64,000 nt of DNA, from NCBI GenBank assembly GCA_963575745.1, contig CAUYUJ010017977.1, forward strand, positions 62,501 to 126,500. The letters are read 5' to 3'. This stretch comes from Prorocentrum cordatum (lineage: Eukaryota; Sar; Dinophyceae; Prorocentrales; Prorocentraceae). A program made the position numbers and the translations under genes. Positions 1 through 64,000 of this stretch are shown piece after piece. The notes beneath the pieces are model-generated. The model made no database searches, was not told the origin of the DNA, and saw only the letters and a list, made by a program, of their open reading frames with translations. How positions within the stretch are numbered: the first letter of the stretch is position 1; each line of letters begins with the position of its first letter.

Positions 1-279
1 TTTGGGGGTGTCTTCTGTCGCTCTTGGCTCGTCTTGAAGCTTTTCTGAGCTCCGGGACCCCCCGGGGAGGATGCGTATCTGGGTGGCGACCCCCCCGCGG
101 GACCCCCCCCGGCGACCCCCCCGGCGACCCCCCCCCCCGGCGGGGAGGGTAGGGAGGGGCTTCGCCACGACTCAACTACGACGTTGCTCAATGTCGCTTT
201 GGCTCGCGCGCTCAAGGAGACGGGGAACGACGAAGACGACGAGGGACAACGGAGACGGAGACGACGAGGACACGACGGA

Positions 280-324
<45 letters not shown>

Positions 325-473
325 GATCCACGCAAGACGACGACACCGGGATGCGTCTTCCACACGCCGACAGGGTCGGCGGATTTGTCTTTGCTCCCCC
401 CCGGGCACCTGCTGCGGCTTCTGGCCGCCAAAGGGCGAGCTTCCCCGCTCCATGTTTTGTTTGTTTTGTTTTG
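1..473. repeat. C-rich and (GAC)n low-complexity DNA
   Basis: C-runs near 90-140 are followed by a (GAC)n microsatellite around 275-322. Open frames on both strands here encode only homopolymer-like peptides (poly-D, poly-T, poly-V), which is what a triplet repeat gives in any frame. No gene is supported. Confidence 0.8.
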
Positions 474-479
474 TTGTTG

Positions 480-558
<79 letters not shown>

Positions 559-638
559 GGTTGTGGTTGTGGTTGTGGTTGTGGTTGTGGTTGTGGTTGT
601 GGTTGTGGTTGTGGTTGTGGTTGTTGTTGTTGTTGTGG

Positions 639-682
<44 letters not shown>

Positions 683-726
683 GGTGTTGGTGTTGTTGTT
701 GTTGGTGGTGGTGGTGGTGTTGTTGC

Positions 727-771
<45 letters not shown>

Positions 772-842
772 GGTTGTTGTTGTGGTTGTTGTTGTGGTTG
801 TGGTTGTGGCTGTTTTTGTTGTTTTTGTTGTTGTTGTTGCTG
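474..842. repeat. (TTG)n / (TGGTTG)n microsatellite
   Basis: About 370 bp of TTG triplets with interspersed TGC and TGGTTG hexamers. All frames are open because the triplet contains no stop in the frames concerned, giving poly-Q, poly-N, poly-T, poly-C and poly-V peptides. I treat it as non-coding. The same TTG motif recurs at 50207-50445, 51841-51870 and 52964-53033. Confidence 0.9.
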
Positions 843-1929
843 CCTTCTGTAACCCCTGGTGAGCATCGCCTTCCCTCAAGGGTGCGCGCAGGCAGCTTCC
901 CAGCTCTGCGGGCACGTGGTCCAGTGTGAAGAAGCCGATCACTGAGCCTCGCTCGGACGTGTGCGTTTTTTCGGCGAGGACCATCAACGAGCATCCTGGA
1001 TTACAGGGAATGGACTTCCGAGCGTTGGCGAGATAATCACTTGTCATGAGACTTACGGACGTCTGGAGCAAGGGCCTCGTTTCGAGAAGGAGCTGCACTT
1101 CCTTCCTGTAGATCTGTGGGGCTGAGGCGAGAGCCACACTGTGACAACGGCCCCGTCCTTGCAAGCTTCGGCAGCGAGCGAGGGGGGAAGTAGGAAGGAT
1201 GAGGTCTTCCCAGAAGGCGGCGGGACTTCTCGGAAGCCCTCGCGCCTTCGGAGAAGTATTCTGTGTCCTTTGGAAAGGCTCAGGACACTTCTCAGATGGT
1301 TTGAGGGCTTCCGAGGCTTCTGCGAAGGCCCGCCCCTTCTCACTTCCTCCCTGGGCTCGCCGCCGAGAGCCGTTGGAAACTTTCAGACGACTGTGCGCGG
1401 CGCTACTGCGAGAGCCACACGTTGAGAGCCACCCGCCCTCAGTCCCCGTAATTCAGTGATGGAGGTTTCGAGCCTCTGGGCCAAACCTTATGGACGCCTG
1501 GGCCGACCTGCCCGCATCGTCGGAGGAGTGATCTGTAAGGACCACGGAAGGGGGAGTTGGAGGAGGAGGAGGTGGAGGAGGAGGAGGAGGAGTTATCTGT
1601 GTGGACGAGGGATCGAGGGGTATCGAGGGGTATCGAGGGGGGATCGAGGAGCGAGTGGGGTCGAGGCTCGAGCCTCGACGGAGTGAGGAGGGGGGGGCTG
1701 CAAGGGGGGAGGTTCTGAGGAGCGGGAGCGGAGCCTGGCGCGCCCGCGCCCCAGTTCGCCGCGCGCGGGCGCGCCCTCAGGAGGTCATCGTTCGCGGCGG
1801 CGTCAGGCACTCCGCTTCGCGGGCCGAAGGGGCCCAGAAGTGAGCACGGGCCGGGAGGATACTCCGAGTTTCTTAACAAGCTCCAGGCCTCCCAGAGGGG
1901 GCCCGGGTAGATGGGTTCGGAGGATCGCG
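843..1929. other. No recognisable gene; short minisatellites
   Basis: I see no domain in any frame. A GGA tract lies at about 1558-1592 and a TATCGAGGGG minisatellite at about 1612-1665. An apparent 215-residue minus-strand frame through 1439-2086 is dominated by the minisatellites and is not credible as a gene. Confidence 0.6.
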
Positions 1930-2065
1930 CCACATCGCCGGTGCATCGGCGATGCAGCTCGATGCGGAGCCCGACTTTCGCCACGCCGACGGCGCCAATG
2001 CATCGTCGACATCGCTGGTGCATCGCCAGTGCATCGCCGATGCATCGCCGATGCATCAGCGATGC
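1930..2065. repeat. Self-complementary GCATCGCCGATG minisatellite
   Basis: Imperfect copies of a 12-bp unit of the form GCATCGCCGATG, packed most tightly at 2015-2062. The unit is close to its own reverse complement, so the array can fold on either strand. No gene association is visible. Confidence 0.75.
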
Positions 2066-2261
2066 GGCGTGATCCTTCGTCCCCATCTACTCCGACCCCA
2101 TCTAGGAGGCCTCTACAAGCATCGGGGGGGCGTCACCCCCGCCGGTAGCCCCACATCGACCCCCGCCGGGCAGCCACCGTGCGCCGAAGGCGTTCCGACC
2201 CCCGTCGCGGCGCGACGACGAGGCGATGTTGACCCCCGTCGGGGGGGATTACCTCCCCACG

Positions 2262-2412
2262 CTTATTAAGAAACCCAGAGTAGGGGAACGACTAATGGCA
2301 TAAACACAAAATCTCTGAGATCCGCGCGGATTTCTCGCATCGGCGCTGGGGCCCCCCTGGCGGCGCCTCCGGCGCCACTCCTGGCGCGCTCCGCGCGCCA
2401 GGGACGGGGGTC
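2262..2412. repeat. Dispersed repeat 'AGAGTAGGGGAACGA', copy 1
   Basis: AGAGTAGGGGAACGA is followed by a CATAAACA block, then a core of the form CCGCGCGGATTTCTCG, then a GGCGGCGCC-rich palindromic stretch. The same order of blocks appears at 36308-36450, and the CCGCGCGG/TCGGATC core is also inside the foldback at 37427-37646. It looks like a short non-autonomous element. Its exact ends cannot be fixed by eye. Confidence 0.6.
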
Positions 2413-2886
2413 CAGCGCGTATCCGCCAGGAGTCGGGCGATCGCAAACATGGATCAAGGGAGCGTGGATTAGCGACGGGTCCCCCTTCCAGGGGGAACCG
2501 CGGATTTCCGCCGCCGAGCGAGGCAGCACCGGCCGCACGAACTTTGGGGAGGGCACCTCCCCCGATCCATGGATTTGGCGACCGCGCGCCAAGTCCATGG
2601 ATCGCTAATCCATGCCTGCGCGCCCCCGACAGGAGGAGAGTTGCGGGACGAGGGTCCGGGCCGGGGGCGGCAGAGAGGGGCGTGAGGACCAGAGGGGCCG
2701 TCTCAAGAATTTGCACTGAGCGCGAGTCTTGCGGCTAATCTAAGGCTGTCGTACCCAGCTTACTGAACCCGTGAACCCAGCCGGTTATCAACATCGGCGG
2801 GACACGTTCGCCACATCTCTCAGCTTCCGCTAGGACCCCTTCAGTGCAAGCACTGATTGGGGAACACTCGCGGAGTGAGGAAGGAT

Positions 2887-3113
2887 GTGAAGGAGGAGGA
2901 AGAGGAGGAGGACAACGAGGAGGGGATGAGAAGAAGAAAGACAAGGAGGAGGAGGAAGAGGAGGAGCTGGAAGAGGAGGAGGAGGAGGAGGGGAAGGAGG
3001 AGGAGGAGGAGGAGTAGGAGTAGGAGGAGGAGGAGGAGGAGGAGGAAGGAGGAGGAGAGGAAGGAAGGATGGAGGAGGAGGAATGGGATAGGGAGGAGGA
3101 GGAGGAGGGGATG
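2887..3113. repeat. (GGA)n tract, target of the LINE insertion
   Basis: A purine-only GGA/GAA microsatellite. Its last 15 bases (3099-3113) are duplicated at 9334-9348, on the other side of the retrotransposon. The poly-S/poly-L minus-strand frames here are repeat artefacts. Confidence 0.85.
3099..3113. repeat. Target-site duplication, left copy
   Basis: GAGGAGGAGGGGATG, identical to 9334-9348 and immediately before the spliced leader. If the first T of the leader (3114) belongs to the target, the duplication is 16 bp, because 9349 is also T. Confidence 0.75.
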
Positions 3114-3135
3114 TCCGTAGCCATTTTGGCTCAAG
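3114..3135 (+). other. Dinoflagellate spliced leader sequence (DinoSL), genomic copy
   Basis: All 22 bases match the known DinoSL: T, then CCGTAGCCATTTTGG, then CTCAAG. In dinoflagellates this leader is added to mRNA 5' ends by trans-splicing. A genomic copy at the start of a transposon, with no SL-RNA gene around it, therefore means that a trans-spliced mRNA was reverse transcribed and inserted. Confidence 0.95.
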
Positions 3136-3155
3136 TCCGTAGTGTTTTGGCACAG
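3136..3155 (+). other. Degenerate second spliced-leader relict
   Basis: TCCGTAGTGTTTTGGCACAG follows the perfect leader directly. It keeps TCCGTAG and TTTTGGC of the DinoSL but has lost one base and changed others between and after them. Tandem relict leaders are expected when a retroposed, already trans-spliced gene is transcribed and trans-spliced again. Confidence 0.75.
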
Positions 3156-3282
3156 GACCTGGCCTTCCTGGTGCGGGGGAGTGACGGCCCCCGAAAGTCA
3201 CGCCTCGTCACCTGGCTCGGACGAGGAGTTTCGGCGTTTCTCGCAGTTTCGGCCCGCGAGGGTTTCTTCACGCGAGGGGCAT

Positions 3283-4296
3283 ATGAGCAATGATGGACGC
3301 ACAGTTCTCAAGGGGCCCAGAACCCCACACTGGGGCTGTGGACAGTGCGGGCGGGCTTCCAATTGGGCCTCACGGATTCAGTGCGCCTGTGGAGCTACCG
3401 CCCCGCGAACGATTGTGGACAAAGCGAAAGTCGCGGACAAGGCTGCCAGTGGGAATGCAGGTGGAGGCGGGAAGGGCCAGCCACCTGGTCCGTGGGCCGC
3501 CAAGTTCGAGGCTCAAGCCAAGCAGATTGCAGCACTTACTTCGAAGCTCGACAAGTTGGGCAAGCTGGCCAAGCATGGACCCTCTCCGTCGGGTGGGAGC
3601 CTGCAGTCGGGCCCGAAGGACGGCGATCCGAAGGAGGATGAGGCTGAGCAGTGTCGGGAACGGATCGAGATGCTGTGCCAGACGATTCAGAACCTGGACG
3701 GGGATCGCGATAAGGAGTGCATCGAGGAGCTGCAAGCCAAGGTCAAGGAGACTCGCGAGCAGCTCCAGCGGCTCAAACCCCAGATCACCCAGCACACCAA
3801 TGCGGGGCACCTGTTGGCGGAGCTGGAGCGCAAGCGGATGGCCGCCTTGCAGAAGAAAAAGGAGCAGGAGGAACTCATTACGGCTGCGCAGTTGGAGATT
3901 GGCAAGCAGGACGCGGCTGTTGCGAAGTTCGATGTGGAGATCGTGGAGGCCAAGCGGGCGCTGGCGAGCACGATTCCCGACGACGTTTTCTTCGACTGCG
4001 ACGAGACAGACTTCGTGGATGACCAAGAAGTCAGGGACATGTTCGCGTCGGCGGCCTGGAAGAGGTACCATGACAAGGTCAAGGAGAAGGGAGGCCTCCG
4101 AGCTCGGGCGCCTGCTTCAGCTGCTCCTCCTGGCGGTGGTGGTGCTGCAGCCGCTGCTGAACGCGAGGACGCTGATGCAGGAGAAGAACCTGACGACAAG
4201 GACGTGGAGACCCTGTGGCAGGCAACAAAGGGGGAGAAGCGGAACTTGCTGGAGCAGCTGCGCGCCATGGGATACAAGCGACCCAAGCGAGGGTGA
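3283..4296 (+). CDS. LINE ORF1: zinc-finger, coiled-coil RNA-binding protein
   Basis: 337 codons from ATG 3283 to TGA 4296. The frame is also open upstream to 3142, but 3283 begins the recognisable protein. The N-terminus has a RanBP2-like finger (WGCGQCG ... NWASRIQCAC), with the last Cys pair one residue closer than the usual W-x-C-x2-C ... N-x6-C-x2-C pattern. A Gly/Pro-rich linker follows. The middle is strongly charged coiled coil (from about EDEAEQCRERIEML to VEIVEAKRALAS), and the tail is an Ala/Gly-rich linker with acidic and basic patches. ORF1 proteins of LINEs bind the element RNA and form trimers or multimers; that role is inferred here from position and architecture. The endonuclease ORF starts 25 bases after the stop in another frame. 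The frame is intact, with no sign of decay. Confidence 0.75.
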   Translation: MSNDGRTVLKGPRTPHWGCGQCGRASNWASRIQCACGATAPRTIVDKAKVADKAASGNAGGGGKGQPPGPWAAKFEAQAKQIAALTSKLDKLGKLAKHGPSPSGGSLQSGPKDGDPKEDEAEQCRERIEMLCQTIQNLDGDRDKECIEELQAKVKETREQLQRLKPQITQHTNAGHLLAELERKRMAALQKKKEQEELITAAQLEIGKQDAAVAKFDVEIVEAKRALASTIPDDVFFDCDETDFVDDQEVRDMFASAAWKRYHDKVKEKGGLRARAPASAAPPGGGGAAAAAEREDADAGEEPDDKDVETLWQATKGEKRNLLEQLRAMGYKRPKRG

Positions 4297-4321
4297 CGGC
4301 AGTTGCAGGTCAGATGTGAAG

Positions 4322-5512
4322 ATGTCAAAGGAGGAGCCCGTGTTTCGGTTCTACTTCGCCAACATCACCAGTTACGGGGACAAGGCCAAGGACCAGATCA
4401 GAACCTGGTCTAAGGGGACGTGGCTCGAGGAGAGTGGGCCGCACCTAGTCGGTTTCGTGGAGCACCACATGATGGGGCCGAAGCTCACTGAGGCGAAGAA
4501 GGGGCTCCGCAGACAGGGATGGCGGGGAGACTTCGTTCGTGCCCAGCCTACGATCAATGGTGGGCGCCAGGGGCACGGAGGCGTAGCAGTGTTCAGCCGT
4601 CCTCACTTGCACACCACGGTGCCAACGACAGAGGAGAAGCTTTTGTTTCCAGATGTGCAGCCGCCGCTGCCGAGTCAATGGGCAGTGCAGTGGGTGAGGT
4701 TCCGCTCGGTAGATATTGCGTTCGTGACAGCCTATTTCGTGGTGGGAGTGGGCCTAGCTGAGCCCAACCTCTCCTTGTTGACGGAAATTGGTCAGTACCT
4801 TCGGCTCAAGGGTTCGCCGTTCGTGATCATGGCAGATTGGAACATGACGCTGGATGAGGTGGGGCCATCAGGTTTCGACACGTACGTTGGAGGCGAATGG
4901 ATCACCGCGGGGCCCCACCCGAATGGCGAGAGAGTGATAGATTACATGTGTATTTCAGATTCGTTGCGCTATGCTGTGAATATCTCATGGGATGATGCAT
5001 CGCCCTGGGCAGCGCCGCATCATGGGATCAAGGGTGTCCTCGCCAAGTCGGCTTTCAACCTGCAGCAGAGGGTGGCCCTGGCGCCGATTCCCATCACGCC
5101 TGGCATGCATGGCCCAGACCTCCCGTGGGAGCACTTCTGCACGACAGCTGCAGCGGACGCTGAAGAGGGCATGGCGAAGCCAGGGATGCAGGAGCTCGCG
5201 GGACGAGAGAGGGAGGTGAGCATGAGCTACATGACCTTCGCGCTGGTGGCGGAGGCTCTGCTGCTGAACAGGGAGGTGGGGACGGCGGGCCGCTTCGCAT
5301 CCACCAAGCGCGGCTTCAAGGTTGAGGTCCAGGAGGTCCAGGTCGTCCCCCCGAAACCGAAGGGATGGGTGGCCCAAACCTCGGGTGTCGCCAAGTGGGG
5401 GGCCCTTGATGGCCGCCTGCTTGAGTGTGTGGGCATGGCCCAGAAGAGAAGGGCCTTCCACCTCAGACGGCAAAGGATGGGACAGCCTGCAGAGACACGT
5501 GAGCAGATGTAG
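4322..5512 (+). CDS. LINE ORF2, AP-type endonuclease domain
   Basis: An open frame of about 396 codons from ATG 4322 to TAG 5512. Endonuclease/exonuclease/phosphatase (EEP) family motifs appear in order: VGFVEHHM with the metal-binding Glu, GGVAVFSRPH, VIMADWNMTL (D-x-N), ERVIDYMCIS and SPWAAPHHGI (catalytic His region). In LINEs this domain nicks the target DNA to prime reverse transcription. Past about residue 250 the sequence is a helical linker leading to the RT. The RT continues in the next frame, and the two frames overlap at 5322-5512. Peptide continuity suggests the switch is near 5465-5490, consistent with one extra base, two missing bases, or a programmed +1 shift. Confidence 0.85.
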   Translation: MSKEEPVFRFYFANITSYGDKAKDQIRTWSKGTWLEESGPHLVGFVEHHMMGPKLTEAKKGLRRQGWRGDFVRAQPTINGGRQGHGGVAVFSRPHLHTTVPTTEEKLLFPDVQPPLPSQWAVQWVRFRSVDIAFVTAYFVVGVGLAEPNLSLLTEIGQYLRLKGSPFVIMADWNMTLDEVGPSGFDTYVGGEWITAGPHPNGERVIDYMCISDSLRYAVNISWDDASPWAAPHHGIKGVLAKSAFNLQQRVALAPIPITPGMHGPDLPWEHFCTTAAADAEEGMAKPGMQELAGREREVSMSYMTFALVAEALLLNREVGTAGRFASTKRGFKVEVQEVQVVPPKPKGWVAQTSGVAKWGALDGRLLECVGMAQKRRAFHLRRQRMGQPAETREQM

Positions 5513-8056
5513 GAACCTCACCCCTGTTTTGCCAGAGGAGGCGGAGAAACGCTTCCTGGACAAGCTTGATGGTGCTCAGTTTCACAACTACGAGAGCCTC
5601 CAGAGGCTTCAGCGGTTGGCCAAGGAGTGCCGACACGTCGGTTTGAGGATCGAACGTTTCCACGGGCGTGAGGCCTCCAAAGGTTTTAAGCAGTGGGTAG
5701 TCGACAGTTTGAAGAAAGGGGGAGGGGCTCTCCACCGTTGGACCAAAACGTGGGGAGAACCGACACCGACCCTTGCCCCAGCGTATGGCCCTGAGGGGGA
5801 CCCCATTGTTGACCCCCTGGGGGTGGTGGCGGCTAAGGCCGCTGGTTGGGAGGCGCTGTGGTGCCCGAAGGACGGTGCCCAGGGGCCCCCTCAGGACCAG
5901 GACTGGTGGCCACATTTCCAGGCATGTGCCCGCGAAGCGCGCGATGAACTTCCGATGCTTGACTTGGCCGATCTGGAGGCCGCACTTTCCAGTTTCAGAT
6001 CTGTGATCGGGATGGGCCTCGATGGTCAGAACCCGAAGAACTGGAGCCAGCTCCCACCAGCTGGTCGTAGGCAATTGTTGGATGTGCTGCACCAGGTCGA
6101 AGATGCGATGATCTGGCCAGGCCAGGTGCGTGATAATGTTGTGCAGTTGTTGCACAAATCTCCGACGGCAGATCGCCCAATCACCCTCGCACAAGGCCTT
6201 TATAGATGCTGGTCGGTGGCGAGGAGGAGGACGGTGGCGGTTTGGGTGGCGGGGGAGAGTGGGGCTCGCTTCTGGGATAAGGCCATCAGAGGGAGCTCAG
6301 CTTTAAGAGCAGCGATTTTACGTCAGTTGCAGCTAGAAGTTGCAACTCTCCAGGGTTTTTCGTGGGCCGAGATCCTGTGGGACCTGGAAAAGTTTTACGA
6401 TCATCTCCAGTGTTTTGAGATCTTTCGGCTTGGCCGAGCCACGGGCTACCCGATGTTCCACCTTTTCATGGCTATGCAAATTCATTTCGCCCCGCGGAGG
6501 GTACGAGCAGAGGACTGTCTCAGCGATGTAATCCAACCCTGGAGGGGTATCCTCGCGGGCTGCAACCAGTCCGTGGATGTGGCCAGGGTAGCACTGTTTG
6601 AAATTTTGCAGGATCTGCACGACTCTTTCAGACCCCTCCAGTTTGATTCTTGGGTGGACGACTGTTCGCAGCGGGTGGTTGGGCATACTAAGGAGGTGGT
6701 CTCGAAGAGTGTGCAGGTTGGTAGGAAGTTCTGGAGACTTTGTAGGCAAGGCGGCTTGCAGGTCTCGGCCAAGAGCACCCTCGTCAGCTGCCCTGCGCAC
6801 TTAGCTTCGGAAATCACTTCGGCGCTGGCGGTCCAGGGCCTCCATGTTCAGTCTTCCCAGGTGGCCAAGGACCTGGGAGTGGATGCCACGGCCGCCAGAC
6901 GCAGTGTTGCCACACAAAAGAAGCGAATTAATGCAGCCGCGGGCCGAGCTAAGATGATTAGGCAGGTGGTCAAAGTCGCTCCGAGGGCGCGAACCCTTGG
7001 GAGGTCTGGCTTCATTCCCCAAGCGACGTGGGGGCTGGAAGGTACAGGGCTGGCCCCCACGACGCTGATGCGCCTCCGTGCTCAGATTGCCGCGCTGTCT
7101 GGAGCACGCTACGAGGGTGGTTGTACCACGACGGCGATCAACCTGATGCTTGGGTCCGACCAGGACCCGCTAGTTTTTGGCAGGCTGCGTGTTTTCCGCA
7201 TGTGGTACGATCTGCTGCCCTCCATGTTGGAGCAATCTGCTCGCCCGCTGGCCCTTGCGTGGAAAAAGGCTTGGCAGCAGTTGAAGCACGTTAAGCGACG
7301 ATGGAGTCGCGTCAAAGGCCCGGTTTCTGCCGTCATTGCCTGTCTCCTAGATATAGACTGGACGGCGCCAGAGCCGTGGATGTGGATTTCGCCAGAGGAG
7401 CTGAGCTTTGATTTGAGGGATTGCGATCCCGAACGGCTCATTGATTTCGAGCTGGGAGGGTCTTTGGATGCCCAGATTTGGAGCAAGGCCTCTCAGCACC
7501 ACCTAGGGAAGGGACTCGAATTCAGTGCCGATTTTACGGTTCCTTTTCGCCACCTGAAGCGTTTGGAAGGACGAAACCAATGGGATAGAGCTGCCGTCCT
7601 GCGCATGGTTCTCACGGGCAGTCTTTGGCCAGCAGCGCGTAGATTCGGAGAGGGGTCTCGTCGCCCCCGACCCCCTGAGGAGCCTCCTGCTGCTAGTGCT
7701 GGTGCTGCCCCTCCCGCGTCCACCTCCGATCCACCTGCGCCCGACCCTGCCGCAGGGGTTTCGAGCGCCGCAGGACTCTTTCAGGAAGAGATGGACGTGG
7801 ATGAGCTTTTCGACCTTGAGGCCAGGCAGGAATTGCCGCCTGCCGCTGAGGAGGGGGATGAGGCGGAGGAGGTCAGGTCTTGGGCCACCCCCGTCTGCCC
7901 TCGTTGCGGCGATGCGTCGGAAACCACGTTCCATCAACTTTGGGCCTGCCCTTGTAATGTAGGAATCGAAGGGACCCACCCTGAGCTGCTTCAGCAAGCG
8001 GAAGCGGGGTGGGAAGAGTTTCCGTGTTTTTGGTTGAGAGGGCTACCGCCACTCAA
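5480..8056 (+). CDS. LINE ORF2, reverse transcriptase domain (5' part frame-disrupted)
   Basis: The frame is open from 5322 to 8108 and is credible as protein from about 5480. RT motifs are seen in order: a finger/palm region with NWSQLPP and TADRPITLAQGLYR, motif A as WDLEKFYDHL (Asp codon 6381), a motif-B-like GILAGCNQS stretch, motif C as DSWVDDCSQ (Asp pair 6657-6662, WVDD instead of the usual F/Y-ADD), then thumb-like sequence. Near the end is a Cys/His finger, CPRCG ... TTFHQLWACP, of the type often found after LINE RTs. The reading frame runs into a 146-bp tandem duplication and stops at 8108 before RNase H. Without the second copy the frame would be continuous with RNase H. Confidence 0.88.
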
Positions 8057-8203
8057 GATGCGTCGGAAACCACGTTCCATCAACTTTGGGCCTGCCCTTG
8101 TAATGTAGGAATCGAAGGGACCCACCCTGAGCTGCTTCAGCAAGCGGAAGCGGGGTGGGAAGAGTTTCCGTGTTTTTGGTTGAGAGGGCTACCGCCACTC
8201 AAG
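7911..8203. repeat. 146-bp tandem duplication disrupting ORF2
   Basis: 7911-8056 is repeated exactly at 8057-8202, and one more base (8203) also matches. Since 146 is not a multiple of three, the duplication moves RNase H out of the RT frame. I saw no mismatch between the copies, so the event is very recent or is an assembly artefact. Confidence 0.95.
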
Positions 8204-9274
8204 TGGACTAGCGGCCCCACGCTGGTCGATGTACAAAGCGATCCAGTTATATCCCCCAGTCTCGAGTCTGGGCCGATCGATTTGGAGGAGGGGGACGTCG
8301 TCGTCGGGACTGATGGGTCGGGGGGTGCTTACTCGTCGGAGCCCGGGCTGAGACGCTGTGGATGGGGTTTTTCCATCATCAGGGGACACAGTCAGCTGGG
8401 ATGGGGCCACGGGCCGCTCCCAGGGTATAAGCAGACAGTTCCGCTTGCCGAGTTGGAGGGAGTCATCCAGGCTCTGCGCCACACGAGGGGTACAGTTACT
8501 CTCGCGGTTGACTCTGCCATCACCATCCGTATTTTCCAGAGGGGAAGGAGCTACGTGCCCCCCGCCAATGTAGGCCCGTGGCGTAGGCTCTGGGCGGAGG
8601 TGGGCGATCGGCAGGTCGCCATGATCAAAGTTAAGAGCCACACCCGACCCGCCCCAGAGAGACCAGACGGCCCACCAGTTTTGTATTGGCTTGCCAATGG
8701 GGCTGCGGACGCGGCCGCGGAGGAAGGAGCCAGGAGGGCCCAGCTTCCAGGTCATATTGTCGCAGAGGTCTGCAGAATTGATGTGCTAACCCAGCAGGTG
8801 CAGGAGCATCTTGTGGCGGTGGCTTGTCACATAGCGGCGCGAGCGCCCGAGTTGTACGGTCCCAGCTCCAAGGCCGCGAGGGCGTCCGAGGCCAAGGCCA
8901 GGGGGCGCGAGCGGGTGCTCGAGGTTGAACGGGCGGCGTCGGTGTCGACCCATAGGGTCGTCTCCGACGCCAAAGGTGTCAGATGCGCGTTGTGCAACAC
9001 CCGCCCGACGGCTGAAAGGAGGAAGTTGGAGTGGCTTGCATCCCCCTGCGCCAGGGTCCCGCACGGCATCGACCCATCGCACAAGTTGAGCTTCTGCCAA
9101 GGGGTCTTCTGGTGCCAGGTTTGCGGGGCGACTGGGTCGCGGGGGAAATTCATTAAGTTGGGGGGAGAGTGCCGACCCGATCGCGTGGGCGAATGGGGGA
9201 AGCGCATGTTGAAGTACTTGAATGAAGGGAAACCCCCCCCTGGGCTAAAGGCGTGGCCTGAACCCAATCCTTAA
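8057..9274 (+). CDS. LINE ORF2, RNase H and C-terminal Cys-rich domain
   Basis: An open frame to TAA 9274. It repeats the Cys/His finger and then carries an RNase HI domain: GTDGSGGAY (Asp 8312), LAELEGV (Glu 8450), LAVDSAITI (Asp 8510), KVKSHTRPAP and LANGAADAAAEEG with the last acidic residue. RNase H removes the RNA strand of the hybrid during insertion. After it come a basic linker and a Cys-rich end (CALCNTRP ... FWCQVCGATG). The domain is intact but out of frame with the RT because of the 146-bp duplication. The start shown is the second repeat copy, since no natural start exists. Confidence 0.88.
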   Translation, partial: DASETTFHQLWACPCNVGIEGTHPELLQQAEAGWEEFPCFWLRGLPPLKWTSGPTLVDVQSDPVISPSLESGPIDLEEGDVVVGTDGSGGAYSSEPGLRRCGWGFSIIRGHSQLGWGHGPLPGYKQTVPLAELEGVIQALRHTRGTVTLAVDSAITIRIFQRGRSYVPPANVGPWRRLWAEVGDRQVAMIKVKSHTRPAPERPDGPPVLYWLANGAADAAAEEGARRAQLPGHIVAEVCRIDVLTQQVQEHLVAVACHIAARAPELYGPSSKAARASEAKARGRERVLEVERAASVSTHRVVSDAKGVRCALCNTRPTAERRKLEWLASPCARVPHGIDPSHKLSFCQGVFWCQVCGATGSRGKFIKLGGECRPDRVGEWGKRMLKYLNEGKPPPGLKAWPEPNP

Positions 9275-9333
9275 GTTTTGGTCTCGGCGTGCCCGCTTAT
9301 GGGATTTCTCGCTGCAGCGCTGTATTGGTATTA

Positions 9334-9348
9334 GAGGAGGAGGGGATG
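9334..9348. repeat. Target-site duplication, right copy
   Basis: GAGGAGGAGGGGATG, identical to 3099-3113, directly after the 3' end of the LINE (ending GTATTGGTATTA). Confidence 0.75.
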
Positions 9349-9687
9349 TGTGACCCTGCTGTGTTGTGTGTTTCAGTGAGGCAGGGTGGTCCGGCGAGCC
9401 GCAGGCCCGGCCCACAAGAGGCTCCCCCCCCCGCTGTGCCGGGGCCAGGAGGAGCTGCGGAAATCGGGAGCCTTGAGACGGGGGCCAATGCAAACTCAGG
9501 AGCGAAAGAAGGACGTACATGTACATGAATCCACGCTGGTTTCGAGAGTACGCATTGCGCAAACGTTCGTATAACGCGGCCGGCCTCGCGGATCGAGGGG
9601 CCGTGTTCATGTACATAGTTGGGCGCGTACGTCCTTTGTGGGCTCCCTAGAGACGGGGGTCAATGCAAACGGGGGTCAGCCAGGGCT
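9349..9687. other. Intergenic; near-repeat and inverted GGACGTAC arms
   Basis: GAGACGGGGG(C/T)CAATGCAAAC occurs twice, at about 9474 and 9650. Between them GGACGTACATGTACATGAA (9513) faces an imperfect inverse at about 9605-9638. It may be a small foldback element. No gene is seen. Confidence 0.45.
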
Positions 9688-9769
9688 AGGGGGCCACATG
9701 TGAACCCTGCCCCTACCGCCCACGACTTCTGAGGGGGAGGGTGGTGTAGGGTTCGCATGTGGGCCCCTA
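9688..9769. repeat. Foldback hairpin, about 29-bp arms
   Basis: The left arm begins AGGGGGCCACATGTGAACCC and the right arm ends GGGTTCGCATGTGGGCCCCT; the two are near-perfect reverse complements around a spacer of about 22 bp. This suggests a small inverted-repeat element. No coding capacity. Confidence 0.65.
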
Positions 9770-10057
9770 AGGGCGCCAGATCCTGCAGGATCCTGCGAAG
9801 ACCCCCTCTGGCTGGCCCGGGTTAGCGAGCCGCTCGTGGCCGCGAGGCGGCCGCGCGTATTGGCTGACCCGGGTCTGCGAAGATCTGCGTTGCATTTTTT
9901 TTTTTCTGCATTGCAGTTTTTGGTTTCCTGCTGACTCTGGATTGACCCGGGTCAGAAGATCCCCGAGGAAAAAGGGGAGACGAGGACAAGAATGGAGGCG
10001 AACACGTTCACGGGCGGTGTTGATTACGAGAATTTTGATGGGCCTGTTTTCCACCAC

Positions 10058-10225
10058 CACCACCACCATAAGTTGGAGGAGGTCTCCTCCTCCTCCTCCT
10101 CCTCCTCCTCTTCCTCCTCCTCCTCCTCCTCCTCTACCTCCACTTCCTCCTCCTCCTCCTCCTCGTCCTCCTCCTCCTCCTCCTCCTCCACTTCCTCCTC
10201 CTCCTCCTCTTCCTCGAACACCTTC
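10058..10225. repeat. (CAC)n and (TCC)n microsatellites
   Basis: A short CAC run is followed by about 140 bp of TCC triplets. The HHHHHH-poly-S and poly-E frames through it are repeat translations. The flanks at 9770-10057 and 10226-10795 show no recognisable gene. Confidence 0.85.
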
Positions 10226-10795
10226 AAGGGCGGTGGTGATGGTGACAATGGTGAGAGTGACGTTGAGGAGGGAGAGGGTAAAAGGAAGGCGGAGGAGCAG
10301 ATCGAGCCGTTGCCACACCCTGGGCTCTGCAGTCCGTGCGGGCCGATGGCCACCTCGCGGTCTCCGTGCCCCGCGTGAAGTACCCAAAGCTGGTGCAGAC
10401 ACATCGTTCGCATTCGACAAGAATACAGTCGGGGCCCTGAAGAAGGAATCCTTTTAGTTGGGGAGGGGCTCCGCGTTCCTTAAGTGTTTCACAGCTTGCC
10501 TCAGGCTTTCCATAGGTTTTCGACAGGAAACCGGAGGTTCAACTTATGTAAAAAAGGGGCCTCGTTCCTTATTTGGGGTTCCTTAGGTCAACGCCCCGAC
10601 TGTAGCCGATGCCGATCGTAGCAGCATGAAGACCTGGTCACTGGTCTGCTGCAGATTCGAGCTCGCGTGATGTGCCATCCCCGCGCACGATACAGGACAA
10701 TGCCCGCGGCATGCAGTCGTATTCGGATGGCCTAGGATGTTCTGGTATCCCCACCGACACACACATACCTGTGTACATACACATGTTCACATACA

Positions 10796-10798
<3 letters not shown>

Positions 10799-10878
<80 letters not shown>
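10799..10878. repeat. (GT)n then (AT)n microsatellite
   Basis: A GT run of about 28 bp passes directly into about 45 bp of alternating AT, a sequence prone to Z-DNA and cruciform extrusion. Confidence 0.95.
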
Positions 10879-10880
<2 letters not shown>

Positions 10881-10914
10881 GAGTAGGGCCCCGGGGCGGT
10901 GCCTGTCAATCTCC

Positions 10915-11585
10915 ATGGGGTGTGCAGGGCGCCCCCGGGAGCGTCCGAAGCGTCCTGGAGGGCCCCTGGGACCACCAGGAACAGTTCGAGACCGCCCAAG
11001 ACGGCCCGCGAGCGCTCCAAGACGCGCATAGATAGCCTCAGGAATGGCCAGGAAGGCCCGAAGGCGTTCCAAGAGAGCTCCATGAGGCCCCGAAGGCATC
11101 CCAAGAGGCCTCCCAAGAGAGCCCCGACAAGCCAACACCGTTGATTTTTATTGTTTTTTTCCAAGGTTTTTGGCCTTCTCGCTTTTTCGGGGTTCCGACG
11201 CTCCAAGGCCGTCCAAGAGTCTCCCAAAACCGCTCCAAGACGGCCGAAGAGGCCCCCAAGACCGCCCCAAGACGGCCCAAGAGACCCCCAAAATCGTCCC
11301 AAGACGGCCCAGGAGAGCCCCAAGATGGCCCAGGAGCCGCCCAAGACGGTTCCAGGAGAGCCCCGACAGGGCTTCAAGACTGCCTAAGCGAGCCCAGCGG
11401 TCCCCAAGAGGGCCCCGCGAGGCCCCAAGAGGCCCCAAAGAGGCCCCCAAGAGCCTCCCCGAAGGCCCCCAGAGGCCCCCAAGATGCCCCAAAATGGCCC
11501 TGAGCGCGCCCCAAGACGCCTCCAGGAGAGCCCCACAGGCCTCCGAGAGGCCCCAAAGAGGCCCACTGGAGGCCCTCAGGAGGTC
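10915..11585. repeat. CCCAAGA(C/G)GGCC satellite
   Basis: A degenerate tandem array with a 10-12 bp unit of the form CCCAAGACGGCC. It keeps long frames open (Pro/Lys/Arg/Gln-rich on +, Gly/Leu-rich on -). I do not accept these as genes because the peptide changes with each small indel. The same satellite occurs in this orientation at 11920-15080 and 53090-53670, and inverted at 16690-16925, 44760-45330, 45590-45760 and 47470-47720. Confidence 0.85.
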
Positions 11586-11591
11586 GTCCCC

Positions 11592-11625
11592 ATCATGTTC
11601 CCGGAAGGCGGTCCGGGAACATGAT
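11592..11625. repeat. Isolated copy of the GGGAACATGAT hairpin
   Basis: An 11-bp stem (ATCATGTTCCC / GGGAACATGAT) just ahead of the tandem array that carries the longer version. Half-sites also occur at about 11703-11717 and 11777-11787. Confidence 0.7.
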
Positions 11626-12318
11626 TCCGCGCCTTGGAGGAGTATTCTGCGCCTTCCGAGGCGCCTTGGACGACGTGCGATTCATATTCTTGAACGCTTT
11701 CCAGGAACATGATTTCTCACCGTTTCGGAACGCTTTCCTACTGCTGCGTGCTCTGGGGGGAAGGGACGGGGGTCTGGGAACATGATCGGGAGGTTAGGGA
11801 ACGAGGGTTTGGAGAGGAGCAGTAGGACAGACGGACGGGGCCCGGGGGCGGGGGTGGGGTGGTGCCACCGGTTGGCATGGCCGCCCCGGGCGTCCTGTGG
11901 GGTTCACGAACCCGCCCAAGACGGCCTATGAGGCCCCAAAGACAGCCCAAGAGGCCCACAAGACAGCCTCAGCGAGGCCCAAGAGGGCCCCAAGACGCTC
12001 AAGAGCGCCCCAACAGGGCCCGAGATGGCTTGAAGATGGCCGAAGAGGGCCCCAAGAGGGTCTTCAAGAGGCAAACACCGGCCTATTTCCATTCTCGTAA
12101 AGCATACATTTTCAGCATACTCGTTTGCTTGGTCCTCACAGTGCCCCAGACGCCCCCGAGCCCCAAGACAGCCCAAGAGAGACCCAAGAGGGCCCACGAC
12201 GGCCCAAACGAGTCGTCCTGTGAGGCTCACGGAACCCCCCCAAGACGGCCCAAGAGGCCTCAAAGCCGGCCAGGAGGCCCCCAAGACGGCCTCAGGAAGG
12301 CCCAAGAGGGCCTCGTTC

Positions 12319-12358
12319 GAAATCATGTTCCCAGAAGCTTCTCCGGGAACATGATTTC
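12319..12358. repeat. Long hairpin, array copy 1
   Basis: GAAATCATGTTCCC pairs perfectly with GGGAACATGATTTC (14-bp stem). The spacer contains AGAAGCTTCT, itself a perfect palindrome, so almost the whole 40 bp can fold with only a CC bulge. Confidence 0.9.
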
Positions 12359-13130
12359 CGGGTTCCCAGGACGCCCAAGAGGGCCCCAGGACGGCTCCAA
12401 AAGGGCCCTAAAAGGACCTTCAAAAAGGCCCGGATGGCCACAGTTCGTTGATTTGCGTGAGATGTTGTTGGATTTCTTCTGCGCAGAGGAGACGGAGAGG
12501 GCGAAGGAGGAGGAGGAGGAGGAGGAGGAGGAGGATGAGGAGGAGGAGGAGGAAGAGGAGAAGAAGGAGGAGGCAGGGAGGAGGAGTGGAGGGGAGGAGG
12601 GGGGGAGAGAGGAGGAGGCTCGAGGGCGATCGACGATCGGCGACGACGACCGGCGACGAAGATTGACGACGACGACGACGATGACGACGACGACGACGAC
12701 GACGATCGACGACGGTCGACGACCGACGACGACGACGATCGACGACGATGACAACAGTCGACGCCGCCGATCGACGATCGACGGCGACGACGACGGCCAC
12801 GCCGACGGCGGCGACGCTGCCCGCGTGACAGCCCAAGAGGCACACAAGACAGCCTCATCGAGGCCCCAGAGGGCCCCAAGACGTCCAAGAGCGCCCCAAC
12901 AGGGCCCGAGATGGCTTGAAGATGGCCGAAGAGGGCCCCAAGAGGGCCTTCAAGAGGCAGAACTTTACCCATTCCTGTTATAAAACGTACAATTTCAGCA
13001 TACTTGCTTGCTTCGTCCTCAGAGTGGCCCCCGAGGAGCCCCAAGACAGCCCAAGACGGCCCAAAAGGCCCCAAAGCCGGCCCAGGAGGCTCCCAAGACG
13101 GCCTTAGGGAGGCCCAAGAGGGCCTCGTTC

Positions 13131-13170
13131 GAAATCATGTTCCCAGAAGCTTCTCCGGGAACATGATTTC
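13131..13170. repeat. Long hairpin, array copy 2
   Basis: Identical to the 12319 copy over the full 40 bp, including the AGAAGCTTCT centre. Confidence 0.9.
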
Positions 13171-13957
13171 CGGGTTCCCAGGACGCCCAAGAGGGCCCCA
13201 GGACGGCCCCAAAAAGGCCTAAAATGACATTCGAAAGTTCCAAGAGGGCCGCAGTTCGCTGATTTTCGCGAAATGTTGTTGGATTTCTTCCGCGCGGAGG
13301 AGACGGAGTGGGCGAAGGAGGAGGAGGAAGAGGAGGAGGAGGGGGAGGAGGAAGAGGAAGAGGAGAAGGACGAGGCGGAGAGGAGGAGTGGAGGGGAGGA
13401 GGGGGGGAGAGAGGAGGAGGAGGCTCGAGGGCGATCGACGATCGGAGACGACGACCGGCGACGGTGATTCACGACGACGACGACAACGACGGTCGACGAC
13501 GACCATGACGACGACCGATGACGATCGACGACGATGACAACAGTCGACGCCGCCGATCGATGATCGACGGCGACGACGACGACGGCCACGCCGACGGCGG
13601 CGACGCTGTCCGACAGCCTCAGCGAGGCCCAAGGGGGCCCCAAGACGTCCAAGAGCGCCTCAAGAGGGCCCGAGATGGTTTGAAGCTGGCCGAAGAGGGC
13701 CTTCAAGAGGCAAAAATCGGCCCATTCCCGTTGTACAACGTACGTTTTCAGCATACATATTTGCTTGCTTGTGCCCTCGCAGTGCCCCAGACGCCCCCGA
13801 GCCCCAAGACAGCCCAAGAGAGACCCAAGAGGGCCCAAGACGGCCCAAAAGGGTCGTCCTGTGAGGCTCACGGAACCCCCAAGACGGCCCAAGAGGCCCC
13901 AAAGTTGGCCCAGGAGGCCCCCAACACGGCCTCAGGGAGGCCCAAGAGGGCCTCTTC

Positions 13958-13997
13958 GAAATCATGTTCCCAGAAGCCTCTCCGGGAACATGATTTC
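13958..13997. repeat. Long hairpin, array copy 3
   Basis: The 14-bp stem is conserved; the centre reads AGAAGCCTCT, so the inner palindrome has one mismatch. Confidence 0.9.
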
Positions 13998-14470
13998 CTG
14001 GTTCCCACGACGCCCAAGAGGGCCCTAAGACGGCCCCAAAAGGCTTAAATGGACGTTCGAAAAGGCCCGGAGGGCCATAGTTCGTTGATTTGCGCGAGAT
14101 GTTGTTGGATTTCTTCCGCGCGGAGGAGACGGAGAGGGCGAAGGAGGAGGAGGAGGAGGAGGAGGAGGAGGAGGAGGAGGAGGAGGAGGAGGCGGGGAGG
14201 AGGAGTGGAGGGGAGGAGGGGGGGAGAGAGGAGGAGGCTCGAGGGCGATCGACGATCGGCGACGACGACCGGCGACGGTGATTGACGACGACGACGACGA
14301 CGACGGCCGACGACGGCCGACGACCGACGACGACGACGATAGACGACGATGACAACAGTCGACGTCGCCGATCGACGATCGACGGCGACGACGACGACGG
14401 CCACGCCGACGGCGGCGACGCTGTCCGCGTGCGCAGAGCCACCCTGGACCCAGTCTTTTCTGCATCGTTC

Positions 14471-14510
14471 GAAATCCTGTCCCCGGAAGCGTCTCCGGGA
14501 ACATGATTTC
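14471..14510. repeat. Long hairpin, degenerate copy 4
   Basis: The left arm has drifted (GAAATCCTGTCCCC) while the right arm GGGAACATGATTTC is intact. Relicts of this kind suggest that no strong selection maintains every copy. Confidence 0.7.
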
Positions 14511-14976
14511 AGGAGGGGGAGGAGGAACAGGAAGAGGAGGCAGATTAGGAGGAGGAGAGGAGGAAGGGAGGAGGAACAGGATTAGGAGGAGGAGGAGGAG
14601 GAGGAGGAGGAGGAGGAGGAGAGGAGGAGGAGTGACTGGGCGGGAGGGCTCGGGGCCGATCGACGATCGGCGACGGTGATCGGCGACGGTGATTGACGAT
14701 GACGACGACGGTCGTCGACGGCGACGACCGACGACGACGACGACGACGATGGACGACGATGACAACAGTTGACGCCGCCGATCGGCGAACGGCGACGTCG
14801 ACGACGTCTTCACAGTGCCACCCCGAGGAGCCCCAAGACGGCCCAAGAGGGACCAAGATGACCCATGAGAGCTACAAGCCAGCCCAAGAGAGCCCCAAAA
14901 GGCACCCGACAGAGCCACGACGGAGGCAAGCAGAGCTGCCTATAGAGATTCTTGGGAGGCCTCTTCCGCAGCGTCC

Positions 14977-15015
14977 GAAATCATGTTCCCCGAAGCCTCT
15001 ATCGGAACGTGATTT
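14977..15015. repeat. Long hairpin, degenerate copy 5
   Basis: The left arm GAAATCATGTTCCC is intact; the right arm reads CGGAACGTGATTTC, with a mismatch and a shortened stem. Confidence 0.7.
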
Positions 15016-15129
15016 CCGGGTTCCCAGGGCGCCCAAGGGGGCCCTAAGACGGCCCCGACAAGTCCTAAAAGGACGCCCGAAAAAACTCGGAGGGACACAG
15101 TTCGTTGATTTCCGCGACGTGTTGTTGGA

Positions 15130-15321
15130 TTTCTTGCACGCGGAGGAGGTGGAGGAGGAGGGGGAACAGGAAAGGAGGAAGAGGAGACGGACGAGGAGGA
15201 GGAGGATGAGGAAGAAGAGGAGAACGAGGGGGGAGGAGGGGGGTGGAGAGAGAAGGGGGACGGGGGGAGGAGTAGGAAGAGGGATGATGACGGAGGATGA
15301 TGCTGATGCTGGTGATGAACA

Positions 15322-15372
<51 letters not shown>

Positions 15373-16335
15373 CTATGATGATGAATGATGATGATGAGAT
15401 GATGGTATGAGGAGGGAGGAGGAGGAGGAGGAAATAGAGGAGGGGAGGAGGAGGAGGAGGAGGAGGAGGGGGAGGCGGAGGAGGAGGAGGAGGAGGAAAG
15501 GAGGAAGGAGGAGGAGGAGGAGGAGGAGGAGGAGGAGGAGGGCGGGGCGGACGAGGAGGAGGAGGAGCAGGAGGAGGAGGAGGATGTGGAGGAAGAGGAG
15601 AACAGGAGGAGGAAGAGGAAGAGGGAGGCCTCCCCCGAGTGGTCCCTTTTTTATCCGATGTGGCCCAATGCTTGCGCGGCGTCGCAGTGCCGTTTGGCGA
15701 GCCATGTAGTCTGAACAGGAGGAGGAGAAGGAGCAGGAAATGGAGGAGTGAGAGGAGGAGGAGGGGGTGGAGGGGGAGGAGGAGGAGAAAGGGGGAGGAG
15801 GAGGAGGAGGAGGAGGAGGAGGAAGGAGGAGGAGGAGGAGGAGGAGGCGGGCGTAGGAGGAGGAGGAGGAGGAGGCGGAGGAAGAGGAGGAGGAGGAGGA
15901 GGAGGAGGAGGAGGAGGAGGAGGAGGAGGAAGGAGGAGGGAGAGAGGAGGAGGAGGATGTGAAAATGATGATGGTAATGGTGATGGTGATGGTGATGTGA
16001 TGATTGATGATGAGGAGGAGGGGAGGAGGGGGAGGGGAGGAGGAGGAGGAGGAGGGGAGGTGTGGGGGAGGAGGAGGAGGAGAGGGGAGGAGGAGGAAGA
16101 GGAGGAGGGAGGAGGAGGAGGAGGAGGAAGGAGGAGGAGGAGGGAAAATAGGAGGAGGAAGGAGGAGGAGGCGGAGGAGGAGGAAGAGGAGGAGAGGAGG
16201 AGGAGGAGGAGGAGGAGGAGGGGAGGAAGGGGGCGGAGGAGGAGGAAGGGGGAAAAAGGAGGGGACGATGGGGGGAGGAGGAAGAGTAGGAGGAGAGGAG
16301 CAAGAGCAGGGGGAAAGAGGAGGACGAGGAAGAGG
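15130..16335. repeat. Long (GGA)n purine tract with (GAT)n island
   Basis: Over 1 kb of GGA/GAA/GGGA with one (GAT)n run at about 15323-15375 and one unique patch at about 15628-15720. Minus-strand frames of 350-412 codons here are poly-S, poly-L and poly-P and are repeat artefacts. Confidence 0.9.
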
Positions 16336-16482
16336 TGTCGTTTTCGGCCGCCTCGGGCCGCCTGGGGGTGAGGAGCGCCCAAAAGCTTTTCGAACCACGA
16401 CCGCGAAACTCGACGAATAACCGAAGTGCATTCAGCCTTCAACCTCCTCGTCCGTTGTTTGGCCGTTGCCCCGGGCGAAGCT

Positions 16483-16520
16483 AGAACCTAAGCGCGCGCG
16501 TAGCGCGCGCGTGGTTCTAG
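16483..16520. repeat. Hairpin with alternating CG arms
   Basis: AGAACC ... CGCGCGCG, TA, CGCGCGCG ... GGTTCT forms a stem built largely of alternating CG. It sits just ahead of an (AT)n run at about 16525-16584. Confidence 0.7.
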
Positions 16521-16689
16521 TGTGTGTATGTACATATATTATATATATATATATATATATATTAATAGATATATATATATATATACACATCACCACCAAC
16601 CCATATAGGAAAGACGCCCAAGGGGAGCTATCCTTACTGGGGGAACGCAGCGTCATCGGGATTCCTGGGGGAATCGCAATGGGTCGGAG

Positions 16690-16925
16690 GCCCCTTCCTC
16701 CTGGGGTCTCTTGGGATGTCTCTTGGGGGTCTCTTGGAGGCCCATTCGTGCGTCTTGGGGGCCTCGTGTCGGCCATTGGGGGGCTTCTATGAGCGTCTTG
16801 GGTGCCTCTTGGGTGCCTCTTGGGTGCCTCTTGGGTGCCTCTTGGGTGCCTCTTCGGTGCCTCTTGGGGCCTCTTTGAGGCCTCATGGGGTCTCACAGTG
16901 GGTTCTTGGGGCCCTTTTGGGGCTC
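16690..16925. repeat. CTTGGGG satellite, left flank of the YR element
   Basis: GGGTGCCTCTTG and related 12-mers in tandem, the inverse orientation of the CCCAAGA satellite. It ends exactly where repeat A1 begins, and similar sequence resumes at 26863 after repeat B2. This supports one insertion between the two. Confidence 0.8.
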
Positions 16926-17020
16926 CAGCGCCTCCCGGGAGAGAGCGCGGCGACTCCGGCCCCCTCCCGCGGATCGAGCGCATTGGCATGCGTGCGCGGC
17001 AAGAGCGCGATTTCATTGCC
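16926..17020 (+). repeat. Split direct repeat A1
   Basis: 95 bp matching 26485-26579 at 93 of 95 positions by eye. It contains the first ATG of the recombinase frame (16988); the matching triplet in A2 is ATA. Confidence 0.9.
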
Positions 17021-19495
17021 TTCTTCTCGTGTTCGCGGGAGGCGCGGGCCGCGCATCCCGCGCCCGCCAGTGGGGCATTGCTGTTTCGCTGTGCGGCCTG
17101 CTGGCACGAGCGGGAGACGGCCGTGGGCCTGCCCCGCGCTGCCCCGGGACGCCGCCTGCTCAGCGAGGCCGCCGGCGCAGCGAGCGACGCCGGGGCGCCA
17201 GAGGCGACGCAGCGGCGCGCGGCCTGGGCAGGCTGGGGCGACGTGCGCCAGCGTCCGCTGGGCCAGCGGCCAGCGCCAGGGGCCCATCCCCTCTTCAGCC
17301 GCGGGCGAACCAGCGGCTCGGTGGCTGCGGGCCTCGCCCGCGCAGTTTCTGCCCAGAGGCCGCTCGACGTTCAAGCCGAGCCGCCGCGATCGCGCGCCGC
17401 GCCGCCGTCTCGCCTGGCAGCCGCGGAGCGAGTCGCAGCCGGCCCCCATGAGCGCAGGGGGCCGCCGCCCCGGCGCGCGAAACGCCGCGGAGGCCCCAGG
17501 CATGCAGCTCCCGCGCCGCGGCGGAAGCGAAGGCGCCCGGCGCCGCAGCGGAAAGCGGGGCTCCCGCTGAGACCGCTCGTGCTTTGCTTCGCAGACAAGC
17601 GCAAACACGCGCTGCAGCAGGTCCTGCCAAGGTGGGCCCGGGTCCTGGACACCGTCGGAGGGGGCACCTGGAAGCTGTCGAACCGCCTCGGCCCCGACCT
17701 TGGGCCGCGGCACCAGGAGCGGGTCCTGCGGCGCTGGTCGGCGCGCACGATCAGATACACGTGGCGAACATAGAGAAGTTTCTCGCGTGGGCGTCCGAAG
17801 AGCGCCCTGGCGTGGATCATTGCAGTTTCCAAGATCACGACGCGACAGCCGAGCTCCTCGTGAGGTACGTCGTGGACCTTCTGGACGGGGGCGCCGCCCC
17901 CGCAGTGCCCGCGGCGCGGCTGGAATCCTTGCGATTTCTCAATCGCGCCGCTGGGCTGTCGCCACCGCTCCCAGCAGGCGAGGTCTGCGTCCAACACCTC
18001 GCGCTAGCCCACAGGCGAGAGGCCCCAGCAACCGCGCGGCAGCCCCGGATCTACACGGTTGAACAAATCCGCATGCTCGAGCGGTCAGCCACGGCTCTGC
18101 ACAGCCCCGTGTACAGGGTAGCCATCCGCACAGAATTGCGCAAGCTGTTCGCCGCCCTGCGGAACGACGATGCAGTGTGGGACCGTTTCGGAGACTGGGT
18201 CCAGGAAGGCGTTGCGTCTGGAGGCTGCTTCTATGGGACCGCGTACAAAACAAAAGCCACGGAGGCCACAGCGACGCGCCTGCGAGGTGGCATGCCGTGG
18301 ATTTGCCCCACTGCGCGGCGTGTCCCAGCCGCCCTCGTGCTGGGCCCGCGGCTACTCCGAGGACCTCGAGGAGCTGGGCCTCCCAGGGGCGGCCGAATTC
18401 GCAGTCCCTTCCCCGCGGCGACTCGCCGCGGCAGCGGCGCCTGGCGCGGCCGAGCCCGACGAATGGATGGCCGCCATGCGACGCGCCCTCAGGGCGGCAG
18501 GCCTCTCACCCAGTGAGGCCAAGGCCATCGGCCTGCATTCTGCAAAACGCACCATCCTCACGTGGGCGGGCAGCAGTGGCATCTTCACAGACCGCGAGAT
18601 CGAGGTGTTGGGGCGCCACCGCTCCTCAGGGATCGGCAAAGTCGTCTGCGCTTACAACGTCGCGGTGCTGGCAGCGCCGGTCGCCAAGCTGCGGCAACTG
18701 CTCGAACGCATAGTGCAAGGGGCGTTCAACCCAGACGCGCCCGCCGGAATGCTGTGGCGAGAGGGCGCTTGCCCCGCCGCCCAGCCAGCGGCGCTCACGC
18801 TCGCCGCGGCTCCGTCACGCGAAAACCCCGTGGCGCCCGCCAGTGCGCCCGCGGCCGCGCCAGCCAAAGGGCAGGCTGGCGCCGGCGCCGCGCCAGCGCC
18901 CCAGCCTGCGCCCGCCCGCGTCCCACGGGCGGGCACGCCGCCCACCGCGCACGCAGCAGCCGCCGAGCGGGCGCACAATCCCGCGGAGCTGGCCCCGCTG
19001 GGCCACGCAGTCGCCCCCCTTGCTGCGCCGCCAGAGGCGAGCCGCGGCCCGGAGGTGGGCGCCGCCGCGCCACCGCGCGCAGCTGCCGCGACAGGACATG
19101 GGCGCTCCGTGGTGCCGTCTGCGGGGGCAGGCACGCGGAGTGGGAGCAGGACCGTGGCCCCCGCGGTAGCGTGGCTCCCTGGAGAGACCGAGGCCACCTC
19201 AAGTGGAGTGCAGTGCCTCGCCAACAAACTCGGGTACCTCGTCGCCGAGACCACCAGATTGTGCAAGCCGACTGCGTATTATCACGCAGCGACCCCCGCA
19301 GCGCCGCCCTGCCCGCCCGCAGAGCAGCCGCGCAAGCGCCGCCGCCAGGAGCGCCTCGTCGTCGAGACGCCGCACGGGCCCGTCGCGAACCTGTGCGATT
19401 TCGCGGTGGCCCAGGCGAAGTGGTCCCAGCAGTTGTCGGGGCCCCAGTACGAGTTCTGCAAGGTATGTAATTCCCGTTTGGGTAAACAGCGGTGA
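16988..19495 (+). pseudogene. Tyrosine recombinase of the YR element, frame-disrupted
   Basis: The protein is spread over frames that switch near 17765-17775 and near 18300-18330, the two shifts cancelling. The N-terminal part has a CAACWHE motif and a basic linker, ending RRWSARTIRYTW. The middle continues with NIEKFLAWASEE, a SAM-like core-binding region, then YTVEQIRMLERS and helices. The C-terminal part has WARGYSEDLEELGL, a PSP linker, IGLHSAKRTILTWAGSSG (the box II HxxR region, here H-S-A-K; His 18536), EVLGRHRSS and VCAYNVAV with a candidate nucleophile Tyr (codon 18653), then GAFNPDAPAG. A long Ala/Pro-rich tail ends FCKVCNSRLGKQR. Integrases of this type insert circular cDNA. I could not place the first catalytic Arg with certainty. 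The 441-codon C-terminal frame is intact. Confidence 0.7.
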
Positions 19496-20584
19496 GGGCC
19501 GGGCCGGGGGTTGGGGTCGCCCAAAGCGCGTGCGAGACTGTGTTAGAGCGGCGTCAAGAAAAGCCCGGGGGGGCCCAGTGAGGTCCCCGTGGCGGAGCGC
19601 CCGCCGACCGTCCGACACCCCTCCCCCCCCCCCACCGGTGTCAAGAGAGTGGGGGTGGGCCAGGAAGCCGGCAGCAACTGCAACGGCATGGCGAGTCCAA
19701 TGAGACCGCGGGCCCCTCCCCCCCCTGTCCCACCCCCATGAGCGCGCAGGCAGGAAGGCGAGGAACTTGTCAACGACCATGGCCCACACAGGAGGCGCCC
19801 GCGTGCGCCGCGCCGGGGTCGGCTTGGCCGGCCCTCAGGCATGCGCGGGCGTCGTCGCTGCGGGACCAGGGGTGACGAGCTCCCACCCTCTCCTCCCTGT
19901 CGCGGCAGGGTCATGGACAGAAGACGGAAAAGCACTCCGCTTACGACGAGGGGGGAGGTCTAGCTTTCGACGTCGCGGTCAGCCCACCGCACGCGGGCTA
20001 CGCCCGCGCACGCTCGCGAGCGGGCCACGGGGCGGCGCGCCGCCCGGCTGGTCGCGGGCTCTGGCTGCGCGTGCAAGCGTAAATCCCATGCGGGGCCGAA
20101 CGCGACGCGGACTCCCCCACCTTCCTGGGTACCCAAAGAGGTGTCTGCGGAGGAGCAGGCAGTGCCCATGCCGTGCGGCCGGGTCTGGTGTTCTGGGCGG
20201 TTCCTGGTCTTCCCCCCCCTCCCCCGTCGGTGGCCCCTGCCCCGCTGGCCAGCACCAGTGGACGCTGCCTGCTCCGCCGCTGTGCGACGCCCGCGTCAAA
20301 CACGGGGACTGCACCGCCGTCCTCCCGCGTCCTCGCCCCGGCCCCCCCCCCCCCGCGCGGCCCCTGTGGGGCCGTGGTGGCGCGCGTCCCGTCGGCCTGC
20401 GGGGGCCGTGCGGGCGCGGCTCTCGGTGTGGCGCAGCTGCGGCCGCTTTGCGGCGGGGGGGTGTCCTCCGTGGGGATAGGCGGTGCTGTCCCTGAGGTCA
20501 ATTCTTGTGATCCCACCCGCAGCCGCGCTTCCCTGGAGCTGCCTGCGCCCGCGCCCCGCCCCGCCGCCGCCGCCGGGCAGCGCC
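19496..20584. other. Non-coding spacer inside the YR element
   Basis: GC-rich with C- and G-runs. No credible protein appears in any frame, and plus and minus frames of similar length coexist. A splice-like AAG|GTATGT at 19460-19468 and CCCGCAG at 20516-20522 would not join the YR frame to the gag frame, so I do not propose an intron. Confidence 0.5.
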
Positions 20585-21805
20585 ATGGCCGCGTTCGGCG
20601 ACTGGGTCGCGGCACTGCCCCAGCAGGTCCGCGACCACCTCACCGCGCAGGGGCTGGACAACGCCGCGCTGGTCGTGGACAGCGTCTCGCCGCAGTTCCT
20701 CAAGGACGAGAACGGCGCCACCGTCACCAAGACCGTAGACGTCGCGTTCCTGGAGTCCATCGCGGCCGCCTGCGAAACCGTCAAGCCCGGCTCCGGGGCT
20801 TATGCCAAGGTCCGCCAGTTCTACGAGAAGTGCTACAAGCACTGCGAGAAGGACGCCGCCGCGGCCAGCGCTCCCGAGGCCACGCCGATTGAGGCGCGCG
20901 ACCCGACCGGGGAGGAGTACTACGACCTCAGCCCGGAGCACCGCAAGCAGCGACTCCAGGCGCTCAACACGGCGCGGCGCTGCGAAGTGGACCCCGCCCG
21001 CCTCCCGCCCCTGCGGATGTGGGGCCGGTGGGAACGCCTCCGCCGGAACAACCAGGAGTTCGAAGCCGTCGCGGCCACCAAGGTCCAGTCCGACGCAGCG
21101 GCCCGCGCCCGGCCCGCCGCGGCCGAGCTCAAACCCGGCGTCGGCGGCGTCCTCGCCTGGCGCATGCCCGCAATCTCCGAGGCGCCGGCTGGCGGCCTCG
21201 TCGAGCTCGAGGAGGCTGGCTACCTCATCGAGAACTTGCTCTTCCTCTGCGGCTGGGTCAAAGACATCGATTATCTGGTGACCTTCCACGAGCGGTTCTG
21301 GAGCCGCGTCCGACGCTCCAAGCAGCCAATGCTCGGCTACCGCCCGACGGCGCTCACGGAGGTGCAGCGCGCGCTCTGCCTCTTCCAGTGCCAGTGGGCG
21401 AAAGCAAGCCGGAACGCCGACAAGCTGGACGCCACCGTCTTCAGCTCCCTCCCAGCAGACGCCGACGAGCTGGACGGCCGGCTCGCGCTTGCGCCGCGCC
21501 AAGCCGGCCACTCCGCCCCCGGCTCAGCCAACGCCGCGGGCGCTCGCCTCGACGGCGCTGGCGAAAGCCTCCCGAAGCGCCCCCGCCTCACCCGCGGCGA
21601 GCGCCGCGAGCGGGCGGCCGCCGCAGCCGGCTACCAGAGCGCCCCGGCCCAGCCCCCCAAGGGCAAAGGCAAGGGCAAGGGCAGGGGCAAGCCCGCGCCA
21701 CCCGCAGAGCCCGCCCGGCGCACCTCCAAGGGCGACCTGTGCTGGCACTTCAGCAACGGGAAGACTTGCAAGCACGGCGACGCGTGCTGGTTCCGCCACG
21801 CTTGA
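20585..21805 (+). CDS. Gag-like protein with C-terminal CCCH zinc finger
   Basis: 406 codons from ATG 20585 (context GCCATGG) to TGA 21805; the frame is open further upstream but without protein-like sequence. Residues 1-130 are mixed alpha-helical (AFGDWVAALPQQVRDHL ... AYAKVRQFYEKCYKHCEK). The middle has YYDLSPEHRKQRL and a segment with ENLLFLCGWVKDIDYLV and FHERFWSRVRRSKQ. The last 70 residues are a basic KGKGKGKGRGK linker followed by one finger, C-x8-C-x5-C-x3-H (21740-21801). Position between YR and RT, the basic tail and a terminal nucleic-acid-binding finger fit Gag. A CCCH finger in place of the usual CCHC knuckle is notable. The frame is intact. Confidence 0.7.
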   Translation: MAAFGDWVAALPQQVRDHLTAQGLDNAALVVDSVSPQFLKDENGATVTKTVDVAFLESIAAACETVKPGSGAYAKVRQFYEKCYKHCEKDAAAASAPEATPIEARDPTGEEYYDLSPEHRKQRLQALNTARRCEVDPARLPPLRMWGRWERLRRNNQEFEAVAATKVQSDAAARARPAAAELKPGVGGVLAWRMPAISEAPAGGLVELEEAGYLIENLLFLCGWVKDIDYLVTFHERFWSRVRRSKQPMLGYRPTALTEVQRALCLFQCQWAKASRNADKLDATVFSSLPADADELDGRLALAPRQAGHSAPGSANAAGARLDGAGESLPKRPRLTRGERRERAAAAAGYQSAPAQPPKGKGKGKGRGKPAPPAEPARRTSKGDLCWHFSNGKTCKHGDACWFRHA

Positions 21806-22129
21806 CTAGCCCCCGCAAGCGCGGCAGCGGAGTTCCAGGCCGCCGACGCGCAGAGCGGTCCCCTGCCTAGCCTGGACTGGGCGCCCGCGCGGGCTTCGGG
21901 CGCCCCTGACACCACGCCGCCGCTTAGCCTCGACTGGGCGCCCACGCGGGCTTCGGGCGCCCCTAATACCTCGCCACCACGGCGCCGGAACAAACGCCCG
22001 CCGTGCCTCTCGCACTCCCCGCGCTCACAGCCGGACCGCAGCCGGCAGCGCAGCCAGCTCAACCCGCGCGATGGGCCCCCCGCCGCCCGCGCCCCGCCGC
22101 AAGCGTGCCCCGCCGAGTGCGGCGCCACC
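21806..22129. other. Spacer between gag and RT frames
   Basis: Contains a direct near-repeat: CTGGACTGGGCGCCC(G/A)CGCGGGCTTCGGGCGCCCC-type sequence at about 21870 and again at about 21930. No independent gene is recognised. Confidence 0.5.
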
Positions 22130-22642
22130 ATGGTCGAACACGCCGCCAGGCTCCGCGATCCGGCGACCGAGCAGGAGTTCGAGAGCGTCGACCATGCCCA
22201 GCAGCCACCCTATGCCCCGCCGCCCTGCATCGCGCGGCGCCCGGGGCTTGCGCACCCGGACACCATCCCCTGGTACGGGGACGCCGCAGGGGCACCGCCC
22301 CGGCACCTCGGCGTTTCCCGCCGGTGCGACAAACCCGCAACGCAGCTGCAGCGCACCATCACGCCGATCCAGCACATCGACCAGGCGTGGGACCATGCGA
22401 ACAGCCAACCATCGGCCGCGTGGGCGGAGCCCCCTGCCGCACCCCTGGCGGCCCCCATCCGCAGCGCGCTGCTCTGGGCGCGCGACTGCCCCGACTACGA
22501 GCAGTGGGTCATCGGGCAGGTACACCACTGGAAACGCGTCCAGGCTTCACTCGCGGAAGCCACGCGTGCCTGGCGAGCGGGCTTATCCTCTCACGTCCGC
22601 GACGTCTGGCCTCCGGGATACAACGGGCCGCTACACCGATAA
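22130..22642 (+). CDS. Upstream segment of the DIRS-type Pol, ends at an in-frame TAA
   Basis: 171 codons in the same frame as the RT ORF. The second half reads like protein (RSALLWARDCPDYEQWVIGQ, HHWKRVQASLAEATRAW). After the TAA at 22640-22642 the same frame continues LFLASGHEDTDVIADIMSGF into the RT ORF without a break. It may be the amino-terminal Pol region cut by a stop mutation, or a separate small ORF. No domain is recognised. Confidence 0.5.
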   Translation: MVEHAARLRDPATEQEFESVDHAQQPPYAPPPCIARRPGLAHPDTIPWYGDAAGAPPRHLGVSRRCDKPATQLQRTITPIQHIDQAWDHANSQPSAAWAEPPAAPLAAPIRSALLWARDCPDYEQWVIGQVHHWKRVQASLAEATRAWRAGLSSHVRDVWPPGYNGPLHR

Positions 22643-22690
22643 CTATTTCTGGCATCGGGTCACGAGGACACCGATGTCATTGCCGACATA

Positions 22691-24961
22691 ATGTCGGGAT
22701 TTCGGATGGGGGGCGTCCTGCCCGACACGCAGCTGTTCGCGAACATGGGCGGCGCCGACCTGCCGGACGCAGCTGCGCTGGACCGCGCGCTCGAGAACGC
22801 GCTCGATTCCAAGGGCGCCATGCTGCTGGATATGCTCCAGAACTCCAAGCGCGAGCCGGACATGGCTGAAGTGCTCCGAGTCACCCAGGAGAACTGCGCA
22901 GCGGGCAAGCTGGACGGACCGTGGAGCCTGTGGCTCGACGCCGATGGGCGAGTAATCTCCACTGTCCCCTTCGCCCGGTGGCTACCGACGCGCCGCTTCC
23001 CCCGCGTCCAGGGCCGCGCCGCCACCTCCTACAAGGTTCGCCCCATCGACGATGCGACAGCGAGCGGCCTCAACCTGGCTGTCGCCACCCAGGGGCGCAT
23101 GCGCCTGGCCGGCCTGGCCTCGCTCCTCGACGCCGTATCCTTCATCGCCGACACGTTCCGCGACTGGGACGCCGACGGCGTGCCGCTCATCGCCAAGGGG
23201 GACCACGCCCAAGCATGCCGCCAATGGCCAGTGCACCCCGACGACGTGCCCCTGCTGGCATGCCTCGTCTGGGACGACAGCGTCGGCCATGCCGGAGGCT
23301 ACCGGGCCTGCGCGCGCAAAGCCCTGCCGTTCGGCGCCTTCGGGGCCGTGTGGGGGTACGCGCGAGTCGCCGCCAGCGTGGGCCACCCCCTCCGACGCAT
23401 CTTCAGCGTGCCGCAGAACGCGTACGTGGACGACTTCCACCGCGCCTCACCCGCCAAATGGGCCGCCCTCCACGAATGGGTCTTCCAGGAGCTGCACGCC
23501 ATGCTCGGGATCCCGCTAAAGGAGGGGAAGAACCAGGGCCCAGCAGCCGTGCTGGACCTGCTAGGCCTGGACGTCCTCTCCACGCCACGCTGGGCGGGCT
23601 TGCGCCTCACCGCCAAGCGCCGCGCCGCGCTGTCCGACGATGTGGACGCCGCCCTGCGAGCACAACGCCTCGGCAAGCGCGACGCTGCCAGGCTGGGCGG
23701 CCAGCTTGGCTTCGCCACCTCGGCGATGTTCGGCCGCGTTGGCCGCGCTTGCGCCTCTCCCGTATCCTCGCACGCCGGAGGCTGGTCTCGCCGCCTCGCT
23801 CACGCGCGGTCCTGGTGGAAAGCACTACTGCGGTGCCCGCTGTACCACAAGCGCGACCACGGCACGGGCCGCCCCGTCGTCATCGGGTGGGTCGACGGGT
23901 CCTGGGACATGGAAGCCGGAACAGGCGCCATCGGGGGCATGCTGCTGTCCCCAACGCGCGGCGGCCACAGTTTCTCCGCGCGCGTCCCGCCGCACCTCTG
24001 CGCAGAGCTGCTCAAGGTCGGCAAGAAGCAGCGGAACGCCCAGTCCGAGCTGCTCGCCGTGCTCGTCCTGCTGCTGACGCGCCCCGAGGCAGTGCGCGGC
24101 GCCCGGCTGGTCCTGTTCGAAGACAACACTCCCGCCCTGGGGAACATCCGCCGCGGCGCAGCAGGCGACGACGACAGCGTGGCCATCGTCGGCGCCATCT
24201 GGCTCCTGCTCGGCGTCCTCGGCACTGAACTTTGGATCGAGTGGGTCGCGTCGGAGAGCAATCCCGCGGACTCTTTCTCTAGGCCCGACGAGCCCGCCAA
24301 GCGGGCCGAGGCCGCGGCTCTCGCGCAGCGCTACCGCCTCCGGGCGGCCGAGCCCCGGTTCCCAGCGACTTTCCACATGGACGCCGGTGCCTGGGCAACG
24401 GCAGTCTCCGCCGCTCAGGAGGACTGGGCGCGCAGCGACCGCAGCCGCCGCGCGCGCGCCGCGCTCCGCCTGATGGCAGTAGACGCGGGCACCCTTGCCG
24501 CGCTGCTCGCCGCCATCTCCTTCGACGCGGACGACAAGCAGATCACCCTGGGCTGGATCCGCGCCAGGCGGGCCGGCGCTGTGGCCGCGGCCACGCACTT
24601 CCACGCGGACTTGCTGCGGCTGCTCTGCCTCGCCGCGCGGCCGCATGCCAGCGGCCAGGGCGCCGCGACCGTCGTCCTGCGCATGGCGGCGTGGCCCCGC
24701 GCGCCGACCGGGACCGTCAGATGCACTGCCGCAGCCGTCATCAAGGGCGCCGGTAGCACCTGCGCAGCCGCCGCGCGGTGGTGGCCGTGCGCGCCCGCGC
24801 CAGACACCGCGTGCTTCGCGGAGAACGACGTCGCCATCGGGTTCTACGTGGTGGGCATCGCTGGCGCCAAGGAGCGGCGCCAGGCCGCCCCGCTGCGCAA
24901 GCTGGGGCTACAAGCTGCGGGCGCCGGCGCCTGCCCCCGCCGGCGCGCCGAGCCGCCGTGA
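22691..24961 (+). CDS. DIRS-type reverse transcriptase and RNase H
   Basis: 756 codons to TGA 24961. The RT region has GPWSLWLDADG, YKVRPIDDATASGLN, motif A as AKGDHAQACRQWPVHPDD (Asp 23201), PFGAFGAVWGYAR and motif C as NAYVDDFHR (Asp pair 23429-23434). RNase H follows: IGWVDGSWDM (Asp 23894), AQSELLAV (Glu 24047), LFEDNTPALGN (Asp 24122) and SNPADSFSRP (Asp 24269). The K-x-D ... RQ-x-PV pattern and the NPAD-x-x-SR ending are typical of DIRS-like Pol. About 220 residues remain after RNase H; DIRS elements often carry a methyltransferase there, but I see no convincing motif. In-frame sequence continues upstream past the chosen ATG. No integrase or protease is present, as expected for YR elements. 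Confidence 0.88.
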   Translation: MSGFRMGGVLPDTQLFANMGGADLPDAAALDRALENALDSKGAMLLDMLQNSKREPDMAEVLRVTQENCAAGKLDGPWSLWLDADGRVISTVPFARWLPTRRFPRVQGRAATSYKVRPIDDATASGLNLAVATQGRMRLAGLASLLDAVSFIADTFRDWDADGVPLIAKGDHAQACRQWPVHPDDVPLLACLVWDDSVGHAGGYRACARKALPFGAFGAVWGYARVAASVGHPLRRIFSVPQNAYVDDFHRASPAKWAALHEWVFQELHAMLGIPLKEGKNQGPAAVLDLLGLDVLSTPRWAGLRLTAKRRAALSDDVDAALRAQRLGKRDAARLGGQLGFATSAMFGRVGRACASPVSSHAGGWSRRLAHARSWWKALLRCPLYHKRDHGTGRPVVIGWVDGSWDMEAGTGAIGGMLLSPTRGGHSFSARVPPHLCAELLKVGKKQRNAQSELLAVLVLLLTRPEAVRGARLVLFEDNTPALGNIRRGAAGDDDSVAIVGAIWLLLGVLGTELWIEWVASESNPADSFSRPDEPAKRAEAAALAQRYRLRAAEPRFPATFHMDAGAWATAVSAAQEDWARSDRSRRARAALRLMAVDAGTLAALLAAISFDADDKQITLGWIRARRAGAVAAATHFHADLLRLLCLAARPHASGQGAATVVLRMAAWPRAPTGTVRCTAAAVIKGAGSTCAAAARWWPCAPAPDTACFAENDVAIGFYVVGIAGAKERRQAAPLRKLGLQAAGAGACPRRRAEPP

Positions 24962-26278
24962 GTGGCCGGCCTGCGGCGCCCCCGGCCCCCCGCCGCGCTG
25001 CGGAGGCTGCGCGCGGCCGAGTGGCGGGAGTCCAAAAACACACCCGCGCGTGAAGTATCGGATGCAGTCAAAGTAGAAGATCCCCCCCTTAAGGAGGGCC
25101 GGCGCAGAGCCGCCCCCCTCAAGAGCGCCGCCTCAGCTCATTCCTCCCCAGCTTTCTGCGTATGTGGTCCCGGGTTTCCTGGGCGAGGTGGAGGAATTCC
25201 CCTTGGGAGACGAGGGTCTGGGGCGCGTTGGGGAAAAGGGGAATTTGCCAGCAATTAAGGAAAACAAATCGACCGTTGGAGGGCCAATGCGCCCCGCGGC
25301 TTCCCTCGGCGTCGGCCCCGGCCTCCTGGCCCGTTCCCGGTCCCTGGTCCCCTGGGCTCGGTCCGTGGTGCCCGGGCTTGAAACCAATCGGCTTGGAGGC
25401 GGGGGCCGGCCCCGGGGACGCAGCCCCTCGGCCGAAATGCCATAATGAAGTGCTCGACCATAGATACGCGGCGCCCCGCTCCCCTCTGACCGCGGGCCGA
25501 GCCGCGCCAGCCCAGACCAGCCTCAGGTGGCGAGGTGGAGGCAAGGTCCGGGTTGGCGCAGCTTGGTGGCGGCGGGTACGGTCGCCCCCCCCACCCTCCT
25601 CGGCCTCGGGCACCGTGGGCCCTCGCGGGTGATCCGGCGGAAGCCCCCCATGTGGGCAATCTCTTCCGAACGAAAGGGGAGGGGGGCGCATCGCGCATCG
25701 AAATAGGCCTCGACGTCGAGGCCAATGCGCCCGCGGCTTCCTCCGGTCCTTCCCCCGCCCCCCAGTGGCCCGCACAGGGCCGAGCAGTGGCTTCATGCGC
25801 GTCCTCAAGAGTCGGAAGGTGCGGTGGGGCAGGGGGGATGGGCGCGACCAGGAGACGCAGCCCGTCGGTGGCAAGCAACAAATAGGGTGAGCGCAAAGGG
25901 GGGGCCAAGCGGTGGCGTTCCCCCACCAAGTCTCTGCTCATGAGGTTTCATTCCAGGTGGGCGGCGAGGTCATGAAATCTCATCGGCGGAGCCCGGGGGC
26001 CTTCAGCCGCGCTGGACCGGACACGCGGCCGATGTGGGGGAACGCGCCTGTTGGAACTTCGCAAGAAAGCCGGAGGCGGGCCAACGCGCCCGGTTGGTTT
26101 CCCCCGATCGCCTCCCCGCCCGCCCAGAGCCCGCGGGCCGGGGGAAAGTGGCTGGAGCGAGTGCAGGGGATCGGGGACGCCCCCCCCCGGAAAAATCCAG
26201 GGACTGGGGAGAAGTAAGCAGGGCAGGTCGTGCCCCGGAACACGCCAGATGGGGGGGGGCCCGGCCACGCGTCCTGTG
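24962..26278. other. 3' non-coding part of the YR element
   Basis: GC-rich, with a near-repeat GGCCAATGCGCCCCGCGGCTTCC at about 25278 and 25721, and a small inverted pair TCATGAGGTTTCA / GTCATGAAATCTCAT near 25937-25985. Overlapping open frames exist on both strands but none shows a domain. Confidence 0.5.
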
Positions 26279-26408
26279 GTGGGGGAGCCTGGCCCCTCCC
26301 CCTTTGGCGCGGTCCTGGCTCGTCTCTTCCCTCGCGGCACCTCCCCAAGCTTTTGCCGCGCCGTGCAATGCCTCGATAAGACGGGGGGGGGCCCGCCTCG
26401 CCGTCGGT
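26279..26408 (+). repeat. Split direct repeat B1
   Basis: Matches 26731-26862 with four substitutions and a 2-bp difference in a G-run. It lies 76 bp before A2. Confidence 0.9.
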
Positions 26409-26484
26409 CGCTTCTGCCCCGGCTTTGGGCTGGGTCGGGCCAGGGCATAGGGGGCTGACGGCAGGGCGGGGGGCACCGCGCGCG

Positions 26485-26579
26485 CAGCGCCTCCTGGGAG
26501 AGAGCGCGGCGACTCCGGCCCCCTCCCGCGGATCGAGCGCATTGGCATACGTGCGCGGCAAGAGCGCGATTTCATTGCC
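26485..26579 (+). repeat. Split direct repeat A2
   Basis: The internal copy of A1 (two differences in 95 bp), located between B1 and B2. The ATG used by the recombinase in A1 is ATA here. Confidence 0.9.
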
Positions 26580-26730
26580 CCACCCACCCGCACCTCTGGG
26601 AACAAAATTGCAGGAACCTCTCCCGCACAGGGGTTTCAGGCGCGACCGCGCCGCGCCTGCGAGCGGCGCAACGAAAGAACGACCCTAGCGTCGTGCAGGA
26701 CAGTACCTGCTTCGCAGGACGCGCCAGGGG

Positions 26731-26862
26731 GTGGGGGGGCCTGGCCCCTCCCCCTTTGGCGCGGTCCTGGCTCGTCTCTTCCCTCGCGGCACTTCCCCAA
26801 GCTTTTGCCGCACCATGCAATGCCTCGATAAGACGGGGGGGGGGGCCCGCCTCGCCGTCGGT
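26731..26862 (+). repeat. Split direct repeat B2, right end of the YR element
   Basis: The second copy of B. Similarity ends at 26862, where CTTGGG-type satellite sequence resumes. Confidence 0.85.
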
Positions 26863-27374
26863 TGGGGCTCTCCTGGTGGCCTTTCGGGCCGTCTTGGGCC
26901 ATCTTGCAGGCCAGCGAGTAAAAAAGAGGGTCCAAACCTCAGGACGATCAGTGATTTTTCTTTCTCGATGAGGCCAGCTTGGACTCTCTGATTTGTGTCG
27001 ACCCACCCCTCCAGACCCAGATGGAGGAGATAGGGGGAGGGGTAGAAACCCTACCCGAAGCGGCAGAAAAGGGGGAGGACAAAAGAAGAAACGCTCTAAA
27101 CCACCTCAGCCCAGAGGGCTGGTGGGATTTCGGTGTGTGGGTCCTTGATGCTGCGTTGAGTTGTGTGTGTGTGTGTGTGCCGGCGCTGCTCCCTCCCCCC
27201 GCGCTTCCCCCGCCGCAGCCGGCAGCTCTGAGTGGCCCCGCTTCTTCTCTTCCCGTCGCGCCGGGGCTCCTCCTCCTCCTCCTTCCGTGCACTGCGGCCC
27301 CAATTTGCATACAGCGTGTCCCCTGTTGCCTATCCGCCAGAGCAGTCGCCCTCTGCCCAGCCGCCGACGCAAAA

Positions 27375-27408
<34 letters not shown>

Positions 27409-27550
27409 GTGTTGTTCCGTGTTCCTCATCGATCAGTCGCCCTGCTCACACCGATCCGTCGCCTCAGGTGCGCCGCCCCACCCCGCTGTCCCGGTAGTGC
27501 TTCGCCCACCCTTGCTTCCGCCACTCCCGGCCTTCGGCCCTGTGGCGTCC
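26863..27550. other. Low-complexity flank, (GT)n runs
   Basis: Residual CTTGGG satellite, then (GT)n at about 27160-27180 and 27375-27411. Open frames of 100-330 codons run through it on both strands, but they are biased Cys/Val, Thr/His or Pro/Ser peptides without domains. Confidence 0.6.
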
Positions 27551-28120
27551 TGTTCGCTGTTAGTGGTGGCGAGGCGTTCCCGCGACCCCCGGCGGCGCTC
27601 CCCCTCCGCGGTTGTTCGTCGGTTCCCTCCTCTTCCTCTGGGTCGCGGGGTTTGCTCGGTCGCCGCCGTCGTCGGTCGCGGGCTCGGCCGCGTCGTGGGG
27701 TCCCCCGCCGTCGTCTCTCTGGGCTCCCCTCCTGCCTCTGCTCCTGTTTGCTCTCTCCCACCCTCTCCCCCTCCTCCCGGGTCGTCCCCACCGCGGGGTG
27801 CTGAGCTGCTCTGTCGTGCCCCTGTTTGGCACGTCGCGTCCGCGCGTCTCCTCGCGCCGTCTGTAGATCTCCACTCTTGCCGCTTCTCCCCCTCCCCAGT
27901 TCTCTGTGTGTGTTTCCTGTCGGAGGTGGCGCGGCGTTCCCGCCACCCCTGGCGGCGCTCCCCTCCGCGGTTGTTCGTCGGTCCTGTTCTCCTCGTTCTC
28001 CCTCTCTTTCTGGGTCGTTCCCACTGCGGGGGGTTGAGCCTCCTCCGCGTGCACGCTTGGCGCTCGTGGCCGGCGTGGTACGCTTCTTTTTCTTCTCCCC
28101 CCTCTCTCTCCTCCCCCATT
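27551..28120. repeat. Two-copy tandem repeat, unit about 370 bp
   Basis: The block GTGGCG(A/C)GGCGTTCCCGC, followed by a CCGCGGTTGTTCGTCGG sequence, occurs at about 27565-27625 and again at about 27926-27985, with related C/T-rich sequence between. Long Pro/Ser/Arg frames cover it on both strands. Coding status is unsupported. Confidence 0.55.
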
Positions 28121-29020
28121 CTTCCTCTTTACGGGACGTCCTTGGTCGAGCTGGTGGCGACCTAGACGGTGCGTACTGTGCACGTCGCAATATTACTTGT
28201 GCTGCCCAGTTTTCGGTCGGCTCTGAGTTTGCTGTTGCGTCGGTACCCTACCAATCAATTCGGGCGGCGCTATTGCAGCCGTTTTTTCAGCCACCCCAGG
28301 CGTGTCACTGACTGACGCTGGCCTCTCCTGGTGGCGTAGCTACCGACCGAGGATTTTTTGGCATGGCTTCATTAGTTTGGTTTCGGCCCCGCATGTACAG
28401 TGCTTCTACGTGTGTTGCGCGTCACGATGCCACCATTTTTTTTCAGGGTATGTGTCATGTCCTATTGCGTCGCTGGTCCGTAGGTCCTTTTCTCGCAGGT
28501 TCTCTGTTGAGTTCGGCGCTTTACCCCACGAGCCTGCTGGTCTGGCAGCACTTACAGTTTCCCTTGCGCTTCTCTGCCTAACGCCGTCGCATCGGTGATC
28601 CAACGACCGCCAATTCACATCAGTCTGCTTGCGCTTCAGTCTACTTTGAGTTGAGTCTTTTCTTCAGTTTTCTGGCCGCTGCGTGTCAACGTTTGGGGTT
28701 GCAGTCCCTCTAGCACACCGCCCATCACTTGCACTGTACAGTGTGCGACGACTCGTGCACAGTGCTTTCGACAACGCTCGATCGCAATTCGCAGCCGCCG
28801 ACTGAATGTTGGTGTGTGTGTGTGTGTGTCTTATGTGTGCGTGTGTTTTTGTGATTTCCTGAGGGCTCGGCCGTGGCTTCGCGTTTAGGTACTTCTACTG
28901 TCTCCGCTTCGCCGCTGCGCGTGAGGCCGCTCCCGCCACCCCAAAAATGTGTTCGCGATGTTATCCGAATGTCGCGGCTTGTCTGCGATCAGTTGTAGTC
29001 GGGTGTGTTGGGTGTGTGTA
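28121..29020. other. No recognisable gene
   Basis: Mixed-composition DNA with a short (TG)n at about 28811-28830. The longest + frame (98 codons, 28302-28598) has no recognisable domain or conserved motif. Confidence 0.5.
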
Positions 29021-29248
29021 GGAGAGAGAGAGAGAGAGAGAGAGAGAACAAAAAACATAAAGAGAGAGAGAGAGAGAGAGAAAATACACACAAAACGAGA
29101 GAGAGAGAGAGAGAGAAAAAAAAAACTACCGAGAGAGAGAGAGAGAGACAGAGAACGAGAGAGAGAGAGAGAGAGCCAGACAAGAGAGAGAGAGAGAGAG
29201 AAAACAAACGACAGAGAGAGAGAGAGATAGATAACGAGAGAGAAGCAG
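29021..29248. repeat. Interrupted (GA)n microsatellite
   Basis: Runs of GAGAGA separated by short A-rich words (for example ACAAAAAACATAAA). Periodic E-R-E-R and L-S-L-S peptides appear in all frames. Confidence 0.95.
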
Positions 29249-29599
29249 AGAGATAAAACAAAGCGGCGTCAAACAGTTCCCGGGCAGAGTTTGACGACGC
29301 CTCCGAATTTCAAGCGTTGCTGCTTGGGGCGCAGCCTTTCGCTCCCGCGTCAGGTGCCCAGGGTGGGCGCCAGACTCGGCCCCCCCCTCCACCTGCTCCG
29401 GGGCGGGAATTCACATATGACCACCGCCGGGAGGATCCATCCTCGGGGGCCTCGGCCACAAGGTAGGTGTGGACATCCTCGGGCCCCCAGGGGCCCAAAT
29501 ATTATCCACATCCGCCGCCCGCTGGAGCACCAGGGCGTCGGCGCCCAGGCGGCGGATCTGGATAGACCCTCGCCCCGCACCCGCTCGTCTCGATGGCGC

Positions 29600-29912
29600 C
29601 CAGCTGGAGGACGAAGGGAAGGAGGAGGACGAGGAGGAGGAGGAGGAGGCGGAGGAGGAGGAGGAGGAGGAGGAGGCGGAGGAGGAGGAGGGGGAGGAGG
29701 AGGAGGAGAGGAGTTGGAGGAGGAGGGAGGGAGGTAAGGGAGGAGAGGAGGGAGGGGAGGAGGAGAGGGAGGAGGGAGGAGGAGGAGAGAGGAGGGAGGA
29801 GGAGGAGGGGGAGGAGGAGGGAGGGAGAGGAGGGGGAGGGAGGAGGGAGGAGGGAGGAGGAGGAGGGGAGGGAGGAGGAGGAGGAGGAGGAGAGGGGAGG
29901 AGAGGAGGAGGA
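29600..29912. repeat. (GGA)n purine tract
   Basis: About 310 bp of GGA/GGGA. The flanks (29250-29600 and 29913-30120) are GC-rich with no domain. A (TCC)n run follows at 30130-30205. Frames of 270-340 codons here are repeat translations. Confidence 0.9.
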
Positions 29913-30431
29913 GCTCGCCCCGCGGCCGCCCTCCCGGCGGATCGCCCGCGAGCCGGCTCTCCCCGCGGGCCCCCCCGCGCGCGGCCGGGGCCCCGCGCCG
30001 CCCCCGCGCGCAGCCTCCTGAGCTGCGCGCTGCGCCGCGTGGCCGCGGGGGGCCTCGTGCAGCAGGCCGGGGCGCCGCCCCGCCCCCGCGGCGACGCGTC
30101 CGAGCGCGCCGCGCGCGCGTGCGCACGGCCTCCTCCTCCTCCTCCTCCTCCTCCTTCTCCTTCCCCTCCTCCTCCTCCCCCCCTCCTCCCCCTCCTCCTC
30201 CCATGCATGCCTCTGCCCTCCGCATGCCCAGTTGGGCACACGTCTCACACGCCTCGTGGCCCCATGGGGGGCTCCGAGGATCGCACGCGGTGCCACGCGT
30301 CCTGGCGATTTCATTTTTCGAGCCAGGCGTTTTCCCTTCTTGTTCGCTGCTGCTGCTGCTGCCGCCCAGGGCCCTCACAGATCGGTCGGGCTCGAAAAGA
30401 GGCGCAGGAAGACAGGGTCGAAGCTCCAGGC

Positions 30432-30460
30432 TTTTTTTTTTTTTTTTTTTTTTTTTTTTT
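30432..30460 (-). other. Poly(T), possible 3' end of a minus-strand retroposed transcript
   Basis: 29 consecutive T residues. Read on the minus strand this is a poly(A) tail following sequence from 30461 upward. I could not find a matching target-site duplication or a spliced leader, so a simple homopolymer is equally possible. Confidence 0.35.
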
Positions 30461-31485
30461 GTTTTTTACGATGTTGTAGTTTTTCGCTACCTCGGATCTC
30501 AGGGCCGTGCGCGTGCAGGTGTACGTGCGTGCCCCCATTTGAGAGTGTTTTTTACCCTCTGGGCCATAACGCGCGTTATGCCAACTACCGTCCCCCCGCC
30601 TCCCCCTCCCATAGCGTAACGCTCCCCCCTCAGTGCGTTCGTCCCCGGCACTGCCGCAGTGCGTCCAGCACCACAGTCTAGGGGGGGGCGCTGCGTTCTG
30701 CCCCGTCCGATCCCCCCCCGCTTTTCCCCCAAATGACGCCCGTTATGGCCGCGAAGCAAAAGATCCGTTCCTTCCCCTCCTCCCCGGGCTCCGGGTTTCC
30801 GCCCATCACCGAGCGCGTTCCACCACTCGCAGAGTGTCTGCTCGCAGACGTCCGGAAAAAAACACACACGCGTTTGCCCCACTGTAATGGATCGTGCATT
30901 CATCGCGGCGGATCCAGGCACTTGCGAGTAGTTCCTTTGCGCCCCCCCCCCCCCGCGCTCTCTCGCCCTGGGCGCGCCCCCCCCCCCCCCCCGCGCTCCC
31001 TCGCCCCGCCTCCCTTCGCGCGCGCGCGCCGCGTCTGGGCATCCACTTCCCAGCTCCTGCGGTGGCGTGTGCCTGCTGGCCAGCGCCACTCGTTGCAAGC
31101 ACCGGGCGCGGCGCCCAGGCAAGGCAGCTGTTCTGCGGGCCCTCGCCACTCCCCCTTCGCCTTCTTCCTCTCTCTCCTTCATCTCATCCCCCCTTCCCCC
31201 ATGAGATCCCCCTCTCTCATTCCCGCTCTCCCATTCTTGCCCAGAGACAGTTCGCGCGCGGAGCGTGCGCGAATGTTTCCAGTCCATTGTCGTCGTCCTT
31301 CTAGTCCTCGTCTTCGTCGTAGTCGTTGTCTTGGTGTCGCTGATTGTGTCCTTGCCATCGCCTTCGTTGTCGTCGCTCTCCCACTGCAGCTGTTGCTCCT
31401 TGTATTCTTTCTGTTCCTCGTCGTGGTCGCTTCGCCGCCCTCCCCCTCTCAGGGGGGAGTTCTTGCACCGCAGAGGTGGGCGCTG
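30461..31485. other. C-rich low-complexity DNA, no gene seen
   Basis: Contains a 16-bp perfect palindrome CATAACGCGCGTTATG at about 30567 and C-runs near 30944-30992. Several long frames overlap on both strands without domains. Confidence 0.5.
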
Positions 31486-31855
31486 TGCGGTGTAAGCTAT
31501 GCGGTGCAAGCTGTATGGAACACATTATGCATCAGGAGGGGAAGCAAATAAAGGAAAATATGGGAAGTGGGGGGAAGACAAACACCCATGAGATATTGGA
31601 AACTATTGGGGTTCCTGGGATGTGTGTGTGTATTTATTTGTGTGTCCCTGGGCCCCTTAAATGTAGTGTATGCTGTGTAGCGTGAACGGTGGAGGTGAGC
31701 ACTATGCGCTGTAAACTAAGCGGTGTCCGCTGTGCCGTGTAAGATGAGGTGCCAACCAGAGGTGCAAGCCGCGGGGTGTAAGCTATGCGATGTGAGCTAT
31801 GCTGTGCACGCTATGTGGTGTACGCTATGTTGGTGTAAGCTGCGTGTATGCTCAG
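31486..31855. repeat. GCTATGCGGTGTAA minisatellite
   Basis: Imperfect copies of a roughly 10-bp word (GCGGTGTAAGCTATG variants) at 31486-31530 and 31690-31850, split by a unique segment. Confidence 0.7.
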
Positions 31856-31861
31856 AACACG

Positions 31862-32115
31862 GTGCGCCCACGAGACGCCCGCGAGGCGGCACTGGTGGCA
31901 ATGTGGCGCAACCTCGGCACCCCCCTCAAGCGCGGGGCGCCTGCGAGGCGCCCGCGAGGCAGCACTGGCGGCAACGTGGCGCAACCTCGGTCTATTCCCC
32001 CTCCAAAACAGCGGAGCCGACCACGAGGCGGCACGGGCGGCAACGTGGAGCATCGTCGGCATACCCCTCAAGCGCGGGGCGCCCGAGAGGCGCGAAAGAG
32101 GAGGTACGGGGCCGC
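31862..32115. repeat. Tandem repeat, unit about 60-75 bp
   Basis: The core GGC(G/A)GCA(C/A)TGG(T/C)GGCAA(T/C)GTGGCGCAACCTCGG is repeated about three times with an AAGCGCGGGGCGCC(C/T)-type linker. Frames through it look protein-like (GGNVAQPR) only because the unit is repeated. Confidence 0.7.
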
Positions 32116-32309
32116 AACGTGGGGAACATCCTGAAAACCAACCCAATTTCTCAAGTATGGCGGATGTGTTCAGCTGTGCGGAGCAAATTGTGTGGCGGAA
32201 GCTATATTTGGTGCGATCTACGTGGTTCAAATAATTTGTTGAACTTGAAGTTGTCTTCTCCACTGCTCGCGCAAACATCCCACCCACCCACCCGCAACTT
32301 GGTTTGCAA

Positions 32310-32830
32310 AACCTGTTAAGACCGACTACGACGACACCGACGACAACGACTAGGACGACACCGACGACGTCTCCGACGACTTCGACGACGACAACGACGC
32401 CGACGCCGACGACGACGAAGACGACGACGACGACGCCAACGAAGGCGACGACGAGGAAGGAGGAAGGACGACGACGGCGACAACGACGACAACGACGAAG
32501 GAGGAGGGAGGACGGTGACGACGCGAACGACGACGAAGGAGGAAGGACGGCGACGCCGACGACGACAACGACGAGGGAGGAGGGAAGACGACGACGACAA
32601 CGACGACGACGACGGCGACGACATAGGAGGGACGACGATGAGACGCCGACGACGGACGACGACGACGACGACGTGGGAGGAGGAGGAAGGACGACCACGG
32701 CGACAACGACGATGGAAACGACCACGACGCCAAAGAGGACGACGACGACAAACAGGAGAAAAGACAGAGGACGACGTAGGCGACGACGACGACGACGCGG
32801 GAGGAGGGAGGACTGCGACGACGACGACGC
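32310..32830. repeat. (GAC)n / GAGGGAGGACG tract
   Basis: About 520 bp of GAC/ACG triplets punctuated by GGAGGAAGGACG words. Poly-T, poly-R and poly-V frames are artefacts. Confidence 0.9.
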
Positions 32831-32849
32831 AAGAGCGCGCGCGCACGCT

Positions 32850-33012
32850 TTTGTTGAAATCCGTGTTGCGAAACCTTGGGTTCTTGTAGGTTTTTTTGGA
32901 CGCACGATTTTGAAATCCTTCCGAAACCGATGGGTTTCGAAGGTTTTCGGCATACGTCTGCGACGACGCGCGCGTCTGCACTTCGTCCCATTTTTTGCAG
33001 AGGATTCTCGCG
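32850..33012. repeat. Dispersed repeat family K, copy 1
   Basis: Homologous by eye to 34195-34358. Shared words are CGACGACGCGCGCG, CACTTCGTCCCATTTTTTGCA, and an AAATC(C/T)TTCCG ... CGAAGGTTTT block. Related sequence occurs at 50680-51220, 52100-52660 and, more distantly, 62340-62480. The family is AT-richer than its surroundings and mixes GCGCGC with AAAACC words. Confidence 0.65.
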
Positions 33013-33145
33013 ACGGCACACGCGCAAGGGCGTTCGACAGATTTCGACATGCGTGCGCGCGAAGCCCGTTTGGTAGCATTTTGTAATAATCTTGAAAAAC
33101 CTATGGTTTTCTTAAGATTTCGCAAGAGCTCGCGCGGAAGTTTTT

Positions 33146-33169
33146 ACCTATCAGCTTTTGCTGATAGGT
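33146..33169. repeat. Perfect hairpin with TTTT loop
   Basis: ACCTATCAGC, TTTT, GCTGATAGGT: a 10-bp perfect stem. No adjacent gene suggests a terminator role. Confidence 0.85.
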
Positions 33170-33276
33170 TTCTAGTGGTGTCAAAAGAGAGCAGCAGATG
33201 ACTCCACAGGGGGGTCGGGGCGGGACCCGGGGAGCTGTGTCCGAACTCGTGTCCGAATGCGTTTTTCGCAAACAGT

Positions 33277-33699
33277 CACACACTTCGTGCTCTTCGACCT
33301 CCCAGAACTCCATTCCCGGGCCACATTCTGAATGCCTGGAGCCAACTGTAGGCCACTTCGTGCTCTTCGACTTCCCAGAACTCCATTCCCGGGCCACATT
33401 TTGATGCCCGGAGCCAACTGTAGGCCACTTCGTGCTCTTCGACTTCCCAGAACTCCATTCCCGGGCCACATTTTGAATGCCCGGAGCCAACTGTAGGCCA
33501 CTTCGTGCTCTTCGAGTTCCCAGAACTCCATTCCCGGGCCACATTTTGAATGCCCGGAGCCAACTGTAGGCCACTTCGTGCTCTTCGAGTTCCCAGAACT
33601 CCATTCCTGGGCATGATTTTGAATGCCCGGAGCCAACTGTAGGCCACTTCGTGTTCTTCCAGTTCCCAGAACTCCATTCCTGGGCCACATTTTGAATGC
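33277..33699. repeat. 73-bp tandem repeat, six copies
   Basis: The unit contains GGCCACTTCGTGCTCTTCGA, CCCAGAACTCCATTCC and GAATGCCCGGAGCCAACTG. Unit starts fall at about 33278, 33351, 33423, 33496, 33569 and 33642, a spacing of 72-73 bp. Copies differ at few positions, pointing to recent amplification. The periodic minus-strand peptide is a repeat translation. Confidence 0.92.
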
Positions 33700-34050
33700 T
33701 GAGGCAGGCTGATGCTGCGGCCGAGGCAGGCTGAGGCTGAGGCAGGCTGAGGCTGAGGCCGAGGCTGAAGGCAGACTGAGGCCGAGGCTGAGGCTGAGAG
33801 GCTGAGGCTGAGGCTGAGGCTGAGGCTGAGGCTGAGGCTGAGGCAGGCTGATGCTGAGGCAGGCTGAGGCTGAGGCTGAGGCTGAGGCTGATGCAGGCTG
33901 AGGCTGAGGCAGGCTGAGGCTGAGGCCGAGGCTGAAGGCAGACTGAGGCTGAGGCTGAAGCAGGCTGAGGCTGAGGCTGAGGCAGGCTGAGGCTGAGGCA
34001 GGCTGAGGCTGAGGCTGAGGCAGGCTGAGGCTGAGGCTGTGACTGCGACT
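33700..34050. repeat. (GAGGCT)n hexamer satellite
   Basis: About 350 bp of GAGGCT/GAGGCAGGCT. It starts directly at the end of the 73-bp array. Confidence 0.95.
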
Positions 34051-34194
34051 GCCGTTGCCGCTGCGACTGTCATCGCGAATGCGACTACGACTGCGAGAAC
34101 AACAGAATTCTACAACTGGATTCTCATCTGAATCTTCAGGGGAATGCTTCCAGACATGCTCCTACACATCGCTGTTAGGTTGCTTTGCCGGGAT

Positions 34195-34358
34195 AATTTT
34201 AGCAAACCAGTGTTGCGAAGCCATGTGTTTTTGTAAGTTCTTCGGAAACTCGATTGCGAAATCTTTCCGGCACCGAAGGTTTTTGAAGGATTTCGGCATG
34301 CGCGCGCGACGACGCGCGCGTGTGCACTTCGTCCCATTTTTTGCAAGGGATTCGTGAA
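34195..34358. repeat. Dispersed repeat family K, copy 2
   Basis: See copy 1 at 32850. The two copies bracket the 73-bp array and the hexamer satellite. Confidence 0.65.
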
Positions 34359-34782
34359 CAAGTGTTATGTTAGAAAGAAAAAGGTTCCCGCATAGTGTTA
34401 TTTGACAGGGAACCGCAGGGGGGGGAACCCGGCTTGGCTGGGATGGTATGAATTCATATTTAGGATGGACATGTGGTCAGAATCATATGTGATTTGCAGC
34501 ACGCGCGGGGGACCCGATAAGTCCGGGGGGGGGTAGAATGTATTAGTCTTTTAGAAAAGAGAATATACGTGGTGCAAGCTTCGTGGTGCGAGGGGTGTGT
34601 GGTTCCCGCTGGGAGGTGACAAGCTGGGTGTGAACGATCTGCCGCACGACCCAGGCGCCTTTCGGCACGAGGATGGGTTTCGTGTGCAGTAACTTCTGCG
34701 AGTGGATCCACTCCATTGACAGAGTGTTCCACATCAACGTGCGCGCGTGCACGCTCTGTGGCGAGGGGTACTGTGATGCGCG

Positions 34783-35390
34783 CTACGTGGGCGGCGTCGT
34801 GGCCGCCGTCTTCGCCGCCGCTTCGCGGGCGAGCTCGACGGCAGCCTCACTCTCCTTGCTCTCTGCGGTGCTGAGCTGCTGCCGCAACCTCACCACCTGG
34901 TCCACCAACTGTTGGTGTCCGTTCCTGGCGGCCTTCAGGCACTGTCTGCGCGTTTGACGGCGTCGACGGTGTCGCTGTTCTTGGCGCTCGTGTTCTGGCT
35001 AGCCAACCGCCGTGACTGCTGCTGCAACACCTGCTGCAGCTCAGTGACCTGGGTGGCCTTCAGCGCCTGTTCGAGCAGCGCCGAGATGTCCTGGTTCCTC
35101 TTGAGGCTGCCCTTCTTCCCGCTGCGCGGGTAGTGGCTCCCGACGCCACCTCATCCTCGAAATACACACCTCGTTCGGCAGACTTGGAGCGAGTGCGAGG
35201 CTTATAGCCGCACCTGCTTGGAACACTTGCTGCAACGACAGTCTGCGAGGAGCAGCTTGTCATTGTGTTCGCACGTTTGGCAAAACTGACACTTCCTCCA
35301 TGGGCGACGTGCGGCTGACATCGCAAAAGTTCTCCCTGCTTTCGTTGATGCAGGCAGGTGATGTGGCGCACCTGCTGCAAAATCCTTCAA
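34783..35390 (-). pseudogene. Possible minus-strand protein remnant: Cys cluster then coiled coil
   Basis: Read on the minus strand, 35300-35222 encodes KCQFCQTCEHNDKLLLADC followed by RCSKCSK, a cluster of seven Cys. After frame changes the sequence continues with RTRSKSAERGVYFEDEVASG, a Gln-rich helical piece (QDISALLEQALKATQVTELQ) and a further coiled coil (LVDQVVRLRQQLSTAESKES) ending before 34783. The pieces are in different frames, so this is either a decayed gene or exons whose introns I cannot place. No family is recognised. The non-repetitive, amphipathic character is the only support. Confidence 0.35.
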
Positions 35391-36200
35391 GCACTACGTG
35401 GAAGAACAGGGAAGGCTGCAAGCACTTGCCCAGGCACGGGGGCGTGGGAGGCGGGGGAGGGGGAGGCTCCTTGCTTCGCGCGGGGCGCGAATCGTTGGAT
35501 GATGCATGGCCCTGCGAGGTGCGCTGTGCCGTGGGCCCTGCGGCTTGGCGTTTCTGCAGGGGGACATGTGCTGGTCGCAGCGCGCGTGGTCCTGCGGGTG
35601 TCCCCGGCCTTCGTGCGTAGAGGGAGCGGGTGGGCCTCGCGCTGTGCACGCCGCCGCGGTGCAGTTCCCCCATCCGTAGCGGACGGTCCCAGGGGTGAAC
35701 GTGCCGTCGAGCGCATTAGCGACATCGAGAAGCCCATAGAAGCGCGAGCACTGCGTACGCAGGCAAGACCGATTTCGGCACCATCTAGTCACCCTTGTAC
35801 TATGTGCGCCTCGCCCCCGCAGGCGCGACGCTGGCGCTCAGAAATATTAAAAGACATAGGCTTGGTGGCGGGCGCTGTCTGGACATACTGCTTGGGCAGC
35901 GATCTGCTAAACTCTGTTTGTGCTGAGTGTTCGTTTCGGATCGGCGCCTCGGTCTTCCGTGTCCCACGCTTGGACGCTGCCGCCACCGCGCTGATTCGCT
36001 TCTGCAGGCCCTAAGCGCCGTGGGGATCGTTGCGCGCGGACTCGGATTTGATCAGCCTATCAGCTTTGCTTCAGTGCAACGTTTTAAGCACCATTGACGG
36101 AGAACGGTATGTCTGCTTTGGCCTTGGACGAGAGGGAGAGTCAGCACGGTGATATCTCACAGCGTGTGCTACTCTTGCTTTGAGCTCTGGGGCGAGCCTT
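35391..36200. other. Unassigned, no gene recognised
   Basis: Mixed sequence with open frames on both strands (up to about 218 codons on +) and no domain. Short Cys-rich minus-strand peptide near 35290-35420 might belong to the remnant at 34783-35390. Confidence 0.4.
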
Positions 36201-36307
36201 CTCGCATGACGCCTGATCCGTCAAACGAGTAGGATCCGCTCCCCTCCGCTGCCCTTGTCGTCGTCCTTACCCTCCTCCTTTTCATAAGGTCCTCCTCCTC
36301 CTTTCGT

Positions 36308-36450
36308 GCTCCGAGAGTAGGGGAACGAGCAATAACATAAACATACATACTCGGTCCGCGCGGATTCCTCGGATCGGCGCTGGAACCCCCTCCTCGGCGC
36401 GCGGAGCGCGCCAGGGGCGGCGCCAGAGGCGCCGCCAAGGGGGGGACCTG
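36308..36450. repeat. Dispersed repeat 'AGAGTAGGGGAACGA', copy 2
   Basis: Same block order as 2262-2412: AGAGTAGGGGAACGA, CATAAACA, CCGCGCGGATT(C/T)CTCG, then a GGCGCC-rich palindromic stretch. Confidence 0.65.
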
Positions 36451-36683
36451 CGAGTTTTCGTGTTCCCCCATCTTCCTCCTTTCGTCGGCAACTTGGATCC
36501 TTCACGCGATGCGAATCCGAGGGGGAGTAGGAGAAGGAGGATCTAGAGGAGGGAGAGGAGGGGGATTCGGTGGGGAGGGTGGAGCTTCGCATCGCGTGGC
36601 GAAATCCCTCTGCCCGTCTCGTGCTCCGCGAGCGTCGGCCTGCGGCGCCAATGCGCCGGCAGCCCGTGCGGGCCGACGGGGCC

Positions 36684-36790
36684 ATGGCCGCCGAGGCGCC
36701 GCCGTGCGCCCTGCTCGCCGCCCTGCTCGCGGCTGTGCTCGCGCCGGCGTGGTCCTCGCCGGCGCCGCCGACGGCGCGCGAGGGGGCCCG
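36684..36790 (+). CDS. Candidate first exon with signal peptide (possibly of the esterase)
   Basis: ATG 36684 in the context GGGGCCATGGCC starts MAAEAPPCALLAALLAAVLA followed by PAWSSPAPPT, a textbook signal peptide: a short N-region, about 12 hydrophobic residues and small residues at a likely cleavage site. After about 36790 the frame enters Pro-rich and then (GTC)n sequence, so a splice donor is expected near there (several GC, GA and GT options). The first certain exon of the esterase starts only a few residues before the mature domain and lacks a signal peptide, so this exon would complete it across an intron of about 9.6 kb. Linkage is inference. Confidence 0.35.
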
Positions 36791-36839
36791 GTCCTGGCCT
36801 GGCCCTGCCCGCCCACCCCCGCGGCCTGGCCCGTGTCAG

Positions 36840-36910
36840 GACATCGTCGTCATCGTCGTCGGCATCGTCGTCATCGTCGTCGTCGTCTTCGTCGTCGTCG
36901 TCGAGCGTAT
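36840..36910. repeat. (GTC)n microsatellite
   Basis: ATCGTC/GTCGTC triplets directly after the candidate exon. The poly-V translation is not taken as a membrane segment. Confidence 0.85.
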
Positions 36911-37094
36911 GCGTCCTCGTCGTGACCAGGGACGTTTCTATCGGGGGCGGCAAAGAGGGGGGTGATGACGAGGGGGGGGTGGATATCTTGGCGTGGACCA
37001 TGATATCATGGCGTGGGCCCTGCCCGCCCACCCCCGCGGCCTGGTCCGTTTCTAGGGGGACGAGGATCGGGTATGGCCAAGACCCCGGGTAAGG

Positions 37095-37300
37095 GGACCT
37101 GGTTAGTGGTAGGGCCCCGGAGCCTTCGAATCGGCCAGAATCACTAAGCCAGGTCTGCCGCAGCTGGTGTTTTTTCGGGTGACGGCAGTTCTGGTTAGCG
37201 GAGGTGGGACGGGGGGGCGCCCCCGGTACAGATCAGTAAACCAGGTCCCACTAAACCCAGTTCAGCCAACGCCCGAGAGGAATGACACAGACATAAAATC
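37095..37300. repeat. Short inverted and direct GACCTGGTTAGTG words
   Basis: GACCTGGTTAGTG at about 37099 faces CACTAAGCCAGGTC at about 37144, and related words (CTGGTTAGC, AACCAGGTCCCACTAAACC) follow to 37262. Probably a decayed foldback element. Confidence 0.5.
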
Positions 37301-37426
37301 AGGTCGGGCCTGTCCCCCTGCAGGGGAGTTTGTGACGAGAAAGAGTGCACAGTCAAGCAAGACCCAGAAGGGTCGAGACGTGATAATCAAAAAAGTCGTG
37401 CCCAGACTGTTCTTTTACTTTCTTGT

Positions 37427-37646
37427 ACTATTTTTGAATATCCCTCCTGTAGAGGGACATGCCCGACTTGAACATCAAAACTCGGAGGTCCGCGCGGCTT
37501 TCTCGGATCCGCGCTGGACCCCTCTGGCGGCGCCTCTGGCGCCGCCCCTGGCGCGCTCGAGCGCCGATCCGAGAAATCCGCGCGGGCCTCCGAGTTTCGA
37601 TGTTTAAGTCGGGCACGTCCCTCTACAGGAGGAGTATTCAAAAATA
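37427..37646. mobile_element. Foldback MITE with about 85-bp terminal inverted repeats
   Basis: The left arm (from about 37428) begins CTATTTTTGAATA, then CCTCCTGTAGAGGGACATGC, then CCCGACTTGAACATC and a CTCGGAGG/CCGCGCGG core. The right arm to about 37646 is its reverse complement with a few substitutions. The centre is a GGCGGCGCC palindrome. There is no coding capacity, and the arms reach about 85 bp, as in foldback-type miniature elements. The terminal motif CCTGTAGGGGGACAGGCCCG recurs elsewhere in the window. Confidence 0.85.
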
Positions 37647-37884
37647 GGAAAAGCGTAGTCTGGGTACGATTTCATTGATTGCTTTTCGACCATTGTGGAA
37701 TCGGTTTTGACAATCTCTTGTTTCTCGTCCCAGATTCCCCTGTAGGGGGCCAGGCGCGACCTGCTCCCGTCTTCCTTTCGTCCCCCTCCCATCCTCCTGT
37801 CGTCCTCCTCCTGTGCTCCTAACTGTCTGGAGGCAGCACTGGCTGGAATATGTTCTGACTATGTCTTACTCCTCGTCCCGAACT

Positions 37885-38018
37885 CCCCTGCAGGGGGACA
37901 GGCCCGACCTGATCTTTTGTTTATGCCACTGTTCGTCCCCCTGACGCTCTTCTCTCCAGCCTATGCCGCGGCCTGGTGCCCCGGCGCCTCCGCGTCGTGA
38001 AGGAGATGGCGGGCGGAC

Positions 38019-38058
<40 letters not shown>

Positions 38059-38256
38059 TCTTGTTGCTCTTTTTGTTTCTTTGCTTTGTTTTGTTGCTGT
38101 TGCTCTTTTTTTCTCGTTGTTGTTGCTGCTCTTAGTATGGTTGCTGCCCTTTTGCTGTTGTTTTGTGGTTCCTCTTTTTGTTGTTGCTCTTTTTGTTTTT
38201 CGTCGTTTTGGGGCCTCCGTCTGGGGTCAAGTCGGGCATGTCGTTCTACAGGAGGA
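37885..38256. mobile_element. Second putative member of the CCTGTAGGGGGACA element family
   Basis: The forward terminal motif CCCCTGCAGGGGGACAGGCC is at about 37885 and the inverted motif GTCGGGCATGTCGTTCTACA at about 38230. Between them are a 38-bp poly(T) at 38020-38057 and a T/G-rich stretch. Further single motifs lie at about 37313 (inverted), 37738, 38319, 60629 (inverted) and 61529. Element ends are uncertain. Confidence 0.5.
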
Positions 38257-38639
38257 ATAGTCAAAAACAGTCAAAAAGATAGCGGACGATTTCTATTTTT
38301 CTTCGTCCAGAATCCGCCTGTAGGGGGACGTGCCCGACCTATGTCTGGGGGTGTTTGCCTGATCCCAGGACCGTCAACAAAATGACAGGAATGGGCCAGG
38401 CCTCTGGGGATCCGCGTGAAGAATCCAATATGTAACTTTCGAGCAACCCCCGCCTGGGAGTTGCTGTGAATGTGTTCGAGGTCTCTCATGTGTCTCTACC
38501 ATCTACCATAGACGTTTTAAACATGTGTGCGCTCGATAGTTCTGCACGCTCTCTTGGTTAACCTTACAGGCGCCCTGGACGTTTGGCGTTTTATCTTCTA
38601 GGCTCTCGACGGGCTGCAAACGCATACTTGAAACATGAG

Positions 38640-39115
38640 TTTGTCAGCGTGTATGCACGCAAAGACACACATACATACACGCACACACGCATGCATGCAT
38701 ACATACGTACAACCATACATCAATCAGTCCATACATACACACACATGCATGCACACATACATACACACATCCATCCATCCATCCATACATCCATACAGCC
38801 ATACACACATACATACATCCATACATACGTACGTACGTACGTACATACATACAAACACACACATACATATGTACATACCTGCAAACACACATACATACAT
38901 CCATACATCAATCCATCCATGCATACATACATCCATACATACACCATACATGCATACTTGTATACATACAAACATACATACATACATACATACCGACATA
39001 CTCACATACCTACATTTCTACATACTTTCTTACTTATATCCATCCATGCATACATCCATACATACATACACACGTACAGGCACACATACATAGACATGTA
39101 CATGTACGTGAATAC
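38640..39115. repeat. (CATA)n tetranucleotide tract
   Basis: About 470 bp of CATA with CATC, CACA and CGTA variants. Frames encode periodic H-T-Y-I peptides. Confidence 0.95.
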
Positions 39116-39517
39116 ATCTATATACTATATATAGGTATGCTATTCCTGCCTGTTTTTTCGTCTTGAGATGTATGGATAGGGCGGGGGCTGAAGTTGAGTT
39201 CCGCCGTATGCAGAGCGGAAGATGGGAGATCAAACCGCTCTGACACCGGTCTTACTTTCGTGCGGAACTGGCCGGGAAGCCCGCGGCCTGTCCGCGGCGG
39301 GTTCTGGCGATCGAAAACAATTGAACTGAAAACGATCACACAATACGACATGTTTTTTTTGTTCCAACCCCTCATGCGTTGGGTTCTCTTTTTGAATAAA
39401 ACTCTGTGGTCGCGACTTCTCCTACCCCCTCTTCCTTCGGTCCTTCTATCTCCTCCCGTCTGTCTTTTATTTACTTCTTACTGCCTTCTACCTCTTCCTC
39501 CCTCCTACTTCTTCGCG

Positions 39518-40000
39518 GGCTCCTGGGAGGCACGGCGGAGGAGCGGAGTACGCGGATCCAGACGAGACTTCGCAGCTATTTGGGTGGCTGCGAATTGTGC
39601 AAACGTCGCCAGGCTGGGAGAAACGGCGAAGTGGCGGGGTACGCGCATCAAGACGGGGCCTCGCAGCTATCTGGGTGGCTGCGAACTGTGCAACCGTCTC
39701 CACTTTCGTCGGCTCTTGGGAGGCACGAAGGAGTGGCGGGGTTCGCGCATCCAAGCGAGACTCGAAACTCCCTGGGTGGCTGCGAATTGTGCAACAATGT
39801 TCATTTTCGTGGACTTCTGGGAGGCTGGGCGAAGTAGAGGAGTACGCGGACACAGACTGGGCCTCGCATTCCCCTGGGTGCTTTCGAATTGTGCAATCGT
39901 TGCCACTTCCGTGGGCTCCTGGGAGGCACGGCGGAGCAGCGGAGTACGCGTCTGTACCTACAGATCGGGCCTCTCTTCTCCGCGGCGTGGCTGGCTGTAC
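39518..40000. repeat. Tandem repeat of about 100 bp, five copies
   Basis: Unit starts are at about 39518, 39608, 39711, 39810 and 39913. Each holds (T/C)TGGGAGGC, a GAGTACGCG or GGTTCGCGCATCC word and TGGGTGGCTGCGAATTGTGC. Copies are diverged. The protein-like frames (WVAANCATV) are repeat translations. Confidence 0.75.
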
Positions 40001-40499
40001 CATGGTCCAGCAACTGCGTAAGACCATCAGGGCCAGCCAGCGACACGCAATGGTTTTGCATGGCGTTTGCATGAGCAGCCTTTTTCCGTGTCTCGCCATC
40101 GAGGGAAGGATGGCGTATCCATTTCGATTCAGTCACGTCCAGTCATGCTCAGGCCATTGGCGCGCAGATACTCCCATCCTGCGCTTAGACATACTCAGAC
40201 CCGTGCGCATCGCCTCTCACTATTGAGATTCGTTCACATTCCAGCTCATTCGCAGTTCGATTCACTCCCAGTCTGTCAGTACTCAAGCTCGTTTATATTC
40301 GCACAAACCTTGCGTTTAGACATTCACGGCGGACAGGCCCATGCAAGCATATGCACATATGGAGAGTTCTGCGCAACAATTAACTATTATTCCCAATAGC
40401 AGAAATATTGGGTTAGTCTGATTACCGGCCGCGAAGACTCCGCACCTCCCTTTTCCTCCACCTCTTTATATGCTATTGCATGTCATTTTAATGTCATGC

Positions 40500-40700
40500 A
40501 GTGCTATACCATGTGATATCATGTTATGTTAGTTGTGGTGCGTAATTCTATGCCATGTTATGTTATGGTATGGCATGGTCTGGTATTCTATTTAATGGTA
40601 TGGTTTGTTTGCAAAATTGTGACTTGTTATGGTATGGCATTATACGTTCTTGTTATGTTGCGTTGTGTGTTGTTATATTATATCATGCGATGTATGGTAT
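40500..40700. repeat. TATGGTATGGCATG minisatellite
   Basis: Variants of TATGGTATG/CATGTTATG in an AT-richer stretch leading into the GAT tract. The region 40001-40500 shows short CACTC/CAGTC words and no gene. Confidence 0.6.
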
Positions 40701-40704
40701 GTTA

Positions 40705-41328
<624 letters not shown>

Positions 41329-41329
41329 G

Positions 41330-41600
41330 CGGAGCAAGTTCTGAGGGTGTCTCGAGCGGGGCGCGCAGGTTTCAGAACCCCCAATGGAGAGCCGCCAGCG
41401 GGCATTGCACCCTTCCGTTCGCGCCAAAATGGCGGGGATATCTCGAGTGGTTTGCTTGTTTCGGGCCCCAACATCCTCCGCTTTCGGAGCAGATTTTGGA
41501 GGGTGTCTCGAGCAATGCGCTCATTTTCGCCCCCAAGTGGGACCAGAGTTTGAGGATGTCTCGATCGGTTTGCTTGTTTTGGTGGCTAGACTCGTGGGCA
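41330..41600. repeat. GATGTCTCGAGCGG satellite, block 1
   Basis: Tandem modules containing GAGG(A/G)TGTCTCGAGCG, CGGTTTGCTTGTTT and a CATC(C/T)TCCGCTTTCGGAGCAGA word. The same modules are at 42930-43720 and inverted at 60840-61145, and follow GAT tracts at both + strand sites. Confidence 0.8.
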
Positions 41601-41614
41601 CGGATCTTCCCCAG

Positions 41615-41930
41615 GATGCCACGAGAGGCTCCAGCAGGCTCCAGGAGGCCCCAGGAGGCAACAGGAGGTCCCAGGAGGCATCATGAGGTTACAGGAAGAC
41701 TCAAGAGGCCACAGGATGCCCCAACAGGCTCCAGATGGCCCCAGGAAGGTCTGGAAGGCCTCCGGAGGCTCCAGGATGCTCCAGGAGGCCACAGGAAGCC
41801 ACAGGAGGCCCCAGGAGGCCACAGGAAGCGCCAGGAGGCACCAGGAGGCCCCAGAAGGCACCAGGAGGCCTCAAGATGCCCCAGGAGCAGAAGGCCTCAG
41901 ACGGCCACAGGAGTGGCTCCAATCCCATGT
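41615..41930. repeat. CCAGGAGGC satellite
   Basis: 9-12 bp units (GGCTCCAGGAGGCCC variants) in tandem; a shorter block is at 42195-42315. Between the two blocks a word CCTATAGATTGGGCCTC recurs about every 60-110 bp. Confidence 0.85.
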
Positions 41931-42604
41931 GTTGTACGTATGCTCCTATAGATTGGGCCTCCCCTGGAGCACGAATCTGTTGTATTGTACGCATGCTTTC
42001 TATAGATTGTCCTTCGCTTGCGTGTCCAATCCTAAGTGTCTTATGTATGTTCCTATAGATTAAGCCTCCCCTGGGGCACGAGTCCTTGGTGTTTTATTTG
42101 TTTTCCTACATCTTGCCCTCCTCTTGTGGCTCCAATCCGTAGTGTTTTATGTACGCCTGTTCCTATAGATTGGGCCTCTCCTGGGGCACGAATCCTCCCC
42201 AGGATGCCCCAGGAGGCTCCAGGAGGCTCCAGGAGGCTCCAGGAGGCCACACGAGGCCCCAGAAGGCTCCAGGAAGCCCCAGGAGGTTTCAGGAGGCCCC
42301 AGGAGGCCCCCAGGTTCATTCTCAGAGACGCGGTCGTACTACCGAGACTCATTCACACCTCAACTAGTTCACAATTAGATTCACTCCCAGACCGTCAAAA
42401 CTCAAGCCCGTGACTCTTCGAAAATTCATGCGCCTAGACGCTCACGGCGAACAGGTCCATGCTAATCTATGCACATATGCGGAGCTCCACGCAGTGAATC
42501 GTTTTCACCGCGCCGGGGGCCCATGCACCCACCTCCTTCTCCTCCTCCTCGTCCTCCGCGTCCTTCCCTCGTCACTCCTCAATGCCGCTCAGACTCACAC
42601 TCAC

Positions 42605-42930
42605 GGTCACGATCCGAACTCTATGATGGTCATGATGGTGTCGATAGTGATAACGGTGATGCTGATGGCTGATGGTGCTGATGGGGATGGTGATCATGAC
42701 GATGATAATGTCGTTGATGAGGATGATGGTGAAATGATGGTGATGTGGGTGATGCTGATGATGATGCTGCTGCTGATGATGATGGTGATGCTGCTGCTGG
42801 TTGCCGATGATGGTGCTGATGATGATGATGATGATGATGATGATGCTGATGATGATAAAGATGGTGGTGGTGGTGGTGGTGGTGGTGGTGGTGATGATGA
42901 TGATGATGATGATGATGATGACGACGCAGG
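42605..42930. repeat. (GAT)n / (GGT)n microsatellite 2
   Basis: The GAT triplet tract contains a pure GGT run near 42860-42892 and is followed directly by the GATGTCTC satellite, the same order as at 40705-41600. Confidence 0.9.
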
Positions 42931-43720
42931 TTTTGGGAATGTCTCGGGCGAGGCGCTGGTTTCAGCACCCCCGAGGGGGGGCCGACATAGGGTTTTGCAC
43001 GGGCCCGTTCTCGCCCAGCTTGCGGAGATTTTTCTGGCGGTGTGCTTGTTTGCGTGCCCACCATCTTCCGTTTTCGGAGCACATTTCAAGGATGTCTCCG
43101 GCGAAACGCTGTTTTCGATGATTTTCGCACCCCCAAGGGGGGCGCCGGGGGGTATTGCACGGGCCCGTTCGCGCACAGATTGCGGAGCTGTCTCCAGCGG
43201 TTTGCTTGTCTGCTTGCCCAACATCTTCCGCTTTCGGAGCAGAGTTTGAGGATGTCTCGGGCGAGGTGCTGTCTTTTGCACCCCAAAAAGCCCATATTGC
43301 GAGGATGTCTCGAGCGTTCTGCCTTTTTTGGTGGCCAGACTCGTCTGCGTTCAGAGCAGATTCTGAGGATGTTTCAGGTGAGGCGCTGGTTTCAACAACG
43401 GCATGGGCTCAGCTTGCGAGGATGTTTCGGGCGGTTTGCTTGTTTTGGTGGCCATGCTCGTCTGCGTGCAAAGCAAAGTCAGAGTATGTCTCAAACGAGG
43501 CGCGCGTTCCAGCACTCTCAGGGGGGAGCCGCTAGGGTGTTCTTTCGGACCCGTTCTCGCGCAGATTGAGGGGTTGTCTCCAGCGGACTGCGCGTTTGGG
43601 TGCCCAGCATGCTCTGCTTTCAAAGCAACCGGTGGGGATGTCCCGATTTCACTTCCCTGTTCGCGGCCACTGTGAGGATGTCTCAGGCCGTTTGCCTATT
43701 TGGTGGCCCAGGCCTCTCTC
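42930..43720. repeat. GATGTCTCGAGCGG satellite, block 2
   Basis: About six modules of roughly 100-130 bp with TCTCG(G/A)GCGAGGCGCTGGTTTC, GTTCGCGCAGATTG and CGGTTTGCTTGTTT words. Frames of 100-200 codons here are repeat-derived. Confidence 0.8.
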
Positions 43721-44405
43721 GTTTGAGAGCCTCATGGTCGCCGCGATTTAAAACAAATCGTGCCATGCATGTGGGCCCCCCATGCCCCTTCGTTGAGGCC
43801 GCACCTCAAGCTACGCTGCTACCTGGTCGTGGATTGGACTACCACCCCGGGCCTCCTCCGCCTCATCCGGTGGCACAACGTTGCTCATCGCCTTCGTGGT
43901 GCTCTTCTTCCTCCTGGGCGTCGACCTGGTCAAGTGGCGCGTCCTCCTCTGCAGTGCTTGAGGCTGGTGTTCGCGATGTGCCGTTGACGGCCGCGCCATC
44001 TCCTTCGCGTTCCGGGTCTTCGCCCCCCGTCCCTTGTCCGCGGCGCACTTTTTCCTGCACATCCACTCGGCACCGCCTGCACCCCGGGCCCCGCCCGCTC
44101 CGGCCGCCTGGGGCCCCGCCATCCTGTGCCTTGTCTCCCTAATTAAAACTGCGCGTGGCCCGCCTAGCTCTAGCGGAAGTGGTTCGCTCTCGCCACGCAT
44201 ATTCAAAAATGTGGGCCCCCCATGGAGGAGCCGCGACGGGGGGGCATTTGCCACAGAGGGGAAGAGGGGGGACGGAGGAGAAAGAGGGGGAGGACGCAGG
44301 TGGGGGTGGGAGAAGGAAGGGCGGGTTAGGACGAAGGAGGACGCAAGAGGATAATGGAAGAGCTGTCTCTTTGCCGCCTTATCTCCGCTCTCCTCGCGCC
44401 TGTTC
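43721..44405. other. Unassigned; two copies of ATGTGGGCCCCCCATG
   Basis: ATGTGGGCCCCCCATG occurs at 43769 and 44210. A hydrophobic + frame (TTLLIAFVVLFFLLGVDLVKW, about 43872-43935) stands out but has no start, no downstream frame and no homology I recognise. Confidence 0.35.
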
Positions 44406-44419
44406 CTCCTCGGGTTAGC

Positions 44420-44600
44420 CATGCCCAGAGCCACTCGCACTCATGCGCAGACCACCAGGGCTCAGATACGTCTACACCAAGCTTAGGCATACCCATATCC
44501 ATACGCACAGACTCACTCACACTAAGACTCACCCGCGCTCACTCAGACTCGCTCGCACTCAGGTTCACCCCCACGCAGACTCTCAATCCCAGCCCGCTCA
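44420..44600. repeat. ACTCAGACT-type minisatellite
   Basis: Loose repeats of CACTCACACTAAGACTCAC. The inverse orientation (GAGTAAGTCTGAGTAT) forms a tighter array at 61160-61355. Confidence 0.7.
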
Positions 44601-44759
44601 TACCCAGACTCTCTCGTACCCGAACGCTCCTGGCGAAAAGTGCCAGGAAACTCGATGCACACATGTAGATATCCGCGTCGAGTAATTTTCTAGTGGCCTT
44701 CGGCCCATCCCGCCACCGTGCCTAGGTTGTGGATTAGAAGCCTTTTGGATGTTCGTCTG

Positions 44760-45765
44760 GATATCGTGGGAGACTCTCGGGGGCCTCTTGGAGGCAGTTT
44801 TGAGGCTTGGGGCCTCTTGGGGCCTCTTTTTGGGTCTGGTGGGGGCATCGTGGGGCTTCCCTCTAGGGTGCATCTTGGGTTCTCGCGGGGGCCTCTTGGG
44901 ACCTCCTGGGGATCTCTTGTGGCGGAAGGGTCGAATTGTTGGTTCGTGTTCCCCTTCTTGGGCCCCTCTTGGGGCCGTCTTGGGGCCCTCTTGGGCGATC
45001 TTGGGCGCCAATTGGGCCGTTTTGGGGCCCTCGTGGGGGCCTCTTGGACCATTTTGCGGCGGTCCTGGGGGTTTCTGGGGCCATCTGAGCGTCGGAAACC
45101 CGAAAACGCGAAAACCCGAAACACAACGAAAAGCAGAAGGAATACCAATGGGTTCTCTTGGGAGTCCTCTTGGAGCGCTCTTGGGGCTTCTTTGGGGCCT
45201 CTTGGGCCGTCTTGGGGTCAGCTAGGGCGTCTTGGAGCGCTCTTGCGCTGTCTTGGAGGCCTCTTGGACCCTCTTGGGTGCTTTCTGGGGCCTTCTTGGT
45301 CTGTCTTGGGGCCCTCTGCCTCTGGAAAGGTCACGCGGGGCAGCCCACGCACGCGCGGGAAATTCGAGAATTTTGGGCCCCAGCTTTGAGAACATTACGT
45401 ATAGTTTCAGAGTCCTGAATACAGAGAACAGAGGACACACGAGGACCTGGAGAAAAACTCCACTTCGCCCCTCGCGGCACGGTGTCGGATCCAGGTAGCT
45501 GCGGCAAGTCCCCGCACCGAGCCAGCTCAGCCCAGTGGGTGGCGACGCTTCGAGCACGTGAGGCCGTCACATATGGCACTTTTCGCCTTTCTCCTTGGTG
45601 GGCTCTCATGGAGCTCATTTGGGCCGTCTTGTGGAAGTCCTGGGCTCCTGTGGGGCAGTCTTGGGGGTGCCCCCTTGGGCCGTCTTGGGGCCTTCTTAGG
45701 GTCTAGGGTGTCTCTTGTGGCCGTCGTGGGGCTGTCTTGGGGCCGTCCTGGGCCGCGGAGGGGCC
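44760..45765. repeat. CTTGGGGCC satellite, inverse orientation
   Basis: GGGGCCTCTTGGGGC units at 44760-45080, 45150-45330 and 45600-45765, separated by unique DNA. Gly/Leu/Trp-rich + frames up to about 220 codons are satellite translations. Sequence from 45766 to 46260 is mixed and gene-free. Confidence 0.85.
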
Positions 45766-46267
45766 GAGGGGCCATCAGAGGCCGTCTTTCACCACCCACC
45801 AAACCACCCCAATCCAACCCGAAGGCTTCAATTTGCCCTCCATTTCCAGTGGAGGGGGGGTCGGGGAACATCAAAAACACACATATGGAGCCCATACCTC
45901 CCCAACCCGAAATTCGGGTCTTTCGGTTGGGTTGGGGTGGTCTAGTAGGTAGTCAGTCTTGCTTCCCTCCAGAGGCCTTCGTGGGCCAGAGTTGGGCTCT
46001 TTTGGAGCCGTCCCGGGCCGTCTGGGTGCCCCGGTGGGCTGTCTTGATGCCGTCTTCACTTCTCCCTCCTCGCTCTTCCCTCTTTCCACTTTCCTTCTTC
46101 TGACACCTTTCTCCTCCCTCTTTCCTCCTCCCTTTTTCCTCCCTCCTCCACCTCGTCTCTCCTCCCCATGCATGCGCATCATGATCCTCATCTTCATTGT
46201 TCACCTTCTCCCCTGAGTCGTCGTCGTGATCCTCCAATCCTCCTGTTCTCTCCTCGCTTCCCTCTTC

Positions 46268-46410
46268 CTCTTCCTCACTACTCCGCTCGCCTCATCTACC
46301 TTCCCCCTCCTTTCTACTCCTCCCCTCCTCCTCCTCCTCCTCCTCCTCCTGCTTCTTCTCCCCCTCCTCCTCCTCCGCCTCCTCCACCTCCTTATCGTCT
46401 ATCACCTTCT
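46268..46410. repeat. (TCC)n pyrimidine tract before the esterase exon
   Basis: About 140 bp of TCC/CTC ending just before the acceptor-like CCTTCCCCAG at 46411-46420. It would serve as an unusually long polypyrimidine tract. Confidence 0.85.
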
Positions 46411-46420
46411 CCTTCCCCAG

Positions 46421-55779
<9,359 letters not shown>

Positions 55780-57080
55780 GGCGAGGATAGATCCGTTCCA
55801 GAGAGTTCCGCAACGCTCTTTGAGCGTTCCGGAACGCTCTGAGAAGACCCGCTCTGATCTCGGAGATTCTCGACTCGTCCTTACCAGGTTTTATCCCCGT
55901 CCCAGCCGCGTCTCAGGTGCTGCAGCTGGGCTCTTCGGCAGCACAGCCAGCGGCGGCCGTTCGGTCCAGCGAGCTCCAGGACAGGCGCTGCGCGGCATTC
56001 CGCGGGTGCGCCACGCCGCGGCCGGCGCAGTCGAGCGCGGTTCCCTGGGCTGGTGCGGGCAGGGGTGCCGGCGCTGCCACAGGCTCTCGGGCCCCCGCGG
56101 CGGAAGTGCTGGTGGTCTGACGACCACGTCGGCCGGGGCCCTGCCCCGCCTCCCCCGCTGCCAGCCCTCTTCTTTTCTCTGGGCGCACAGTGCACAGCCG
56201 GGGATGCGCGGAAAAAGGTGAGCACGCTCATCATGATTGTGAAGGCCTTACGGCCGTTGCCGCCAACCCAGCCCATGACGTGGCATCGGGGGCCTCTGTA
56301 GGAGCCTTGCAGTGCCTTCCGAGGGGCATCTGGGGAGCCTCCCCCGCCGCGCCCAAGTCCGAGCGCGACGGCCAACTGGCTCCTTCGGGGGGGGGCCCGT
56401 GGCCGCGCAGGTCCGAACGTGGGTGCCGACGGGGGCCCCGCGACCCTCCCCCTTCCTTCATCTCGTGTCTGGTTCGGCCCTTCTCTTGCCTTTCCCAAAT
56501 AGCCTTGCGTTTTCAGGCTTGCTCGTCTATCTGTTCCTCGTCCTCGTCGGCGCCCCCCCTATCGTCGCGCGTTTGTGTTCTTGGTTCGCGTTGTCCTAGT
56601 CTAGTTCCGTTCCCTCGCGTCGTCGTCGCACTTTCTCTTGTCCTCCTCGTTCGCCCCGAGCCCCCCCCCTCTCATCGCCCCTCCTCGCGCGCCCGCCCCC
56701 CCGCTTCCCCCGCCCCTCCGCCGCCAGCCCCTTGCGAACCATCTTGCCTTGCGTTCTTTTGCGATCCTCGTCCCGCCTCCTTCCGTCAGGTGCGCCCTCT
56801 GCTCGCGCGTCTGGCTCGCGCCCGCCAGCGCCCTTCTCTCCGGTGGTATCTCTGGCGCCATCTGTCCGCGGATTTTCCTTTTCCCCGGCGCCGTTTCCTC
56901 CTGCGCCCCTTTCCGCTTGCGCATTCCCCTTCTCATCCGCCCCCGGCCCACCCCCGCTCAATCTAGCGCCCGCCGGTCTTCCGTCCACGACCCCTCCCCC
57001 CTCGAGCGCGGTCGTCTGGGGCGCCGGGGCGACTCGGGTCAGGCCGGGGCGGTCGGGTCTCCGCGCGCGCGGGCTGCAGT
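55780..57080. other. Downstream of the esterase; no gene recognised
   Basis: Begins with a possible 3' UTR that holds GAGCGTTCCGGAACGCTC (about 55820-55840), a perfect palindrome. From 55900 on, GC-rich and later C/T-rich sequence supports overlapping Pro/Arg/Ala frames on both strands without domains. Confidence 0.5.
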
Positions 57081-57088
57081 CGGTCGTC

Positions 57089-57143
57089 GACGTTCTCCTC
57101 CTCCTCCTCCTCCTCCTCCTCCTCCTCCTCCTCCTCCTCCTCT
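57089..57143. repeat. (TCC)n microsatellite
   Basis: A pure TCC run of about 50 bp. A (GTC)n-rich patch follows at about 57395-57455. Confidence 0.9.
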
Positions 57144-57499
57144 TCGTGCCCGCGTAGGTGGGGATTGGGCGTCCTTGCTGCGCGCTGTGGCGCGCTGTCC
57201 TGCGCCCCCGCGCGCGCCGGCGCCCGCGCGGCTGTGGCGCGCGCAGGCGGGGTGCCGTGAGATCGTCGTCGTCGCCCCCCCCATTCCTGTGGGGGGGTGT
57301 CGCGTGCTCAGTGCGCCGGTGGTGCGTTGCGCGGTGCCCCCGCAAGCTGCAGCGCCCGCGCGGTCGTGCGCCCGGGCGGTTTGTCTCGAAGTGGTCGTTA
57401 TCGTTATCGTCGTCGTCGCCGTCGTCGTGCTTGTCGTCGTCGTCGGCATCGTCCTATTCGGGTCGGCGCAGGGTATGATGCCCCCCTTGGGACTTCGTT

Positions 57500-59450
57500 G
57501 TGAAATGGCGCTTTCGAGTCGCGCCTTTTAGATTTCAAGAGGAAGCCGCATTCGCGTGCAGGTTTGAGGGCGCAGTCCAGTCCGAGCTCTCTGCAGTGGC
57601 TGCCCTGCTTCCTCTGATTGTGGGCGCCTGCCTGGGCGCCGTGGCTCGGGGCTTGCAACTCGTCGGGCGCTTCGCCGTGTGGGGGGGCGTGTGTCTGTGA
57701 AGAGGTTCGACCCCGTTGTCGTCTCAGCCACAAGCAAAGTAACTCAAACATAAAAATGCAAAGTCGGGTCCCGTGCATTCGAGGAACGATTCGGAGCCCT
57801 TGGCGGCCGCGTCGAGCAGCCCTGTGGGGGTCAGGGTGGCGAGGGGGGCGGTCTTCCGGCGCCGCGCGTTGCCGCCGCTGGTTGCTCGCTGCCGTCGTCC
57901 GTCTTGCGTGGGGGCCCGGGGCGCCGCTGCCGCCCCCGACTTCTCCGAGGTGCCGCTGCTGACGCGCGGCGCTGAGGGTTGGGTCGCCGTCCGCTGCGGT
58001 CGCCGTCGCCGCGCGGTCCGCGCGTGCAGGAGTATGAGGAGGGGCCTCTGTCTCGCCGTCCGTCGTGCTGCTCGCGGCGATCGCGGTCTCGGGCATCGAT
58101 GCCTCTTCCTCGATGGCCAGTTGGCTCTGGCTTTGAGGCGCGGCGCAGGCCGTTCTGGCTCGCAGCGCTGGCGGCGCGCGTTGAGGCGGGTCGTCGCCCG
58201 GAGTTTCGCCAGAGTTGTCGGGGTCATCGCCCAGTGGGTCTCGTGTCGGCGGGACGTCGTCGGCGCCCCGCCGCGATCGGGGGTCTCCTCGGGCCGTGGA
58301 GGGGCCTCGGCGACAGGGGTCGCGGCGACGAGGAGGCCGAGCGGCGGGCGCGCGCTGGAGGCCCTGGCTGGGCCCCGCCCCCCGGCGATCGACGCTCGCG
58401 CGCCGGACTCGCGTCGAGCCCGCGCCGCGAGGCTCCGCCAGTGGCGCGCCTGGGCGGGGCGGCCCTGTGCGGACGCCGCCGCGTCGGGCGCGCTCCTGCC
58501 GGCTGCCGGTCTTCCTTCGGCGTGCCCGCGCCCGGGCGGCTGCGGCGCGGCGGCGGGCCGCGCGGCCTTGCGGAGGGCTCCCGCGGCCTTTCGCGGCACC
58601 TGCTGCCGCGCGCGGGGGCGGGCCCGAGGCGCTCCCGAGAGCGGCCCGCGCCCCCGGCGGGGTGGGCTCGCCGGGTGCCGCCGCCGATCGGGCGCCGAGG
58701 ACCGGGTCGGCGATGCTGGCGGCGGTCGGGCTCCTCGCCCTGGAGCGGAAGGCGGCGTCTGCGCGCCTGGCCGTCGACGGTCGCTCCTGGCCGCGCGAGG
58801 CCTCTCACCTGGCGGCGGCCGGCTGGATCGAGCCCGAGCCGTGCTCGACCGGGGCCGTCGGCGCTGGGGCCCGATCGCCGACGACGCGTCGGCGCGCGGG
58901 CCGGGCAAGGCGGGGCTCGCCGACGGGAGTGCGATCGTCGACGGCGCGAGCCTGTGGCCCCGCCTCCAGGCCTTCGAGCGTGGCGGGGTGTCGAGGGGCC
59001 GCCGTGGAGTCTCCGGCCGTCGGAGCACGGGCAGCTCTACTTCTGAGAGGCGCTGGGCAGGCTGGGCATCTGGGGCGGAGTCTCGAGCCTGGGCGATCTC
59101 TTCTCGGGCCGCCGCTCGAGAGGAGAGGTGGGGGGCTGGGGGCGGCGGGCCGCCGGCGCCCCCTCTACCGCTGATCTGAGGGGTCGAGGATGCAGAGCCG
59201 GATCGCCGCCCAGCCTTCGGGCGGCGGTCCCAGGGTCGGCCGTCGACGGGCGGTGGGCGGAGCTCGTCTCGAAGATGGCGATGGCGGGCTCGCGCGCCCT
59301 GCCGGCGGCGACGCCGTCGCCCCTGGTTGCCCCAGCGGGCAATCGGGCGTGGCCGCCGCGAACGCGCAGAATGTGGCGCTTGGGCCGAGTCGGCTCTTCC
59401 GCGCGCAATGAGCCATGGGCCTGCTGCGCCTCGTTTTATGTTCATGTTGC
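57500..59450. other. GC-rich block with long overlapping open frames, coding status unresolved
   Basis: Frames of 468, 355 and 319 codons on + and 573 codons on - overlap here. All are Arg/Ala/Gly/Pro-rich, as expected when GC-rich DNA has few stop codons. One + frame near 58710-58840 (LAAVGLLALERKAASARLAV) and another near 58860-58990 (PIADDASARGPGKAGLADGS) read more like protein but are in different frames, which could mean a decayed ORF. No motif of RT, RNase H, YR or gag is visible. Confidence 0.4.
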
Positions 59451-60630
59451 GCGGGGGTGGCCTCGGCAGAATCGGTGGCGCGCCCCGCCGTTGGGGTGTC
59501 GGGTCTGTTGTCCTAGAGGCGGGCCTGGGGCCTTTCGACGACCTAGGCGCGCCTGGGGCTTCCCTCGTCGTCCACGGGTGGTCTCGCGGCTCGTGCGTTG
59601 CGGGTGCCTAGTTCCGGCGTGGTCCAGGGTCCTGGTCTTTCTTCGCCAGGCTTCCCGCTTGGTCGTCGGCGCGGCCTTTCGGATTCGTGGGATTTGCCGA
59701 TGTGAAGTCGTGTGCATTGCAATGTTCCGGCTATTCTTGCACGCGTGGCCAGTTGCGCCCTGTGGCGCCACCCTTTCGACTCCGTCTCCCTGAAAATCAT
59801 TGGCGGAGGCGTTGTTCGATGCGCTCGTGTTCGAATGTCGCGTGCGCCGCAGGCGGCGCTTAGTAGGGTTGCGTGTAAACCGGATTGCGCGAGCTCGCAA
59901 GCAACTGCAGGTGAGGCCTCGGTCTGTGCAGCAGGGTCAACCAGTTTCATCCTACTGGTGCAGACAAACGGGGTCGACTGCGCCGACTTTCGCGCGCAAT
60001 CTGCCCGAGTAAGGTCGCTACAGTGAGTGCCTTCGTTTCCACTGTAGCGTGCCGTTCCAGCTGCCCGCGTAAGCCACCGCGTAAGTCGTTATGCCATCTC
60101 GCGTAAGACCCGCTGATTTTTATCGCCCGCGTGCGCGTTCTTCCAGCCCTTCCGACATATTTCTGGCGCCGGCGCATTTGGGGCGTGATTTCACGGGGTG
60201 TCCCCAAGACTGACGCAGTTCAGGGGCAGCGAACGCGATCTCCGCTTCTGGGGCGACGGAGGAAATGGGTCATGCTCGTAGGGTGCGGGCGAACCTAAGT
60301 AGCCCAATCTTTTCGTCGCTCATTTGGGTTCACCTGGCCTTCTTCACCAGGAGGGAACCCCGAGGGCCCAGACGCCCGGCAGACGCCCAGCCTCGTCACT
60401 GTCGAGGGCGTCTCGGCTCTTCTCGCTGGGGCTCGTCGCAGGGCGTCGGCGGCCAGATCCAACCAGGCTTGCCATCTTGCTTGCAAGACCCCCCCCCACA
60501 AAAGGACCCTGAGAAGGGGAGGGCCGTTTTCGTTTTTTTTTTTTTTTGCTGATCGCTGCATGGGAGCAGGCGATGCCTCGCCGCTGTCGCTCGTGGCCTG
60601 GCTTGTTGTGTGCGGCCTGCAGTTAAGTCG
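59451..60630. other. No gene recognised; poly(T) at 60533-60547
   Basis: Mixed sequence. Near the end, AAGTCGGGCCTGTCCCGCTACAGGAGGGACATTCAA (about 60624) is an inverted copy of the CCTGTAGGGGGACA family terminus, and the poly(T) lies about 80 bp before it, the same relative order as at 38020-38256. Confidence 0.5.
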
Positions 60631-60839
60631 GGCCTGTCCCGCTACAGGAGGGACATTCAATTACTCACTGCGTGGAGCTCCCCATATGTGCATCCTTTTT
60701 CAAAGGTATTGTATTTGGGTTACTTTGATGAGCGTCTAGCCATATGAGCCACATGTGCATCTCATATTGTAGGGTAGTGCTATGGTAGCACAGCCGTGAA
60801 AGCACCCTTGGCGGCTCCCCTTAGGTAGCTGAAACCAGC

Positions 60840-61145
60840 GCCCCGCCTGAGACATCCTCACAATCTGCTCTCCAAGCGAAGGATGTTGAGACAGAAAACA
60901 AGCAAACCGCTTGAGACATCCCCACAAAACGGCCGCGAACGGGACTGTGTCATACCCTTCGGCGGCTCCCCTTAGGGACGTGAAAATGAGCGCTTCGCTC
61001 GAGACATCCTCCAAATCTGCTCCGAAAGCGAAGGATGTTGGGACAGAAAACAGGCAAACCGCTTGAGACATCCCCACAAACTGGCCGCGAACGGGACCGT
61101 GTCATACCCCTTGGCGGCTCCCCTTAGGGGTCTGTGACATCCTCA
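60840..61145. repeat. GATGTCTCGAGCGG satellite, block 3, inverted
   Basis: Two modules of about 150 bp with CTTGAGACATCC, AAACAAGCAAACCG and CGAAGGATGTTG, the reverse complement of the modules at 41330 and 42930. Confidence 0.8.
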
Positions 61146-61159
61146 CAATCTGCCGTGTG

Positions 61160-61355
61160 TCGAGTAAGTCAGACAATGGGAAGGTCTGAGTATGAGTAAG
61201 TCTGGGTATGAGTGAGTCTCAGCATGAGTAAGTCTGAGTAGGAGTAGGTCTGAGTATGAGTAGGTCTGAGTATGAGTAAGTTTGTGTGTGAGTAAGTTTG
61301 GGTATGCGTAAGTCTGAGTGTGAGTCAGTCTGTGTATGAGTAAGTCTGGGTATGA
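61160..61355. repeat. GAGTAAGTCTGA 12-bp minisatellite
   Basis: About 16 units of GAGTAAGTCTGAGTAT variants, mostly 12 bp. The inverse of the looser array at 44420-44600. Confidence 0.85.
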
Positions 61356-61599
61356 GGAGGAGAGGGGAGGAGAAGGAGAAGGAGCGTAAGTCGGCGGCGT
61401 CCAAAACAAGAACCCCATCTTAGGATATGGGGAAAATCGTCAAAATAATAGCCTGGGGACGATTTTTCGAACATGTTTTGACTATGTTTTGAGTATGCAT
61501 TTGTATTCTTGATATTTCGCCCAAAAACCGCCTGTAGGGGGACAGGCCCAACCTACAGGCGAAAATGCCAAACTGGCGTGCGTGGGTCGGTTTTCAGGT

Positions 61600-61890
61600 T
61601 CGCATGCTGCCTGCTTTTCGGAACGCCCCGCGCCCATAACTCAAAACACATCGTCTGGTCTGAATACTTTCCCGCATTGAGCTCATGGGAGGCGTGTGGG
61701 GGGCTGCGCGATCCAGTGCCGTTCGCTTCGCCCAAATCTTTATCCCTTCCCTTTTTTGTCTATCTCTCTTTCCCACCCCCTCTCGTTCCAGTTTTGTGTT
61801 TCGCATGGTGCGTGGTCTTCGGAATGCCCCTCGCTTGTAGCACAGCACATGTCGTCTGGTTTGACACCCTCCCCACATTATCATCACAAT
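61600..61890. repeat. Two-copy repeat, spacing about 190 bp
   Basis: TTCGGAA(C/T)GCCCC, an ACA(C/T)(A/G)TCGTCTGGT word and a (C/T)CCCGCATT/CCCCACATT word occur in the same order at 61617-61680 and 61817-61880. A C/T-rich stretch separates them. The terminal motif CGCCTGTAGGGGGACAGGCC lies just upstream at about 61528. Confidence 0.6.
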
Positions 61891-64000
61891 CAGCGTCAAC
61901 ACCATGGTCGTCGTCGACATCGTCCCCACCGTCGTCACGCACATCACCATCATCATCGTCACCGTTTGTCGTTGTCGCCGCCCAGTTGACTTTTGTCAGC
62001 AAGTTGCCGTTGTGTGCGGGATGTCAGCACGAGAGTTGGATCCACGGACTTGGTCCAACCTTGATTGCGCCGTGTAGGCTTTACCACGTAGCCTTCGCCA
62101 CACACATCCCTTCTGTAAAAGGATATCCGATTCTACTCACATGTCGGGTCGGAATTTACGGGCCCACCTTGTCTCAATTATTAATTTCGTGGTCATTGTG
62201 CGCGGTCGTTGAAGTTGAACACCACATAGCAGCACTCGTGGCCAGCCGGTATTGACAACCTTCGTGCCTTTACAGAGCCAGGTTGAGCGGCACGCACGTA
62301 GATCTACAACGTGCATGATGTGAGGACCTTCATCTTTTCATATGATTCGGGCCATGCGCTCGCGCCCATGCCGAAACCATTCCCCAACCATTTGTGCTCA
62401 ACGAGTTTTTAGACAACACCATTCGTTTTTTAAAAAAGAAGCCAGCTTACATCTGTGCCCGCGCGGTCGCTGAAATCAGAGTATATCAACAGTTTGTGTT
62501 GCCGCCATGTAGTGTAAAGAAAGACCGTGCGGACTACACACTCGCAGGTCGAAAACACTGAACAATCATCGCGCGCCCACCAACTCTGTCAGATCGTACG
62601 TTGGGAGTCAAGCGCGCGCGCGTCCTCGCGCGTGCAGGTCGGAGTTATTGCAAACTACGTGTGTACAACTCGTTCAAGATATAAATGTTCAAACTATGTA
62701 CATAACCAATGGTTCACCAAGCGCAACTACCCTGCAGCATGCGCGAAGGCTTGCCGTGAGGGATCCTTTGCAGATTTCTGTTCAGTTCTTCCGCTTCTGG
62801 CCGAGGCATAGAAGCATGGCCATTTGCTATTTCGAGACCAGGTTCAATCACGCTGTTTGAGATGTTGTGCGCTTTGCTGTTGCTATTTTGCCGACTGGTT
62901 TATCCAAGAGCACGTGTCGGAGTTTCTCGGCTGCATCAGCAAGATGCGCGCGACACTGTGCCGTATGAGACTAGCTGCGCCCAAGGCCTTGATTGCTTTG
63001 CCAACTGTAAGTTTCGGGTGGGTCGGGGAGATGTTTGCTCTCATTGGAGGTGGTCGCGCGCGGATACCCGCGCATTTTTCAATGCAACTCTATAATCTTT
63101 CCCCCCCAACCGATGACGGGGTTATCCGTGCCCCTCCGCGTATTGTTTGTTCGAACGCTGCATGACCGTGCATCTTCCTTATCAATGAGTAGTATGCCAG
63201 CCCCACCTCCCCCTTTCCCTGCCAATACATGCAATGCGGTACACATTCGTTGATTTTCTGTGTGCTTTGTGTCATGACCTATGGTGAAGAATCGCAAACA
63301 CAAGTGGGCCACACGCGCCGGCCGTCGCGCGCACATGTCAACATCTTTCAAACGCCTCTTGCAAAGCACTCGTTGCAGGCATCTGCATTCATACCCTATG
63401 TCAACATTCGGTTTACCAGATGAGAGTTGCAAGATTTCTGTTTGCGCGCATTCGCTGAAATCATGAGAGCACGTGATGATTATCAGTCGTTCAGGCAAGG
63501 AGAGCATGCGGGCCACGCGCGCCCGTCTCGAACACACTCAACAATCATCACGCTCCCGCCGACTCTGTGAAATAATACAATGGCGGGCCGAACGCATGTT
63601 TCCGATCGCGCACGTCGGCATCGCTCCAGCGCCAGCGGTGCGACAAGCATTTCGAAACAGAGCCGTTCAGACTCACGCATGTGCACCACTTGTTTCCAAC
63701 ACAACGGTGCCATGCATTCTGAGTTCCAGCGCGCGCGCACTTCCTCACCATCCTCATCAGCACTGTCGTTACCAGCATCGTACAGAGCATCATTGTCATC
63801 GCCATCATCGTCACCATCGTCGTCGTCATCATCACCACAATCGTTCCATTGCCATCCATGCTCAAGTTCAGCTTAGGCGTCCAGCGCGCTCCGCTCACGC
63901 CGAGGCCTCTGCTTCTGGGCGGGCAGCTGTCCAGTGGATCACCTCCCGCATGGCCGGCTCGGCCTTGCCTGGCGGGCTCCTCGGCATCGCCCTTCGGCTG
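61891..64000. other. Repeat-rich, AT-richer end of the window; no gene recognised
   Basis: (CGTC/ATC)n at about 61905-61970 and 63745-63840. Family-K-like words (GCGCGC next to GAAATC) occur at 62340-62480 and 63400-63480. AACAATCATC(G/A)CGC followed by CACCAACTCTGT or CGCCGACTCTGT recurs about 970 bp apart (62562 and 63539), suggesting a diverged tandem duplication. The longest + frames (about 113 codons) show no domain. Confidence 0.5.

Follow-up and report, generated by a model that had tools for sequence, protein, structure and literature searches.

A LINE of Prorocentrum cordatum with genomic copies headed by the dinoflagellate spliced leader, mostly within GGA repeats

The closest described systems are summarized here from parts of the cited papers. 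In the model of Slamovits and Keeling, a genomic spliced leader followed by a relict leader is the mark of a reverse-transcribed trans-spliced mRNA (PMC3229502, PMC6050394). According to this model, relicts are cut after nucleotide 7 at an AG (TCCGTAG/) and accumulate (PMC3229502). The ingi/L1Tc elements of trypanosomatids are LINEs of a trans-splicing protist, and a short 5' sequence, Pr77, is common to different elements. Pr77 is a promoter and an HDV-like ribozyme, and the transcripts are unspliced (PMC8190864). Some non-LTR retrotransposons insert into simple repeats and carry restriction-like endonucleases (PMC4640811). In Hydra, about 30% of transposon Iso-Seq reads bear a leader (PMC12220107). 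In Symbiodinium, SymbioLINE-Dnmt represents dinoflagellate LINEs with endonuclease and reverse transcriptase (RT) and has a methyltransferase ORF upstream (PMC5890265). Relict leaders, retrogenes, microsatellite-targeting LINEs and leader-bearing Hydra transposon transcripts were already known.

The window, that is, the whole stretch of DNA analysed (64,000 nucleotides), corresponded to bases 62501-126500 of contig C17128 in an assembly of 4.13 Gb and 21,875 contigs, and its G+C content was 0.52-0.72 per 4 kb. It contained an element that was compared with these systems. As in the DinoSL retrogenes, a leader and a relict leader lay directly upstream, and other families of the same genome showed the classical 15-nt relict. 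However, the relict of the window's family usually kept TCCG and stayed single, and the cargo was a reverse transcriptase gene, together with target duplications and GGA targets. Whereas Pr77 is a promoter and ribozyme, the window element started with the host leader, and an Rfam search of 3050-3500, at E up to 5, matched neither an HDV-like ribozyme nor any other known RNA. In contrast to the elements of PMC4640811, it combined an APE-type endonuclease with a leader. Genomic copies starting with the leader were unmentioned in the Hydra passages considered, whereas the window's family had such copies, and the terms 'spliced leader' and 'splice leader' did not occur in the main text on SymbioLINE-Dnmt. 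In the open-licence PMC literature, as far as the parts considered went, we found no description of leader-headed genomic LINE copies that occur across families, show target duplications and favour GGA/TCC. The features of the window element were as follows.

2891..3108, + strand: GGA microsatellite, target of insertion (AGG tandem repeat, 72 copies)
3099..3113, + strand: 5' copy of the target-site duplication, gaggaggaggggatg, whose longest downstream match was at the element's 3' end
3114-9333, + strand: the element, 6220 bp
3114..3135, + strand: perfect 22-nt DinoSL, the element's first bases, TCCGTAGCCATTTTGGCTCAAG
3114..3236, + strand: 5' module common to the otherwise different LINE L019 (80% identical over about 123 nt, leader included)
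3136..3156, + strand: degenerate older leader (relict), TCCGTAGTGTTTTGGCACAGG, common to sister copies
3283..4296, + strand: ORF1 (337 aa), N-terminal stretch rich in Cys (by eye), no Pfam family above cut-off
4322..5512, + strand: APE-type endonuclease ORF (Exo_endo_phos PF03372, E 5.7e-8, above cut-off)
5454..8108, + strand: reverse transcriptase frame, with WVDD at 6651 and homology from 5595, in a frame different from that of the endonuclease
7911..8203, + strand: exact 146-bp tandem duplication, frame-breaking (repeat search, self-comparison)
7985..9274, + strand: RNase H frame (PF00075, E 0.0012, below curated cut-off)
9319..9333, + strand: 3' terminus GCTGTATTGGTATTA, in the same or a close form in 13 of 14 loci, here without poly(A)
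9334..9348, + strand: 3' copy of the target-site duplication, gaggaggaggggatg, pairing with 3099-3113

The initial annotation had placed a perfect 22-nt DinoSL at the start of the element, directly behind a 15-bp target-site duplication, and both claims were borne out. The DinoSL 21-mer (CCGTAG...CAAG) matched within 3114-3135 with 0 mismatches. It was the sole match in the window at up to 3 mismatches, where shuffles would give 0.01. The relict abutted the DinoSL, and its leader-likeness score was higher than those of all 6000 random 22-mers from the window. Since T3114 equals T9349, the duplication match extended to 16 bp, and the leader's first base could be assigned to either side. The next best match of the window flank downstream (+ strand, to the window end) was 9 bp, compared to 16 bp across the element. 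In addition, the flanks of six other GGA-class loci matched the same 10-kb stretch downstream of the window element by only 7-14 bp. The duplication, of 15-16 bp, was therefore not a chance similarity of GGA repeats. Self-comparison of the window (>80 bp, E up to 1e-10) showed no long terminal repeats and no further copies of the element; its only hit within the element was the internal 146-bp duplication. A folded 3' end was rejected, since the last 60 and 80 nt folded no better than shuffles (z about +1.2).

The coding content was that of a retrotransposon. The endonuclease ORF was homologous to P0002 over 4343-5455. No Pfam reverse transcriptase match was obtained in the element itself; its RT frame aligned over 559 columns, at 26% identity, with P0003, itself a carrier of PF00078, and contained WVDD at 6651, which we take to be RT motif C. 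The RNase H frame was 42% identical to P0001 over 8060-9262. No close RT relatives were seen among viral contigs; one contig, L001, had two leaders and was AT-rich. The reading frame broke at two places, once between 5455 and 5595 and a second time at the 146-bp tandem duplication. The description of an otherwise full-length coding element thus held for the presence of the ORF1, endonuclease, RT and RNase H frames; however, because of the two frame breaks, the copy was full length yet not intact. The endonuclease, the RT, the lack of LTRs and the variable length of the target duplication (16, 17 bp) pointed to an APE-type LINE. It was not a copied host gene, as a DinoSL retrogene would be, since it coded for endonuclease, RT and a putative RNase H.

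Sister copies were collected to read their 5' ends. With the first 900 bp of the element as the query, 385 candidates were obtained and 40 were scored. Among the best nine, the window included, eight matches started with the leader, at base 1 or 2 of the query, and the ninth (C5302) started at query position 57, inside a GGA tract, with the leader absent. The first 117-128 bases only were matched by 14 of the 40 scored relatives, and 17 matched only from position 139 or later and were outside the 5'-end reading. For copies on C26, C18061 and C6488, the 5' ends were not found at the expected distance, where C18061 reads N.

A second search was anchored on the relict and blind to the DinoSL, and it gave 43 copies. 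These represented about 41 independent loci, because C15711 holds a second sequence of the window locus and the flanks of L088 and L089 were identical. The initial annotation had proposed counting the copies that begin at the leader. Directly upstream of the relict, the exact 21-nt leader was present in 28 of the 43 copies and a near match (within 3 edits) in 12, among them L087, which had the leader and a 15-nt relict. The remaining three were L086 with the leader and a mutated 15-nt relict, L082 with a leader carrying 5 changes, and L077 with none. C5302 from the first search and L077 were the two copies without a leader. The annotation's reading would have been contradicted by homologous non-leader sequence upstream of the leader. 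Inspected by eye, the fetched 5' ends were instead preceded by unrelated DNA, a GGA tract or a CCTCTTGGGG minisatellite.

The junctions behind the leader were of several types: leader/TCCG, leader plus 1 nt/TCCG, leader/TGTTTT, leader/CTGTTTT, and leader plus 15-nt relict/TCCG. One extra G or A was found at the leader junction of L031, L034 and L036. The 5' half of the relict was absent from L035 and L007, and an extra 15-nt relict was present in L086 and L087. These junctions bore on the idea that reverse transcription switched templates to free SL RNA and gained the leader in this way. A precedent is offered by published chimeras between LINE-1 and other RNAs (PMC13174262, in the part considered). 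However, a template switch would be expected to leave SL-intron sequence between leader and element, and in the 5' ends that were read, the leader ended in CTCAAG and was followed by a leader relict or by no more than 1 additional nt. We consider a template switch highly improbable. The earlier proposal of a trans-spliced LINE mRNA copied in full was well supported, as judged from the sequence, by the leader at the 5' end at different loci and by the junction variants.

The insertion sites were then compared. A GGA tract lay upstream in 32 of the 43 relict-bearing copies (29 by script; L080, L086 and L087 by eye) and the CCTCTTGGGG minisatellite in 9 (by eye). L082 and L092 were in neither, and the TCC orientation was found in 0 of 43. 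The suggestion that the polypyrimidine stretch always comes from a TCC tract failed for the window's family, which sits in the GGA orientation. The 3' ends were read at 14 loci. In 13 of them, the terminus was GCTGTATTGGTATTA or a close form, followed in 12 by GAG, and GGA-rich sequence came after the 3' end in 13, the exception being C16484. Most copies therefore lay in one simple repeat, as judged from the upstream GGA in 32/43 copies and the GGA-rich 3' flanks in 13/14 loci, and the family was regarded as microsatellite-targeting.

The flanks were also examined for target-site duplications. The window gave 16 bp, and C4446 gave a 17-bp duplication, GAGGACGAGGAATCCGA, which contained non-repeat letters and followed an A8 tail in place of the usual terminus. 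Duplications in pure TCC or GGA tracts were not diagnostic, because foreign flanks matched as well as the site's own. Among 20 leader sites, the site's own flank gave the longest match at L012, L019, L021, L023, L025, L027 and L029, with ties at L024 and L028, and it did not in the other 11. The copy on C15711, which has the same 3' flank as the window, spanned 6074 bp by its end coordinates, equal to 6220-146. It differed from the window just before the leader, though it was the same locus.

These data were used to weigh two further explanations. In the first, the GGA tract belongs to the 5' part of the element itself instead of being a target, and the apparent duplication arises from repeats that match by chance. 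All 20 of the 5' ends fetched in one set lay in or adjoined GGA-rich DNA. However, 13 of 14 loci also had GGA-rich DNA behind the 3' end, 11 of the 43 copies were outside GGA tracts, the duplications contained non-repeat letters, and other leader sites were in TCC, CAT, TA or no tract. This explanation is scarcely credible. In the second, the retrocopy was made by the enzymes of an LTR element (Ty1/copia) and the LINE was a passive template. A review favours LTR elements as the source of dinoflagellate retroposition, in the part considered (PMC6050394). However, the 16-17 bp duplications, the preferred 3' junction and the microsatellite targets fit target-primed reverse transcription, and the element itself encodes endonuclease and RT, which makes LTR enzymes very unlikely. 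Insertion was probably carried out by the LINE's own enzymes.

The leader was also counted over the whole assembly. There were 14,218 exact leaders (7201 forward, 7017 reverse), and the reversed-sequence control gave 0. Within 8 nt upstream of the 7017 reverse-strand leaders, TCCTCC was found 2379 times (34%) and GGAGGA 856 times (12%), compared to 22 (0.3%) for the control GCAGCA. The forward-strand counts were 5374, 1550 and 33, respectively. The reverse counts were preferred because the forward counts repeated some sites, while the reverse strand had one row per site among the matches listed. In the first 28 listed sites, 19 had a strict tract (13 TCC, 6 GGA) ending at most 12 nt upstream, compared to 1.8% of background positions.

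Twenty sites, which were on the first contigs listed and not a random draw, were read as far as 10 kb. In the leader-led stretch, LINE homology was strong (Pfam or tblastn, E of 1e-5 or lower) at 11 of them (L010, L011, L012, L014, L018, L019, L020, L023, L025, L028 and L029) and weak at three (L015, L016 and L017). By tblastn and with two ORFs scanned each, no LINE homology was recognised for L013, L021, L022, L026 and L027. In L024, the LINE homology lay in a second element, whose start resembled a leader.

We next considered whether the leader was renewed or inherited. The initial annotation had taken the leader to be inherited as the element's own 5' end. As an explanation, the leader would be a fixed DNA part, transcribed from its first base and passed on without re-splicing. 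It was consistent with this that most copies carried a single outer leader in front of the same relict, which inheritance predicts, and that a 5' module of about 120 nt was common to a different LINE. However, the leader was less divergent between copies than its neighbours, and leader variants were rare. In 22 rows, pairwise identity was 0.967 for the leader, compared to 0.858 for the relict and 0.870 for the next 37 nt, and the leader was canonical in 16, in a set where L007, L019 and the window were recruited via the exact leader, and the leader was likewise part of the query that gave the remaining rows. In eight hand-picked rows, pairwise differences were 2.4% for the leader, compared to 9.7% for neighbouring sequence. 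In 37 rows (the 43 copies minus L030, L031, L077, L086, L087 and L089), each leader variant was found in 1-3 copies, and the three variable sites of the relict had minor letters in 6, 9 and 18 copies. Variable columns in these rows were 9 of 21 for the leader compared to 3 of 26 for the relict, of which the search pattern allowed only 4 to vary, and two leader columns carried a variant common to 3 copies. In addition, the extra G or A, the absent 5' half of the relict and the extra 15-nt relict looked like splice-site choice. These results suggested that the leader looks renewed in each cycle; inheritance was less likely than renewal, and we regard it as unlikely. Selection on a DNA-inherited leader could explain the leader's purity.

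Leader exchange would not be general, because other families accumulated the classical 15-nt relict. Among the 28 listed leader sites, it was exact in four (L005, L010, L015 and L017) and near in three (L009, L021 and L023). In the window's family, the usual relict was whole, and the acceptor would accordingly be the CAAG that ends the older genomic leader.

The most probable explanation, and one that we hold with good confidence from the sequence data, is an APE-type LINE whose transcript is trans-spliced with the DinoSL and copied to its first base into GGA/TCC repeats. What was read directly comprised the leader that heads most relict-bearing copies, the varied insertion places, the duplications, the single orientation in GGA tracts, the near-constant 3' terminus, and the coding of endonuclease, RT and a putative RNase H. 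Acquisition of the leader by trans-splicing was suggested by the precision of the junction and its variants. In this scheme, a copy within a GGA or TCC tract would be transcribed, and the host would join SL RNA near the copy's start, so that an mRNA of the window's family would begin leader/TCCGTAGTGTTTTGG. The LINE protein would nick a GGA/TCC repeat and reverse-transcribe the mRNA to its very first base. The leader would be left as the 5' end of the DNA, and a duplication would form, of 12-17 bp where measurable. In the window's family, the terminal CAAG of the genomic leader may be the next 3' splice acceptor, and the old leader would be swapped in each cycle. The number of leaders would thereby stay nearly constant, and the outer leader would be fresh. 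Our more tentative proposal, to which we give somewhat less than even weight, is that through CAAG the element keeps renewing a 5' end that it borrows from the host, and that GGA/TCC-targeting LINE machinery drives mass DinoSL retroposition in this genome.

As for the enzyme that turns dinoflagellate mRNAs back into genes, the review, in the part considered, leans to LTR elements (PMC6050394). Since LINEs themselves bear 5' leaders with target duplications, the LINE answer is directly testable. Counts of retrogenes that are based on the leader may be counting transposons, because 14 of the 20 leaders read at length headed LINE-like sequence and the assembly held 14,218 exact leaders. The start of a transposon appears to be supplied by the trans-splicing of its host. 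If this is true, trans-splicing would take on the role that internal promoters or HDV-like ribozymes have in other LINEs and would mark, in any read-through transcript, the first base of the element.

The elements of L007, L019 and L022 and window 3114-3236 had in common a 5' module that, with the leader counted in, was about 75-120 nt long. Beyond this module, the DNA of these elements aligned little or not at all. The module was reminiscent of the 5' hallmark that trypanosomatid elements share (Pr77 of ingi/L1Tc).

Two sequences of the window insertion locus were compared. Just 5' of the leader, the copy on contig C15711 (L030, C15711:46934-47133) differed from window 3054-3113 (GCGGCGGATTTTTTTG versus GGAGGGGATG). 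The 3' flanks were identical over the 120 nt fetched. The following duplication was located in the window element:

Window 7911-8203: exact tandem duplication of 146 bp within the LINE.

The C15711 sequence, judged by its length, was without it. The duplication was either a recent event or an assembly artefact. In addition, a CCCCAAGAGG-type minisatellite at window 11057-11583 resembled the one hosting nine sister-copy insertions.

Leader-headed sequences of other contigs are given below.

Leader-headed sequences (some domain matches in the L029 and L020 frames fall below the Pfam cut-off)
L029:739-8478, (-): LINE copy, single open frame of 2580 aa, endonuclease and reverse transcriptase (RT).
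L020:1480-9837, (+): LINE copy, single open frame of 2786 aa, endonuclease, RT and RNase H.
L027:1468-9881: stretch of 8.4 kb, 12-bp duplication ATCCCCACTAGC.

Since L029 and L020 each carried one uninterrupted frame, they were apparently young copies of families other than that of the window. The L027 duplication was located outside any microsatellite, and a scan of two ORFs of this stretch recognised no domain. An AT-rich IMG/VR contig also bore a pair of exact dinoflagellate leaders at a spacing of 147 bp (L001:2746-2766 and 2893-2913, (-)).

Sorting by eye gave further families, L006/L018 and L002/L008/L010/L024/L028, with an ATG at the leader or soon behind it. Their TCC orientation was opposite to that of the window family; thus, the choice of strand seems to be family-specific.
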